Shown here in pieces: positions 1 to 64,000 of a stretch of DNA of 64,000 nucleotides; the stretch's first letter is position 1; the number at the start of each line of letters is the position of its first letter. The stretch covers positions 1 through 64,000 of the forward strand of contig CAMAXY010000006.1 in the NCBI GenBank assembly GCA_945862215.1, written 5' to 3'. Origin of the DNA: Singulisphaera sp. GP187. Its GTDB lineage: Bacteria; Planctomycetota; Phycisphaerae; Phycisphaerales; SM1A02. Made by a program: the position numbers and the translations under genes. Under the pieces are notes generated by a model, which saw only the letters and a list, made by a program, of their open reading frames with translations, was not told where the DNA came from and made no database searches.

Positions 1-105
1 CGAGTTCCGCAGGCGGCCGACAGCGCTTGCAATAAAATTTAGCAAATCAGATCGTGTCGGTCGCCGAGGACTGTCTGAGCCCCGAGAGGACTTTTCACGG
101 CTGCT
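1..105. repeat. Left-truncated copy of the ~127-bp hairpin-forming intergenic repeat (copy A)
   Basis: cgagttccgcaggcggccgac...gtgtcggtcgccgaggactgtctgagccccgagaggacttttcacggctg matches 19021-19147 and 19253-19379 closely; the 5' arm runs off the window. Confidence 0.85.
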
Positions 106-157
106 CACTCATGTATTTCCGTGGCTATATCCGTGGCTCGATTCTGTCGGCAAATCG

Positions 158-1297
158 TCAGGTTTTAACCATGGCGATGCGCCAGACTGCGATCGGCAAG
201 AGAATAACGACTGGAAGAATCACGCCAACCGTCGGAGGAAACGATGGCAAAGGCAACGCAATCATAATCATCGAGGTCAACAGAATCGGAAGGCTCAACG
301 CTGCACAACTGACAGCTTGCTTCAAGATTGGCGCTGGTTCGCGCAGAGCGAAAAATGGAATGGAAATCGCAAGTACAAGAAGTCCAACCAAGAGAGATGC
401 GAATCTGCCTGTCGCAAATCTACGCAGAGCCGTCGGATCAAAGGCTGAGTTGCGCGCCAAGTCGGCAATCTCACTCAAAGACAACATGTGGGCATAGAGC
501 AAATTCTGACGAAGTCTCAAGGTGTCAGGGTCCAGATCTGTTTGAAAAAAATCTAACTGTTGATCTGAGAAAACAGAGGGCCGATCGCCAGTTAAAATAT
601 CGACTTTTCCAGTCGGAACTCCCGCCCTTCCGTTGACCAATACCCACGAACGTTTCTCTGCAGACCATTTCGCTTGCGGAGCCTCAATCCGGCGCACAAC
701 TGCACCTTCTTTTGTTCGCTCAACTGCATAGAGCCCAGTCAGTGTCTCCGTTGCAGGATCAAAACTCGCGGCGTGAATCAAGCGACCTTGCGAGTCTGAC
801 GCTAATCCAATTCCCCACGTTCTCACTGCACCGCGAACCATATCTCCGTGCTCAAGCAATAGTCGTTCCGCCAATCGCGGCAAAATGAATTCCTGATTCG
901 CAATTTGTAAAAAACATAGAAGCCCCATGCCCATGATGATCGGAAACACTGCACGCCGCATCGAAATCCCCACCGCCATCATCGCTACGAATTCTCGAGT
1001 GCGCAGCATCGCCGATGCGGTGAATCCCATCGCGGCGAGTGCGACAAGCGGCATCATGTATTGATAGAACTGGAAGACGCGAGGGCCATGAAAGCTGAAG
1101 ATTAACTGCGCAACAGACAAGATGCTCGCGCTTTTCTCAACGCCACTCTTCGCACTTTCAATCCTCGCAGCGGAACTGACGAATGTTTCCCATTGAATCA
1201 GTATGTCAATCGAAATTGCGAAGATGAATATCAGTGAGAACAGCAAGAAAAAATTGCCGAGGAACCGGAGGAGGATGAATCGAGTCAATATTCGCAT
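158..1297 (-). CDS. LptF/LptG (YjgP/YjgQ) family permease
   Basis: 379 aa; N-terminal MRILTRFILLRFLGNFFLLFSLIFIFAISIDI and C-terminal TM block typical of YjgP/YjgQ; adjacent to a second family member. Confidence 0.75.
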   Translation of the reverse strand: MRILTRFILLRFLGNFFLLFSLIFIFAISIDILIQWETFVSSAARIESAKSGVEKSASILSVAQLIFSFHGPRVFQFYQYMMPLVALAAMGFTASAMLRTREFVAMMAVGISMRRAVFPIIMGMGLLCFLQIANQEFILPRLAERLLLEHGDMVRGAVRTWGIGLASDSQGRLIHAASFDPATETLTGLYAVERTKEGAVVRRIEAPQAKWSAEKRSWVLVNGRAGVPTGKVDILTGDRPSVFSDQQLDFFQTDLDPDTLRLRQNLLYAHMLSLSEIADLARNSAFDPTALRRFATGRFASLLVGLLVLAISIPFFALREPAPILKQAVSCAALSLPILLTSMIMIALPLPSFPPTVGVILPVVILLPIAVWRIAMVKT

Positions 1298-1315
1298 TGG
1301 TGCATTGATCAGGCG

Positions 1316-2950
1316 TTAGCGCCGTGCCATTCTCCTTCCAATTCCAAGGATGAGTGCCAAAAGGATTGCGTTTCCCATCCACATCACGGTCAATCCAAAT
1401 CCAACTTTGGATGATCGCAGGATCGACTGTCCAGATGCAACCAACAGAACATTTGCAATTGCCGGCACGAATGCGAGCAGAAAAATAGTCAGCGGAAGAC
1501 TCTCCCGACGCCAGATCGCCAGAATCCCGCCAAGAACAAGCATTAAAAGAACGCTGATTGGTTGGGCGAATCGCATCCAAACATGAGAAAGAGCTTCGTA
1601 GAACGAACCAATCATGGCACGATCAACGCGCGCGATAGATCCATTCGCAGCCGATGCGTACGCATTCAGCGGAGGAGTCTTCTGCGTGGAAATCCGCCGT
1701 GCAGATTCCATGGACTCTTGAGATGAAAGCACACTTGGCATTTTCTCAACCGAGAGACCAACGATTCTGGCTGGCCAACGAACGACACGATCATCTTCTC
1801 CACGAAGAGATCGCGTCCGCGGTTCGGTTAATACGAAATCCAATAGTTTCGTTCCACTTGCTCCATCAGAACTTACGGTTCCAATCAGCTCCGCTGAAAC
1901 TGTAGATGCTTCACGTAGTGCCTTCTCCCCTTCCAATTCGATCACCGTGAATCTCTTCGCAGGGGGCAGTGGAATCAATCCCTTTCCACCAAGAATCGCG
2001 TCATGAATTTCATAAACTCGATTTGCCTCTATGCCATAGAGACGAGCGCTTCCTGACTTTGCAAGTTCGGCGCCGAGTTTTTCCATCAAAAAAGCAGGCC
2101 AAATCGATTGCTCAAGCCTGTTCTGTTCGATCATGACCAACGCGCTTTTCGATGGTTCACGCAACACGTCAAGTAATTCCGACCACGGTAAATATTTTGG
2201 GCTTCGCTCCCATCCAACATCGATGAGTGTTGGCATTGGTTCGACGAGTGACATGAATGCAACTGTCGATTCCCCTGGACGCAAGACCGTCGCATCGCGG
2301 AATGCAACTTTCACAATAAGATCACTTCCAACAGAATACAGATCCGCAGAACCGCTTCGCGCGACAAATTCTGTGCTCAGTTTTCCAGATGGGCCGATTT
2401 CGATTGCAGCAACGCTTTCCATACGAACGCGCTTTATTGATGAATCTTCGATCTTGTCGTCCATTGCAATTCGGTCAGAAAAGATCATGAAATTTCCTGC
2501 TCGGAAGGGTTCTCCTGATCGAATCGTGCTGACGAACACCTCGGCGGCATCGTTGGTAATGACATCACACATCAGCCCCAAGAATCGTGGAATCGCACTC
2601 TGCACTAAGAAGAACATGAAGATCGTCAGCACGGTTCCCAAAAACACTTGCGGCAGGAGGATCACAGGATAAGAAATGCCGCTGACTGACATTGCTTGGA
2701 CTTCATTGTCAGATGCGAAGCGATGCGTGACGATCGTCGCTGCAAATCCCGCAGAAAACGGAAGTGCGTATTGCAACATCGGCACCATCGCAAGAAAAAT
2801 ATATTTAAGAATCCCTCCCGGACCCAAAAGATTTCCAGTCAACGGTTTTATGACCGCTCCGAAGGCAACGACTACCACAATAATGACCGTCGTCAGCAGT
2901 AAGACCTTGCTCAACTCTGAAAGAAAATGGCGAAAAAGAATCCAGGGCAT
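1316..2950 (-). CDS. LptF/LptG (YjgP/YjgQ) family permease, long form
   Basis: 544 aa; MPWILFRHFLSELSKVLLLTTVIIVVVVAFGAVIKPL start and TM-rich C-terminus; tandem with 158..1297. Confidence 0.75.
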   Translation of the reverse strand: MPWILFRHFLSELSKVLLLTTVIIVVVVAFGAVIKPLTGNLLGPGGILKYIFLAMVPMLQYALPFSAGFAATIVTHRFASDNEVQAMSVSGISYPVILLPQVFLGTVLTIFMFFLVQSAIPRFLGLMCDVITNDAAEVFVSTIRSGEPFRAGNFMIFSDRIAMDDKIEDSSIKRVRMESVAAIEIGPSGKLSTEFVARSGSADLYSVGSDLIVKVAFRDATVLRPGESTVAFMSLVEPMPTLIDVGWERSPKYLPWSELLDVLREPSKSALVMIEQNRLEQSIWPAFLMEKLGAELAKSGSARLYGIEANRVYEIHDAILGGKGLIPLPPAKRFTVIELEGEKALREASTVSAELIGTVSSDGASGTKLLDFVLTEPRTRSLRGEDDRVVRWPARIVGLSVEKMPSVLSSQESMESARRISTQKTPPLNAYASAANGSIARVDRAMIGSFYEALSHVWMRFAQPISVLLMLVLGGILAIWRRESLPLTIFLLAFVPAIANVLLVASGQSILRSSKVGFGLTVMWMGNAILLALILGIGRRMARR

Positions 2951-2968
2951 GACGGCAAGGTTCCGCCT

Positions 2969-4360
2969 TTAGCGGAGTCCGTACTCCTTGAGTTTTCGAT
3001 AGAGCGTTCGCTCGCCGATGCCAAGCATTTGCGCGGCCTTTTCGCGATTTCCTTCGGCCATCGCCAAAGTTTGCCGAATCGCCTCTTTTTCCAGCCTGCC
3101 CAAGCCACATCCAGCAAGTCCACCCAAGCCAGCAGAAACTCCCATCGCAGCATCGTCGCTATCAGTGACATGAATTTCTGCGGGCACATCTTGGACATCA
3201 AGAATATTCGCAGAACTCCCGACCATCATTCGGTGCACAATGTTCATCAACTCACGCACATTTCCAGGCCACTGAAATGCGACGAGGCGCAGCATCGCAG
3301 GCTCGCTGATGGTTGGAATGACTCGATCCAATTCGCGGGCAAAGCGGCCAAGAGCATGTCGCACCAACAGCGGAATATCCTCGCGCCGTTCGCGCAGCGG
3401 CGGGATATTGATCTCGACTCCACGTAGGCGATAAAACAAATCCTCGCGGAATTGCCCTTGTTTGATCATGGTTCGCAGGTCGCGATTGGTCGCGCTGATG
3501 AATCGAACATCGACCTTGCGTGCATCGTTGGAACCCAAGCGAACGATCTCCCCCTTTTCAAGCACGCGCAGCAATTTTGGCTGCATCGACAGCGGCGTAT
3601 CTCCGATTTCATCAAGAAAAACACTGCCGCGATCGCCATATTCGAAGACTCCTTCGCGATCCTTATCCGCACCGGTGTATGCCCCACGAACATGGCCGAA
3701 GAGTTGGTCCTCGAGCAAACTTTCCGCTTGTCCTGCAGCATTAAAAGGAACAAATCTTCGCTCCTTGCGCTTGGAATATTGATGAATCGCATGCGCCACC
3801 AATTCCTTGCCCGTCCCACTTTCGCCAGAAATCAGCACTGGAATATTGGTCGGGCCGACTTGACGGATTGATGTGATGACTTGCCGAATTGCTGCGGATT
3901 CGCCGATGATCCCTTCAAATCCATAAGCGGCATCGACCTGACCACGTAGTTTTTCATTTTGATGACGAAGCAACACGGACTCGGCGGCTCGCTGAACCAA
4001 ATTGCGAAAGACCACCAGATCGAGCGGCTTGACAATAAAGTCATACGCCCCACCTCGCAGTGCCTCTTTCGCAGTGGGAATATCGCCATGAGCAGTGACC
4101 ATGATCGTTGCGGCATCGGGCTGAACCTGCCGAACAAGTTCCAGAACTTCCATCCCAGATCGGGGGGTTTCCATCACAAGATCGGTGACGACAACGTCGA
4201 AATTTCCGTGGCGAAGTTCCTCTTCTGCAGCCTTTTTGCTGTTGACAATGGTGCAAATATGACCAGGCTTGTGGAGCGCTTCGGCCATAGTTTCCGCATG
4301 ATCCTTTTCGTCATCGACGATCAGCACCTGCGCGCGGACGAGATCTTGAGCATCTGCCAT
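2969..4360 (-). CDS. Sigma-54-dependent response regulator (NtrC family)
   Basis: Receiver domain (VLIVDDEKDHAE...VVVTDLVM), AAA+ Walker A GESGTGKE, GAYTGA, Fis-type HTH at the C-terminus; start placed at MADAQDLVRAQ because the longer ORF (to 4669) runs into murC. Confidence 0.9.
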   Translation of the reverse strand: MADAQDLVRAQVLIVDDEKDHAETMAEALHKPGHICTIVNSKKAAEEELRHGNFDVVVTDLVMETPRSGMEVLELVRQVQPDAATIMVTAHGDIPTAKEALRGGAYDFIVKPLDLVVFRNLVQRAAESVLLRHQNEKLRGQVDAAYGFEGIIGESAAIRQVITSIRQVGPTNIPVLISGESGTGKELVAHAIHQYSKRKERRFVPFNAAGQAESLLEDQLFGHVRGAYTGADKDREGVFEYGDRGSVFLDEIGDTPLSMQPKLLRVLEKGEIVRLGSNDARKVDVRFISATNRDLRTMIKQGQFREDLFYRLRGVEINIPPLRERREDIPLLVRHALGRFARELDRVIPTISEPAMLRLVAFQWPGNVRELMNIVHRMMVGSSANILDVQDVPAEIHVTDSDDAAMGVSAGLGGLAGCGLGRLEKEAIRQTLAMAEGNREKAAQMLGIGERTLYRKLKEYGLR

Positions 4361-4478
4361 AGATAGGGACGAGTGTACGGAGAGACCACAATGGTGATAG
4401 GAGCGGCGGTACAAATTCACGTAAAGCGCAAGTGGTTTTCCAAGGCGCAAGAGGCTTTGTGCCGATACTCTTCTACCT

Positions 4479-5984
4479 ATGAACGCGCGCAAGGATGCGG
4501 CAATTTTTGATGGTCGCCACGTCCATTTTATTGGCATCGGAGGTTGTGGAACCAGCGGACTTGCACTCATGATGAAGTCTCGAGGAGCCACTGTCAGCGG
4601 AAGCGACCAGTCGGCAAGCGATACAACAAATTCCCTCCGCACTGCTGGAATTGCTGTCTCCATCGGCAACTCCCCTTTTCCATTGAAGCCTGAAATTGAC
4701 TTGGTTGTCTATTCCGCCGCCGTCGCTGCAGATCACCCTGAACTTGTTCAAGCGCAGTCGATGAAAATCGAAACGATGACATATGCGCAGGCTCTTGGAT
4801 GGGCTCAATCTGGCAGAACAGGAGTCTCGATCGCAGGGACTCACGGCAAGAGCACGACGACCGCATTGCTAGCGCATCTGTTGATCGAAGCTGGACTTGA
4901 TCCATCGGTGATCGTTGGCGCAAATTGTCCGCAACTGAATGGTGGCGGCACGAGAACTGGAAGTGAAACAATTCCAAGCGGTCTGCTTGCGGGAACTCCT
5001 GGAATCTTCGTCGCCGAAGCATGTGAATTCAATCGCTCTTTTCATTCGCATCAACCGACGATGGCGCTAATCAATAATGTCGAAGAAGATCATCTTGATG
5101 TGTATGGGTCGCTCGACGAGATCGTGAAGTCATTTCGTGTCTTCGCTGGAAATCTGCCACCAGAAGAAGTTGGCGGAAGATTGTTGATTGGTCACGATGG
5201 TGCGCATCGACGAGCCGTTGCAAGCGGACTGCAGTGCGCAGTCAGCACATTCGGTTGGTCGCCAACTGCGGATTACAAAGTGGAATATGAACCGTCGACG
5301 AATGCCACAAGCATCTGGAATCGAAACGAAGAGATGCTTTCTTGGCGTGGACGACTTTCTGGAGAACACAACGCACTCAATTCCGCTGCCGCTGCGATCT
5401 TGGCGACTTGGCTTGGCGCTACGCCTTCTGCAATCAAGAACGCACTGGAAAGTTTCGCGGGTGTCGAACGCCGCATGCAATATTTGGGTGCATGCGTGAC
5501 AGATGCTGGCGCGAATGTCCGAGTCTTCGACGATTATGGCCACCACCCCACCGAGTGCGAACGAACTTTGACTGCGCTGAGAAACGCTGAGAATCCGCGG
5601 AGAATCATCTGTGTTTTTCAGCCGCATCAACACAGTCGAACGCGCTTCTTGCTCGAACAATTTGCGCAGAGTTTTTCTCACGCAGACTTGGTGATTGTGC
5701 CGCCAATTTATTTTGTACGCGATAGCGAGATCGAACGCACGCTGGTTTCTTCGGCGGATCTTGTTGCGCGACTGAACGCCAAGGGAACGAATGCTCGGGC
5801 AATTGATGACTTCGCAGAGATCGGTGAATTCTTGCATCGTCATGCTCAAGATGGCGATTTGATCGTCGTGATGGGTGCAGGTCCTGTTTGGAAGATCGGC
5901 CACGACTTTGTAAAGGCTCTGACTCAGCAAACAAATCGAGCAGCTTCGATGCCGCCGCGTGCAGCAGCAAGTCCCAACGAATGA
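4479..5984 (+). CDS. murC: UDP-N-acetylmuramate--L-alanine ligase
   Basis: HFIGIGGCGTSGLA, GTHGKSTTTALLAHLL, NNVEEDHLDVYG, DDYGHHPTE. Confidence 0.95.
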   Translation: MNARKDAAIFDGRHVHFIGIGGCGTSGLALMMKSRGATVSGSDQSASDTTNSLRTAGIAVSIGNSPFPLKPEIDLVVYSAAVAADHPELVQAQSMKIETMTYAQALGWAQSGRTGVSIAGTHGKSTTTALLAHLLIEAGLDPSVIVGANCPQLNGGGTRTGSETIPSGLLAGTPGIFVAEACEFNRSFHSHQPTMALINNVEEDHLDVYGSLDEIVKSFRVFAGNLPPEEVGGRLLIGHDGAHRRAVASGLQCAVSTFGWSPTADYKVEYEPSTNATSIWNRNEEMLSWRGRLSGEHNALNSAAAAILATWLGATPSAIKNALESFAGVERRMQYLGACVTDAGANVRVFDDYGHHPTECERTLTALRNAENPRRIICVFQPHQHSRTRFLLEQFAQSFSHADLVIVPPIYFVRDSEIERTLVSSADLVARLNAKGTNARAIDDFAEIGEFLHRHAQDGDLIVVMGAGPVWKIGHDFVKALTQQTNRAASMPPRAAASPNE

Positions 5985-5991
5985 GCGACGC

Positions 5992-6945
5992 ATGAGCACA
6001 CTGATCACTGTCAAGGAGAAACTCTGGAGCGATCTTGATGTTGAAGCGACTCTCGATGCTCCGATTGGTCCGTTGACTTGGTACGAAACCGGCGGCCGCG
6101 CCGAAGCGCTCATTTCTCCCAAGAGCGTGAAGGCGCTTCAATTGCTCTGTCAGCGCTGTGACGAAAGTGGAATTCCGGTGCGCGTGCTGGGATCAGGTGC
6201 AAATCTTCTTGTCGCAGATGATGGCATTGATGGCGTCGTCGTACGCTGCAATCAACCTGCTTTTCAAGAAACACTCTGGAACGATTCACAGAATGACACG
6301 CCGACTCGCATTGGAGCGGGAGTAGATCTGATGGGACTCATTCAAGAAACCGCACGCCGTGGACTTTCTGGACTTTCGCAACTTGCTGGAATTCCCGCCA
6401 CAATTGGCGGTGCGATTCGTATGAACGCAGGCGGTTCGTATGGCGACACTGCCCAGAGCGTTCACTCGATTGAATTGATGACAATGAGTGGAAAAATTTG
6501 CACGCTGACAGCTGCTGATCTGGACTTTGGATATCGACACTGTGCGTTGCCTGCTGGCATTGTCATTGCCGCGCACCTCAACCTCTGCGCTTCAGATCCA
6601 ATCGCACTTCGCGCGCATGTCAAGGAAGTCTTTGAATACAAAAAGCGAACGCAACCAATGGGCGATCGATCGGCAGGTTGTATGTTCAAGAATCCAGTCG
6701 ACCCATCAACAGGAAAACGCGAAAGCGCTGGGAAATTGATCGATTTGGCAGGAATGAAGGGCAAAACCTGCGGCGGCGCATTTGTTAGCGAAAAGCACGG
6801 GAATTTCATTGGTCTTCGCGATGGTGGATCGGCAAACGATGTGCTCGCATTAGCATTTGATGTACAACAGCAGGTCTTCGATCATTCGGGCATTCAGCTT
6901 GAACGCGAGGTTGTCATTTGGTCCCAACGAGGTGCTTTTCAATGA
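5992..6945 (+). CDS. murB: UDP-N-acetylmuramate dehydrogenase
   Basis: TWYETGGRAEAL, VLGSGANLLV, GIPATIGGAIRMNAGGSYGDT, SAGCMFKNP; follows murC. Confidence 0.95.
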   Translation: MSTLITVKEKLWSDLDVEATLDAPIGPLTWYETGGRAEALISPKSVKALQLLCQRCDESGIPVRVLGSGANLLVADDGIDGVVVRCNQPAFQETLWNDSQNDTPTRIGAGVDLMGLIQETARRGLSGLSQLAGIPATIGGAIRMNAGGSYGDTAQSVHSIELMTMSGKICTLTAADLDFGYRHCALPAGIVIAAHLNLCASDPIALRAHVKEVFEYKKRTQPMGDRSAGCMFKNPVDPSTGKRESAGKLIDLAGMKGKTCGGAFVSEKHGNFIGLRDGGSANDVLALAFDVQQQVFDHSGIQLEREVVIWSQRGAFQ

Positions 6946-8018
6946 GTGATATCAATGTACTTGTTCTGATGGGTGGTCCGGATGCGGAACGCGAAATCAG
7001 CTTGAAATCTGGTGCGATGATTGCGGCGGCGCTGCGCGAAGCAGGTGGCTTCATCGTGCATGAGCAGATCATCGACAAACCAACAAGCACGGAACTTCGT
7101 GCGCTTCCTGGCGATGTGATTTTTCCTGTTCTTCATGGACCATTTGGTGAAGGTGGACCACTGCAAGAAATTATGGAAGCAGATGGTCGACCCTATGTAG
7201 GCAGTCGTCCTCGTGCTGCGCGCATTGCGATGGACAAGATCAGTTCGAAACTCTTTGCTCGCACCGCTGGTATTCGAACTCCCCCTGCTCGCATCTTGAT
7301 CGCAGGCGAACCTTGTGATTTGGAAATGCCGGTGATCGTCAAGCCGATTGATGATGGATCGAGCGTTGGTGTTCGACGATGCTTCGATGCTGCACAATTC
7401 GCCGCGGCTCGCGCGGAACTTGAAGTCAAACATCCGAGATTGATGGCAGAGAAACTCATTGTTGGTCGCGAGATCACAGTGGGAATTCTCGAAAGAGATC
7501 TCTTGCCGATGATTGAAGTTGTGACGAGTCAAGAGTTTTATGACTTCAGCGCAAAGTACGAACGATCTGATACGCAGTACATCTTGGATCCCGCTCTTGC
7601 ACCTGAAATTCAAGCAGAAATTGCATATGCATCGCGAACGATCTATGAACGAATCGGTTGTCGCGATATCGCGCGCGTCGATTTCATGGTTGACGAAGTT
7701 GGCGCTTGGTTCTTGGAAATCAATTCGATGCCTGGAATGACCGACCATTCGCTTGTTCCAAAGGCAGCGGCGCACGCAGGAATCAGTTTTCCCAAAATGT
7801 GTGCGCGCTTGGTCGAGAAATCTTTGTCAAGAATGAAGGGCAATCATCGAATGGCTAGAAATGCTGCAAGCGCAGTTCAAGCACATGCTGCCGATGCATC
7901 CTCTGCTTCGACAGAATCACAAGTTGCCCTTGAAGGCGCATCGCAAGGCGCTTCGGAAGGAAACACTGCAACAATGACGCGCGATCAGTCTGGTGCGCAG
8001 GATCAGACGAATGACTGA
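6942..8018 (+). CDS. ddl: D-alanine--D-alanine ligase, with low-complexity C-terminal tail
   Basis: LMGGPDAEREISLKSG, HGPFGEGGPLQ, VDFMVDEVGAWFLEINSMPGMTDHS; ATGA overlap with murB. Confidence 0.95.
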   Translation: MSDINVLVLMGGPDAEREISLKSGAMIAAALREAGGFIVHEQIIDKPTSTELRALPGDVIFPVLHGPFGEGGPLQEIMEADGRPYVGSRPRAARIAMDKISSKLFARTAGIRTPPARILIAGEPCDLEMPVIVKPIDDGSSVGVRRCFDAAQFAAARAELEVKHPRLMAEKLIVGREITVGILERDLLPMIEVVTSQEFYDFSAKYERSDTQYILDPALAPEIQAEIAYASRTIYERIGCRDIARVDFMVDEVGAWFLEINSMPGMTDHSLVPKAAAHAGISFPKMCARLVEKSLSRMKGNHRMARNAASAVQAHAADASSASTESQVALEGASQGASEGNTATMTRDQSGAQDQTND

Positions 8019-8814
8019 AAACATGAAGAATTCAGCGATGTGGATTGGCGCTGGAGCGACACTTGCAATCTTGGCAACAGTGACATTTAGTTGGGCCGTA
8101 CCAAGCCTGCGGAAAAAAGCACAAGCCTCCGCAGGAGAGCGAATCGAAGTTGCGTTTGTTGATGCTCCCTCTTGGATGACACCAACCGATCTCGCACCGA
8201 TTCAGGATCTTGTTGCACGCGAAGCAGGAGCATCTGCATACAGCCGAGAAGGACTTGAACGCGCACAAGTTGCGCTGCTCTCTTGCGGCTGGTTTGATGA
8301 AGTCCGACAAGTCCGCCGAATTGGATCGACATCTCTCGAAGTCGATGCAACTTTCGTCGATCCGATCGCACTTGTGGTCGATGCCGGTGGCGAACATTTG
8401 TTGGATAGTCGCGCTCGCCTTCTTCCTCGAACATATGCAACTGGAACTGCACCGAATCTGACGAGAATTCTGGGTGCATCTCTTGCGCGACCTCAAAAAG
8501 CAGGACAGCTTTGGGGCGGCGCAGATCTTCTCGCAGGCGTCGAGATGGCAAAGTTGATCGCAACGCAGAGATGGCGCGCTCAGGTTTCTGCAGTGGATGT
8601 CAGCGATTTTCGCACCAATCAAACTCTCTCATTGCTGACAACCAAACAGTGCAAGTTGATTTGGGGTCGTGCACCAGGACGAGAAGCATCGGCAGAAGTC
8701 CCCGCAGCGCAGAAGTTACGATATCTCGATCTGCTGACGAATCAGTACGGTCGCATCGATGGGGCTGGCCCACAATCCGTCGATCTCTCGGTGGATTATG
8801 TCGGAAGCCATTGA
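8011..8814 (+). CDS. FtsQ-like cell division protein
   Basis: Single N-terminal TM, POTRA/FtsQ-like layout (...AQVALLSCGWFDEVRQVRRIGSTSLEVDATFVDPIALV), position after murC-murB-ddl. Confidence 0.6.
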   Translation: MTENMKNSAMWIGAGATLAILATVTFSWAVPSLRKKAQASAGERIEVAFVDAPSWMTPTDLAPIQDLVAREAGASAYSREGLERAQVALLSCGWFDEVRQVRRIGSTSLEVDATFVDPIALVVDAGGEHLLDSRARLLPRTYATGTAPNLTRILGASLARPQKAGQLWGGADLLAGVEMAKLIATQRWRAQVSAVDVSDFRTNQTLSLLTTKQCKLIWGRAPGREASAEVPAAQKLRYLDLLTNQYGRIDGAGPQSVDLSVDYVGSH

Positions 8815-9511
8815 ACCGCCGCGAGGATTGGTGATCGCCGCAGGAGGCTGGATCATTTTCTCAGCCATCGCATCATTTGGATTTCAAATGCCGCTTCATT
8901 TGTCCCCTTCAAGTCTCACGCCATCTATTCGAATGCTTTTGCTGACTTGTGCCGTGGGCATGATCATTGTTTGGCCACTTGTGCGGCTCAGCCTGCCTCC
9001 GCGCGACCGAACGATCTTGAGGACAATCGTCGATGCACTGACGCTTGCATGTCTGGCGCAACTGATCGTCTGGCCTCTTCGCCTTGGGACGCCGTGGCCC
9101 ATCGAACGAACACTTCTGCTCGATCTCTTGATGATCATTTCACTCATTGGAAGTGCGGGAATAATCGCTGCTGCATCGGCTTTGCAAAGTTCTCTTGTGC
9201 GTGGATTCGCCATGATTGCCTGCATACTGCTGGCAGTTGGGCTGCAAATGCCACTGGCAGCGATTGGTTTCACGCCCACGGGAATTTCAAACCTCTTTCT
9301 ATCCAACATTGCTCAAGGCGGTATTCCAAGTCTTCTCACATCTATGAATTCGACTGCGTCTATGCCAGAATTGATCGAATGGGAAAGTCTTGTCGCGTAT
9401 GGAATTTTCAATGGCGCTTTGTGCTTGGTGGGATTTGCGATCGGGGCAGTCGCTGCAATTCATCCCTCAGCGCAAGCGAATCAAGTTGCGAGTGGACGAA
9501 GAGCGGGATAA
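8798..9511 (+). CDS. Hypothetical multi-pass membrane protein
   Basis: ORF from MSEAIEPPRGLV with about 6 hydrophobic segments; overlaps the end of the FtsQ-like gene. Confidence 0.6.
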   Translation: MSEAIEPPRGLVIAAGGWIIFSAIASFGFQMPLHLSPSSLTPSIRMLLLTCAVGMIIVWPLVRLSLPPRDRTILRTIVDALTLACLAQLIVWPLRLGTPWPIERTLLLDLLMIISLIGSAGIIAAASALQSSLVRGFAMIACILLAVGLQMPLAAIGFTPTGISNLFLSNIAQGGIPSLLTSMNSTASMPELIEWESLVAYGIFNGALCLVGFAIGAVAAIHPSAQANQVASGRRAG

Positions 9512-9525
9512 CCTAGGACACTCCT

Positions 9526-9993
9526 ATGGAATTCGTCACAAAAATTGACAAAGAGAAACTTGAAAAGTTGCTGAGCGAATATCACGCTCTCGACAAGGAG
9601 TTGATTGTGCGAATTGCAGAAGCGCGCGGGCATGGCGATCTTCGAGAAAATTCTGATTATCACGCGGCTCGCGAAGACAAGTCAATGAACAATTTGCGCA
9701 TTCGCGAATTGACTCTGCGCCTTGAATCTGTGCAAGTGATTCTTGAGGGAGAAATGCCCAGCGACATGGTTTTCTTGGGAGCCATCGTGCGCATTCGTGA
9801 CGAACAATCTGGCGGGATCGAGACGTACAAAATTGTCAGTAGTAAAAGCGAAGGCGGCGAAACTGAACATCGCGAAGTCACGACAACCAGCCCGATCGGT
9901 GAAGCATTGATGAAGGTGCGTGTGGGCGAAACCGTTCGGGTGAATCTTCCTCGCGGCGAACGAAGGTTGACCGTGGTTGAAATTCTGACCTGA
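9526..9993 (+). CDS. greA: Transcription elongation factor GreA
   Basis: 155 aa; ARGHGDLRENSDYHAAREDKS and C-terminal GreA domain. Confidence 0.93.
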   Translation: MEFVTKIDKEKLEKLLSEYHALDKELIVRIAEARGHGDLRENSDYHAAREDKSMNNLRIRELTLRLESVQVILEGEMPSDMVFLGAIVRIRDEQSGGIETYKIVSSKSEGGETEHREVTTTSPIGEALMKVRVGETVRVNLPRGERRLTVVEILT

Positions 9994-10000
9994 ACTCGAC

Positions 10001-11518
10001 GTGCTCATGCTGCACGCGATGCTTCTTCACCTGCCTCCAACAACACTGCGATTCTTGCTTCCAAACTATTTTTTTGAGGGAACGAAGTGGGCACTTGTAG
10101 GCATGGCAGCCGAACTCATTTTTCGACTCTCGCTTGCCGCAATTGTCATCTTGCGCAAAGGATCGCGCCCTCCGGTCGCCACCGCATGGGTGCTTATCGT
10201 GATCACGTTTCCACTTCTGGGGATTATTGCGTACCTGCTCGTCGGAGAGTCGAAGCTTGGAACCCGAAGGCGCAAGTCGCACAAAATCATCTTGGATCTC
10301 TTTAACAAATCTCGGTACCACAAACATGATGACCCTCGTGCATTGGCGATTGCACTCGATCCGATCGATCAGCAAATTGCGGATATCGCCCAGCGGGCAA
10401 GTCATTCCCCAGCGACTTCTGGAAATCTGACAACGCTCTTTGGAGACTCTCAGAAATCCGTTGATCAGTTGATCACGGATATCAAAAAGGCAACGAAGAA
10501 CATTCACTGCACAACATATATTTGGCTTGACGATCGTATCGGCGAAGCAATTGGAAACGCATTGATTGAAGCATGCACTCGCGGAGTGACCTGCCGAATT
10601 CTTGTGGATGGGCAGGGATCTCGGGCATTTCTCAAGAGTGCGCTCTGCCGAAGTATGCGGGAGCGTGGCGTGCAAGTCGTTGCCGCTCTGCCGACTCATT
10701 TTCTGCGCGCGCTCTTTCACCGCATTGATGTGCGGAATCACCGAAAAATCATTGTGATTGATTGTGAAATTGGTTGGATGGGCAGCATGAATATTGCCGC
10801 ACCAGAATTCGCGCTACAGCCTCGATTTGCGCCTTGGGTTGATTGCATGGTGCGAATTGAAGGTCCAGTGGTGCGCGAATTGCAACTGATCTTTGCGGAA
10901 GATTGGTATCTCGACACGAACGAGACAATAGCAAAAGTCTTGGAATTTATGCCTACTTTTCATACCGCTGGCCTACCAGTTCAGATTATGGCTTCGGGTC
11001 CGAACTACGACAATGATGCAGTGCGATCACTCTTGATCGCCGCCATTCAAGTTGCGAGAAAAGAAATCGTTCTCACCACTCCATACTTTGTTCCTGACTC
11101 TGACATGTTCAGCTCGCTCTGTGTTGCGGCAGAGCGTGGCGTGATTGTCCATCTTGTGGTTCCCCGTCGCAATAACAGCCGGATTGTGGCACTTGCGAGT
11201 CGCGGACGATATTCGGCCATGCTTGCATCTGGAATTCAGATTCATGAATTCACCAAAGGACTTTTGCATTCCAAGACAGTCACGGTTGATAGTCTTTTTT
11301 CGATCATCACATCAAGCAATCTTGATCGTCGAAGTTTCGAAATCAATTTCGAGGTCAGCGCCATCATGTATGAAGATTCATTTGCACGTGAGGTTCGTGC
11401 TCTCCAACAAACCTATATGACAAACAGCGTCGATGTCACAACAGCTTCTTGGGGGCCGCAGTCCATTCGACAACGACTCGCTCAGAATGTCGCCGCGTTG
11501 GTTTCACCGCTCATTTGA
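10001..11518 (+). CDS. cls: Cardiolipin synthase / phospholipase D family
   Basis: 505 aa; N-terminal TMs, two HKD motifs (HRKIIVIDCEIGWMGSMN; LLHSKTVTVDSLFSIITSSNLDRRSFEINFE). Confidence 0.9.
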   Translation: MLMLHAMLLHLPPTTLRFLLPNYFFEGTKWALVGMAAELIFRLSLAAIVILRKGSRPPVATAWVLIVITFPLLGIIAYLLVGESKLGTRRRKSHKIILDLFNKSRYHKHDDPRALAIALDPIDQQIADIAQRASHSPATSGNLTTLFGDSQKSVDQLITDIKKATKNIHCTTYIWLDDRIGEAIGNALIEACTRGVTCRILVDGQGSRAFLKSALCRSMRERGVQVVAALPTHFLRALFHRIDVRNHRKIIVIDCEIGWMGSMNIAAPEFALQPRFAPWVDCMVRIEGPVVRELQLIFAEDWYLDTNETIAKVLEFMPTFHTAGLPVQIMASGPNYDNDAVRSLLIAAIQVARKEIVLTTPYFVPDSDMFSSLCVAAERGVIVHLVVPRRNNSRIVALASRGRYSAMLASGIQIHEFTKGLLHSKTVTVDSLFSIITSSNLDRRSFEINFEVSAIMYEDSFAREVRALQQTYMTNSVDVTTASWGPQSIRQRLAQNVAALVSPLI

Positions 11519-11542
11519 GCGTGATTCCATGCAATTTGAAAC

Positions 11543-13243
11543 CTATTTGGAAACTTTACCGGGTTTGGAGACAACGGTTTTCATCCCACGAGCAACCGTC
11601 GATGTCGACCTTTCGCCATCTGGCCAAATGACTGTGACCACAACAGGACTTGCGGAGGTTGAATCCTTCGGCAGAAGACCGGGCAGAGGACCAATTCCAA
11701 AGTGCGCTTGTGGAGTGTTGTTGGACTGGAATGGTCCTCCGCCAATGATCCAGCGCGTTTGCTTTTGATCGCCGATCGAAAGTTCTATTCGCGCACCGAC
11801 GCCGTGACGATTGCCTTTGTGAGATGGATCATCGAGTGCGATGATCACCCAGTCATCCTTGCCATCATGCTTATTTTTGAGCACTTGTACAGGCTCATTC
11901 AATCCGCTCACAATCACATCTTGATCGCCATCTCCATCAAGGTCTGCGAAGACAGCTGATCGATCACGCCGTGCATTGTTCAACCATCCTTGCGAAGAAT
12001 CTTTGATTGCAAAAAATCGGTCGCCATCACGACGCATCACCAGCGGAGCTTGCTCATAGTCACTGTTCATACTTGCTCGTGTCGCTTGGGGATAGACATG
12101 ACCGTTGACAATAAAAATGTCTTCGTCACAATCGTTGTCGAGATCGACAAATGCAGCGGCCCAACCGCAGAGCGTTCGCGAAGGCATTCCGATGCCGTAC
12201 TGAGATGTCCGGTCATCGAAAAAGCCGTCTTTTCTGCTGACATAAAGCGTGTTTGTGTCATCACTGAAATTCGTCGTCAGAATGTCTGGAAGCGCGTCCG
12301 CATTGACATCACCGATGGCCATGCCCATCGTGGCTTGTTCGGCACCTTCGATGTTGGTCGCCGTGCCTGATCGAGTGCCAATATCTTCGAATCGAAGGTT
12401 GCCCAAGTTCTTGAAAAGAAAGTTGCTCTTCGAATCATTTCCCACATAGATGTCTGGGAGGCCATCCTGTGTCAGATCGAGTATGGCAACATTCAAACCA
12501 TAGCTTGCACTGACCGCTCGAATGCCAGAGGCTTCGCTGCGATCAACAAAAGTTCCATTACCTAGATTTTCATAAAGCAAATCTGGCTGCGCACGCAATC
12601 CGCGAGGACCATTAATGACTTCGAATCCACGAAAATGCGCGGGAGGAATTGGCTTTGCAGGATCGCACTCGACATAGTTTGTGACATACAAATCCAAATC
12701 TCCATCCCCATCAAGATCTGCGAATGCAGCAGAAGTCCCCCAAAGATTCTCCTTGCCCAATCCAACCGCTTCAGTCACATCGGCAAATCGTCCTGTACCA
12801 AGATTGCGTAGAAGATGATCGGATCCAAGGCATGCAACATAAATGTCATCGAGACCATCTGCGTCATAATCAGCCACTGCGCATCCGAAACTCCACGCAT
12901 GATGATCGATCCCACTTGAAACAGTGACATCTCGAAAGCGCATGCCCCCAAGGTTTTCGTACAGTCGCGCACCAGGCCCATTTGATGTTTGATCGAGCAG
13001 CGATCCGTTGGGGAAAAACAAGTCAAAATCCCCGTCATTATCCATATCAAGGATCGCGATGCCTCCTCCTTTGACTTCTATGATTTGAGTGCTTGGCGCA
13101 ACGCCAGAGGTCGTCACAAAGTCGATGCCAGATGCGGCGGTGACATCTTCCATCTGAATTGATGAACGTTCCCCAGCGTCATCGATCAGAGGCGCCGCGG
13201 CTGCCTGCGTAAGTGCAATCGAAAGAAGGATGACCAACATCAC
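11543..13243 (-). CDS. FG-GAP/VCBS repeat protein with ASPIC/UnbV C-terminal domain
   Basis: Repeated DxDxDGDxD motifs (DMDNDGDFDLFF, DLDGDGDLDLYV) and C-terminal IGGGPFQSNNTPQAHFGIG. Confidence 0.85.
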   Translation of the reverse strand: MMLVILLSIALTQAAAAPLIDDAGERSSIQMEDVTAASGIDFVTTSGVAPSTQIIEVKGGGIAILDMDNDGDFDLFFPNGSLLDQTSNGPGARLYENLGGMRFRDVTVSSGIDHHAWSFGCAVADYDADGLDDIYVACLGSDHLLRNLGTGRFADVTEAVGLGKENLWGTSAAFADLDGDGDLDLYVTNYVECDPAKPIPPAHFRGFEVINGPRGLRAQPDLLYENLGNGTFVDRSEASGIRAVSASYGLNVAILDLTQDGLPDIYVGNDSKSNFLFKNLGNLRFEDIGTRSGTATNIEGAEQATMGMAIGDVNADALPDILTTNFSDDTNTLYVSRKDGFFDDRTSQYGIGMPSRTLCGWAAAFVDLDNDCDEDIFIVNGHVYPQATRASMNSDYEQAPLVMRRDGDRFFAIKDSSQGWLNNARRDRSAVFADLDGDGDQDVIVSGLNEPVQVLKNKHDGKDDWVIIALDDPSHKGNRHGVGARIELSIGDQKQTRWIIGGGPFQSNNTPQAHFGIGPLPGLLPKDSTSASPVVVTVIWPDGERSTSTVARGMKTVVSKPGKVSK

Positions 13244-14118
13244 GGCGCAGAATCTCCGATGGGTTCTCGCCCTGTGCGTTTCATCGCCTCTTGTTGTTTC
13301 GCACGCGACTGCTGAGCATCCGTTGGTCGATTGAGCGTGTCATATACTCGCGCTAATTTTCCCCATATTTCATAGTGATCTGGCCAAAGCGTAGCGGCTT
13401 CTTCATAGAGCGCGAGAGCTTCAGAAGTTTTCTCTCTGCGAAGTTCGACATCGCCAAGTCGTGCAAGGACCTTCGCGCGATCTTTGTTTCGATCGGGAGC
13501 AGTGCCGATCAATTCCATTGCTCTCTCGAGTGCAACTTGGGCATCGGACATTCGATCTTCTTCGATGGCGATCACGGCGAGTCCGTAATAGGAATCATCA
13601 GCCGTCGGCATTGCGCCAACATGACTTTGAAAGTGCCGCTTGGCAGATTCAAGATCGCCAAGATAAAAACAAGTCCATCCAAGAAAATGGTTGACCTGTT
13701 TGCGCCCCGAGAAATCCTGATTGTGCGCCAGACTTTCTTCAAGCAGCGGCCGAGCCTTGGCATACTGCTTCTGCTTCAGGAGGGTCACCCCCAGAAGGAA
13801 TTCTGCGCGCGCACAATTCGGTTGCTCCTTTAATAACGTCCGAAGCACTATTTCTGCGTCGAGAAACTGGCCAGAACTTAGAAGTTTGGCAGCGACCGAA
13901 AGATTCTGATGGAGGACCGCCGGTCCAAGCTCGATGCCCCCTGGCGCGGGCTCGACGACCGCCGAAATCTTCTCAGGCCCTCGAATTGCAGCAGAAATCT
14001 TGGTATTTGGCGGTGCAACAGAATTATCGGCACAGCCGAATGCGACCAAAAGAGTCGCCGCGACACCTGCTCGGCAGTAAAAATCTCTATTTATTTTAAC
14101 CAAGTGCATCGTTTTCAT
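13240..14118 (-). CDS. TPR-repeat lipoprotein
   Basis: N-terminal lipobox LVAFGC; TPR-like helices (AEFLLGVTLLKQKQYAKARPLLEESLA). Confidence 0.75.
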   Translation of the reverse strand: MKTMHLVKINRDFYCRAGVAATLLVAFGCADNSVAPPNTKISAAIRGPEKISAVVEPAPGGIELGPAVLHQNLSVAAKLLSSGQFLDAEIVLRTLLKEQPNCARAEFLLGVTLLKQKQYAKARPLLEESLAHNQDFSGRKQVNHFLGWTCFYLGDLESAKRHFQSHVGAMPTADDSYYGLAVIAIEEDRMSDAQVALERAMELIGTAPDRNKDRAKVLARLGDVELRREKTSEALALYEEAATLWPDHYEIWGKLARVYDTLNRPTDAQQSRAKQQEAMKRTGREPIGDSAP

Positions 14119-14211
14119 ACTATTCGGCGAATAAAAGTGGCGTGACTCAAATTTGGGGTTACATTATCCTGAATTGATTTCATTTTTCTTATTTGATGTC
14201 CTGATGACACC

Positions 14212-14256
14212 ATAAACTTGGTGTCCATATGTTTGGTGTACATAAACTTGGTGCCT
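14212..14256. repeat. Three 15-bp tandem repeats in a divergent promoter region
   Basis: ataaacttggtgtcc / atatgtttggtgtac / ataaacttggtgcct. Confidence 0.85.
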
Positions 14257-14261
14257 ATAAT
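14233..14261 (+). promoter_or_regulatory. Candidate sigma70 promoter TTGGTG-N17-TATAAT
   Basis: -35 lies inside the second 15-bp repeat; -10 TATAAT at 14256-14261; precedes the CDS starting at 14321. Confidence 0.5.
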
Positions 14262-14320
14262 GTGCCTTCTTTTTTCCATTGATCGGAAATAACCCCCACT
14301 CATTTGCGAAATCAGCAAAC

Positions 14321-15988
14321 ATGAAACAAACAATATTCAATTCATTTGGCACGTCCATCACGGTTTTCGCACTCTGCCAAAGTGCCGTTGCTCAGCAAGC
14401 GACGACATTGCAACCGAGGATGGGTGCAAAATTAAATGGCTTGACCATTTCTCAAATCGACCGATTTGAAACTGGAAAAGTTCTTTATAGTCGCCCAATT
14501 CCAATCGAAGAAGGTCTCGGACCGATTATCAACAAGAGCAATTGCGGTTCGTGCCATGCAAATCCACTCGGTGGTTGGGGAGCGATTTCGGTCACGCGCT
14601 TCGGCATTGAAAACAAAGGTGCTTTCGAACTTTATCCAGGTGAAACACAGTCACTTGCCCAAGCCCTTTCAAATAGTTCATTCTGCGCAGAGATTATTCC
14701 CGCTGATGCAACGATTGTTCGCACACGATTGACAAATAGTTCAATGGCCTTCGGGTTGGTTGAAGCGATTCCCGATGCTCAACTCGCAGCAAACGAAGAT
14801 CCTCTTGACATAAATGGTGACGGCGTCAGTGGCCGCGTTCACTGGGTGACTCCACTCGAAGCTGCTCCTGAAAGCCCACTTCGCGCAGGTCGATTCGGCT
14901 GGAAAGCTCAGATTGCAACCGTGCTTACTTTCTCATCCGACGCATCCCGAAATGAAATGGGACTCACGAATCGTTTATTGCCGGAAGAAAATGCACCAAA
15001 CGGAGACAGCTCACGCCTAGACATCTGCGACGACGTTGCAGATCCAGAGGATGTTGTGGACTCCAATGGCTTTGGCTTCATCGACCGTGTTACCGATTTT
15101 CAGCGCTATCTCGCACCACCACCTCAGACGCCAAAGTCTGGAATGGATGGCGAATTGCTCTTTGCTCAAGTGGGCTGTGCAAAATGTCACGTTTCGCAAT
15201 TCACAACATCGAGTGCTCCCTCGCTCGAAGATTCGATTCGTAGCAAGACCATTCAGCCATACTGCGACTTTCTTCTGCACGACATGGGTCTGCTTGCTGA
15301 CGGAATCAGCGACGGCAATGCAGGCGAAGCAGAAATGCGAACGCCCACACTTTGGGGTGTCAGACGACGCGATCCAATGTTGCACGATGGTTCTGCAGCT
15401 GGAGGATCATTCACCGCTCGTGTGACCGCTGCGATCGCAGCACACGGACCATTCGGCGAAGGTGCTGGCAGTGCAGCTGCGTTTGCCGCACTTTCGCCCG
15501 TCGATAAGACCAAACTCGTCAAGTTCCTCGATTCGCTCGGTCGTGCTGAATTCGATTTCGATGGAGACAACATTGTCGACATCTTGGATTTCTTCGCACT
15601 TCGAACATGCATCTCACAAGGCCAGACGAATCCAAATACTGATTGTGCCATTGCTGACATCGATCAAAACGGTGTTGTCAACTCGATTGATGTTGATCTC
15701 TTCGTTCAAGCTTTCAATGGAGAAACATTGGATTGCAACAACAATGGCTTCGCTGATCTTCGAGACATCGCACTGGGCGTTAGCCAAGATGCCAACAATG
15801 ACGGAGTGCCAGATGATTGCGGCTCTTGTCCAGCCGATCCCAGCGGCGACCACTTGGTCAATGGCATTGACTTGGCAATCATTCTCTCCGGATGGGGGGG
15901 ATCTGGTCAAAGCGACCTAGACCACAGCGGTGTCACAGATGGAGTTGATCTTGCGACCGTGCTTTCTGGCTGGGGCGCGTGCCCTTGA
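14321..15988 (+). CDS. Di-heme oxidoreductase-like (DUF1111-type) secreted protein with dockerin-like C-terminal domain
   Basis: Signal peptide MKQTIFNSFGTSITVFALCQSAVAQ; heme sites CGSCH and CAKCH; C-terminal CPADPSGDHLVNGIDLAIILSGWG...GVDLATVLSGWGACP. Confidence 0.8.
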   Translation: MKQTIFNSFGTSITVFALCQSAVAQQATTLQPRMGAKLNGLTISQIDRFETGKVLYSRPIPIEEGLGPIINKSNCGSCHANPLGGWGAISVTRFGIENKGAFELYPGETQSLAQALSNSSFCAEIIPADATIVRTRLTNSSMAFGLVEAIPDAQLAANEDPLDINGDGVSGRVHWVTPLEAAPESPLRAGRFGWKAQIATVLTFSSDASRNEMGLTNRLLPEENAPNGDSSRLDICDDVADPEDVVDSNGFGFIDRVTDFQRYLAPPPQTPKSGMDGELLFAQVGCAKCHVSQFTTSSAPSLEDSIRSKTIQPYCDFLLHDMGLLADGISDGNAGEAEMRTPTLWGVRRRDPMLHDGSAAGGSFTARVTAAIAAHGPFGEGAGSAAAFAALSPVDKTKLVKFLDSLGRAEFDFDGDNIVDILDFFALRTCISQGQTNPNTDCAIADIDQNGVVNSIDVDLFVQAFNGETLDCNNNGFADLRDIALGVSQDANNDGVPDDCGSCPADPSGDHLVNGIDLAIILSGWGGSGQSDLDHSGVTDGVDLATVLSGWGACP

Positions 15989-16006
15989 TTTGATTTCACA
16001 TAGTGA

Positions 16007-18595
16007 ATGGAAGCCGCAGAAACAAAGAGAAAGAAAACAATGAGAAAAAAACCTATGCGAATCTCACACTCAATTTTCATCCTCTTACTCGCCGCTCTCC
16101 CACTTTCCAGTGCGAATGCGCAGTGGGTTTCTTTTACAAACCAAAGTTCGACTCGGTTGGTCGCAAGCGCTGCGATGACCGGCCAAGACAATATTGAAAA
16201 AGACTTCGCATATGCCGATTTCGACCGCGATGGTGATCTGGACCTCATCGTCATGCGCAAGTTCCCTGGGTCGATCCAGTCGACCTGCACAGGATGCGGT
16301 TTCTTTCGCGACTTATTGTTGATGAATGAAAATGGAGTATTGACTGACCGTACAAGCAACTTTGGCCAGGCTGCAGATGTTGCAGGTTCTCTTGGAATGT
16401 TTGATGAAGTCAACGACCGCGATGTCGAAGCTTTCGATGTGGACAACGACGGTTGGGTCGATTTGATTACCGCGACCACGATGTCCGACACAGTCAATGC
16501 GATGCTCGGTCAGCCGCGTGTCTATCGCAATCTTGGCAACAATGCCTCTGGACAATGGCAAGGATTTCGATTCGAGGATGCACGCATACCCGAACTTTTT
16601 GCAAAGAACGGTTCTGTCGCAAATCCGCGCCTCTGCGACTTAGCCGTTGCGGATTTCAACGGAGATGGTTTCGTTGATCTGTACTACGTCGATTATGACA
16701 CGCCAGAAACAAGCGGAACAATCTGCATCGACATGAACAATGACGGCGACACAACAGATGCAGGCGAGTGCCAACAATCTCCTGCCGAAACTGCGACCAA
16801 GGATTACGACAATAAACTGCTTTACAACTGGGGGAACACCGCTGGAGGTCCTGGTCCTGGTTTTTTCTACGACACCACAACAACCAAGATGACCGCGACG
16901 CAGCTGGCTTCTGCGTTTGGAAATATGTGCAATGCCGGAGACTTTAATAGTGATGGACTTCAAGACATCTTGCGTGTCAACACTCTGACAGGCGGACAAG
17001 ACTCTGCTGTTCTGACCAACAGGACTGGCGCATCGGGACCGGGACAAACTTGGACATTAAAGTCGGTCTATCCAGGCTTGGCTCCATACGGCCAGAATGT
17101 TGCTGATCTCAATGGCGACGGCAAGCTGGACTTCGTGATCGCGGACGACGGCCAGGATCGTTACGCATTGAACACCGGAAACGCTGCCGATGGTCAACCA
17201 AACTTCGCCCTCACTGTCATCGCAGGTTCCCCAAGCGAATTCGGAAATACGATTTCGGTTGGAGATTTGAATAACGACGGCAGGACTGACGTAATCGTCA
17301 CCGATGTCGATTCAGATCTTGGGCCATTCTGTCCAAGTTCTGGCCGTCGGACGAAGATTTATAAAAACACTGGTATCACTGGCGGATTACTAGCCGAAGA
17401 CACGACTGTCTTGTCGACTGCAGATCTTTCGAATCTCTTCGATGTGGCTGTATTTGATATCAATGGAGACGGTTGGCTGGATATGGTTACCGGTGGATGC
17501 GCTGGGCTCAAAGTTTTTATCAACAACCCGCCAGTTCCACTTTCATTCAGTTTCCCATCTGGAAATCCCTCGACCATTCTTGCAGGTTCAACAGTCAATG
17601 TTCCTGTGACTATTTCAACTGCCTTTGGAACAATCCAACCTGGATCTGCACTGCTTTATTATCGCATCAATAATTCAGCATGGTCAAGCAGCGCGCTCAC
17701 CGGCGGAACTGGCGGTGCTTACATCGCTCAATTGCCAGCCACTGCTTGTGGTCAACAATTGAATTATTACTTCTCAGTGACATCTGCCTCTGCGGGAAAT
17801 CCAACTGTGAAATCTCCGTCGAATGCTCCCATCTCTTTCTATTCACCCGCTACGACGACTGGCACCGTGGTCGTTCTTGATGAGACATTCGAAGGAACAG
17901 CGACTGGATGGGTTGCGACGGGAGACGCGGCTCTGACAAGTGGAGCATGGCAACTCGGCGATCCAATTGGATCATCGATTTCTGGCGCACCCGCCGAACC
18001 TACGGATGATCACACTGTTGCACCTGGAGTGAAATGCTTTGTTACACAGTTGAGCACAGCTGGACAAGCTGCGAGCGCACACGATGTCGACGGAGGCGTT
18101 GCATACTTGACATCACCCTCGTTCACCAACGCAGGCGCTGATGTCCAAATCTCCTATTGGAAGTGGTATTACTGCTCCTCGACGACACAACTTGATCCAT
18201 TCGAAACGTCGATTTCAATTGATGGAGGTGCGTATGTATTGCTCGAGCGTGATGTTGCCAATACAAGTGCTTGGCAGCTCAAGACCAAGAAGCTTTCTGA
18301 TGCTGCGAATCCTGGCCAAACATTCAGAATTCGATTCTCGATCGCAGACACCTTAACAGCAAGCACCCTCGAGGGTGGTATTGACGATCTCAAAATCACT
18401 CGCGCAGAATGCATTGGAGCACCGCCATGCCCAGCAGATATTTCGGGAGATCATCTGGTAGATGGTTCAGATTTAACGATGGTTCTGTCTGGATGGGGAA
18501 GTAGCGGATCTTCAGACGTGAATGCCGACGGTTTTACAGATGGAGGCGACTTGGCAGTGGTCTTAGGTTCTTGGGGAGAATGCCCAACTCAGTGA
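16007..18595 (+). CDS. FG-GAP/VCBS repeat secreted protein with GC-type dockerin-like C-terminal domain
   Basis: Multiple FG-GAP repeats (DFDRDGDLDLIVM, DLNGDGKLDFVIADDG), C-terminal CPADISGDHLVDGSDLTMVLSGWGSSG...GDLAVVLGSWGECP. Confidence 0.8.
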   Translation: MEAAETKRKKTMRKKPMRISHSIFILLLAALPLSSANAQWVSFTNQSSTRLVASAAMTGQDNIEKDFAYADFDRDGDLDLIVMRKFPGSIQSTCTGCGFFRDLLLMNENGVLTDRTSNFGQAADVAGSLGMFDEVNDRDVEAFDVDNDGWVDLITATTMSDTVNAMLGQPRVYRNLGNNASGQWQGFRFEDARIPELFAKNGSVANPRLCDLAVADFNGDGFVDLYYVDYDTPETSGTICIDMNNDGDTTDAGECQQSPAETATKDYDNKLLYNWGNTAGGPGPGFFYDTTTTKMTATQLASAFGNMCNAGDFNSDGLQDILRVNTLTGGQDSAVLTNRTGASGPGQTWTLKSVYPGLAPYGQNVADLNGDGKLDFVIADDGQDRYALNTGNAADGQPNFALTVIAGSPSEFGNTISVGDLNNDGRTDVIVTDVDSDLGPFCPSSGRRTKIYKNTGITGGLLAEDTTVLSTADLSNLFDVAVFDINGDGWLDMVTGGCAGLKVFINNPPVPLSFSFPSGNPSTILAGSTVNVPVTISTAFGTIQPGSALLYYRINNSAWSSSALTGGTGGAYIAQLPATACGQQLNYYFSVTSASAGNPTVKSPSNAPISFYSPATTTGTVVVLDETFEGTATGWVATGDAALTSGAWQLGDPIGSSISGAPAEPTDDHTVAPGVKCFVTQLSTAGQAASAHDVDGGVAYLTSPSFTNAGADVQISYWKWYYCSSTTQLDPFETSISIDGGAYVLLERDVANTSAWQLKTKKLSDAANPGQTFRIRFSIADTLTASTLEGGIDDLKITRAECIGAPPCPADISGDHLVDGSDLTMVLSGWGSSGSSDVNADGFTDGGDLAVVLGSWGECPTQ

Positions 18596-18630
18596 TCGCA
18601 GAATTTGTGATTTAAATTTGACTTCAATTC

Positions 18631-18661
18631 AACCGGCTGGAAAGTTCTAGCCGGTTTTTTA
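18631..18661 (+). terminator. Rho-independent terminator
   Basis: Perfect 8-bp stem AACCGGCT ... AGCCGGTT followed by TTTTA, 35 bp after the stop of the FG-GAP gene. Confidence 0.85.
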
Positions 18662-18746
18662 TTGGCATGAGACATTCGAGTTTCAGCCACGCGCGCTAAG
18701 ACAACTCAAAACAAATTCGAAATGTTTTATGCGAACGCTGCGGGAA

Positions 18747-18884
18747 GCATGGATGGGCTCAAATGTGGTTCGTGCAGATTTTTGGCAGCGGACTGATTTG
18801 CCCTAAGGGCTCAAACATGCATGGACTCAAAAGTGATTCGTCCAGATTTTTGGCAGCGAACTGATTTGCCCCCGGGCTCAAACA
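18747..18884. repeat. Two tandem copies of a ~66-72-bp repeat (GCATGGACTCAAAAGTGATTCGTCCAGATTTTTGGCAGCG...); a third partial copy lies at 19157-19198
   Basis: gcatggatgggctcaaatgtggttcgtgcagatttttggcagcggactgatttgccctaagggctcaaacat vs gcatggactcaaaagtgattcgtccagatttttggcagcgaactgatttgcccccgggctcaaacat. Confidence 0.85.
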
Positions 18885-18960
18885 TGCTGCGCCTCGCCTA
18901 CGAGGACTCCGGCTCGGCTTGCAAACTCGCCGGGGTTCAAATCATTCCGCTACCCACGGT

Positions 18961-19387
18961 AGCGAATCAAATTCTCGCTCGAACGTTTTTCAGATTCCGT
19001 CGCAATTTCGTTTGCGTGCCCAGCCGCTGGAAAGTTCTCTCGGGCGAGTTCCGCAGGCGGCCGACGTCACTTGTAATAAAATTTCGCAAACCAGATCGTG
19101 TCGGTCGCCGAGGACTGTCTGAGCCCCGAGAGGACTTTTCACGGCTGATCACTTATGCATGGACTCAAAAGTGATTCGTCCAGATTTTTGGCAGCGAATC
19201 AAATTCTCGCTCGAACGTTTTTCAGATTCCGTCGCAATTTCGTTTGCGTGCCCAGCCGCTGAAAAGTTCTCTCGGGCGAGTTCCGCAGGCGGCCGACGTC
19301 ACTTGTAATAAAATTTCGCAAACCAGATCGTGTCGGTCGCCGAGGACTGTCTGAGCCCCGAGAGGACTTTTCACGGCTGAACACTTA
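18961..19387. repeat. 232-bp-period tandem duplication carrying hairpin repeat copies B (19021-19147) and C (19253-19379)
   Basis: agcgaatcaaattctcgctcgaacg...cacggctg appears at 18961 and 19193 with about two mismatches over ~195 bp; each contains a long imperfect inverted repeat CAGCCGCTG(G/A)AAAGTTCTCTCGGG...CCCCGAGAGGACTTTTCACGGCTG. Confidence 0.9.
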
Positions 19388-19458
19388 TGCATTTCCGCGG
19401 CTGTAAAAGTTGCTCGAACTCGCCACCATCAAACCGCCGAAAATTTCTTCGGAATCGA

Positions 19459-19496
19459 CTTGACTTATTATTCATTAGACTGCATAATAATGCGCA
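19459..19496 (+). promoter_or_regulatory. argR promoter TTGACT-N17-CATAAT overlapping two ARG-box-like palindromes
   Basis: TTGACT 19460-19465, CATAAT 19483-19488; box 1 CTTGACTTATTATTCATT (19459-19476); degenerate box 2 centred 20 bp downstream (TGCATAATAATGC). Confidence 0.7.
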
Positions 19497-20000
19497 ATGG
19501 TCGCCAAAGCTCAACGTCACCGCCAAATCATCAAGTTGATCGAATCGGGACGAATCTCCAGCCAGCTTGATCTCGCGCAACAATTGTCGCGCGTCGGTAT
19601 CGATACAACCCAAACAACGCTCTCGCGCGACCTTACGGAAATCGGCGTTGTGAAGTCCGCTGCGGGATATCAAGTTCTTTCTGCAATGCTTGCATCGGGA
19701 AGTGAAACGCTCCCCGTTGACCGAATTTCAACACTTACTGCTACGGTTCGCAGACTCCTGCTTGAAGTTGCAATCGGCGGAACGCAAGCGGTCGTGCACA
19801 CGCCACCTGGCCAAGCCAGTGCGCTTGCTGTCGAAATCGATCGTGCGAAAATGCCAGGGGTCATTGGGACTATCGCAGGCGACGACTGCATCTTCATCGC
19901 ATGCACAACCAACGGCAGTGCGAAGTCAGTTGCCCGCCGCTTGCAATCGATTTCAAAAGGTTCGGCCCCGTCACAACGCCGATCCCCCGCTCATTCCTGA
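19497..20000 (+). CDS. argR: Arginine repressor ArgR
   Basis: QRHRQIIKLIESGRISSQLDLAQQLSRVGIDTTQTTLSRDLTEIGVVKS winged helix; C-terminal oligomerisation domain; heads the arg operon. Confidence 0.93.
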   Translation: MVAKAQRHRQIIKLIESGRISSQLDLAQQLSRVGIDTTQTTLSRDLTEIGVVKSAAGYQVLSAMLASGSETLPVDRISTLTATVRRLLLEVAIGGTQAVVHTPPGQASALAVEIDRAKMPGVIGTIAGDDCIFIACTTNGSAKSVARRLQSISKGSAPSQRRSPAHS

Positions 20001-20003
20001 AAG

Positions 20004-21101
20004 ATGTCCATGAGTCACATTCCATCATCCACGCTTTCTCCATTTAATCGTTGCCGAGCAGTTGTTGTTGGCGCAGCGGGATACTCCGGCGCAGAAATCG
20101 TTGGCATTCTGCTGCAGCATGACGAAATCGATCTTGTTGGTCTCTTTGCATCCGCATCGCGCGCCGAAAACGTTGTTCGCTTTGACCAAATTTTCCCGCG
20201 CTTTCGTGGATGGACCGCTCTGAAGGTGCACGCTGCCAACGCCACGGACATTCTCGCACTCGAACCCGATGTCGTCTTCTTGGCAACGCCTCACGAAGCA
20301 AGCCATGACTTGGCTCCTGTTCTGTGCGCACAAGGCATCACGGTCTTCGATCTTTCTGCAGCATTTCGACTGCGCGATCAATCGGCATATCCAAAGCATT
20401 ATGGATTTTCACATGCGCATCCACAGTTGCTCGAGAAGGCGGTCTATGGCATCGCCGAACTCAATCGCACTGCAATTTCAAAGGCGCAGTTGATCGCAGT
20501 TCCAGGTTGCTATCCAACGAGCGTCATACTTGCGCTTCGACCACTCGTCGATGCCGGACTTTTGGAAAAGACTTCGATCATTGTTGACAGTACAAGTGGC
20601 GTGAGCGGCGCTGGGCGAACTCCTGTGCTCAAGAGTCTTTTTTGTGAAGTCAGTCAACAAGCTTATGGTGTCTTCACACATCGCCACCAACCAGAAATGA
20701 TTCAGGAAACGCTTTCGGATGTGATCTTCACTCCACACCTCGGACCATTTGATCGCGGAATTCTCTCAACTATTCATGCGACTCTTCTACCGAACATCAC
20801 CGAAGCACAAGTTCGTGAAACCCTCTGCAATCAATACGCATCAGAGCCATTCGTCAACATTCTCAAAGCAGGTGATTGGCCCTCGGTTTCTGCAGTGCAA
20901 GCAAGCAATCGATGCGATATAGGCCTCGCCGTCGACCCAGCTCGAAAGCACCTCATACTCTCAAGTGCGATTGACAACCTGATCAAAGGTGCTGCCGGCC
21001 AAGCAGTTCAATGTATGAACATTCGATTTGGCTTTGTAGAAACAAAGGGATTTTCAGCGCCTGCCGTATCGAATGCGATGCCCATCGGAGCCCACTCATG
21101 A
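20004..21101 (+). CDS. argC: N-acetyl-gamma-glutamyl-phosphate reductase
   Basis: VVGAAGYSGAEIVGILLQH, AVPGCYPTSVILALRPL, DSTSGVSGAGR. Confidence 0.95.
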   Translation: MSMSHIPSSTLSPFNRCRAVVVGAAGYSGAEIVGILLQHDEIDLVGLFASASRAENVVRFDQIFPRFRGWTALKVHAANATDILALEPDVVFLATPHEASHDLAPVLCAQGITVFDLSAAFRLRDQSAYPKHYGFSHAHPQLLEKAVYGIAELNRTAISKAQLIAVPGCYPTSVILALRPLVDAGLLEKTSIIVDSTSGVSGAGRTPVLKSLFCEVSQQAYGVFTHRHQPEMIQETLSDVIFTPHLGPFDRGILSTIHATLLPNITEAQVRETLCNQYASEPFVNILKAGDWPSVSAVQASNRCDIGLAVDPARKHLILSSAIDNLIKGAAGQAVQCMNIRFGFVETKGFSAPAVSNAMPIGAHS

Positions 21102-21937
21102 ATCAACGCTCACTTTTTGTCGTCAAACTCGGCGGCGCACTTCTTGATGATTCCGCAGCACTTGCAGCGACGATCGACTCGATCTGCGCACTGCACACAG
21201 CTCGACCTGGATCGGTCATCGTCGTGCATGGCGGCGGAAGTTCTGTTGATCGCCACCTTGCACGACTTGGAATGCCAACAGAAAAACGTGATGGCATTCG
21301 TCTGACTCCACCCGATCAGATGATCGAAATTTCTGCGGTACTCAGCGGCCGAGTCAATGCGACCATCGTTGCGGAACTTCTCGCAAGAGGATCTTCGGCA
21401 GTTGGACTTTCTTTGGCGGATGGTTTTCTCACCTCCTCAATTACGACCACGCGCTATTCGTTCAATCCCGGCCGCGTTGGAGAAGTTGTAAGCGGTGACG
21501 CAAAGCTTGTGCATACTCTGCTTCATGCTGGATTCTTGCCAATCATCTCCAGCGTTGCGGTGGATGCGGGTGGAGATTTGCTCAATGTGAATGCAGACGA
21601 TGCCGCGGCTGCGATTGCGCGAATTGTCGGCGCAACAAGACTTATATTCTTGACTGATGTTTCTGGCGTTCTTGATCAAGATGGCGCACTCATCTCGCAA
21701 ATCACTGCGTCAGATGTTGCAACCTTGATCGAACAAGGTGTGATCTATGGTGGCATGATCCCTAAGATCAACAACGCTCTTGCCACAGCGACTGAAACTG
21801 GAGTCTGTGTTGTGATTGCCGGATGGCGTGATAAAAACATTCTGGCCAGACTTGCTGAAGGCGAATCTGTCGGCAGCACCATTCTTCCCCCATCTATCGC
21901 ATCGTTGCACACCACACAATCAACACTCTCACGATGA
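21098..21937 (+). CDS. argB: Acetylglutamate kinase
   Basis: VVKLGGALLDD, VHGGG, LNVNADDAAAAIA, GGMIPKINNALATA; ATGA overlap with argC. Confidence 0.92.
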   Translation: MNQRSLFVVKLGGALLDDSAALAATIDSICALHTARPGSVIVVHGGGSSVDRHLARLGMPTEKRDGIRLTPPDQMIEISAVLSGRVNATIVAELLARGSSAVGLSLADGFLTSSITTTRYSFNPGRVGEVVSGDAKLVHTLLHAGFLPIISSVAVDAGGDLLNVNADDAAAAIARIVGATRLIFLTDVSGVLDQDGALISQITASDVATLIEQGVIYGGMIPKINNALATATETGVCVVIAGWRDKNILARLAEGESVGSTILPPSIASLHTTQSTLSR

Positions 21938-22890
21938 CACTCACCGCACCAATCCTCGTCACACGCGATCTGATTCAGGTTGTCGATCTCTCCGCAACCG
22001 AGATCACACATCTCTTTGCACTTGCAAGCAGAATGAAGGCTGACTATTCAGCATTCGCAGGAAGTCTTGCGCAGCGTTCGCTCGTGATGCTCTTTGAAAA
22101 GCCTTCGCTGCGCACTCGCGTTTCCTTTGAACTTGGATTTCAGAAACTTGGCGGCGGAGTCAGTTTCTTGGATCATCAAGTATCGCCGATCGGTGTGCGC
22201 GAAACCGTCGAGGATTACGCGCGAAATCTTTCGCGCTGGGTTGATGTCGTTGCCATTCGCTGTCGATCACATGATCTACTCAAACGATTTGCGGCGGCGA
22301 GTTCTGTGCCTGTGATCAATGCGCTCAGCGATCTGCATCATCCATGTCAAGCACTCGCCGACATCTTCACATTGTTGGAAACTGGAATTCCAATTGAACA
22401 ACTCCATCTTGTATGGGTAGGCGATGGGAATAATGTCTGCCACTCGCTCATCGAAGCAGTCGCCACACTTGGCGGCAGAATGACCGTGATCACTCCCCCG
22501 TCCTATCGACCACCTGCTGAAGTTCTTCGAGTCGCAGATGGTCGTTCGTGCCGCAGCGGCGCACGCATTGTCTGCACGGACGATCTCGATGCTGTCAAAG
22601 GCGCGGATGCAATCTATACCGATGTATGGATATCCATGGGCGAAGAATCTCAAACTCTTGAAAAGACCGCACTTCTTGCACCATATCAAGTCAATGCAGA
22701 GCTCATGCGCAGAGCTGGCGCGAACGCTCGTTTCATGCACTGCCTTCCTGCGAAGCGTGGCGAAGAAGTCACCGCGGAAGTAATCGATTCATCCGCATCG
22801 ATCGTTCTTGACCAAGCCGAAAACCGCATGCATGTGCAGAACGCACTCATGCTCGCACTGCTGCGACCAGATATCGCACTTCGCATCTGA
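21934..22890 (+). CDS. argF: Ornithine carbamoyltransferase
   Basis: FEKPSLRTRVSFELG, DLHHPCQALAD, VWVGDGNNVCHS, HCLPAKRGEEV. Confidence 0.95.
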   Translation: MTLTAPILVTRDLIQVVDLSATEITHLFALASRMKADYSAFAGSLAQRSLVMLFEKPSLRTRVSFELGFQKLGGGVSFLDHQVSPIGVRETVEDYARNLSRWVDVVAIRCRSHDLLKRFAAASSVPVINALSDLHHPCQALADIFTLLETGIPIEQLHLVWVGDGNNVCHSLIEAVATLGGRMTVITPPSYRPPAEVLRVADGRSCRSGARIVCTDDLDAVKGADAIYTDVWISMGEESQTLEKTALLAPYQVNAELMRRAGANARFMHCLPAKRGEEVTAEVIDSSASIVLDQAENRMHVQNALMLALLRPDIALRI

Positions 22891-22965
22891 ATCTCGACCG
22901 CACACAACTCGTCCGCTTTCTATTCACACCGTCCGTACTTCCATCTTTGCTTTGAAGGAGTCACC

Positions 22966-24240
22966 ATGAATCAGCCATTCAAACCCCGCCGTGTTTCACT
23001 CGCATATTCCGGAGGTCTCGATACTTCCTGCATCATTCCATGGCTCGTTGAGACATATGGATGCGAAGTCATCGCCGTGGTGGCAGATGTTGGTCAAGGT
23101 GCGCGAGAACTTGAAGGAATTCAAGAGAAAGCAATTCGCTCAGGCGCGACCAAATGCGTGATCAAGGATCTGCGCAAAGCATTCCTCGAAGAGTTTGCAT
23201 ATCCAATGGCGATCACTGGCTCCGTCTATGAAGGGCGATATCTCTTGGGAACTTCGATTGCACGACCGATCATTGCGCGCGCTCAGGTCGAAGTCGCACT
23301 TGCTGAAGATTGCGATGCACTCAGCCACGGTTGCACCGGCAAGGGCAACGATCAAGTTCGATTCGAATGCACATTTGCTGCACTTGCGCCACATCTGCAA
23401 GTGATTGCCCCATGGCGACTCTGGGATCTCAAGAGCCGTGAACAAATGCTGGACTATTTGAAAGTGCGTTCAATCCCCTGCGCAGCAAGTGCAGAGAAAA
23501 TCTATTCGCGCGACGCAAATATCTGGCACATTTCTCACGAAGGTGGCGATCTGGAAGATCCTTGGAAGGCGCCTCCGGAAGATGTGTGGATGCTCACTTG
23601 TGATCCGAAACTCGCACCTGATGCCGGAGCTGAAATCACTGTTTCATTCCGAAGTGGATTCCCAACTGCGCTCGATGGTGTGCCGATGGATTCAGTCACA
23701 CTTCTTGAAAATCTCAATCGTGCCGGCGGTGCGCATGGCATTGGTCGAATCGATTTGGTCGAGAATCGACTCGTCGGCATGAAGAGTCGCGGGGCATACG
23801 AAACTCCAGGTGGAACGATCTTGATGGAAGCTCTGCGCGGTTTGGAGCAACTGTGCTATGACCGCGACACAATGCAGTGGCGACAAAAGCTGGCGCTCGA
23901 TTTCGCGCGCATCGTCTATGAAGGAACATGGTTCACTCCAGTACGCGAAGTTCTCTGGGCGAGCGCACAAAATGCGGCGCAAGTTCTCGACGGTGACGTT
24001 CGCGTTCGGCTCTTCAAAGGTACTGCGAAAGTCTCTGGGCGACGAAGTCCGAATTCGCTTTATAGTCAGGACTTTGCGACTTTCGGCGCAGACGATGTCT
24101 ATGACCAAACTCATGCGGAAGGTTTCATTCGCCTCTTTTCATTGCCGGCGCGTATTCGTGCGCTACGCGATGCTGCGAATCCTCAAACTGCACAAAAGAA
24201 CGCTGCTGCTCGCACTTCATCCCCTCAGGTCACTCGATGA
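22966..24240 (+). CDS. argG: Argininosuccinate synthase
   Basis: LAYSGGLDTSCIIPWL, SHGCTGKGNDQVRFE, GRRSPNSLY; AAGGAG SD upstream. Confidence 0.95.
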   Translation: MNQPFKPRRVSLAYSGGLDTSCIIPWLVETYGCEVIAVVADVGQGARELEGIQEKAIRSGATKCVIKDLRKAFLEEFAYPMAITGSVYEGRYLLGTSIARPIIARAQVEVALAEDCDALSHGCTGKGNDQVRFECTFAALAPHLQVIAPWRLWDLKSREQMLDYLKVRSIPCAASAEKIYSRDANIWHISHEGGDLEDPWKAPPEDVWMLTCDPKLAPDAGAEITVSFRSGFPTALDGVPMDSVTLLENLNRAGGAHGIGRIDLVENRLVGMKSRGAYETPGGTILMEALRGLEQLCYDRDTMQWRQKLALDFARIVYEGTWFTPVREVLWASAQNAAQVLDGDVRVRLFKGTAKVSGRRSPNSLYSQDFATFGADDVYDQTHAEGFIRLFSLPARIRALRDAANPQTAQKNAAARTSSPQVTR

Positions 24241-26129
24241 GCGTGACTTGGGCTGGAAGATTTACGAAAGCCGCTGATCCACTCTTTCGAGCTTTCAACG
24301 ATTCGCTTGCATTCGACAGAACGCTTTTGCACGAAGACATTGAAGGAAGCGTCGGTTGGGCGCGTGCACTTCAACGTGCGAATGTTTTGTCGGTCAGCGA
24401 AGCCGATTCGCTCGTTGAAGCTCTCAACGATGTGTTGCGTCATGGCGTTGAAAATCCGTCATCTTTGATTGATGCTGTCGACGAAGATATTCACTCCTGG
24501 GTGGAGCGAGAGCTGGTCGCCCGCGTCGGATCACTCGGGAAAAAACTGCACACAGGTCGCAGTCGTAATGACCAAGTTGCAACTGATTTGCGACTCTGGA
24601 CTCTCAAGCAGATTGCAAATCGACAGAATGAAATCGAAGCTGCGATTCGAAGCCTTCTCTCTTTAGCAGAGCGCGAACGCGAAACGCTCTTCCCTGGATA
24701 CACGCATCTGCAACGCGCCCAGCCAATTCTTTTTGGTCATTGGTGCATGGCATATGTCGAAATGTTGCTCCGTGACCGAGATCGATTTAATGACGCAGCG
24801 ATTCGCACCGGACTCTGTCCACTGGGATCTGGCGCTCTTGCTGGAACTGCATATCCCATCGACCGCGATCACTTGGCGCATGATCTTGGGTTTTCTGCGC
24901 CGACTGCAAACTCTCTCGATGCCGTCAGCGATCGAGATTTCGTGGTCGAGACACTCGCAACCACTGCGCTTGCTGCGGTCCATCTCTCGCGCTTCGCTGA
25001 AGACATTATTTTTTATAGCACTGGTGAAGCAGGATTGATCGAACTCTCCGAATCCGTCACAAGCGGATCTAGTTTGATGCCACAGAAGAAAAACCCAGAC
25101 GCACTCGAACTTATTCGAGGAAAAACTGGGCGACAGATCGCAAACCTTGTGAACATCTTGACAGTTCTCAAGGGACTGCCTCTTGCTTACAACAAAGATC
25201 TTCAAGAAGACAAGGAACCACTTTTCGATGCGATGGAGCATCTCTCGCTCAGCTTGCGAATGCTTCCGCCTGTGCTTGATGGATTGATTGTTCACCGCGA
25301 GCGTGCGCGCGCCGCCGCAGGTGGTGGATATTCCAACGCCACCGAACTTGCTGATTATCTTGTGAATCAGGGCATTCCATTCCGGGATGCACATCATTCT
25401 GCTGGACGCCTCGTACGCGCAGCGATCAGAGAATCCAAGCCACTCGAAGATCTCACGGTCGCGCAAATGCAAGAGGTCGAACCTCGCATTCAATCCGATG
25501 TCTATGTTGCGCTGACGGTCGACCGTGCGATCGCCAAGCGCGATGTACGCGGAGGTACTGCACCACTCCAAGTTGCAGGATCTGTTGCAGCCGCTCGCCG
25601 TCAGATCGAATCATCCAGCGACGAAGGCTCGACTGAGCGAACGCAATGCGATGCAAGAATTCGCGAAGCTCACATCGATGATCTCGACGCAATCTGCGGG
25701 ATCATCGAACATTGGGCCCGACAAGGCGAACATTTGCCACGATCGCGCGACGAAATACTCGAGTCACTTTCGGAATTCGCAGTCGCTGTTGAAGGTGATA
25801 CTGTTGTTGGATGCGGCTCGCTGTGGATTTATACCCCTCAATTAGCCGAAATCCGATCACTTGGAGTGGTGCCGGGTCGCAAAGGTGGAGGCCTTGGTTC
25901 GACACTCACTCGATACTTCGTTGATTGGGCAGCTGATCTTGGCATTCCAAAGGTTTTTGTCTTGACACGTGCGCCAGAGTTTTTCGCGCGCTGCGGATTC
26001 AAGACAGTCAGTGTCAGCATCTTGCCAGAGAAAGTTCTCAAGGACTGCGCGACATGCCCACGCAATGATGCATGTGATGAAGTTGCAATGACTCTCGATA
26101 CTGGTGCAATACCTATTCGGGCCAACTGA
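24237..26129 (+). CDS. argH: Argininosuccinate lyase fused to a GNAT N-acetyltransferase (ArgA-like) domain
   Basis: Lyase signature GSSLMPQKKNPD, then from ~residue 465 a GNAT domain (IREAHIDDLDAICGII...VVPGRKGGGLGSTLTRYF). Confidence 0.92.
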   Translation: MSVTWAGRFTKAADPLFRAFNDSLAFDRTLLHEDIEGSVGWARALQRANVLSVSEADSLVEALNDVLRHGVENPSSLIDAVDEDIHSWVERELVARVGSLGKKLHTGRSRNDQVATDLRLWTLKQIANRQNEIEAAIRSLLSLAERERETLFPGYTHLQRAQPILFGHWCMAYVEMLLRDRDRFNDAAIRTGLCPLGSGALAGTAYPIDRDHLAHDLGFSAPTANSLDAVSDRDFVVETLATTALAAVHLSRFAEDIIFYSTGEAGLIELSESVTSGSSLMPQKKNPDALELIRGKTGRQIANLVNILTVLKGLPLAYNKDLQEDKEPLFDAMEHLSLSLRMLPPVLDGLIVHRERARAAAGGGYSNATELADYLVNQGIPFRDAHHSAGRLVRAAIRESKPLEDLTVAQMQEVEPRIQSDVYVALTVDRAIAKRDVRGGTAPLQVAGSVAAARRQIESSSDEGSTERTQCDARIREAHIDDLDAICGIIEHWARQGEHLPRSRDEILESLSEFAVAVEGDTVVGCGSLWIYTPQLAEIRSLGVVPGRKGGGLGSTLTRYFVDWAADLGIPKVFVLTRAPEFFARCGFKTVSVSILPEKVLKDCATCPRNDACDEVAMTLDTGAIPIRAN

Positions 26130-26132
26130 TCT

Positions 26133-27404
26133 ATGACCGCAACTCCCACAACGCTCTCACCCAACGGAATTCCTTCCAATCCCCCCACTACTGCGCCGCA
26201 TTGGCCACGCGGATTTTCTTCTGGAGGTATTGCTGCAGGAATCAAAAAGCCAGGTGTCAATGATCTTGCGCTCTTGTTTGGAAGTGGAGAGTTTGGCAAT
26301 GGAGAGTTTGGCAATGGAGAACTCTCCGCCGCTGCTGTATTCACACGCAATCTGATTGTTGCCGCGCCGATTCAAGTCTCTCGAGCCAATCTCGCTGTTT
26401 CTTCAGCACGAATTCGCGCGCTCATTATCAATTCTGGTTGCGCCAATGCTGCGACTGGCGAAGAAGGCCTTGCTCGCTCACGCCGCACGATTGAATCACT
26501 CGCGGCCACTCTGGGTATTCCATCGCAATCGGTCCTTGTGAATTCCACGGGTGTCATTGGAGTCCAACTCCCAATCGCTCGCATCGAGAAGGCATTACCT
26601 GCGCTGAAGGCTTCACTTCAACCTGGATCGTGCGAGACATTCGCTCGGTCAATCATGACCACCGATACGCGACCAAAGTGGGCGAGCCGAATCATTCGTT
26701 GGATGGAAGGAACAACTGAACGAACCTGCACTGTGACTGGCGTCGCAAAGGGTGCAGGAATGATTCATCCCAATATGGCAACGATGATTTCAGTGATTGT
26801 AACTGATGCAACGCTTACACCAAGCGAGTTGGACGGACACCTTCGATCCGCCGTCGAAAAAAGTTTTCACAGAATCTCAGTTGATGGTGATACGAGCACG
26901 AATGACAGTGTCTTTGCGCTCTCTTCCAATTGCGCTGGAATCGTTCCGCCAAATCAACTTGCACTTGCCTTTGAAGCAGTCGCTCAAGAACTTGCGCTCA
27001 TGGTCGTTCGTGACGGAGAAGGATTCGAGCGCGGACTTGAAGTGCGAGTGCATGGAGGACGAACGCAATCTGATGCACTGCAAGTGGCTCGAACTGTTGC
27101 AATGAGTTTGTTAGTGCGGACCGCAGTGACTGGTGGCGATCCAAACTGGGGCAGAATACTGGCTGCAGCAGGTCGCGCAGGAGTCGAATTGAATCCATCA
27201 ACTCTGCGGGTTTCAGCAGGTGGAATTGCCCTCTTTGCAGCTGGCGAACCAACGAACGCCGACCCCGTTGCGGTCCGCCGTGCATTCACGGCCGATACGG
27301 TTCGAATTGAATTAGACCTTGCAATGGGAGTTGCGTCTGATGTTTTCTGGTCGTGCGGGTTGACGAAGAGATATGTCGAAATTAACGCCGACTACACAAC
27401 ATAA
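26133..27404 (+). CDS. argJ: Glutamate N-acetyltransferase / ornithine acetyltransferase
   Basis: VAKGAGMIHPNMATMISVI catalytic motif, SCANAATGEEG, GGDPNWGRILAAAGRAG. Confidence 0.95.
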   Translation: MTATPTTLSPNGIPSNPPTTAPHWPRGFSSGGIAAGIKKPGVNDLALLFGSGEFGNGEFGNGELSAAAVFTRNLIVAAPIQVSRANLAVSSARIRALIINSGCANAATGEEGLARSRRTIESLAATLGIPSQSVLVNSTGVIGVQLPIARIEKALPALKASLQPGSCETFARSIMTTDTRPKWASRIIRWMEGTTERTCTVTGVAKGAGMIHPNMATMISVIVTDATLTPSELDGHLRSAVEKSFHRISVDGDTSTNDSVFALSSNCAGIVPPNQLALAFEAVAQELALMVVRDGEGFERGLEVRVHGGRTQSDALQVARTVAMSLLVRTAVTGGDPNWGRILAAAGRAGVELNPSTLRVSAGGIALFAAGEPTNADPVAVRRAFTADTVRIELDLAMGVASDVFWSCGLTKRYVEINADYTT

Positions 27405-27407
27405 AAA

Positions 27408-27878
27408 CTATTTTGTCAAACCAATCTCTTTGATTTGATCAAGTCGAACGAGTGCTCGACGAAAAATATCTTGCCATCTTGGTTCGATCAATGGACCAAT
27501 CACATTCAACGCGCGTCGGATTTCGACTGTCGAAGTTTTTGTTATCACAGTTCCATCGCAAGCCAATGCGCCTGCAATCGCGCAGAGATATTGCAAAAAT
27601 GCAGCGAGTGCCAAAGGATCTCCAGTATGAAGATCGCTCTCGCGAATGCCGCTCTTTGCCATATCTTTCCAAGCGATCCAACTTTCAATCGACTTGGGAA
27701 CAGTCACAAATGCTGCGAGAACTTGACTGCTCCACTGCGCTTCATCCAATGCAGCGCATCGCGCCGCGAGTCGATCAATCGGGTGCGCATTTGGGCCTAA
27801 AATCGCGCAAAATAGCCGCATCGCAACCGCAGGCGACGCTCCTGAATCATCGCGGTGTAAATCAGGGTCGGATTTCAT
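27408..27878 (-). CDS. Hypothetical protein, overlapping the sigma factor-like gene
   Basis: 156-aa ORF whose start overlaps the sigma ORF end by 17 bp; no recognisable domain. Confidence 0.5.
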   Translation of the reverse strand: MKSDPDLHRDDSGASPAVAMRLFCAILGPNAHPIDRLAARCAALDEAQWSSQVLAAFVTVPKSIESWIAWKDMAKSGIRESDLHTGDPLALAAFLQYLCAIAGALACDGTVITKTSTVEIRRALNVIGPLIEPRWQDIFRRALVRLDQIKEIGLTK

Positions 27879-28587
27879 GTAAGACCTCCATCATGGACCG
27901 AACTTCAACATCGATCTCACTCCCCAATGCTCCGTCTTTACGCAGAATTCCATAAAGCGCGTCTCGCAGTTGCGCACCTACTGCGAATGTTCGCTGCGCC
28001 ACTTGTGCTGTCGATAATTGGAATCGCTCTCCAACAATTGCATGTGGAACTCCTTCGACATGATGACTCCAGAACATTTCCCACTCATCACGTCGATTTC
28101 GCTTCTCGAGTCCTTCCTTTGTTTCCTTCATTGCCAAGTCAAGGGCAGCCAATGCCCACGCCTTCTCGAACTCATGATCGTGCGCTGCACCCTCACTGAA
28201 AATTTCTTCTGGCAATGCTTGACCTCCAATCTGAAGTCCAAGCTGAGTTGCATTCTGCCGCCGCAATTCGTGCACGTAAAAATGAAGTCCATTTCGCAAC
28301 CATTGGCGAAGTCGCAATCCACTCGTCAACCATGACTTGAGATATTCAGAATTGCTCAAGCGATTAGCAAAAAAACCATGCACTAAATCATCCGCATCAA
28401 TACGCACCGATCGTGCCAATCCAATCTTGCTGCAATAGATGCTCAGCGGCCGAACATAACTCTCCATCACATATCCATTGGCGAGCATCAAACCTGCTTC
28501 GCCCTCGGACAATCGATCAGAAATCCAAACAGTCTGAGTCTCTGGGAACGATCGACTTGGGGTTAACGGGTCTGAAGTGGCACTCAT
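27862..28587 (-). CDS. Planctomycete-type RNA polymerase sigma factor (ECF-like)
   Basis: RIDADDLVHGFFANRLSNSEYLKSW...RLRQWLRNGLHFYVHELRR resembles region 2 of planctomycete ECF sigma factors (DDLxQGFF...FRxxLxxxLxxF); C-terminal HTH-like stretch. Confidence 0.65.
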   Translation of the reverse strand: MSATSDPLTPSRSFPETQTVWISDRLSEGEAGLMLANGYVMESYVRPLSIYCSKIGLARSVRIDADDLVHGFFANRLSNSEYLKSWLTSGLRLRQWLRNGLHFYVHELRRQNATQLGLQIGGQALPEEIFSEGAAHDHEFEKAWALAALDLAMKETKEGLEKRNRRDEWEMFWSHHVEGVPHAIVGERFQLSTAQVAQRTFAVGAQLRDALYGILRKDGALGSEIDVEVRSMMEVLHEIRP

Positions 28588-28595
28588 ATTCGTTT

Positions 28596-28623
28596 ATTAT
28601 GAGCAATTTTATGATTTTTGCAA
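28596..28623 (-). promoter_or_regulatory. Candidate promoter for the sigma factor-like gene: TTGCAA-N16-CATAAT, 8 nt before ATG
   Basis: Minus strand TTGCAAaaatcataaaattgctCATAATaaacgaatATG. Confidence 0.45.
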
Positions 28624-28752
28624 GAAATTTAGGATTTTTCTCAATGCCCGCCCCGTGATTGTCTATCTGTATGTCGAGTCCTTCCAGGTGGCTTGTGTTT
28701 CAATCTGCACGGCTGCGGATTTAAAAATTTCGGGAGTGTGTGTCGGCTTCAG

Positions 28753-28801
28753 TTCTGGGGACCAATTCTGGGGATCAGTTCTGGGGAATAATTCTTGGGG
28801 A
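28753..28801. repeat. Four 13-bp-spaced direct repeats TTCTGGGGA-N4 upstream of pheS
   Basis: ttctggggaccaa ttctggggatcag ttctggggaataa ttcttgggga. Confidence 0.85.
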
Positions 28802-28949
28802 GCATCCCGACAGGTGTCGGGGTCGTATTCTCGGTTCATATCCAAAGACCCGAGAATGCGACCCGACCCTGCCGAGACAAACACGGGACAAAATCTCTAC
28901 ACTTCCACCCCGATGGCTTGCAATTCGACGCCTTTCATTTTGGCAACCG

Positions 28950-29942
28950 ATGATTGACAAAATCAATTCACTCCAGCTTCAAGGGGAGTCAGAACTTGTT
29001 GCTGCAAAATCACCAGCGCAAGTCGAACTTTGGAGAACAAAATACCTAGGAACGAACGGAGAATTGAAAGCGCTTATGTCTCTGCTCAAAGATGCGCCCC
29101 GCGATCAAAAACCAGAACTCGGAAAGCGACTCAACGAACTCAAGTTGCAATTCGAAGCCTCTTTCGAAAGTCAGAAGAATCTTCTTGGTTCTGCACCCAA
29201 AGGGCCTGTGATCGATGTCACCGAACCAGGTGTCACACTTGGCGAAGGTCGCCGGCACATTCTCTCCAGAACGATTGATGAAATCATCGACGTCTTTGGA
29301 CAAATGGGATTCGCCGTTGCGGATGGTCCAGAGGTAGAAGATGAATGGCATAATTTTACGGCGCTCAATATTCCAGAAGGTCATCCCGCGCGCGACGCTA
29401 CGGATAATTTTTATATGGGTGAACAGTCTGGCGTGAAGCGACTGCTGCGAACGCAGACTTCTACTGTGCAAATTCGTGCGATGGAAACGCAACCTCTTCC
29501 GTTGAAGGTGGTGGCGGTTGGTCGCGTCTATCGACCAGACACCCATGACGCGACTCACTTCTCGATGTTTCACCAGATCGAAGGATTGTGCGTCGATCGC
29601 AATCTTTCCCTCGTCGATCTCAAGACCGCCCTACTGCAATTTGCGCACGCCTATTTCGGCAAAGATGCTGAAGTGCGAATGCGCCCAAGCTTTTTCCCAT
29701 TCACCGAACCTTCTGCAGAAGTCGACATGAAAATGCACATCCGAGGTCAATGGCAATGGGTTGAAATCGGCGGATGTGGCATGGTCGATCCAAATGTCTT
29801 TGCCGCAGTTGGAATCGATCCTGAAGAATGGCGCGGCTATGCATTCGGTCTAGGAATCGAGCGAATTGCGATGCGCCGCTATGGCATCAGCGATATCCGT
29901 TGGCTCTTCGAAAACGACGCAAGATTCCTCCGCCAGTTTTAG
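28950..29942 (+). CDS. pheS: Phenylalanyl-tRNA synthetase alpha subunit
   Basis: GRRHILSRTIDEIIDVFGQMGF, DTHDATHFSMFHQIEG, EIGGCGMVDPNV, GLGIERIAM; start at MIDKINSLQLQ. Confidence 0.95.
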   Translation: MIDKINSLQLQGESELVAAKSPAQVELWRTKYLGTNGELKALMSLLKDAPRDQKPELGKRLNELKLQFEASFESQKNLLGSAPKGPVIDVTEPGVTLGEGRRHILSRTIDEIIDVFGQMGFAVADGPEVEDEWHNFTALNIPEGHPARDATDNFYMGEQSGVKRLLRTQTSTVQIRAMETQPLPLKVVAVGRVYRPDTHDATHFSMFHQIEGLCVDRNLSLVDLKTALLQFAHAYFGKDAEVRMRPSFFPFTEPSAEVDMKMHIRGQWQWVEIGGCGMVDPNVFAAVGIDPEEWRGYAFGLGIERIAMRRYGISDIRWLFENDARFLRQF

Positions 29943-29996
29943 CTGGCGAAGGAATGAATTTGCGTTGTAAAGAACCCGGAATTCAGAAACCGAAAC

Positions 29997-30620
29997 TTAT
30001 TCTGGCTTGTTCTCTGGCATGTTCTCTGGCTTGCTTTCAGCCTTCGTAGTTTCCTTACGAATCTTTGCTGCGAAAGCAGTTCGTTTATCCGCAGTCGTTC
30101 GACGAACTGAACTTCCACCTGAAACTTGCGATCCACCTTCACGGCCAACGAGTTGAAGCACGACCAAATTTGTCGCATCTCCGATTCGGCGTCGATCCAG
30201 CTTGACGATGCGTGTGTAACCACCTGGTCGATCCGTAAAGAGCGGCGCAACTCGGGTCATCAAATGATGAACCAAGCGCGGCGACTTTCGAAGTTCGCCA
30301 TAGCGGTTGAACTCAATCTCGCTCGCTGCTGGGAGAGCCCAGTATGCGCTCGTCTTGCGTTCTTCCTTGACATTGGGATCAGCAATCCAAGCGAACACTG
30401 CACGGTCGGTCAATCTGCTGTGAAGCAAACGACGAGCCGCAAGCGTGCGATGTCGAGCGATTGTGATCAGGCGTTCCACGTACGGCTTGACGGCTTTCGC
30501 TTTAGTCAGAGTCGTGACGATTTCGCCATGCTCAAAAAGTCCTGCTGCCAAATTGCGCAGCAATGCTTTGCGATGATCGCTTTCCAAACAAAGTTGTTTA
30601 CCGGCTACACGATGTCTCAT
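29997..30620 (-). CDS. rplQ: 50S ribosomal protein L17 with C-terminal extension
   Basis: MRHRVAGKQLCLESDHRKALLRNLA...; ends KPENMPENKPE. Confidence 0.95.
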   Translation of the reverse strand: MRHRVAGKQLCLESDHRKALLRNLAAGLFEHGEIVTTLTKAKAVKPYVERLITIARHRTLAARRLLHSRLTDRAVFAWIADPNVKEERKTSAYWALPAASEIEFNRYGELRKSPRLVHHLMTRVAPLFTDRPGGYTRIVKLDRRRIGDATNLVVLQLVGREGGSQVSGGSSVRRTTADKRTAFAAKIRKETTKAESKPENMPENKPE

Positions 30621-30654
30621 TTTTCAATACTCCTTCTAATTTCAGGCTTTCCAC

Positions 30655-31656
30655 TCAGGCTTTCAACGAAGAGCCTTCTGATACTTGCATACCGAGCGAT
30701 AAACCGAGTTCTTGCAGACGACTCTCGATTTCAGTGAATGAAGTCCTACCGAAGGAACGGAGTTCCATCAGATCGGCTTCGGTCTTTTGCACCAATTGTC
30801 CGACAGTAGTAATCCCCGCAGTTTGCAGGCAATTCGTGCCGCGCACACCAAGATTCAAATCCGCGATGGACATGGAAAGTTTGCGATCCAGATCCGAATC
30901 AACTTCTTGATCGGACGAGAGTCCTTGATCAACCATTTCATCTCCGGCAGAATCAAACTGCACGAATGGATTGACATGCTTGCGAAGGATCTTGCCTGCT
31001 TCAACGACTGCCATCTCTGGAGTCACTGTGCCGTTGGTCCAAACATCAAGAACGAGGCGTTCGTAATTCATACGCTGACCGACGCGCGTGTCTTCCACGC
31101 GATAACGAACGCGTAGAACTGGTGTGAAAATTGCGTCGACTGGAATTTCTCCAATGACCTGATCTTCTTCGGTGTTGTATTGCTCACTTGCAGGTTGATA
31201 TCCACGACCTCGATTGACTGTGAGTTCGACTTCAAAACGAACCTTGTCATTCACTCTGCAAATGACATGATCTGGATTGAGAATGCGAACCGAAGCATCT
31301 GATTCAATGGACGCGCCAGTGACATCGCACGGGCCTTCCACTCGAATGTGCACTTTCTTGGTTTCATCGCCGTCCATCTCCACGATCAGTCCCTTGATAT
31401 TGAGCAAGATGTCAGAGACATCCTGAACAACTCCTGGGATCGAAGAAAATTCATGGGTGATTCCTGCGATTGCCAACTTCGTAATCGCTGCACCTTCAAT
31501 GCTTGAAAGCAGAATGCGACGAAGACTGTTGCCAATGGTGGTACCGAATCCGCGCTCAAAAGGCTCAGCGGAAAAACGGCCAAATGTCGTGGTCATACTG
31601 GTTTTATCAGCAGTCACACGACCCGGTAATTCAAGACCTCTCCATCGAATATGCAT
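30655..31656 (-). CDS. rpoA: DNA-directed RNA polymerase alpha subunit
   Basis: EPFERGFGTTIGNSLRRILLSSIEG and alphaCTD LGVRGTNCLQTAGITTVGQL. Confidence 0.96.
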   Translation of the reverse strand: MHIRWRGLELPGRVTADKTSMTTTFGRFSAEPFERGFGTTIGNSLRRILLSSIEGAAITKLAIAGITHEFSSIPGVVQDVSDILLNIKGLIVEMDGDETKKVHIRVEGPCDVTGASIESDASVRILNPDHVICRVNDKVRFEVELTVNRGRGYQPASEQYNTEEDQVIGEIPVDAIFTPVLRVRYRVEDTRVGQRMNYERLVLDVWTNGTVTPEMAVVEAGKILRKHVNPFVQFDSAGDEMVDQGLSSDQEVDSDLDRKLSMSIADLNLGVRGTNCLQTAGITTVGQLVQKTEADLMELRSFGRTSFTEIESRLQELGLSLGMQVSEGSSLKA

Positions 31657-31706
31657 GATTCAAATCTCCTAATGCGGCAGTATCCAGTCCGAACAGAACG
31701 AGCCTA

Positions 31707-31762
31707 GCCCCGATCGGAACCGCAGAACCCTGCCGGGTTGCTCTGCGGCCCTGCTTTGGGGC
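31707..31762 (-). ncRNA. Structured leader between rpsK and rpoA (candidate cis-regulatory RNA)
   Basis: Nested stems GCCCC/GGGGC, CCGCAG/CTGCGG, AACCC/GGGTT with GGCA loop and a 3-nt bulge. Confidence 0.5.
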
Positions 31763-31780
31763 AATAGGCGAAAGATGATG

Positions 31781-32155
31781 TTAGACGCGTCGCTTCTTTG
31801 GCGATCGGCATCCGTTGAAAGGAAGCGGTGTCTGATCTTCAATCGTCAGCACCTTCAGCCCGTTGGCTTGAAGAGCGGTGACAGCTGATTCTCGGCCGGG
31901 GCCAGCGCCACGGACCCGAACTTCGACCTCGCGCATGCCGATACGACGGGCCTTCCCCGCCGCTCGCTCGCTTGCACGACTCGCAGCAAATGGCGTGCTC
32001 TTGCGCGCGCCCTTAAATCCAACACTTCCAGCCGAGTCCCAGCAAATGGTCTCGCCGTTAGTGTCTGTAATTGTGACGATCGTGTTGTTGAACGAAGCGC
32101 TCACATTCACGATGCCCTTAATAACGTTCTTACGAATTTTTGGTTTCTTCGACAT
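31781..32155 (-). CDS. rpsK: 30S ribosomal protein S11
   Basis: [37 protein letters not shown]. Confidence 0.96.
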
Positions 32156-32182
32156 AGTTTTTTCTCTGGTTGAATCTTTGGA

Positions 32183-32560
32183 TTAACCGTTTACGCCCTT
32201 CTTACCGGCGACGGTCTTCTTCTTACCCTTGCGAGTACGAGCATTGGTACGAGTGCGCTGTCCACGACATGGCAATGAACGACGATGTCGCTCTCCGCGA
32301 TAAGCATGAATGTCCTTCAGTCGTTGAATGTCCTGTGCAACTTGACGTCGCAGAGCACCTTCAACGATGTAACCATCATCGATCTCCTTGGAGATTGCTG
32401 CAAGTTCCTGATCGCCAAGCGTGTGCGTTCGGCGATTGGGATCAATGCCAGTCTTTTCCAAGATCTTCTCGGCGCCCTTTGGGCCGATACCGTGGATGTA
32501 CTGGAGTGAAAAGAGGATTTTCTTTTTGTCTGGAATGTCGATACCGGCAATACGTGGCAT
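32183..32560 (-). CDS. rpsM: 30S ribosomal protein S13
   Basis: [50 protein letters not shown]. Confidence 0.96.
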
Positions 32561-32625
32561 AGTTTTCTCCGATGTGGGTTCAGTTTTGATTCAGCTTTGG
32601 ATTAACCTTTGGATTATCCTCTGAA

Positions 32626-32742
32626 TTAACCTTGTCGCTGCTTCAGTCTTGGGTTTTTCTTGTTAATGACAAAGCGCTTGCCCTTTCGGACAACAATCTG
32701 GCAATCGAGTGTTCTGCGCTTGATACTGCTTCTAACCTTCAT
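32626..32742 (-). CDS. rpmJ: 50S ribosomal protein L36, zinc-site-less form (not in the ORF track)
   Basis: Translation [38 protein letters not shown]; location between rpsM and infA. Confidence 0.93.
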
Positions 32743-32826
32743 AAGTGACTCCGTAAATATTGATGAATCTTTGTTTGAGTTGGGGGTGAAAATTTACTGT
32801 TGTTCTTGTTTTGTTCTAGTTTCGTC

Positions 32827-33042
32827 TTACTGCCTGAAAGTGATTCTGCCCTTGGTCATGTCGTATGGGCTCATTTCAATCGTGACTCGATCGCCTGGAA
32901 GAATTCTGATGAAGAACTTTCTCATCTTGCCGCTGACATAGGCCAGGATTTCGTGGCCATTCTGAAGTTTGACTCGAAACATCGCATCAGGCAATGCTTC
33001 CGTGACTTCGGCTTCGAGGGTGATCTTTTCTTCTTTCGCCAT
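32827..33042 (-). CDS. infA: Translation initiation factor IF-1
   Basis: [53 protein letters not shown]. Confidence 0.96.
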
Positions 33043-34092
33043 TTATAGTTTTGAACTCCTATTGATAGAGCAACATGCTCCGTCAAACATTTCATCAAGC
33101 ATTTCGCAACCACTTCGAGTGATGACCACGGTGCGCTCAACAGAGCAACCTGCGGCACCACTTTCAGTTCGCATTGTCCAACCGTCGGAGCAAGCAACAA
33201 GCCGGCATCCGATGGCAAATCCGTCGGCATCAACCGAGCGAATTCCATCTGGACGAGAAACAACTGTTGGCTCGACCGACAACACCATGTCTGGCAAGAG
33301 CGTGAAATCTCCGCGCTCGATGAAACCGGCTTCGATTCCGCACGGCGCGATCGGCGCTTCGTGCAGAGCGCGACCAATTCCATGACCTGCGTAGCCAGTG
33401 ACGAGCCCAAGGCTTCGAGCTTCGGCTACATCTTGCATTTTCTTTGCGATTTGTGACCAACGAACTCCTGGAGCCATTGTTGCCAAGGCGACTTCGAGCA
33501 TTTCGTGGCATCCGCTGACCATCGCATGAGATCGGCTCGTTCCACGCCCGATGACGACGCAGTCAGCAACATCAGCGCACCATCCACCCAATCGAACAGC
33601 GACATCGACAGTGACAACATCACCATCACAGAGCGGTTCATCCGATGGAACAGCGTGAATCAAACGATCATTCACTGCGATGCAGCAAGACGCGGGGAAT
33701 GCGGCATGACCAGCATGACTAGCATGACCAGCCACTCGTGAGTCGATCGTCAGATTCTGAACCAAACTTTCCGCTCGTTCTGCAGCGATAATTCCAGATG
33801 CAATCGATGCCAACGAAGCTGGCGTTGCTCCGATGACCGCACATCGAAGAGCCGCATCGACTGCAGCGCGAGCGACAATCGCTGCAGCTTGAATCGCTTC
33901 GATTTCAACAGCAGTTCGAAGTTCGACTTGACGTCCTCCGCCAACTTGCGGTCCATTGCTTGCGTGACTTCGTCGAGCAACAGTCGATTCACCCAATCGC
34001 ACAGTCGCAACAACTCCACCACGCCGTGCATCGACGTCGGTGAGAACTTCGCTTGAAGTTGCTCGGCTTGAAGTTGTTCGGATCGTGACCAT
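33043..34092 (-). CDS. map: Type I methionine aminopeptidase, N-terminal start uncertain
   Basis: AVNDRLIHAVPSDEPLCDGDVVTVDVAV, GYAGHGIGRALHEAP; longer N-terminus than usual. Confidence 0.88.
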   Translation of the reverse strand: MVTIRTTSSRATSSEVLTDVDARRGGVVATVRLGESTVARRSHASNGPQVGGGRQVELRTAVEIEAIQAAAIVARAAVDAALRCAVIGATPASLASIASGIIAAERAESLVQNLTIDSRVAGHASHAGHAAFPASCCIAVNDRLIHAVPSDEPLCDGDVVTVDVAVRLGGWCADVADCVVIGRGTSRSHAMVSGCHEMLEVALATMAPGVRWSQIAKKMQDVAEARSLGLVTGYAGHGIGRALHEAPIAPCGIEAGFIERGDFTLLPDMVLSVEPTVVSRPDGIRSVDADGFAIGCRLVACSDGWTMRTESGAAGCSVERTVVITRSGCEMLDEMFDGACCSINRSSKL

Positions 34093-34099
34093 TTCTGAA

Positions 34100-35512
34100 T
34101 TAACCTCTTGCCGATCGAATGCGTGGACCAGAGTCGTTTGTTCCTGTTGTGAGGAACCCTGAATAGTTTCGCATCAACAAGTTTGCTTCGATGCGCTGAA
34201 CAAGATCCAATGCAACGCTGACCACGATGAGCAGGCCGGTTCCGCCAAGAAACTGCGCGACAAAGAATGGAATTCCAAGTTGTTCGCTGACGATCGTTGG
34301 GATGATTGCGATGAGTGCCAGAGCACCAGCTCCGACATACGTGATCCGTGAAATGACGGTTTCCAAATATTCTGCAGTGCGTGGTCCAGGTCGTAGACCA
34401 GGGATGAAAGACCCGTGTTCGCGAAGTTGTTTGGACATGTCAGTTGGAGACAACTGAACAGTCGTCCAAAAGTATGAGAAGAAATAGATCAAAAGAATCT
34501 CAATCACTACATATGGATATGACCCGATTTGCAAATTCTGTGCGATGAAACTTGTGATGCTGGACCAAGTTGATGATGCATCCGCTGCTGCAGCGCGTGA
34601 CGCAAGCCATGCGCAACCCGATGCTGGGAACATCATCAGCGTGCTTGAAAAGATGATCGGCATCACACCAGCGTGGTTGATTCGAAGAGGCAAGTAATGA
34701 CGTTGACCACCAAACACTTTGCGGCCACGCGTGTGCTTTGCTTGCTGAATTGGAATTCGGCGCTGTGCCACAGTGATAATGATCGCGCCGCCAACGACGA
34801 ATAGGAAGCCTGCGAGCAGAATGAGCAAGCCAACAACGCCGATCTTTGCATCGCCGCCTTGAAGACTTGCATCGAAATTCTTAACGATCCAAGTTGCAGC
34901 ACTTGGCATTCGTGACAGAATCCCCGCGGTCAGAATGATCGAAACACCGTTGCCGATTCCATACTTGTCAACTTGTTCGCCCAACCACATAAGGAAGAGA
35001 CTTCCTGCTGTGAGTGCAGAGATTCCAGAGACATAAAAGATGACCAAGCCGCCACCGAGTTGGAATTGAGGTTGAACCAAATTCTGAGTTCGAAGGAATC
35101 CCAACCACATCAGACCTTGCAACAAACAGAGTCCGACGGTTGCGTAACGCGTCCACTCCATGATCTTCTGTTGTCCAGACATTCCGTCTTTCTTGAGTTC
35201 TTGCAGCGATGGAACGACCGCCTGTAACAACTGAAAGATAATGCTCGCCGTGATGTACGGCATAATTCCCAATCCGAAGATCGTCGACTGCTGCAAAGAG
35301 CCGCCAGAGAAGATCGATGCGTATTCAAGCAATCGACCGAATCCAGTCTGATCGACTGATGCACGGGATGCCGCCTTGGCAAGTTCAGTTTGATCGACTC
35401 CCAAAAGCGGAATCCAAAAACCAATTCGATAAATGACCAACACGCCCAAAGTGAAAAATACTTTGTTGCGAAGGTCGCGAATTCGGAAGATGTTTGCAAA
35501 TGCTTGGAGCAT
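34100..35512 (-). CDS. secY: Preprotein translocase subunit SecY
   Basis: FANIFRIRDLRNKVFFTLGVLVIYRIGFWIPLLG; GLGIMPYITASIIFQLL. Confidence 0.95.
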   Translation of the reverse strand: MLQAFANIFRIRDLRNKVFFTLGVLVIYRIGFWIPLLGVDQTELAKAASRASVDQTGFGRLLEYASIFSGGSLQQSTIFGLGIMPYITASIIFQLLQAVVPSLQELKKDGMSGQQKIMEWTRYATVGLCLLQGLMWLGFLRTQNLVQPQFQLGGGLVIFYVSGISALTAGSLFLMWLGEQVDKYGIGNGVSIILTAGILSRMPSAATWIVKNFDASLQGGDAKIGVVGLLILLAGFLFVVGGAIIITVAQRRIPIQQAKHTRGRKVFGGQRHYLPLRINHAGVMPIIFSSTLMMFPASGCAWLASRAAAADASSTWSSITSFIAQNLQIGSYPYVVIEILLIYFFSYFWTTVQLSPTDMSKQLREHGSFIPGLRPGPRTAEYLETVISRITYVGAGALALIAIIPTIVSEQLGIPFFVAQFLGGTGLLIVVSVALDLVQRIEANLLMRNYSGFLTTGTNDSGPRIRSARG

Positions 35513-35552
35513 ATTTTTGAGCGATCAGTCCTTGTATTAATTTTTGTCTTAA

Positions 35553-36197
35553 TTAACTCTTGTCTTCGGTCTTGTCTTGCTTCTTCGCTGGCTTGTCTTT
35601 CTTCTCTTGCTTCTTTTCTGCTTTGGCTTCTGCCTGAACCGCAGGTTCTGCAACTTCCTTTGCCTTTGGAGCACGCTTGGCAGCATTTGCCTTCTTCGTG
35701 GCTTCTGCTTCTGCTTCTGCATCTGCTTTGGCAGCAGCCTTTGCGGCATAAGGGGTCAAGACAACAGTTCCGCCAGCAGCTTCAATCTTGGACTTTGCTT
35801 GTCCAGAGAATCGATCAGCTGTGACATTCAATTTGACTGCGAGATCTCCGTTACCCAAGATCTTCAGAGGAAGCTTGGTGTCACGAATCAGTCCAACCGA
35901 GGCAAGCGCATTGCCATCAACAACTGTTCCTGCTGTGAAATGCTTTGCAAGATCAGCAACATTGACGACGTGGTAATCAACTCGGAAATCTGAATTGGAA
36001 AATCCGCGCTTTGGAAATCGTCGAAGCAGCGGAGTCGATCCACCCTGATAACCAGGACGACTTGTCCAACCTGCACGACTCTTCGCACCGTTGTGACCGC
36101 GACCGCTTGTGCCGCCCTTGCCACTACCTTCACCGCGACCAACGCGCATACGAAGTTTGTCTTTTCCAACCACCTTTGTGACATCATGGATCATCAT
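35553..36197 (-). CDS. rplO: 50S ribosomal protein L15 with K/E/A-rich C-terminal extension
   Basis: RVGRGEGSGKGGTSGRGHNGAKSRAG; tail AEAEATKKANAAKRAPKAKEVAEPAVQAEAK... Confidence 0.94.
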   Translation of the reverse strand: MMIHDVTKVVGKDKLRMRVGRGEGSGKGGTSGRGHNGAKSRAGWTSRPGYQGGSTPLLRRFPKRGFSNSDFRVDYHVVNVADLAKHFTAGTVVDGNALASVGLIRDTKLPLKILGNGDLAVKLNVTADRFSGQAKSKIEAAGGTVVLTPYAAKAAAKADAEAEAEATKKANAAKRAPKAKEVAEPAVQAEAKAEKKQEKKDKPAKKQDKTEDKS

Positions 36198-36230
36198 GGC
36201 TTTATTTCCTCATCTAAAATGAACTGCGAA

Positions 36231-37019
36231 TCAAGACTGAACCGGGGGTGTAATACTCTCTGGTGCTGAAGCCGGGGCTGAAGCCGGCGCTGAATCTGAA
36301 GCCGGCGCTGCGCCGCCGTCGGTACGCGGACGTCCACCACTTGGTCGACCTCCGCCACCTCCGCCGCCACCACCACCACCGAAGCGATTGCCTCCGCCAC
36401 CACCACCGCCGCCGCCGCCACCACCGCGTCGACGTTCATCGCCGACGGTGTTGACTGGAGCTGCTGCGCGTTCACCCGAACGCTGTGATGGCATTGCTGC
36501 TACACCGCGAGCAATTGCATCTTCGACTGTTGTTGTTCCAAGGGTCACGCCGCGAAGTTTCTCAACTTGCTCGCGCGTTCGGAGCATGTCGAGTGCAGCG
36601 AATGTTGCCTTGACTAAATTCTTTGCGTTCGTAGATCCATAGGCTTTCGTCAAGCAATCTTGAACGCCGAGCATGTCAAGAACCGCACGAACAGAAGCAC
36701 CTGCAATGACGCCTGTACCAGGACTTGCTGGAACCAAACGAACCGTCGATGCGCCGAAACGACCTTCGACGGAATGCGGCAGAGTGCGACCCTGCATTGG
36801 ATAAGCCTTTAATTTACGACGACCTTCACGCGTGGCCTTCTCAACACTCGTTGGAACTTGATTGCTCTTTGCATATCCAACCGCAACCTTGCCGTGTCGA
36901 TCACCGACCACGACGAGTGCGCCGAAGCTGAATCGTCGACCACCTGCCACAGTGGATGATGTTCGGAACACCTTCACTGTTGTTGCGTCTACGCCACTGT
37001 CATCAAAGTTATCGTTCAT
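36231..37019 (-). CDS. rpsE: 30S ribosomal protein S5 with Gly/Arg-rich low-complexity C-terminal extension
   Basis: S5 core (RRFSFGALVVVGDRHGKVAVGYAKS...) followed by RRRGGGGGGGGGGGGNRFGGGGGGGGGGGRPSGGRP. Confidence 0.93.
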   Translation of the reverse strand: MNDNFDDSGVDATTVKVFRTSSTVAGGRRFSFGALVVVGDRHGKVAVGYAKSNQVPTSVEKATREGRRKLKAYPMQGRTLPHSVEGRFGASTVRLVPASPGTGVIAGASVRAVLDMLGVQDCLTKAYGSTNAKNLVKATFAALDMLRTREQVEKLRGVTLGTTTVEDAIARGVAAMPSQRSGERAAAPVNTVGDERRRGGGGGGGGGGGGNRFGGGGGGGGGGGRPSGGRPRTDGGAAPASDSAPASAPASAPESITPPVQS

Positions 37020-37055
37020 ATTTGTTCTCTGAATCTTTCAATAAAAAGCATTAAT

Positions 37056-37418
37056 TTAGAATTGGAGTCCTGCTGCGCGCGCTGCTTCGGCCAACGCCTT
37101 GACTCGTCCGTGATAGAGGTATCCACCTCGATCGAAAACCACTTGGCCAACGCCGGCCTTGATCGCGCGTTCGGCGACTGCACGGCCGACGGCGGTTGCC
37201 GCGTCCGAGTTGCCACCGACTTTGCCTGCAAATTCCTTGTCCTTCGATGATGCAGCAGCGAGCGTGCGCCCAGCCAAATCGTCGATGATCTGAACATAGA
37301 TGTGGCGAGGTGATCGAAAGACCGCCAAGCGTGGTCGCATTGGAGTTCCACGAAGGGTCTTGCGAAGTCCCTTGCGTCGTCGGCTGCGTCGAGTTCGTTT
37401 TTGTGTGCAAATATCCAT
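37056..37418 (-). CDS. rplR: 50S ribosomal protein L18
   Basis: [29 protein letters not shown]...[26 protein letters not shown]. Confidence 0.95.
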
Positions 37419-37438
37419 TGGAATTCCTTTCGAGCGCC

Positions 37439-38002
37439 TTAGGCGCCGAATGCCTTGCCCTTCTTCCGTTGAATGACTTCATCGGAATACTTGATGCCTT
37501 TACCGTTATATGGTTCTGGCTTTCGTTGACTGCGAATCAAACTTGCGAACGCTCCAACCTTCTGTGCGTCGACGCCAGAGAGATTGATGATTGTGTTGTT
37601 GTCGATCGTGCATGCGACACCTTCTGGAAGCATCAATTCGATCGGATTGCAATATCCCACGGAGAGAATCAATTTCTTGCCTTGGAGTTTGGAAGTCCAT
37701 CCCACGCCGACCACTTCAAGCTTGCGGGTGAATCCTTCTGACACGCCCTTGACCATCTTGTTGATCACTGCGCGAGTTGTTCCCCAATATGCACGACGAT
37801 TTCCTTCTTCCATGCGTGAAACATCATCAACGGTGCAAGAAATGGTCTTGGTCTTGTCGTCATATGCAACGACCATCTCTGGTCGGTAGGTGAAAGAGTT
37901 ATTCCCTTTCGGACCCTGAATGCTGACAGTCTTCGTCGCAGCATTGACTGTGATTTTCACAGTGGCTGGGACGGGAATGAGTTGTTTTCCGATTCGGCTC
38001 AT
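37439..38002 (-). CDS. rplF: 50S ribosomal protein L6
   Basis: [17 protein letters not shown]; start corrected to the internal Met; [16 protein letters not shown]. Confidence 0.95.
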
Positions 38003-38061
38003 GGGTGGTTCTTTCTGTTCTTCGATTCTTCTATTCTTATAGTGCTTGTAAAAGGATTCGT

Positions 38062-38460
38062 TTACGAAACGGCGCACACAACTTCGCCGCCTACGCGCAT
38101 TTCACGAGCCTTGCGGTCACTCATCACGCCTTGGCTTGTTGAGACCACCGTGATCCCAAGTCCTTCAAGAAGTCGGGGCATTGATTCGGCCCCGCAATAC
38201 ACGCGGCATCCTGAATGGGAAACACGATCAATGCGATTGATGAGCGTTTCTCCACGAGGTCCATACTTCAATTGGACACGCAGAAGTCCTTGGCGTCCGT
38301 CTGGGATCACTTCGAATCCCATGATGAAACCTTCGTCGCGCAACACCTCTAAAACTCCTCGATTGAGGCGGTTATTGAGGCAAGTCACGTTCTTGCGGCG
38401 AATAGACACAGCATTACGGATGCGGGTCAACATATCGGCGGTTAGATCTTGCAATGACAT
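38062..38460 (-). CDS. rpsH: 30S ribosomal protein S8
   Basis: DLTADMLTRIRNAVSIRRKNV; GLGITVVSTSQGVMSDRKAREMRVGGEVVCAVS. Confidence 0.95.
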   Translation of the reverse strand: MSLQDLTADMLTRIRNAVSIRRKNVTCLNNRLNRGVLEVLRDEGFIMGFEVIPDGRQGLLRVQLKYGPRGETLINRIDRVSHSGCRVYCGAESMPRLLEGLGITVVSTSQGVMSDRKAREMRVGGEVVCAVS

Positions 38461-38509
38461 GGTTTGGTCCTTGAATATTGTCCTGAGTAATAAATATCGG
38501 CGTAGTGAA

Positions 38510-38695
38510 TTACCACGAAGCTTTTCGCATGCCTGGGATCATTCCCAGCAACGCCAACTGGCGCAACATGTGACGACTGATTCTGAACTTTCTGTAATAC
38601 GAGCGGGCATGTCCCGTGATCTCGCAGCGGTTTCGTTTTCGCGTCGAAAACTTCGGCGCAATCTTCATTTTTGCAAATACGCGTTTACTTGCCAT
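38510..38695 (-). CDS. rpsN: 30S ribosomal protein S14, short form lacking the zinc-site cysteines
   Basis: [47 protein letters not shown]. Confidence 0.94.
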
Positions 38696-38703
38696 AGTTC
38701 TCC

Positions 38704-39333
38704 TTATTGAGCAGCAGCTGCTGCAACCGGCTTGCTTGATGTTTCTTCTGGCTTCACGAAAGGCATTCCAAGTTCAGCCAAGACAAGCCGGCTTTTCTTT
38801 GGATCGCTATGCGTGAAGACGATGTTGATGTTCATTCCGTGCGAGTGATTGATGTTTGCCATATTGATTTCAGGCCAAACAGCCTGTTCGCTCAATCCCA
38901 TCGCAAAGTTTCCTTGACGGTCGAATGTCTTGTCAGACACTCCGCGGAAATCCTTGATACGTGGCATAGCGAGGTTGATCAAACGATCAAGAAAATTCCA
39001 CATGCGCTCGCGGCGCAGAGTCACCATGAATGCACTTGGCGCACCTTCTCGAACCTTGAAGTTCGAAACTGCTTTCTTTGCCAGAATCATAATTGGCTTC
39101 TGTCCAGAGATTGTCGAGAGTGTGCCAATCACAGCGTCGCGATACTCAGGCTTCAGTTTCTGATTCTCGAGGTGACGACCAACTCCAACGTTGATCACAA
39201 CCTTGTCAATCCTTGGCAATTGATGAATGTTCTTCATGCCGAATTCCTTCAGAACTCGGGCGGAAACTTCTTCGCGATACGCCCGACGGAGTCGAGGTTC
39301 AGGAAGCGATGTTGGTATTTCTTTCTTGCTCAT
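38704..39333 (-). CDS. rplE: 50S ribosomal protein L5
   Basis: [45 protein letters not shown]; start at [10 protein letters not shown]. Confidence 0.95.
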
Positions 39334-39343
39334 TGATACTCCT

Positions 39344-39697
39344 TCAGGACTTGGACTTGGTCTTGGACTTGGTCGCACGTCTCAGCACATGCAATTCACT
39401 ATTGTTTCGCGCTGAAAGACGAACCTTCGAACCATCAGGCTTGGTGACAAATCGAACGCGCGATGGTTTCCCATCAACGACGGGGCTGACATTGGAAATG
39501 TGAATCGAGAGTTCTTTCTCGATCACGAAACCCTTTGGCTGTTGCTGGTTGGGCTTCATATTGCGCTTGCGCACATTGACGCCTTTCACAATCACGCGCA
39601 TCGCCTTGCGATCCACTGTGATAATTTCACCAGTTTCACCGCGGTTATTTCCTGCGGTAACAACGACAAGATCGCCTTTTTTTACATGGAGCGGCAT
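39344..39697 (-). CDS. rplX: 50S ribosomal protein L24
   Basis: HVKKGDLVVVTAGNNRGETGEI (KOW). Confidence 0.94.
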   Translation of the reverse strand: MPLHVKKGDLVVVTAGNNRGETGEIITVDRKAMRVIVKGVNVRKRNMKPNQQQPKGFVIEKELSIHISNVSPVVDGKPSRVRFVTKPDGSKVRLSARNNSELHVLRRATKSKTKSKS

Positions 39698-39701
39698 GGG
39701 A

Positions 39702-40088
39702 TTAGACCACCTCTGGCGCGAGGGAAACGATTTTCATGTAATTCTTTTCCCGAAGTTCACGTGCAACCGCGCCGAAGATGCGCGTGCCCTTGGGATTACC
39801 ATCATCATCGATCAGAACGCATGCATTCGAATCGAACCGAACGTAGGAGCCGTCATTACGACGAACTGGATATTTGACGCGCACAATCACTGCAAGCGCT
39901 TTGTCCCCGGACTTCACGTCACCGTTGGGAATCGCTGCTTTGATTGCAACACGAACTCGATCGCCGACCGACATCGAAAGACGCGTGAAGCGTCCTCGAG
40001 CGGTACTTGATCCAAGCACACCGATCACCATGGCTTCACGTGCGCCACTGTTGTCGGCTACTTCAAGTCTGCTTTCTTTTTGAATCAT
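39702..40088 (-). CDS. rplN: 50S ribosomal protein L14
   Basis: [54 protein letters not shown]. Confidence 0.96.
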
Positions 40089-40111
40089 CGCTGAGGTCTC
40101 CGTTAATTTCT

Positions 40112-40504
40112 TTACTTCTTGACTGACTTCTTTGGTGCTGATTTGCTCGCAGTTTTGGTCGCTGGTTTGCCTGCATCCTTCAAAGGATCTTTGGCCTTGA
40201 CTGCTTCGCCGTAAACCAATTCTGCCTTCATTGGTGCGCGTTCAACGATCCGAACAAGCGCCCAGCGCTTGGTTCGTGACACTGGACGGCACTCTGCGAT
40301 CTCCACGCGGTCACCCGCATGCGAGTCGTTGGTTTCATCATGAATCTGGAGAACTGTGCGCTTGCGGACATACTTTCCATAGCGTGGATGTCTGGCGGAA
40401 TATTGAATGACAACACGTCGTGTTCGATCTTGCACATCTCGATCGACCATGCCGATCAGGCGAGGGCTTTTCTCTGGAATCACAACTGGGGATTTACGAC
40501 TCAA
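40112..40504 (-). CDS. rpsQ: 30S ribosomal protein S17 with C-terminal extension
   Basis: [47 protein letters not shown]. Confidence 0.94.
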
Positions 40505-40833
40505 GACATCACCTTCTTTCCTTCAGCAAGCTTGCCGGCTTCGAGCTTCTTCAGATCGGATCTCTTTGCACCTGGCTTCTTGACAACTACTTTCTTAACG
40601 ACTGGAGCTTTCGCAACTTTCTTGCGAGAAAGTGGTGGATTCTTTGCAACTCGGCGCGACGACTCTTCAGTCAACAGCCGAGCGAGTTCGACTCGCATCT
40701 TGCCGAACTGAGAAGAGTCCTTGATCTTTTCAGTCACGACTTGCGACTTGAGATTGAACAGCGCGCGACGGACTCGGGCGCTTTCGAGGCCCAAGTCTTC
40801 GTCATTCATTTTCTTGATTTCATTCATTTCCAT
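40501..40833 (-). CDS. rpmC: 50S ribosomal protein L29 with Lys-rich C-terminal extension
   Basis: ARVRRALFNLKSQVVTEKIKDSSQFGKMRVELARLLTE core then KKVAKAPVVKKVVVKKPGAK tail. Confidence 0.9.
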   Translation of the reverse strand: MEMNEIKKMNDEDLGLESARVRRALFNLKSQVVTEKIKDSSQFGKMRVELARLLTEESSRRVAKNPPLSRKKVAKAPVVKKVVVKKPGAKRSDLKKLEAGKLAEGKKVMS

Positions 40834-40878
40834 TGATTCAGTTCCTTGCTTAAAAATCTATCTGGTGTATCTATCTCA

Positions 40879-41298
40879 TTACACTGCCAAACGACGGGCA
40901 ACCATTCTGCAGCGAATCGGCATCTTGTGCGCCACACGCGCCAAGGCTTGCTTCGCCAAATCTTCTGGGACACCTTCGACTTCGAAGAGAATTGTTCCAG
41001 GCTTCACGCATGCTGCCCAATATTCGACTTCAGCTTTTCCAGTACCCATTCGGGTTTCCAAAGGCTTCTTCGAAATCGGCTTCTCTGGGAAAACTCGAAT
41101 ATAGAGTTTGCCTTGGCGACGAAGGAAATGCTGAGCTGCAATACGGCCTGCGTCGATTTGACGACCGCTCAGCCACACTGTTTCCAGTGATTGCAATCCA
41201 TAATCTCCGTATGCGACATAGTTGCCGCGTGTTGCGCAGCCCTTCATCTTGCCGCGCTGTTGCTTGCGGTACTTGACTCGTGATGGAAGTAGTTTCAT
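40879..41298 (-). CDS. rplP: 50S ribosomal protein L16
   Basis: MKLLPSRVKYRKQQRGKMKGCATRGN; RVFPEKPISKKPLETRMGTGK. Confidence 0.96.
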   Translation of the reverse strand: MKLLPSRVKYRKQQRGKMKGCATRGNYVAYGDYGLQSLETVWLSGRQIDAGRIAAQHFLRRQGKLYIRVFPEKPISKKPLETRMGTGKAEVEYWAACVKPGTILFEVEGVPEDLAKQALARVAHKMPIRCRMVARRLAV

Positions 41299-41329
41299 GT
41301 CTTCTTTTCTTTTCTGGGTTCAGTTCAGA

Positions 41330-42037
41330 TCAGCGTCTTCCACGCGCACGGGCTCGGCCACCCGCTGCATTGGATTGATATTCGGGTTGAGTTTCAGCAG
41401 CGGAATACATGCCGCGATAGACCCACACTTTGACGCCAAGTGCGCCATAGGTTGTGAATGAATGCGCGAGCGCGTAATCAACATGTGCCTGCAAGGTTGA
41501 ACGTGGAATCGATCCAAGTCGCATATCAAGTGTTCGGCTCATTTCTGCGCCGCCCAAACGACCTGCCAAGAGAATTCGAATTCCCTTTGCACCATTCTGC
41601 ATTGCACTTTCGCAGCGCTGCTTGATGAGGCGACGAAAATTCGCGCGCTTCTTCAATTGTTCAGCCATTGTTTCTGCGATGAGTCTTGCATCAATTTCTG
41701 GATTGCGCACTTCAACAACATTGACGGCGACTTTGCGACTCGTCAACGCTTGAAGTTCATTCACTAATTGTTCCTTCCCGGAACCCTTCAGTCCAAGTAC
41801 TTGGCCTGGACGCGCCGTCTTGATGACGACAGTTAATTCTTCGCGCGTTCTCTCGATGAGAATGTCGCTCACCGCCGCAAAGGGAGGTGTGCGATTCAGT
41901 CGCTTGTCAATGAACTGGCGGATCTTGTAATCCTCGACCAACAATTCACCAAAGAGAGCTTTTGGAGCAAACCAACGACTCTTGTGCGCTTCAGTGATGC
42001 CGACTCGAAAACCAAATGGATGTGTTTTTTGACCCAT
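41330..42037 (-). CDS. rpsC: 30S ribosomal protein S3
   Basis: MGQKTHPFGFRVGITEAHKSRWFA; GVKVWVYRGMYS. Confidence 0.96.
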   Translation of the reverse strand: MGQKTHPFGFRVGITEAHKSRWFAPKALFGELLVEDYKIRQFIDKRLNRTPPFAAVSDILIERTREELTVVIKTARPGQVLGLKGSGKEQLVNELQALTSRKVAVNVVEVRNPEIDARLIAETMAEQLKKRANFRRLIKQRCESAMQNGAKGIRILLAGRLGGAEMSRTLDMRLGSIPRSTLQAHVDYALAHSFTTYGALGVKVWVYRGMYSAAETQPEYQSNAAGGRARARGRR

Positions 42038-42047
42038 ATTGAAAGCC

Positions 42048-42383
42048 TCAGGATTTGCGCTCAGCGACAGTCACATAGATATGACATGTTCGCTTCTTGA
42101 TTGGATGTGAGCGCCCACGGTCTTTCGGCTGAAAGCGCTTGATGATTGGACCTTCGTCCACCTTTGTTTCTTTGATGAAGAGCGAGCCAACATCGGCATC
42201 CTTCTCTTCTGCATTGGCGATTGCGCTCTTGAGCACAACCTTCACGAACACTGCACCGCGGCGCGGGCTGAAGTCCAGACGAGCCATTGCACTTGCGACA
42301 TCAAGTCCGCGGATCATGTCAATGACCAAACGAACTTTTCGCGGTGCGATTCGGCAGTGACGATGTGTAGCTGTATATGCCAT
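42048..42383 (-). CDS. rplV: 50S ribosomal protein L22
   Basis: RIAPRKVRLVIDMIRGLDVASAMARLDFSPRRGA; GRSHPIKKRTCHIYVTV. Confidence 0.95.
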   Translation of the reverse strand: MAYTATHRHCRIAPRKVRLVIDMIRGLDVASAMARLDFSPRRGAVFVKVVLKSAIANAEEKDADVGSLFIKETKVDEGPIIKRFQPKDRGRSHPIKKRTCHIYVTVAERKS

Positions 42384-42406
42384 AGGTATCTCCAGATGAA
42401 TCAGAT

Positions 42407-42697
42407 TCAGGACTTCTCGCCGCCGGCGATGCCTTCCTTCTTGTTCGTGTGTCCTCGGAAGGAACGCGTCATTGAAAACTCGCCAAGCTTGTGTCCAACC
42501 ATGTCTTCGGTCACGAAGACATCAATGAACATGCGTCCGTTGTGCACTTGAAATGTCGTACCCACAAATTCGGGAACGATCGTGCATGCGCGGCGCCAAG
42601 TCTTGATTGGCAGACGTCGGCTTCCCGGTTGAATTGCTTCGACCTTGCGGAAGAGCTTTTCGTCAACTGCGGGACCTTTCTTTGATGATCGAGACAT
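42407..42697 (-). CDS. rpsS: 30S ribosomal protein S19
   Basis: [62 protein letters not shown]. Confidence 0.96.
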
Positions 42698-42730
42698 GTT
42701 TCGTAATCTCCTGAGTAAATAGACCGAAAA

Positions 42731-43585
42731 TTAGACTTTCAATTGACCGTAACGACGACTGAATCGACGTCGAAGAATTCGTTCATCACTAGCCTTGCCG
42801 CGCAAACGAGTGCGACCGCCCTTTGATGGTGTGTTGCTTGCATTCGATGGAATCTGTCCACCCTTCGAACGACCTTCACCACCTCCGTGCGGATGCTGAT
42901 GATGACTCATCGCCATACCGCGAGTGCGTGGACGTCGTCCGAGCCAACGAGCGCGACCTGCTTTGCCAAGTTTGACAAGAGCATGATCTGCGTTTCCGAC
43001 CGGACCGATTGTTGCGCGACAATCGAGAGAGACCTGACGAATTTCGCCAGATGGCATCACGAGAGTTGCGAAACGACCTTCTTTATTTGTCAGACGAGCT
43101 GACATTCCTGCAGAGCGAACTAATTGTGCGCCGCGTCCAGGAACCATTTCGATTGCGTGCAGTTCGAGACCTGTTGGAATATGACGAAGGGTCATGCAAT
43201 TTCCAACATCAGGATCGATCTGCTTTGCCGAACTGAGAACATTCGATCCAACCTTGATGTTCTTTGGAGCAAGGATGTATCGCATGCTTCCATCTGCATA
43301 CTTCAGAAGCGCAAGATGGCACGAGCGATTTGGATCGTATTCAACTCCGACGACCAAAGCTGGCTCATCATCTTTCGTACGACGCCAATCAATGAGACGA
43401 TAGCGGCGCTTATGTCCACCACCCTGTTGAATGACGGTCAACTTTCCTTGGCAATTTCGTCCACCAGTTTTTGGCAATGGACGAAGCAGGCTTTTTTCTG
43501 GCTTCTTCTTGGTGACTTCAGTGTGCAAATTGACCGACGCGTTGCGGCGGCTATTCGTGACTGGTTTATAAACTCGAATCGTCAT
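42731..43585 (-). CDS. rplB: 50S ribosomal protein L2
   Basis: VGNADHALVKLGKAGRARWLGRRPRTRGMAMSHHQHPHGGGEGRSKGG. Confidence 0.96.
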   Translation of the reverse strand: MTIRVYKPVTNSRRNASVNLHTEVTKKKPEKSLLRPLPKTGGRNCQGKLTVIQQGGGHKRRYRLIDWRRTKDDEPALVVGVEYDPNRSCHLALLKYADGSMRYILAPKNIKVGSNVLSSAKQIDPDVGNCMTLRHIPTGLELHAIEMVPGRGAQLVRSAGMSARLTNKEGRFATLVMPSGEIRQVSLDCRATIGPVGNADHALVKLGKAGRARWLGRRPRTRGMAMSHHQHPHGGGEGRSKGGQIPSNASNTPSKGGRTRLRGKASDERILRRRFSRRYGQLKV

Positions 43586-43609
43586 GGGTTTCTATGCTCC
43601 AGTATCAAA

Positions 43610-43888
43610 TCAGAAGAGTTCGATCCGGTCTTCGGGATGCACACGAACGATCGCATGCTTGACCCACTTGCCTGGAATGAGACCAAATTTCGCGCGGCGA
43701 TCTTCGCCTTTTCGGTTGTTGACGCTGACGCCAAGAACACGAACTTTGTAGAGCGCAACAACAGCCAACTTGACGTCAGTCTTGTTTGCTCGACCGTCGA
43801 TCTCGAAGGTGTAGCGATTGACATCGCTCGCGCCTGCGTTTGCTTTTTCGGTGATCAGAGGGCGACGAATGACTTCGGTCGGAATCAT
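43610..43888 (-). CDS. rplW: 50S ribosomal protein L23
   Basis: VIRRPLITEKANAGASDVNRYTFEIDGRANKTDVKLAVVALYKVRV. Confidence 0.94.
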   Translation of the reverse strand: MIPTEVIRRPLITEKANAGASDVNRYTFEIDGRANKTDVKLAVVALYKVRVLGVSVNNRKGEDRRAKFGLIPGKWVKHAIVRVHPEDRIELF

Positions 43889-44541
43889 GATTTGACCTCT
43901 TCTGAATTTGCAAAACAACTTTCGTCGAGGAATGCAACCAATGTTGCACGGTCAATCACCAGAAATCGGTGATTGAGCAACTCGAACACGTTGAGTTGAT
44001 CGACACGAATGGTCGAGGAATATGGCAAGTTCGCAGCGCTTTGTCGAGCGACATCGTTCTTCGGATCGAGCGCAATCAAACAGGTTCGATTGATGCCCAC
44101 AACCGTGAGCAAATCTGCAAACACAGTGGTCTTTCCCGAAGCGAGATTGAGATGATCAAAGCATTTCACTTCGCCGTCAACAAGCTTCGCGAGCAAAGCG
44201 TTGCGGTTGGCGAGACGTCGCATCTTTCTTGGAAGTGACGAACGCAAATCTTCGCGCGTTCGCGTCTTTGCGAACGCAACTCCACCACCCTTGCGGATTG
44301 GAGAACGAACGGCGCCTGCGCGAGCTCCACCCGTTCCTTTTTGCTTGTAAATCTTGCGAGTCGAACCATGAACGCTTCCGCGACTCTTGGTTCGGGCAGA
44401 GCCTTGTCTTTGGTTCAAGTGAACCGCAACATAAGCTTGCTTCAGTAATGCAAAGCGAACTTCGCCGCCGAGCGTTACAGGGTCGATCTTAAGAGAGTCG
44501 ACCTTCTTACCGTCATGAGAATAGATTGGTAAATCAATCAT
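43885..44541 (-). CDS. rplD: 50S ribosomal protein L4
   Basis: YVAVHLNQRQGSARTKSRGSVHGSTRKIYKQKGTGGARAGAVRSPIRKGGGVAF. Confidence 0.95.
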   Translation of the reverse strand: MIDLPIYSHDGKKVDSLKIDPVTLGGEVRFALLKQAYVAVHLNQRQGSARTKSRGSVHGSTRKIYKQKGTGGARAGAVRSPIRKGGGVAFAKTRTREDLRSSLPRKMRRLANRNALLAKLVDGEVKCFDHLNLASGKTTVFADLLTVVGINRTCLIALDPKNDVARQSAANLPYSSTIRVDQLNVFELLNHRFLVIDRATLVAFLDESCFANSEEVKS

Positions 44542-44722
44542 TTCGTATTTCCTTCGGCGATATATCGCCGTTTTCGCCTTGCTCTCCCGACGCCAATCAC
44601 AACAGGCGGTGGGTAGAGTTTGACTTGGATGATGTTCAAGTTGTCCTTGTCGTGTGGTTCCCGAGGGCTTTCGCCGGTTGGGCCTTCACAACAAAGCACG
44701 ACGTCCGTGAGAAAAATGACGT

Positions 44723-45409
44723 CTATGCCTTGGCCTGGAGCCTTGCCTTTGGTTTGTAGAGCCGAATTGCAGCTCGAACAGTGAGATAGCCAGAGTTTGC
44801 GCCGGGGACCGCCCCCTTCACAATAAGTAAATTCTTTTCAGCGTCGATGCTGATGACATCGAGACTTCGTGTTGTGACGCGCTCGTTGCCGAGGCGACCG
44901 GGCATCTTCTTGCCCTTCTTGATTTTTGCACCGTGTCCACGATCCGTTCCGTGACTTCCGATGGAACCAGGTGAACGATGCTTGCGCTCAGTACCGTGCG
45001 ATGCGCAAAGACCCTTGAAGCGATACGCCTTCATAACTCCGGCGAATCCTTTTCCCTTGCTCGTTCCGATGACATCGACAAACTTCACATTGCTGAAGGT
45101 CGAGGCGTCAATCATTTGACCGAGAGTGAATGCTTCTGCTTCCGCATCGTTCGCCAAGCGAATCTCGCTGTGCACGCGCTTTGGAGCAACTCCAGCTTTT
45201 GCATCGTGACCGATGACTGGCATCGAACTTCGGCGTGGCTTGACATCTTCGTATGCAAGTTGAACTGCGCTGTATCCGTCCTTCGCATTCGTCTTCACTT
45301 GTGTGACGAAACATGGTCCAGCGGAAATCACGGTGACTGGAATATTTCGACCATCGTCGAGAAACCAACGAGTCATTCCAATTTTTCGTCCGATGATTGC
45401 AGTGTTCAT
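44723..45409 (-). CDS. rplC: 50S ribosomal protein L3
   Basis: IGRKIGMTRWF; KGKGFAGVMKAYRFKGLCASHGTERKHRSPGSIGSHGTDRGHGAKIKKGKKMPGRLGNERVT. Confidence 0.95.
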   Translation of the reverse strand: MNTAIIGRKIGMTRWFLDDGRNIPVTVISAGPCFVTQVKTNAKDGYSAVQLAYEDVKPRRSSMPVIGHDAKAGVAPKRVHSEIRLANDAEAEAFTLGQMIDASTFSNVKFVDVIGTSKGKGFAGVMKAYRFKGLCASHGTERKHRSPGSIGSHGTDRGHGAKIKKGKKMPGRLGNERVTTRSLDVISIDAEKNLLIVKGAVPGANSGYLTVRAAIRLYKPKARLQAKA

Positions 45410-45429
45410 TTGATGCGACTCCGTAAAAC

Positions 45430-45735
45430 TTAGGCTTTGATTTTCACAAACACGCCGGCCGGAACCACGAGACGGTTCAATGCATCGACGGTCTTGGAAT
45501 TTGGATCTGAGATATCGATGATTCGCTTATGAGTTCGGATTTCGAACTGTTCGCGGCTCTTCTTATCGATGAAAGGCGATCGGTTGACGGTATAGATTTC
45601 GCGGCGAGTCGGCAACGGAACTGGTCCCGCCACACGTGCGCCACTGATCTTTGTTTGCTCCACGATTTCACGGGCGCTGGCATCCAGCACCTGATGGTCG
45701 TACGCTTCGAGTCTTATGCGAATAGTTCCGTTCAT
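45430..45735 (-). CDS. rpsJ: 30S ribosomal protein S10
   Basis: [67 protein letters not shown]. Confidence 0.96.
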
Positions 45736-45767
45736 AGTAGTTCCCCTAGATCAGGGGCGAATCGGCG

Positions 45768-45795
45768 ATGATATCGACTTGCGTGAAACTGTCAA
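45768..45795 (-). promoter_or_regulatory. Promoter of the ribosomal superoperon: TTGACA-N16-TATCAT
   Basis: Minus strand TTGACAgtttcacgcaagtcgaTATCAT upstream of rpsJ. Confidence 0.7.
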
Positions 45796-45829
45796 CTGCT
45801 TTGGAAAGTTGGGCCGATGTTTCAATTCA

Positions 45830-47422
45830 ATGAAACTTAGAGTTCTCGCGATCGTCCTCTTTTTCATTGCTGGCTTGCCATTTCAGGCAGAGGCAAGCGG
45901 CGCAAAATTGATGGGAATTTATAGTCAGTCTGATAATAACACGACTCTAAAGCCAAAAACTCCACCTTCGAGAAAAAAGATCCCTTCGACTGGGTCGCCA
46001 ACGCCAGCTGCGCCAGCGGCAAAACCCGCAACGGTTCAGCCAACCCCCGCTGTAACCCCCGCCGTAACCCCCGCTGCAACCCCCGCGCCGGCAAAATCTG
46101 CACTGAAAACAACGGGCTCACTTGACGCAAACATTCTCGTTCTGGAATCTCTTGGAATAAGATTTCGTCCAATTTCAGGGGCAATTTTGACAAAGCCAGT
46201 GACAGGTGCAATGCCGATCTATACGGTCGATGACTCGAGTGATCCTGCGCGATATCACTTGCAGATTCAGACTCTTGTTTCGGGCTTGAGCGAGCCAAAC
46301 CCACAAGCACAAGTCAACGAATACCTCGAGTCTATGAGGAAAAAGAATCAAAAATTTACTGTTCTTTTGAATGAACCGTGGATTCATCCCAAGGCAGATG
46401 GCCACATCTTGTTCACACAAACTGATCTTGGAGAAGGTGTCGTTGCTGTGCAGGGATGGTTGATTCTGCAAACAGGGCCATTTGAATTTCTTGTTGTGAA
46501 TACTCTGACATCGCGCGAGGACTTTCTTGCAATTCGCTCGACGCTTGAGGAAAGTTTTCACACAATTGAATTAGATGATTTGCAAAAATTAGCAGCAAAA
46601 CGTGTAGATCGGCTTCGATCTGGGAACGATTTACTGCAAGCGATGACCCCAGAAAAAATGAAGGCACTTTGTGGCGGAGAACCTCGATTGTTTCGAGTCT
46701 GGCAAGCTGTTGATGGTGGGCAAGAAAAGGAAATTGGTTATTACCGAGTGACTGTTCTGGCAGGAACACTCAGCGATGCATCTGGTGAAAACCCAGTGAA
46801 AACCAAGGAGAATCCTACGGGTTTGCTCGTGCTGGTCCAAGGCCGAACCATCATCGATCCTGCCACGGGGCGATTTTCAGATATGGAGGCTCGCTTCTGG
46901 TCTGCTTGGAATCACGAAAGCGAAGCATGGACCAGTCGGGTCACTGAGCGAGGCGGCAAGCTGAAAGAAAAATCGATTGCGCAAACGGGTCTTCGCTCGC
47001 CAAGAGCAACTGGAAATCCACGGCAAGTGTTGACCGTGATCAACGCCAATGCGCAATCAAGAACACGCGACGAAAAAGAATGGACTGTCCCATCTGGGAT
47101 TTATCTTTCGCAAGCTGAATTGTTGGTCTTGGGAGAACTCTTGCCGCGTGAGGAAATACAAGCCGCTCTCAACTTTGCTTTTTATGCATTTGATCCTCGC
47201 TCGATGAGCATGCCTCAAAGAGCAGAAAGTTGGACGCACGCTGCAGATGGACAATGGATGCTCGTGACTCAACCCGGTATCGACGAGAGCGCGGAAGTGA
47301 CTTGGCATGACGCAAAGGGTCGTCTTATACGACGATCAGAACCGGGAGGATTCATGACTGAAATCTGTTTACCACGCCAGCTTCAGCAAATTTGGAGTGG
47401 AAAAGGTTTGCAAATTCGATGA
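45830..47422 (+). CDS. Hypothetical secreted protein with Pro/Thr/Ala-rich linker
   Basis: Signal peptide MKLRVLAIVLFFIAGLPFQAEASG; TPAVTPAVTPAATPAPAK tandem repeat; no recognised domain. Confidence 0.65.
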   Translation: MKLRVLAIVLFFIAGLPFQAEASGAKLMGIYSQSDNNTTLKPKTPPSRKKIPSTGSPTPAAPAAKPATVQPTPAVTPAVTPAATPAPAKSALKTTGSLDANILVLESLGIRFRPISGAILTKPVTGAMPIYTVDDSSDPARYHLQIQTLVSGLSEPNPQAQVNEYLESMRKKNQKFTVLLNEPWIHPKADGHILFTQTDLGEGVVAVQGWLILQTGPFEFLVVNTLTSREDFLAIRSTLEESFHTIELDDLQKLAAKRVDRLRSGNDLLQAMTPEKMKALCGGEPRLFRVWQAVDGGQEKEIGYYRVTVLAGTLSDASGENPVKTKENPTGLLVLVQGRTIIDPATGRFSDMEARFWSAWNHESEAWTSRVTERGGKLKEKSIAQTGLRSPRATGNPRQVLTVINANAQSRTRDEKEWTVPSGIYLSQAELLVLGELLPREEIQAALNFAFYAFDPRSMSMPQRAESWTHAADGQWMLVTQPGIDESAEVTWHDAKGRLIRRSEPGGFMTEICLPRQLQQIWSGKGLQIR

Positions 47423-48183
47423 TGAATGTGCGCACAAAAGTGCGATTGATCTTGCTGTGTGCGCTGCCGATTTCGTGCGCAGCCCCAAGTGGAAATGTGA
47501 AGACTTCGCCGATTCTCTTTGAAATTCTTTCGACTTCGAGCGCTCCATTTGCCGTCGATGCGACGGATCAGATCGCTGCGATGGATGCAAACTGGACATG
47601 GCAACTGGTCGATGTAAATGGCCGCGCGACAGGCGATCCCGTCATTGCGACTCTGGCAGTTTCGACTGAATTACACCGAGGAATGTGGATGATTCCAATG
47701 ATTGATGGAGACCGGGAATTTGTTTCACTCGCAAACAACGGCGACATCTCGCTTGTCGCTGTTGAAGCACCCAATGACCAAGCAATAAGCATCTTCACAC
47801 CTCCGTTGGTTCTTGCTCCAAGACAAATGCACATGGGTGAAATCTTTGCATCATCAAGTTTGATGCGCGTTGATTGGATGGATGATGGCGGAGAGAGAGA
47901 CCGAGGTATCGGCGAGCGAACAACACGCATCCTTCGCGCAGAGAAAGTTCGGACACCGCTTGGTGAATTCCAAACGATGCGCGTTGAAACAAAGTTCGAA
48001 GCTGTCCTGCGTTTTGCAAAGGCGCAGCGTTCCACAACGCTTTGGATCGCAGCGGGGATCGGTCCAGTTGCAGAAGAATGGCATGGGAAGGTGACAGTTA
48101 TGGGAATCTCAATCTCGAATGATGCTGGAACTGCAGTACGAATTTCTGCAATTCCCCCTGCGCAAGACAAGACTCCCCCCTAG
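47419..48183 (+). CDS. Hypothetical lipoprotein
   Basis: Lipobox-like LCALPISC near the N-terminus; translationally overlapping with the preceding gene. Confidence 0.6.
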   Translation: MMNVRTKVRLILLCALPISCAAPSGNVKTSPILFEILSTSSAPFAVDATDQIAAMDANWTWQLVDVNGRATGDPVIATLAVSTELHRGMWMIPMIDGDREFVSLANNGDISLVAVEAPNDQAISIFTPPLVLAPRQMHMGEIFASSSLMRVDWMDDGGERDRGIGERTTRILRAEKVRTPLGEFQTMRVETKFEAVLRFAKAQRSTTLWIAAGIGPVAEEWHGKVTVMGISISNDAGTAVRISAIPPAQDKTPP

Positions 48184-48197
48184 AGTGATATCAATTG

Positions 48198-48959
48198 ATG
48201 AACTGCGCACCTTCCATCTTGGTTGCCATTCCTGCTCATAACGAGGAGAAATACATCGATCGCGTGTTGCCCCGCGTGTTGCAGTATCAATTGCCTGTCA
48301 TGGTTGTTGATGATGGCTCCTCGGATTCAACCGCCGCCCGTGCTGCAAAATGGCCGGTTGAACTGGTGCGAAAGCCTAAAAATTCTGGCTATGGCAGAGT
48401 CATGCAAGACATCTTCGCCTGGTCGACGATGCGTGGATTCGACTGGGTCATCACCATGGACTGCGATGAGCAACACGAGCCTGCGTTTATCCCCGAGTTC
48501 ATCCGCGCAATCCAATCCAATGATGTTGATGTCATTTCTGGAAGTCGATACCTCCGCCATCACGAAAACGACACGGTCGCTCCTGCGGATCGAAGCGAAA
48601 TCAATCGCACATTGACTTTGGAAATCAATCAATATCTTGATGGAGCATTTGAGTCCCCATTGACTGATTCATTCTGCGGATTCAAGGCATACCGTTCTGC
48701 TGCGTGTCATGCACTTCAACTGAACGCGAATGGATACGAGTTCCCGATGCAATTTTGGGTCCAAGCAGCTGCGAATCGACTGCGTGTGCGGGAAATTGCT
48801 GTTCCAAAGATCTATCTCGATCCCAATCGGACTTTTGGAAATGGACTCGATGATCCAGATCGCAGACTTTCTGTGTACCGAGACACGTTGCTGCATGAAC
48901 TGGAACGATGTCATGGAAGATTGGCTTATCTTCGCCGCTCAGTTTGTCCGCGTGCGTGA
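48198..48959 (+). CDS. Glycosyltransferase family 2
   Basis: ILVAIPAHNEEKYIDRVLPRVL...VMVVDDGSSDSTAARAA...WVITMDCDEQHEP. Confidence 0.9.
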   Translation: MNCAPSILVAIPAHNEEKYIDRVLPRVLQYQLPVMVVDDGSSDSTAARAAKWPVELVRKPKNSGYGRVMQDIFAWSTMRGFDWVITMDCDEQHEPAFIPEFIRAIQSNDVDVISGSRYLRHHENDTVAPADRSEINRTLTLEINQYLDGAFESPLTDSFCGFKAYRSAACHALQLNANGYEFPMQFWVQAAANRLRVREIAVPKIYLDPNRTFGNGLDDPDRRLSVYRDTLLHELERCHGRLAYLRRSVCPRA

Positions 48960-48989
48960 TTCTTCGATTCTGAGAATAGACTCTTCGAA

Positions 48990-50360
48990 TTGGAAAACAG
49001 TTTGAAATCAGTCGAGGTGCATTTGCCTGCAGAGGGCTCGAAAGAGAAAGAGCTTTCTCCGCTTGCATCCAAACTTCGCAGTCAACTTCGTGACTCTCTT
49101 AAAATTCCTGCGGGATTTGTTGCAGGAACTGGACACCAGCCGATCTCTTTGCACTGTGGATTACTTGCGAAATTCATCGCTGCTTCGAGCGTTGCGAAAG
49201 CGCACGGACCCCAAAGTTGCTGGGTTCATTTTCTCAGCGATCAAGATGTTGTGGATCCATTTCGCATGGATCTTCCAATCCGTGAACGAAATGGGAGCGT
49301 ACGTAGGACTTCTTTGCGACTTGCCATCGAACAAACGCAATTTGCTCGCGATGCTGTGCCATTCGCCAGTCCGTCGCAAATCCCTCGTCGCCCTGATGCC
49401 GAAACACTTGCATCCCCCGCTGCATCACATGCGTTAGACCAAGTGATCACAGCAATACAAGATGCCTGCGATTCTCCAAACGCTGGGGTTCAAATGGCAC
49501 GAGCGATGATGCAATGCGCAAATCGTTGGGTGAATCCACCATGTGCGATAGTGGAGAGCCGAACGCTATTGGCATGCGATGCTGCGAGATCACTCTTGCA
49601 GAGAATGTTTACTGCGCCAGAAAAATGCGCGGCGAGTTTTAATGCTGCGCTGAAAATCGATCCGCGTTCTGCACGCCCTCTGCGAGAAAATGGCTCGCGC
49701 AGCGAAGTGCCATTGTGGGGAGTGCGTGCGGATGGTTGCCGCGAACGACTGGATGCGGCTGAAGCGCAACGCCGTTTCGAAAATGGATTTCCGCTTCTTC
49801 CGAGGGCATTTCTCGCATCAGGACTGATGCGCCTGACTTGCGATCTTTTTTTTCACGGAACGGGTGGAGTGCGATACGAACGCGTTGGCGATCGCTGGTG
49901 GCAAGATTTTCTCGACATCGAATTGCCTGAATTCGGTTTTGCAACTGCGACCGTCGTTCCATTTGCAAGCGACCTTGGAATACATTTCGATACCAACGCA
50001 CTGCAGCAACCATCATGGCGACAAGCTTGGTGGGATCCAACACGACTTGATCGAGACAATAAAGAATCGCCTGCAATGATCGAACCAAATCGCGTTGTAC
50101 TCCTGAAGGAAATTCAAGACGCACCACGCAAATCAACCCAACGCCGCGCTGCATATCGAGCGCTCTGCGATCACATCAACGCGTTGCGCAAAATCAAAAG
50201 TACGGAATTGACATCGCTCGAAAACGGGGAAAAACAGAGCAAGTCCATTCGTGCACAAATCGCACTTGCCAACGATCGGACATGGCCATTTGTGTTGATG
50301 AGAGAAGCAACCATCGATTCGATGGCGAATTCCATTCGCAATCACATCGGTCAACGTTGA
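48990..50360 (+). CDS. Hypothetical protein, weak BshC-like N-terminal resemblance
   Basis: 456 aa (TTG start); GTGHQPISLHCGLLAKFIAASSVA and FFHGTGGVRYERVGDRWW motifs. Confidence 0.55.
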   Translation: MENSLKSVEVHLPAEGSKEKELSPLASKLRSQLRDSLKIPAGFVAGTGHQPISLHCGLLAKFIAASSVAKAHGPQSCWVHFLSDQDVVDPFRMDLPIRERNGSVRRTSLRLAIEQTQFARDAVPFASPSQIPRRPDAETLASPAASHALDQVITAIQDACDSPNAGVQMARAMMQCANRWVNPPCAIVESRTLLACDAARSLLQRMFTAPEKCAASFNAALKIDPRSARPLRENGSRSEVPLWGVRADGCRERLDAAEAQRRFENGFPLLPRAFLASGLMRLTCDLFFHGTGGVRYERVGDRWWQDFLDIELPEFGFATATVVPFASDLGIHFDTNALQQPSWRQAWWDPTRLDRDNKESPAMIEPNRVVLLKEIQDAPRKSTQRRAAYRALCDHINALRKIKSTELTSLENGEKQSKSIRAQIALANDRTWPFVLMREATIDSMANSIRNHIGQR

Positions 50361-51383
50361 TCAGGATTGCAACGCAACATCAGTGTGGGAATCCACTGGA
50401 TTGAGTGGATCTGGCCGATACATTCTTGAATCCAAACTCCAGATGCGCTCGGTAAATTCGGCATTCCCAGCATGTAACCGTTCGCGTGCTACTGCATGAA
50501 TGGAAATGGTTGTTTTCGCTTCAAGATTATCCAGGAGCGCAACGAAAATAGCTTCTGGAGTCGAAGGCAATTTTGCTGCGCCATGTTCCAATTGTCCATG
50601 ATGCGAAATCAGAATGTGCTGAAGAACCGTCACAACTTCGTTTGAAAGTCGAATGCCGCTACTGCGAGCAGCCATCGCCGCTTTCAGTTGCAGCCAAATG
50701 GCGCCACGCACCAGATGTCCAATCAATTGACCATCCATTGTGTAATTGAAACCTTTTTCCCATTCCAGTTCGACGGTCTTGCCAAGATCATGCAGGAAAA
50801 GCCCTAGCAAAACGATGTCTCGATTCAACTCTGGATAAAGCGGCAACATGCGATCGGCAAGATGCATCAGTTGGTTCGTGTGTTCGAGCAATCCACCGAT
50901 CCATGCATGATGCACATTCGTTGCGGCGGGCGCGTGCCGAAATGCTGCCATCATTGGTTCGTCTGTCAGATATGCGTCGGCAAGAGCACGCATTCCAGGA
51001 TCGTTCATTGAATGCAGAAGTGTGCTCACTCCGCTGAACATCTCAGCGATATTTTTGCGGGTCGTTGGCAAGAGCGACACCAAGTCTTCAGCACTCACCT
51101 CAACGCCTTGAATCTGATCGAGAACAATTTGATTCTGACCGTTATAAAGTTCGACGCGACCGACGACTCGTGCATATCCAGTTGCGCTCACATCTTGCAA
51201 ATGCGATTCTTCGAATGTCCACTTTCGTGCCGCGGCTTCGCCAGTCGCATCTCGAATAAGCGCCTTGAAGTAGCACTTTCCCCCACGAGTCACAGCTGTT
51301 TGCGGATTGACGAGGCTATAAATCCCATCGACAAATGCGCCGACTTTAAGATCTCGAATATTGATATGCGGTTGAGAATTCAT
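50361..51383 (-). CDS. YhaM-like OB-fold/HD-domain 3'-5' exoribonuclease
   Basis: OB-fold followed by HHAWIGGLLEHTNQLMHLAD...LGLFLHDLGKTVEL and HHGQLEHGA. Confidence 0.85.
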   Translation of the reverse strand: MNSQPHINIRDLKVGAFVDGIYSLVNPQTAVTRGGKCYFKALIRDATGEAAARKWTFEESHLQDVSATGYARVVGRVELYNGQNQIVLDQIQGVEVSAEDLVSLLPTTRKNIAEMFSGVSTLLHSMNDPGMRALADAYLTDEPMMAAFRHAPAATNVHHAWIGGLLEHTNQLMHLADRMLPLYPELNRDIVLLGLFLHDLGKTVELEWEKGFNYTMDGQLIGHLVRGAIWLQLKAAMAARSSGIRLSNEVVTVLQHILISHHGQLEHGAAKLPSTPEAIFVALLDNLEAKTTISIHAVARERLHAGNAEFTERIWSLDSRMYRPDPLNPVDSHTDVALQS

Positions 51384-51446
51384 AGCGTGTCCTTTCAATG
51401 GGGATGAGTCTATAGCCGAGTCTGCTTTGTATGTTCGAAAGCAGTT

Positions 51447-52397
51447 TTATTCATTCGTTCGTAAATCATCCAAGACACTTGGGATTTCATCGCAGAGTTC
51501 TGTGGCAAGCAGGCCAGCTTCGCCAAGACGTGCGCTCCACGATCGGGCTGCGAGTCCGTGAATTGCGACTCCTAATCTTGCACAGTCAAAGAGAAACATG
51601 CGATGTGGTGGACGCGCAAACTGCGCAGCGATTGATCCAATAATTCCAGCGAGTGCATCGCCAGTTCCACCAGTCGCAAGCGCGGCGTTTCCGGCGCGCG
51701 CGGACCATTGATGCACACCATCGCTGACCACCGTTCGTGCGCCTTTGAGAACAACAACGCATCCAATTCTTCCCGCAAGCGCAGCTGCCGCGGCACCTCG
51801 ACGAGCCTCATCTGTAGCCGCAGTCGGATCGAGATCGAGTGATTCCGCCAAGCGCTGGTATTCACCAGGATGCGGAGTCAGTATCACCGAAGCATCGCGA
51901 ATGTCTCGAGGAAAATCAGTTAAACGAGAGAGCGCGTTGAGACCATCTGCATCAATGATCAGCGGACAACGGACGTGGCTCAACATACGCACAACGATTT
52001 GATCGATCGCAAATCCATCACCAAGTGCAGGACCGAGGACGACCGATTGAACACGATTCAGAATGGGATCGAGTAATTCCGCGCATTCGCAAGGAAGAAG
52101 CGCTCCATGCGAATCAATAGGAAGCGCATGTGCTGTTGCACTTTCCAAAGCGACGAGTGCTGATGCGGCGAGCGGTTCGGGAACAGCCAACTCCGCAAGT
52201 CCGCAACCCGTTCGTAGAGCAGCACGAGCTGCGATAACAGGTCCACCAAGCATCACTCTAGGAAGCTTTGCGCAACCACCGATGACAAGAACTGTTCCAA
52301 ATGTTCCTTTATGACCACGCGCATCTCGCACAGGAAGTGCGGGACATGGCGACGTGTCGTAGCCACATTCTGCTTCGATGCGCTCATCGATCGACAT
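51447..52397 (-). CDS. ADP/ATP-dependent NAD(P)H-hydrate dehydratase
   Basis: GHKGTFGTVLVIGGCAKLPRVMLGGPVIAARAALRTGCG; TPHPGEYQRL; ATGGTGDALAGIIGS; start trimmed to MSIDERIEAECG. Confidence 0.9.
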   Translation of the reverse strand: MSIDERIEAECGYDTSPCPALPVRDARGHKGTFGTVLVIGGCAKLPRVMLGGPVIAARAALRTGCGLAELAVPEPLAASALVALESATAHALPIDSHGALLPCECAELLDPILNRVQSVVLGPALGDGFAIDQIVVRMLSHVRCPLIIDADGLNALSRLTDFPRDIRDASVILTPHPGEYQRLAESLDLDPTAATDEARRGAAAAALAGRIGCVVVLKGARTVVSDGVHQWSARAGNAALATGGTGDALAGIIGSIAAQFARPPHRMFLFDCARLGVAIHGLAARSWSARLGEAGLLATELCDEIPSVLDDLRTNE

Positions 52398-53925
52398 GAA
52401 CAACCTCAATAGAAACATTTCCCATTGTCGACAGCAAACTGGAGAAATCTGCGTCGAGTTGCGCATCGTCCTGTGCGCTAGTCGCCAGCAGCAGATGGCC
52501 TGGATGAAAGGAGCGTGAAGAAAGCGTTGCATCCAGATCGATCCATGCACCATCCACCTGCGCCTGAGTCCACATATGCCAAGCGAAAACATCTCGTTTT
52601 CCCGCGAATTCTTCTGCATAAACCATTCCGCTTGCAACCCGCGAAGGAATGCCTTGCGCTCGAAGCAATGCAGCCAAGAGAACCGCGTGCTCGGAACAAT
52701 CTCCGGCTTTCGATTGAGCGACTGCACTTGCTCCTGCAAATGCTGTCGCGAGATCTTTGTGAATAATAAATCGCATCACGAATGCACGAAGCGCTTCGGC
52801 ACGATCTGCAACTGGCGAAGTTTCATTCAGCCGAGCAGATGACACTGCCCGAAGAGCGAGATCGATTACAGCAGGATCCTTTGCATCGATCAAGATGCTT
52901 GACGCGAGATATCGAGCGTCGGCAAGTTCCTCTGCCGTCACAAGCGAAGTGCGACCCACGTCGATATCGACGAAAAGTCCCCCAGCTGAATTTGTTTCAA
53001 AACGCTGCGCGCCAGATGCAGGGAATACAAGTGCATCTCCATTGGTTGAACGCACCGCAATTCTTGCGTGGCGTGCAGTCAACAATTCTGGCGAAGGCTT
53101 CGCGAGCGAGACCATGCTGCGATCGATGAGATCAACTCCGCCAGTTGCGCTTGATCGTTTCGCTTGTGATTCACTGCATCGCAGCGCAATCATGTCGCCA
53201 ATCGCCATTTTCGTTCGGGAAAGAATGACTTCGCCATCGGCATCAACATCTTCCTCCGTTGGCATCGGCACAGCGCTATTCGTGGTGAGCCAACGAATTG
53301 TTTTCTTCGCTTCACCTTCTCCCATTCGCTTTGAGACCATATCGACGATTCGCAATCCACTCGATGGATCGACTGTGCGATAGGTGATTTCCGTGACTCC
53401 ATCCTTGCGGCGCGAGTTGACATTGCGCTCCACCTGTGCTGGAGTCCACCAAATGCCTTCGGGAGATGGCATCTTGCGCGACAAAGTGCGGCCTCCCGCT
53501 GTTTCATCGACTGCGACTTCTGTTTTAGAAAAGCGATAGATCGTGCGCGAAACTTCTGATCCAGATTCCTGCTGAACTTCGCATTCGATTGGTGTTCCAT
53601 CCGATGATTCGGTAAATTTCCAACCGACTCGAACGGTTGTCGAGGCGCCTGCTCTGCCCAAGGTCAGGCGAATCTCGTTGCTGGTTTGAATGCGATCGCC
53701 AAGAACTTCGAACTTTTCATGCATCCACCCACATTTTGTGCCGGCAATCGAAACCGTGAACCAGGAATCACGGGGGAAATTTTGCTCAGAAACTTGCCCA
53801 GAATTTTGCCCAGATTTTTGCGTCTGAACTGTTTGCGTTTTTCCATCTTCTGCAAATGCAGTCGAAGAAACCACAACCGCGCAGAGCGCGATCATGATTG
53901 CAATCAATCGCTCAAGTCGCAGCAT
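52384..53925 (-). CDS. Secreted transglutaminase-like domain protein
   Basis: Signal peptide; AGDCSEHAVLLAALLRAQGIPSRVASGMVYAEEF...FAWHMWTQAQVDGAWIDLDAT. Confidence 0.85.
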   Translation of the reverse strand: MLRLERLIAIMIALCAVVVSSTAFAEDGKTQTVQTQKSGQNSGQVSEQNFPRDSWFTVSIAGTKCGWMHEKFEVLGDRIQTSNEIRLTLGRAGASTTVRVGWKFTESSDGTPIECEVQQESGSEVSRTIYRFSKTEVAVDETAGGRTLSRKMPSPEGIWWTPAQVERNVNSRRKDGVTEITYRTVDPSSGLRIVDMVSKRMGEGEAKKTIRWLTTNSAVPMPTEEDVDADGEVILSRTKMAIGDMIALRCSESQAKRSSATGGVDLIDRSMVSLAKPSPELLTARHARIAVRSTNGDALVFPASGAQRFETNSAGGLFVDIDVGRTSLVTAEELADARYLASSILIDAKDPAVIDLALRAVSSARLNETSPVADRAEALRAFVMRFIIHKDLATAFAGASAVAQSKAGDCSEHAVLLAALLRAQGIPSRVASGMVYAEEFAGKRDVFAWHMWTQAQVDGAWIDLDATLSSRSFHPGHLLLATSAQDDAQLDADFSSLLSTMGNVSIEVVHVDR

Positions 53926-55495
53926 CTGCAGAACCTTCGGGGCGCATCAGAGGAAAGAGAATCACATCCCGAATCGATGGACTATCGGTCATCAGCATCA
54001 CAATGCGATCGATGCCCAGCCCCACTCCTCCAGCTGGCGGCATGCCAGTCCGAAGCGCTGTGATGAAATCTTCATCAAGCGTGCGCATGACCGCATCTTC
54101 TTCTTCGACGCCTTGCATCTGATCTGTGAACTTCGCAAGTTGAATATCAGGATCGTTCAGTTCGGTATACGCAGGCCCGACTTCCATGCCACCAATAAAA
54201 ATATCCCATCTCTCTGCAATTTCAGGGTTTTTTCGACTTGGACGAGTGAGTGGACTGATGGCACTTGGATAGTCCATCACAAATGTTGGGCGACATGGAT
54301 CGATCAATGCCTCTGCCTTGCGCTCGAATAGATCGTTCACCAGAAGCCAGTGATCGCGCGTCGCGGCATGTGCGAGATTCGCTGCAACTGCAGCTGCACG
54401 AACCTTCGCTTGATCGGTCATCGCAAATCCCATGGCGCGTTCGAAGAGATCGCCATATCGCACCTGCACAAACGGTCGGTGATAATCGATGCGCATTTCG
54501 CCCCAAGGCAAAATCGGACCTTCTTCCGCCCGTGCGCACCATCCCTTCGCAAGCGATTCGGTTGCACAATGATGAATCAGCGACTCAATCAGTTCGAGCA
54601 TCGTGCCATAATCGCCAAATGCTTCGTACGCTTCGAGTGCTGTGAATTCTGGATTGTGACTTCGGTCGACTCCCTCGTTGCGAAAATTTCGGTTGATCTC
54701 GAAGACCTTTGGAAGTCCGCCGACAAGCAACCGCTTCAGATACAACTCGGGCGCAATTCGCATAAAGAGCGGCATTCCAAGTGCATTGTGCGTTGTCACG
54801 AAAGGTCTCGCCGCAGCACCGCCAGCCACAGGATGCATCATCGGAGTCTCGACCTCTAGGAATCCACGGGTTTCCATGAAATGTCGGATCGCGCTGACAA
54901 TGTACGAACGCGCCTGAAATGTTTTGATGGTCTGCGGATTTGCAAACATATCCACATACCGTCGGCGATATCGCAATTCCGTATCTTCCAAGCCATGCCA
55001 CTTCGATGGCGGCGGTTCGAGATTCTTCGACTGAATCGATAACTGCTTTGCCCAAACACAAATCTCGCCTTTCTTCGTCTGTCCGATCCGACCCTCGGCG
55101 GAAATAATGTCGCCATAATCCAGTGCTTTGGCGACCTCGAAGTCAATGGCGGACATCGCAGACTTGGAAACGCTGATCTGCAAATCGCCGGAAGCATCGC
55201 GCAAACCGATGAAAATTATTTTTCCCATATCGCGGTGCTGAACAATTCGGCCAGCAACAATGACCACTGCGCGGTTGTCCGCAACGACTGCATCTGGATT
55301 TTCCTTCAAGACAGCGCTTGCAGCGTCATAGGCAGCGTGCGCCGAAGCATCGAATTGCGCGCGTGCGGCAGAAAGAGTGACATTTCCATCCAAACGATTT
55401 CCAAAGGGTTCTACGCCGAGTTCGGATTTGAGTCGCTCGAGCTTGACACGACGCGCTGCGATCAATTCTGAAGATGATGGCTCTGCATTCTGCAT
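53912..55495 (-). CDS. lysS: Lysyl-tRNA synthetase (class II)
   Basis: FLEVETPMMHPVAGGAAARPFVTTHNAL, FEINRNFRNEGVDRSHNPEFTALEAYEAF, GLGIDRIVMLMTD. Confidence 0.95.
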   Translation of the reverse strand: MQNAEPSSSELIAARRVKLERLKSELGVEPFGNRLDGNVTLSAARAQFDASAHAAYDAASAVLKENPDAVVADNRAVVIVAGRIVQHRDMGKIIFIGLRDASGDLQISVSKSAMSAIDFEVAKALDYGDIISAEGRIGQTKKGEICVWAKQLSIQSKNLEPPPSKWHGLEDTELRYRRRYVDMFANPQTIKTFQARSYIVSAIRHFMETRGFLEVETPMMHPVAGGAAARPFVTTHNALGMPLFMRIAPELYLKRLLVGGLPKVFEINRNFRNEGVDRSHNPEFTALEAYEAFGDYGTMLELIESLIHHCATESLAKGWCARAEEGPILPWGEMRIDYHRPFVQVRYGDLFERAMGFAMTDQAKVRAAAVAANLAHAATRDHWLLVNDLFERKAEALIDPCRPTFVMDYPSAISPLTRPSRKNPEIAERWDIFIGGMEVGPAYTELNDPDIQLAKFTDQMQGVEEEDAVMRTLDEDFITALRTGMPPAGGVGLGIDRIVMLMTDSPSIRDVILFPLMRPEGSADAAT

Positions 55496-55549
55496 CGTGC
55501 GATGATAATCAAGAGAGCGCAAGATCATTCGTCGGGGTACAGTCTCGAC

Positions 55550-56672
55550 ATGTATTTCGAAACCCATCAGCCAGTTCTCGACGATCTTCAGGCGCGGATT
55601 TTAGCCATCCGCGACTCTCTTTAACTACCCAGACAAGGTCTCACAACGCGCACGACTTGAAGCTCTCATGGGTGAGGGCGACTTCTGGAACGATCAGAAA
55701 CGAGCACAGAAAGCCATTTCTGATCTGAAGGTCATTCGAGCGATGCTCGATCCACTTGAAGAACTCGTCAAAGGTCACGAAGATGCAACTGTCGGACTCG
55801 AACTTGCACGCGAGGCCAACGATCGAGAAATGCTTATCGAAGTGGACACCAGTCTCCATGCACTGATGGCGCGAATGCAGCGCGTGGAATTGCAAAGTCT
55901 CTTGTCGGAGCGTCACGATCATCGACACTGCTTCTTTGCGATTCAAGCAGGCGTCGGCGGAACTGAAGCAAATGATTGGGCACAGATGCTCGAGCGTATG
56001 TATTTGTATTACTGGGAATCGATGGGATTCAAAGTGGAAGAAATGAGTCGCACGCACGGAACCGAAACTGGTATCGCGGAAGTCTCGTATGCGATTCGCG
56101 GTCCATTCGCATTTGGCTATTCATCGTGCGAATCAGGATCACACCGACTTGCACGCGTATCGCCCTTCAACGCAGAAGGCAAGCGACAGACTTCCTTTGC
56201 AACAGTCGATGTCACTCCAGAATTTGACGAATCAGAAATCGAAATTCCAGATCGCGACTTGGAAATTGTTGCGTTCGTTCGGGCGAGCGGACCTGGCGGG
56301 CAGAATGTCAATAAGGTTGCATCTGCGATTCGAGTTGTGCATATTCCCACGGGAATTCAGGTCGTTGCCAACACATTTCGAGATCAATCACAGAATCGAA
56401 AGCAAGCGCTTGCTGTGTTGATGTCGAAGTTGGAGCAGATTGCTCAAGAAAAACGCGACGCAGAAATTTCCGAAGCCAAAGGCGGCAAGGTCGAGCGCGG
56501 ATGGGGAACGCAGATTCGTTCCTATGTTTTTTATGACAACCGAGTGAAGGATCACCGTACGAACTATGAAGAGCCAAATCCTCAAAATGTTCTCAACGGA
56601 CACTTGAGTGCCTTCGTCGATGCCGAATTGAAGCGGCGTCGACGCGAGCGTGATGGCGTGCAAGCGGAATAA
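55550..56672 (+). CDS. prfB: Peptide chain release factor 2, requiring a +1 programmed frameshift at CTT TAA C (55619-55625)
   Basis: Zero frame MYFETHQPVLDDLQARILAIRDSL* then +1 frame NYPDKVSQRARLEALMGEGDFWND...; GGQ motif and RF2 SPF tripeptide. Confidence 0.92.
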
Positions 56673-56676
56673 AAAT

Positions 56677-58716
56677 ATGAATATTCATCCAGCTAAAATT
56701 CGCTTTGTTGACTTCGGTCGAATCGTCTGTAACGGAGACGAAGCATTTCGTCGTGAGTGGCTCGTCACGAATGGAATTGGCGGCTATGCCTCCGGGACAG
56801 TCGGAGGTGTACGCACGCGGAAATATCACGCGACGCTCATCGCAGCAACGACGCCCCCCGCCGTTCGCACCTTTCTCCTTGGAGAAACTTCGCCAACCGC
56901 CACGTATCGCGGCGTTCATTATCCGCTCAGTTCAAATCAATGGAAAGATGGATCAATCTCGCCACAGGGACACATTCGGCTTCAGAGATTTCATTTTGAG
57001 AATCAGATTCCCGTTTGGCGTTGGTCGTTTTCTGATGCACTCTTGGAACGCAGAATCTTCATGATTCATGGCGAAAACACAGTGTGCCAACATTGGACGC
57101 TCGTGCAGGCATCAAGCCCAATCCAACTGCAATTCGAAGTGCTTGTTGACAATCGAAGCCATCATCAAATTGGCAGACTCGATGCGGCAACGCCAGTCCT
57201 TGAACGCGCACCGCGTGGAATCAGACTGAGTTGGCCACATGCAAATGCCGGCGAGGGCTCTGAACTTTTCGTGCAGTGCGACAAGTCGGTGCCAACGCCG
57301 ACCGGTGAATGGTGGAAGGATTTTCTTCTCACGCAAGAGCGCGATCGTGGATATGACGCCATCGATTGTCTTTGGAGTGCTGCCAAATTTGAAGTGGTAC
57401 TCGATCCAGGAACTTCAACGGACTTCACAGCATCAACCAAATCACAGAACCAACGTCCAGTCGGCGAGGCACTTCAGGCGGAACGATCTCGTGCTGAATC
57501 ACTCTTTGCCACTGCGCAAGTTGAGGACGACAAAACAGCGCTTCAACAATTGGTCCTTGCGGCAGACCAATTCATTGTCAAACGCAAGCGCAAAGGTCCG
57601 CAGGGTGAGGATGGAATTTCCATCATCGCAGGCTATCCATGGTTCGCTGATTGGAGCCGTGACGCAATGCTCTCTGTAGCCGGACTTTTGCTGGCGACTC
57701 GCAGAATTGCCGAAGCTCAGATATTGCTCTTGACATACGGCGATTATCTCGATGGCGGCATGCTGCCAAATCGTTTCCCTGATCATGATGGAGATGCACT
57801 GGAATACAACAGCGTTGACGCTCCGCTGCTGATGATCATCGCAACAGAAAAGGTTTTCGCTGCAGGAAAAGATGCTAAATGGCTCGCAGAAATGTGGCCA
57901 GGACTGCAATCAATTATTGCTGCATACACAAAGGGAACTCGGCATGGAATCAGCGTAGATCCCAAAGATGGGCTCGTGCGTGCTGGTGAAAATGGAATTC
58001 AGTTGACTTGGATGGATGCGAAGGTCGGCGATCGAGTCATCACTCCACGCCAAGGCAAACCGATTGAGATCAACGCATTCTGGTTCCAAGCACTGATGGC
58101 AATGAAAACCCTCGGAGCAGTGTTGAAGCAACCAACTGATGCGTACGAGCAAGCGGCGGCGCGCGTCCAAAATTCATTCGGCGCATTCTGGAATCACGAT
58201 CGATCATGTTGCCTCGACGTGATCGATGGACCAAATGGATCAGAAAATTTACTACGACCAAATCAACTCTTCGCATCGGCAATAACCCAAGGTCTCTTGC
58301 CACAAGGCCAACGCAAAGCAATCATCGATCTGTGTATGGCTCGACTCTGGACACCACAGGGACTTCGCACGCTCAGTCCAGATGATCCGGCGTATTGCGG
58401 AAACTATGGCGGTGATCCTGCATCGCGTGACGGTGCATATCACCAGGGAACAGCTTGGCCTTGGCTCTTTATGCCAATGGTTCAGACTCACTTTGGCATC
58501 TATAAAGATGCACAAGCAATTCAAGACTTTCTCTTCCCGTTTTTTAATCATCTGCGCGAGGCTGGGCTTGGTTCCGTCAGTGAAATTTTTTCCGGTGATG
58601 CACCACACCAACCGCAGGGATGCTTCGCACAAGCTTGGAGCGTCGCTGCGTTGCTTGAACTGATGGATTGGATGCGCGTCAATAACCAAACACCCGCAAG
58701 TATCTTGAATTTATAA
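56677..58716 (+). CDS. Glycogen debranching enzyme (amylo-alpha-1,6-glucosidase family)
   Basis: REWLVTNGIGGYASGTVGGVRTRKYHATLIA; GYPWFADWSRDAMLSVAGLLLATRR. Confidence 0.9.
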   Translation: MNIHPAKIRFVDFGRIVCNGDEAFRREWLVTNGIGGYASGTVGGVRTRKYHATLIAATTPPAVRTFLLGETSPTATYRGVHYPLSSNQWKDGSISPQGHIRLQRFHFENQIPVWRWSFSDALLERRIFMIHGENTVCQHWTLVQASSPIQLQFEVLVDNRSHHQIGRLDAATPVLERAPRGIRLSWPHANAGEGSELFVQCDKSVPTPTGEWWKDFLLTQERDRGYDAIDCLWSAAKFEVVLDPGTSTDFTASTKSQNQRPVGEALQAERSRAESLFATAQVEDDKTALQQLVLAADQFIVKRKRKGPQGEDGISIIAGYPWFADWSRDAMLSVAGLLLATRRIAEAQILLLTYGDYLDGGMLPNRFPDHDGDALEYNSVDAPLLMIIATEKVFAAGKDAKWLAEMWPGLQSIIAAYTKGTRHGISVDPKDGLVRAGENGIQLTWMDAKVGDRVITPRQGKPIEINAFWFQALMAMKTLGAVLKQPTDAYEQAAARVQNSFGAFWNHDRSCCLDVIDGPNGSENLLRPNQLFASAITQGLLPQGQRKAIIDLCMARLWTPQGLRTLSPDDPAYCGNYGGDPASRDGAYHQGTAWPWLFMPMVQTHFGIYKDAQAIQDFLFPFFNHLREAGLGSVSEIFSGDAPHQPQGCFAQAWSVAALLELMDWMRVNNQTPASILNL

Positions 58717-58741
58717 TTGGTCAACCGACACGAGTAAAAAT

Positions 58742-61468
58742 ATGGCAATAACTCCCGAAAAAAATTCCGCCTCGACGAACGCCGAACAATCTCGGATCAC
58801 CGATCTTCATGCAGGTCGAGCGAAGTGGCGAGACTTCGGTACTTTCTTGTCAGACCGTCAATGGGGAACTGTGCGAGAAGATTATTCGGCAGATGGCTCC
58901 GCGTGGAATTATTTCCCCCATGACGAAGCACGCAGTCGAGCCTATCGCTGGGGAGAGGATGGCATCGCTGGGTTCTGCGATCAAAAACAATTGCTTTGTC
59001 TTTCGTTGGCGCTGTGGAATGGACAGGATCCAATTCTCAAAGAGCGATACTTCGGCCTGACGAATGAACAAGGCAACCATGGCGAAGATGTCAAGGAAAA
59101 CTATTGGTTTCTCGATGCTGTTCCAAGCGGATCCTGGCAACGGATGCTTTATAAATATCCGCAGCGTGCCTATCCATATGACGAACTTGTGCGGGTGAAT
59201 GCTGCTCGAAGCAAACTGGAACGCGAGTTCGAATTGCTCGACACGGGAATCTTCGATGACGATCGATACTTCGATGTCTGTGTTGATTATGCAAAAGCAG
59301 ACACATCAGACATTCTGATGCGCATCGAGGTTTTCAATCGAGGTCCAGACCCTGCAACGATTCATGTTCTGCCCACGGCGCTCTTTCGCAATACATGGAC
59401 TTGGACGAATAGCGCCGCTCGCCCTGTGATGACAGAAACGAAAACCGCTGCCGGTCCGCAGATCGACATCACGCATCTCGATATGGCGCCAATGAAACTG
59501 CAATGCGAAGGCACACCCGAGTTACTGTTTTGCGAAAACGAAACCAATGTAGAACGACTAGATGGATTGCCGCGCAATGGAAAATTCTTCAAAGATGGGA
59601 TCAATGATCTCGTTGTGAATAAGGCTGCAAACACAGTAAATCCAGCCAAGTCTGGAACAAAGATGTCCGCTCAATATGTTCTTGAAATTGCACCTGGTCA
59701 ATCGAAGGTCGTTCGCATTCGTCTCAGTCCAGCAACGGCGAAAGTCGGGTTTGCCGACTTCGAAGCGATCATGACGAAACGGAAAACGGAGGCAGATGAG
59801 TTTTATGCGCAGAAGCAAACTCTCATCGACGATCCAGAACTACGAAAGATTCAGCGACAAGCGTGGAGTGGACTGCTGTGGAGTCAACAGACATATTCGT
59901 ATGAGGTTCGCAATTGGATCGCTGGAGATTCTGCAATGCCCCCACCACCTGCACCGCGAAAGACTGGGCGCAACAGCGATTGGCAGCACTTGGACAATCA
60001 CTTTGTTTTCTGTATGCCTGACTCTTGGGAGTATCCGTGGTACGCATCGTGGGACCTTGCCTTCCACTGTGTTGCATTGTCAGAGATTGATGCAGAAGAA
60101 GCGAAGAAGCAACTCTTGCATCTCATGATCGATCGATCGATGCACCCAAACGGGCAGATTCCTGCTTACGAATGGGCCTTTGGAGATGTCAATCCTCCTG
60201 TGCACGCATGGGCAGCGCTGCGTATTTACGAAATCGATCTAAAGCAAACCGGCAAATCTGATGACGGGTTCTTGCGCCAGATTTTCCACCGCTTGTTGTT
60301 AAATTTCACGTGGTGGGTGAATCGCAAAGATGCTGACGGACGCAATTTATTCGCCGGCGGATTCTTGGGACTTGACAATGTCGGCGTGTTCGATCGAAGT
60401 GCAGACTTGCCATCAGGCGCTGTGCTCCAGCAAGCTGATGGGACAGCGTGGATGGGAATGTTTGCATTGAACATGATGCACATGTCCGTCGAGCTGGCTT
60501 TGCATGATGGTGTGTATCAGGACATGGCGATGAAGTTCTTTATGCACTTTCTCGAAATCGCTTCGGCAATGGCAGACTTTGCCGGAACCGGTGAAGGCTT
60601 GTGGGACGATCAAGACAAATTTTATTACGATCGACTTCGCTTTCCTTCTGGTGAAACCATCCCGATGCGAGTCCAATCGATCGTCGGGCTCTTACCCCTC
60701 ACAGCTGTGCAGGTGATGAATCCCGAACGCCTTGCGCGGCTTCCACTTTTTAAAGAGCGCATCGAATGGGTCTTTGAAACTCGACCAGATCTCTCAAATC
60801 TCGTTTCACACTGGAATCAAGCTGGCAGAGGAGATCAGCGACTGTTCTCGCTTCTGCGTGGTCACCGAATGAAATGCTTGCTTCGTCGAATGCTTGACGA
60901 GAGCCAATTTCTTTCTGAGTTTGGAATTCGATCGATGTCACGCGCACTCGAAAATGATCCTTATGTGTTTTGGCATGATGGAACAAGTATGTCCGTGCGC
61001 TATTGCCCTGGCGAAAGTGCAACAGGTGCGTTTGGGGGAAACAGTAATTGGCGCGGTCCGATTTGGTTTCCAGTCAATTTCCTGATCATCGAAAGTCTTA
61101 TGCGCTTTCATGAGTATTACGGTGACGACTTTAAGATTGAATGTCCAACGGGATCGAAAAATATGATCACGCTTGAAGATGCCGCGAAAGAAGTCGCGAA
61201 TCGACTGATCAAACTCTTCCGCAAGGACGACAAAGGTCGACGTCCATCGCTGGGAGACCATCACAAGATGCAAGAGGATCCAAACTTCAGTGAACACATT
61301 CTCTTCAACGAGTATTACGAAGGGAACACTGGCCGCGGATGCGGTGCTTCGCATCAAACTGGTTGGACGGCGATGGTTGCGCATCTCATCACGCAATTCG
61401 GGTCGACCGCAACGAAGACCACCAAAGAAGATACGACTTCGAACACCACAGAGAAAATCAAGGCGTGA
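58742..61468 (+). CDS. Glycoside hydrolase family 63-like glucosidase
   Basis: WGTVREDYSADGSAWNYFPHDEARSRAYRWGEDGIAGFCD; WYASWDLAFHCVALS; RGPIWFPVNFLI. Confidence 0.85.
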   Translation: MAITPEKNSASTNAEQSRITDLHAGRAKWRDFGTFLSDRQWGTVREDYSADGSAWNYFPHDEARSRAYRWGEDGIAGFCDQKQLLCLSLALWNGQDPILKERYFGLTNEQGNHGEDVKENYWFLDAVPSGSWQRMLYKYPQRAYPYDELVRVNAARSKLEREFELLDTGIFDDDRYFDVCVDYAKADTSDILMRIEVFNRGPDPATIHVLPTALFRNTWTWTNSAARPVMTETKTAAGPQIDITHLDMAPMKLQCEGTPELLFCENETNVERLDGLPRNGKFFKDGINDLVVNKAANTVNPAKSGTKMSAQYVLEIAPGQSKVVRIRLSPATAKVGFADFEAIMTKRKTEADEFYAQKQTLIDDPELRKIQRQAWSGLLWSQQTYSYEVRNWIAGDSAMPPPPAPRKTGRNSDWQHLDNHFVFCMPDSWEYPWYASWDLAFHCVALSEIDAEEAKKQLLHLMIDRSMHPNGQIPAYEWAFGDVNPPVHAWAALRIYEIDLKQTGKSDDGFLRQIFHRLLLNFTWWVNRKDADGRNLFAGGFLGLDNVGVFDRSADLPSGAVLQQADGTAWMGMFALNMMHMSVELALHDGVYQDMAMKFFMHFLEIASAMADFAGTGEGLWDDQDKFYYDRLRFPSGETIPMRVQSIVGLLPLTAVQVMNPERLARLPLFKERIEWVFETRPDLSNLVSHWNQAGRGDQRLFSLLRGHRMKCLLRRMLDESQFLSEFGIRSMSRALENDPYVFWHDGTSMSVRYCPGESATGAFGGNSNWRGPIWFPVNFLIIESLMRFHEYYGDDFKIECPTGSKNMITLEDAAKEVANRLIKLFRKDDKGRRPSLGDHHKMQEDPNFSEHILFNEYYEGNTGRGCGASHQTGWTAMVAHLITQFGSTATKTTKEDTTSNTTEKIKA

Positions 61469-64000
61469 ATCAAACCTCACGGACACTCTCTCGATTGAGT
61501 GCTGGCGCAGTCGTTTTGAGCAGTATTGGATTCCTCGTTTTCAGAGCCGCTGATAGTTCATACAAAGGAATGGAATCGGACCTTGTCTTCGCCTTTTCCG
61601 CGACCCTATTGCTGTTATGTGCGTTGATCGTTGTGCTGCCAAATTGGAATTGGTGGACCGTTTTGGCGCGTGTGCTCGCCATCGTGCTTTTGGTTGCAGC
61701 GTGCGTGGGAATTGTCATCCCAAACACACTTGCAAGTCCAGGGCTGAAAGCAGCGCTGGAATTGCTTGCAATAGCCTGCGTCGCAACAACACTTCGCACA
61801 ACATCTGGGCGTTGGCTTGTCGCACTTCCTTCAAGCGCATTGCTTGGACTGTTGCTGTACGCGTGGCTTTCCCCCAATGCACCAGAGTTCGATATCCGCA
61901 TTGCTGACAGCATGGCAGATATAGGCAACTTTTCGAAAATTGTATTTGCTTCAGCCGGACTGGCGCTTTTAATTCGTGCGTGGATTGATGCTCCCACAAG
62001 AAGCCTGAGAATGCCAAATTGGATCGGCCTCTCAGTGAGCGTGATTTGTATCGCTCTCTCTTTCAGCGCATGGCATCATTCTTCCAATAACGAAAAGGCG
62101 ATTTTGAAGCAAAACGAGCTCAATATCAGCTATGTGAATAGCGTTGTCAAGGTTGTCGCACAAAAGGGAATTGACCGACTTATAAGCGATTTCAAAAATC
62201 TCGATAAAAAATTTGATGCATATACAGATTCGAACAGTGCCGCTGTCGGTGTTGATGCCAATCAAATAATGGGCAACTCGGCATCCATTATTGCGATCGG
62301 TTGGTCTCAAAGAGGAAGCCACATAATTTGGATTCAAACCGCAGACTTACCTTCAGCTCAAAACAAGTTGGAGTTCAGTGATATTGAAGTCAGCACAACA
62401 GCGATTGACATGGCGAAGCAGAGTCATTCAATAGTCATTGATCGTCCGATTGAGCTGAACGGAATTACCGAATCTATCTTGCTTGTTGCTCCTCCAGAGC
62501 AAGGAGGCGAATATGTCCTGCTCTTGAACGTTGGAGTGATGATGGACTTCATCGAAACCACCTTCGCAAATGGATTCGAAGCGGAGGCGTATCTGAATGA
62601 CACATTTCTCTGTGAACGTGGCGCCAGTAATGGAAAGAGCATTGATGGAAGTGGAAATCAATTTTTATTGGCTGGCGGTCTTTTCGAACTGAAACTGCAA
62701 CAGATTCTTTCTTCGAATGCCAACCTTGCAAAGAATTTCGTAACAATGCTGCTCTGGCTCAGTTTGGCTGTGTCACTCCTTCTTGGTCTCACATTATTCT
62801 TCGCCCAATCTTCTGCGCACCGCGCCAATCTTTCTGCGCGTTCACGAAGTCAGTTGGAACAACTAATAGAAGGCGCGAAACAAGTTGCAATTATTGCGAC
62901 TGATCGATCAGGCCTCGTCACAATCTTCAATCAGGCGGCAGAGCGTCTTTCTGGATGGAACGCTACAGAGTTGCTGCAAAAACGTGACGCATCTTGTCTT
63001 TTTGATCGCGATGAATTGAACGAAATCGTTCGGTCCGCATCAGGTCAGACTGCGTTCGCATCGCTTGCAACATTAGCAAATGATCAACGTGCGCACGAAC
63101 GGGATTGGACTTGGAAAAGACCCGATGGCGGACAACGCAGCATCAATCTCGCTGCGAATCCGTGGCGCGATTCCAATGGAGACTTGGTGGGATATCTTTT
63201 CGTCGCAGTCGATGTGACTGAACGCGTATCTGCGATGCGCGCACTCGACCACGCTCGAAAAATTGCCGATCGTGCGAATAATATGAAGAGCTCATTTTTA
63301 GCTAATGTAAGCCACGAAATTCGAACTCCCATGACTGCGATTCTTGGATTTTCGGATCTCTTGGTCGAAAGCAAAACCAACGAATTGGAGCGAATTGAGT
63401 TTGCTCAAATTATTCGAAAGAATGGCGAGCATCTATTGGCAGTGCTGAACGACATTCTGGATATTTCCAAGATCGAAGCTGGGCGCCTTCGAATTGAAAT
63501 GCTCGAAGTTCGACTTCCAGAAATCGTCGACGAAGTCATTCAATTGATGCGGCTTCGGGCGAAGGACAACTCGCTCGAACTGACGGTGATTTACGAAAGC
63601 GATGAAACGAATCGTCTCGTGCGGACGGATCCGCTTCGCGTACGACAAATCTTGGTCAATCTTATTGGGAACGCAATCAAGTTCACAAAACGCGGCAGCG
63701 TCACTGTTTTTCTGCGTGCCCATGTGGAAGAAAACTCGCTTGTGGCTGAGATTGAAGTAAGAGATACAGGAATTGGTATTTCTGCCGAGCAAATCCAAGT
63801 CCTTTTTCAAAGCTTCGAGCAGGGTGATTCCAGTACAGCACGTCGATTCGGAGGAACCGGACTGGGGCTCGCAATTTCACAAAGGCTTGCTCGAATGCTT
63901 GATGGAGAGATCACTGTTCGCTCAACCGTCGATAAGGGAAGTTCATTTACATTTTGCTTTCAGGCACCACTTGCAACGAATTATATTGAAGCATCTACTG
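61465..64000 (+). CDS. Membrane PAS-domain sensor histidine kinase, truncated by the window end (not in the ORF track)
   Basis: GTG start overlapping the GH63 stop (GTGA); H-box FLANVSHEIRTPMTAILGFSDLL; N-box NLIGNAIKFTKRGSV; G-boxes DTGIGIS, GGTGLGLAIS; frame open to 64000. Confidence 0.9.
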   Translation, partial: MNQTSRTLSRLSAGAVVLSSIGFLVFRAADSSYKGMESDLVFAFSATLLLLCALIVVLPNWNWWTVLARVLAIVLLVAACVGIVIPNTLASPGLKAALELLAIACVATTLRTTSGRWLVALPSSALLGLLLYAWLSPNAPEFDIRIADSMADIGNFSKIVFASAGLALLIRAWIDAPTRSLRMPNWIGLSVSVICIALSFSAWHHSSNNEKAILKQNELNISYVNSVVKVVAQKGIDRLISDFKNLDKKFDAYTDSNSAAVGVDANQIMGNSASIIAIGWSQRGSHIIWIQTADLPSAQNKLEFSDIEVSTTAIDMAKQSHSIVIDRPIELNGITESILLVAPPEQGGEYVLLLNVGVMMDFIETTFANGFEAEAYLNDTFLCERGASNGKSIDGSGNQFLLAGGLFELKLQQILSSNANLAKNFVTMLLWLSLAVSLLLGLTLFFAQSSAHRANLSARSRSQLEQLIEGAKQVAIIATDRSGLVTIFNQAAERLSGWNATELLQKRDASCLFDRDELNEIVRSASGQTAFASLATLANDQRAHERDWTWKRPDGGQRSINLAANPWRDSNGDLVGYLFVAVDVTERVSAMRALDHARKIADRANNMKSSFLANVSHEIRTPMTAILGFSDLLVESKTNELERIEFAQIIRKNGEHLLAVLNDILDISKIEAGRLRIEMLEVRLPEIVDEVIQLMRLRAKDNSLELTVIYESDETNRLVRTDPLRVRQILVNLIGNAIKFTKRGSVTVFLRAHVEENSLVAEIEVRDTGIGISAEQIQVLFQSFEQGDSSTARRFGGTGLGLAISQRLARMLDGEITVRSTVDKGSSFTFCFQAPLATNYIEAST

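Follow-up and report, generated by a model that had tools for sequence, protein, structure and literature searches.

The window, that is, the whole 64,000-nucleotide stretch of DNA analysed here, carries the gene for release factor RF2 (prfB) in two overlapping reading frames (Table 1). The first frame opens at the ATG at 55550 and encodes MYFETHQPVLDDLQARILAIRDSL up to and including CTT (55550-55621); TAA (55622-55624) and C (55625) follow. From AAC at 55623 the +1 frame reads NYPDKVSQRARLEALMGEGDFWND... and stays open until the stop at 56672. The NCBIfam prfB HMM, TIGR00020, matched from 55617 onward with 379 bits (cut-off 370), and the part from the listed ATG at 55668 alone scored 373 bits. 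Because the profile matches from 55617, the segment 5′ of 55668 is RF2 coding sequence. The course of the gene proposed in an earlier note on this DNA, from ATG 55550 into CTT TAA C and then by a +1 shift into RF2, was borne out by the sequence together with this match. Downstream of prfB, 56650-61468 holds two glycosidase-type genes; one ORF is glycogen debranching enzyme-like (TIGR01561, 359 bits, just below the cut-off of 364) and the other gene gave a weak match to glucosylglycerate hydrolase.

Table 1. Features of the prfB locus in the window
Feature	Coordinates	Strand	Remarks
lysS (lysyl-tRNA synthetase) ORF	53912..55567	-	divergent, context only; first listed start inside prfB ORF1
prfB ORF1, 24 codons and UAA stop	55550..55624	+	peptide MYFETHQPVLDDLQARILAIRDSL, then stop; relatives conserve both peptide and start Met
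Hairpin 5′ arm, CGCGGAT	55593..55599	+	in-register pairing in 122/132 class sites
Hairpin loop, TTTAGCC, 7 nt	55600..55606	+	sequence variable, length fixed in standard register
Hairpin 3′ arm, ATCCGCG	55607..55613	+	covariation with 5′ arm
Spacer, ACTCT, 5 nt, E-site codon TCT included	55614..55618	+	without SD-like sequence
Shift site, CTT TAA C	55619..55625	+	predicted slip of P-site Leu codon CUU to UUU; stop UAA; next base C
prfB ORF2, +1 frame, RF2 main body from AAC (N), stop included	55623..56672	+	TIGR00020

In the bacterial RF2 gene the ribosome must slip one base at an early stop codon, and the autoregulatory +1 site of the E. coli type reads AGGGGG UAU CUU UGA C. This frameshift is a textbook example, with a Shine-Dalgarno (SD) stimulator said to be conserved almost everywhere. 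The window site shares with the E. coli type the early in-frame stop with RF2 in two overlapping frames, the main body being in the +1 frame, the slippery codon CUU_U and the C after the stop, all of them hallmarks of the prfB frameshift cassette; UCU as E-site codon is also a usual spacer codon. It differs in that UAA stands for UGA, the stop in 98.6% of known cases, and in that a conserved hairpin is found instead of the internal SD (about AGGGGG) 3 nt before CUU. UAA is a recognised minor variant and is therefore compatible with membership of the cassette. Because the internal SD is missing, the site was filed as a variant and not as a plain member. Tabulation of 58 relatives of the same order (probably Phycisphaerales), a check proposed earlier, gave CTT TRA C at the homologous place in 53; the frames are fused in 4, and L054 was left out (wrong gene end). 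Since 53 of 58 relatives share the site, the sequencing or assembly error that had been named as a possible refutation was excluded. UAA at the shift site had been read correctly, and it recurs in near-identical and in distant relatives.

A 7-bp hairpin, CGCGGAU-UUUAGCC-AUCCGCG (55593-55613), ends 5 nt 5′ of CUU. With the C of CUU numbered 0, its arms lie at -26 to -20 and -12 to -6. The stem alone was calculated at -9.1 kcal/mol and the local fold at -11.0; a stable hairpin adjoining the E site, as here, is one mark of an upstream refolding hairpin stimulator, the other being that an intact stem raises +1 frameshifting. No SD precedes CUU: the bases there are GCCATCCGCGACTCT, for which the antiSD duplex energy is +0.1 kcal/mol, versus -10.2 for AGGGGGTAT, and none of the sites of the order reached an antiSD duplex of -5 or below. 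By comparison, the prfB SD has been described as hyper-conserved, approaching AGGGGG, 3 nt before CUU (PMC12421855). A changed 16S antiSD as the cause of the missing SD was rejected, GGATCACCTCCTTT being intact in 10 of 10 relatives tested. The window's own genome (G000, rated 93% complete) gave no 16S rRNA match, probably owing to a missing contig. A known Rfam element at the hairpin was likewise rejected, as no Rfam family matched. The single-sequence fold of the window site was only mildly better than shuffles (z -1.63). Taken alone it is weak evidence, and the case therefore rests on comparison.

At least six of the seven pairs form in the same register in 122 of 132 sites of the class, apparently Phycisphaerae, versus 2 of 83 sites outside it. 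RNAalifold, unprompted, returned exactly this stem (73 and 50 distinct sites). Standard pairs fill 96.3% of the pair cells versus 86.6% in shuffles, fall to 13-51% when the register is slid by 1-3 columns, and give a covariation score of 0.304 versus 0.132. Over 99 distinct sites the mean was 6.86 of 7 pairs, with all seven present in 88%. When the peptide was kept and synonymous codons were redrawn, the mean fell to 4.95 of 7 and 3.7% of the stems were complete; with codons permuted inside each column between identical amino acids, the values were 6.27 and 42%. Part of the apparent stem is thus amino-acid bias, because the peptide LxARIxxIRDSL alone yields about five of the seven pairs. A few sites of the class depart from the standard register, among them L141, with 4 of 7 pairs, and those of family f16, with an extended version of the hairpin.

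The pairs (-25,-7) and (-22,-10) join third codon positions, so that two-sided changes there can be silent. Pair (-25,-7) occurs as G-C, C-G, A-U and U-A, with five independent pair-keeping double changes on the RF2 tree. For pair (-22,-10) most sites have G-C; families f13, f18, f20 and f23 have A-U and f8, f12 and f22 C-G, among others. At both pairs together, 125 distinct sites hold 13 G.U and no A.C combinations, and one A.C is seen among the named loci (L301). That G.U is tolerated and A.C hardly ever points to RNA rather than to a DNA palindrome. Locus L130 (genome G273) encodes AQI...IYD in place of ARI...IRD, and 6 of 7 pairs are kept even though both Arg residues are replaced. The same locus has A-U where G-C is otherwise invariant. 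The stem was also recovered by an unbiased scan of genome_contigs (about 85,000 genomes) with ATCCGSGACTCTCTTTRAC, which specifies only the 3′ arm and the shift site and leaves the 5′ arm free. There were at least 119 matches, and all 119 listed read as RF2 sites, with the FW motif in 112 and LW at the same place in 7. All seven pairs form in 114 of the 119 listed, though the 5′ arm was unconstrained. The 80 records listed mostly bear the names Phycisphaerae, Phycisphaerales or Planctomycetota; one is Actinomycetota-named but apparently corresponds to a class member (G073:C97).

With regard to ALTERNATIVES within the phylum, SD-like words (AAGGA, GGGGG) stand before CUU in 44 of 83 sites, in 24 of 41 families, of the other classes. 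Inside the class they were found in 3 of 132 sites (L066, L103 and L106), of which L066 and L103 are without the standard stem; L115 also has AAGGA and no stem. SD-antiSD energies have a median of +0.1 for the order, -4.0 for the remaining sites of the class and -5.8 for the other classes. Family f12 holds both types, L066 with an SD and L092 with a hairpin. In the class's seven frame-fused orthologues 4-6 pairs form (mean 4.9), which is the null level, and the complete stem occurs in none of them.

In family f16 the hairpin is longer, with its base at the same position. Its members L100, L106, L107, L114 and L126 show GGAG/CUCU and CCC/GGG at the usual base and an upper stem GAGCGC/GCGCUC, and the extended hairpin is calculated at -18 to -21 kcal/mol. 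Genome G173 has two RF2 matches, one of which (L089) carries an SD-like GGAGCTATCTTTGAC and no hairpin; it may stem from contamination or transfer. Outside the class, hairpins at or near the same place were seen at L310 (f85), L392 (f105, arms GUCGCGGA/UCCGCGAC), L314 and L317, which suggests independent origins or an older one.

UAA is read by both RF1 and RF2 and UGA by RF2. In the order UAA is the majority state, with 34 UAA and 20 UGA among 54 sites; it occurs in 2 of 78 sites in the rest of the class and in 1 of 83 in the other classes of the phylum. An independent pattern search located the site in 193 of 251 genomes of the order, and a hand count of the 149 matches listed gave 99 UAA and 50 UGA. 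Other members of the same genus (L017, L019) have UGA. A FastTree phylogeny of 116 RF2 proteins implies about 18 switches of the stop, some each way, and either stop is thus apparently tolerated by the cell. From the known specificities, RF1 should compete at UAA as well, and this part of the earlier note's interpretation stands; its further step, a fundamentally altered feedback logic, gains no support here. UAA was reported in 1.4% of 8,164 frameshifting prfB genes, in several phyla and with no clade fixation (Prince, Lin and Feaga 2025, PMC12421855). The CUU UAA shift site is like those of that survey, in which UAA is scattered and the SD hyper-conserved, whereas in the present case most sites of an order have UAA and the SD is missing. 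A UAA at the prfB shift position is as such already known; what is unusual is how often this order has it. The hairpin in place of the SD, absent from the earlier note, is the stranger feature.

The locus is, on comparative grounds, very probably a functional programmed +1 prfB frameshift site with an mRNA hairpin in place of the internal SD. At the level of conserved RNA structure, assignment to this known kind of element, with a hairpin instead of an SD, is strongly supported. Under the simplest reading the natural hairpin would do what the SD does elsewhere. The ribosome translating ORF1 would unwind the hairpin. By the time CUU occupies the P site and UAA or UGA the A site, both arms would lie clear of the decoding region. 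The hairpin could then refold at the trailing edge, with about 2 nt between its base and the E-site codon, at the usual position of the SD-antiSD helix. Refolding might loosen the hold on the P-site tRNA or block backward movement; either would favour a slip of tRNA-Leu, CUU to UUU, as long as no release factor has acted on the weak stop with its following C. Low release-factor activity would allow more slippage and hence more RF2; with UAA, termination by RF1 as well as RF2 would compete. Refolding there requires structural proof, because a distance of 2 nt from the E-site codon places the base of the hairpin within the ribosome exit region.

Such a role has precedents. The hairpin resembles the refolding upstream hairpins of Cho 2013 (PMC3639245) and of Huang, Cho and Chang 2018 (PMC6321510) in being GC-rich and adjoining the E site. 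In a 70S system those hairpins stimulate +1 slippage at CUUUGA, whereas a stimulating effect at the present site would follow by analogy. When tested in an E. coli 70S cell-free system, a synthetic hairpin adjoining the E site was about 60% as effective as the SD in stimulating +1 frameshifting at CUUUGA; the effect was seen only without RF2, was weaker than that of the SD, and was much less with a destabilised stem (PMC6321510). A GC hairpin of 6 bp promoted +1 frameshifting in yeast, and for -1 frameshifting upstream hairpins are less effective the farther away they lie (PMC3639245). The stimulators tested at CUUUGA were designed, whereas the window hairpin is natural, lies inside a coding region and is conserved across a bacterial class. 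It is also like the 5′ stem-loop of T4 gene 60, an mRNA stem at the exit channel to which a driving role in ribosome movement is ascribed and which has been discussed as a motor of bypassing (PMC5009743). The T4 stem serves translational bypassing of a phage gene, and the prfB case is a single-base frameshift.

Other explanations of the locus were weighed against this reading. The frameshift could be an ordinary one and the hairpin a by-product of the conserved ARIxxIRDSL and high GC. The predisposition of the peptide to about five pairs and the modest z of the window fold speak for this. Against it stand the excess of all-seven stems over the synonymous-codon null, the compensatory double changes by which several lineages keep third-position pairs, the drop to null level in frame-fused orthologues and the six pairs of L130 with both Arg replaced, and a by-product is accordingly highly improbable. 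Since hairpins and palindromes are common as regulatory sites and the role of this one is a predicted one, it might instead be a separate regulatory element (a leader attenuator, a protein-binding RNA site or a DNA operator) that does not stimulate slippage. This is unlikely: throughout the class the hairpin stands 5 nt from CUU, its sites and those with an SD are mutually exclusive within the phylum and even within f12, frame-fused genes lack the full stem, the tolerance of G.U but not A.C favours RNA over a DNA operator, and no Rfam family was matched.

Two further alternatives concern the reading frame and the stop. RF2 could start without any frameshift at the ATG at 55668, by reinitiation after the upstream ORF; an ATG is indeed present there and the ORF is long. 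This has next to no probability: from the shift site to 55668 the DNA fits the prfB profile, its protein sequence is conserved throughout the order, the reading frame of fused orthologues runs straight across this stretch, and CTTTRAC is retained in the 53 relatives. Nor do relatives begin RF2 at this Met, as an earlier refuting condition had it: the upstream part is conserved and the Met is not (L031 has KMLNDRLSDENFW). The main adaptive novelty could also lie in UAA, as proposed earlier, with RF1 and RF2 jointly setting RF2 synthesis in a rewired loop. Both factors do read UAA, and UAA is the majority state in the order, but the roughly 18 interchanges on the tree are as expected for near-neutral exchange, and UAA at the prfB site was already known in several phyla, which makes this very unlikely.

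The preferred reading remains a hairpin that would act in place of the SD. Whether the whole class has swapped rRNA-mRNA pairing for an intra-mRNA hairpin, as a natural SD-independent stimulator of the RF2 frameshift, and whether in the window's order this often goes with UAA, such that the loop would read total RF1 and RF2 rather than RF2 alone, is a proposal for and against which the chances seem evenly balanced. In the open-access literature (most subscription papers lay outside the search) no natural upstream hairpin at prfB and no account of prfB frameshifting in Phycisphaerae was found. If the proposal is true, a duplex behind the E site would seem to be what matters, and not rRNA pairing as such; the natural covarying stems provide material for synonymous-mutant tests of this idea. 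In these genomes RF2 may be overlooked or cut short by annotation tools that seek an SD and CTTTGA. The prfB start of many relatives, L030 and L034 for instance, reads ATG CAC TTT GAC; it contains an out-of-frame CTTTGAC that could mislead motif-based annotation of the shift site.
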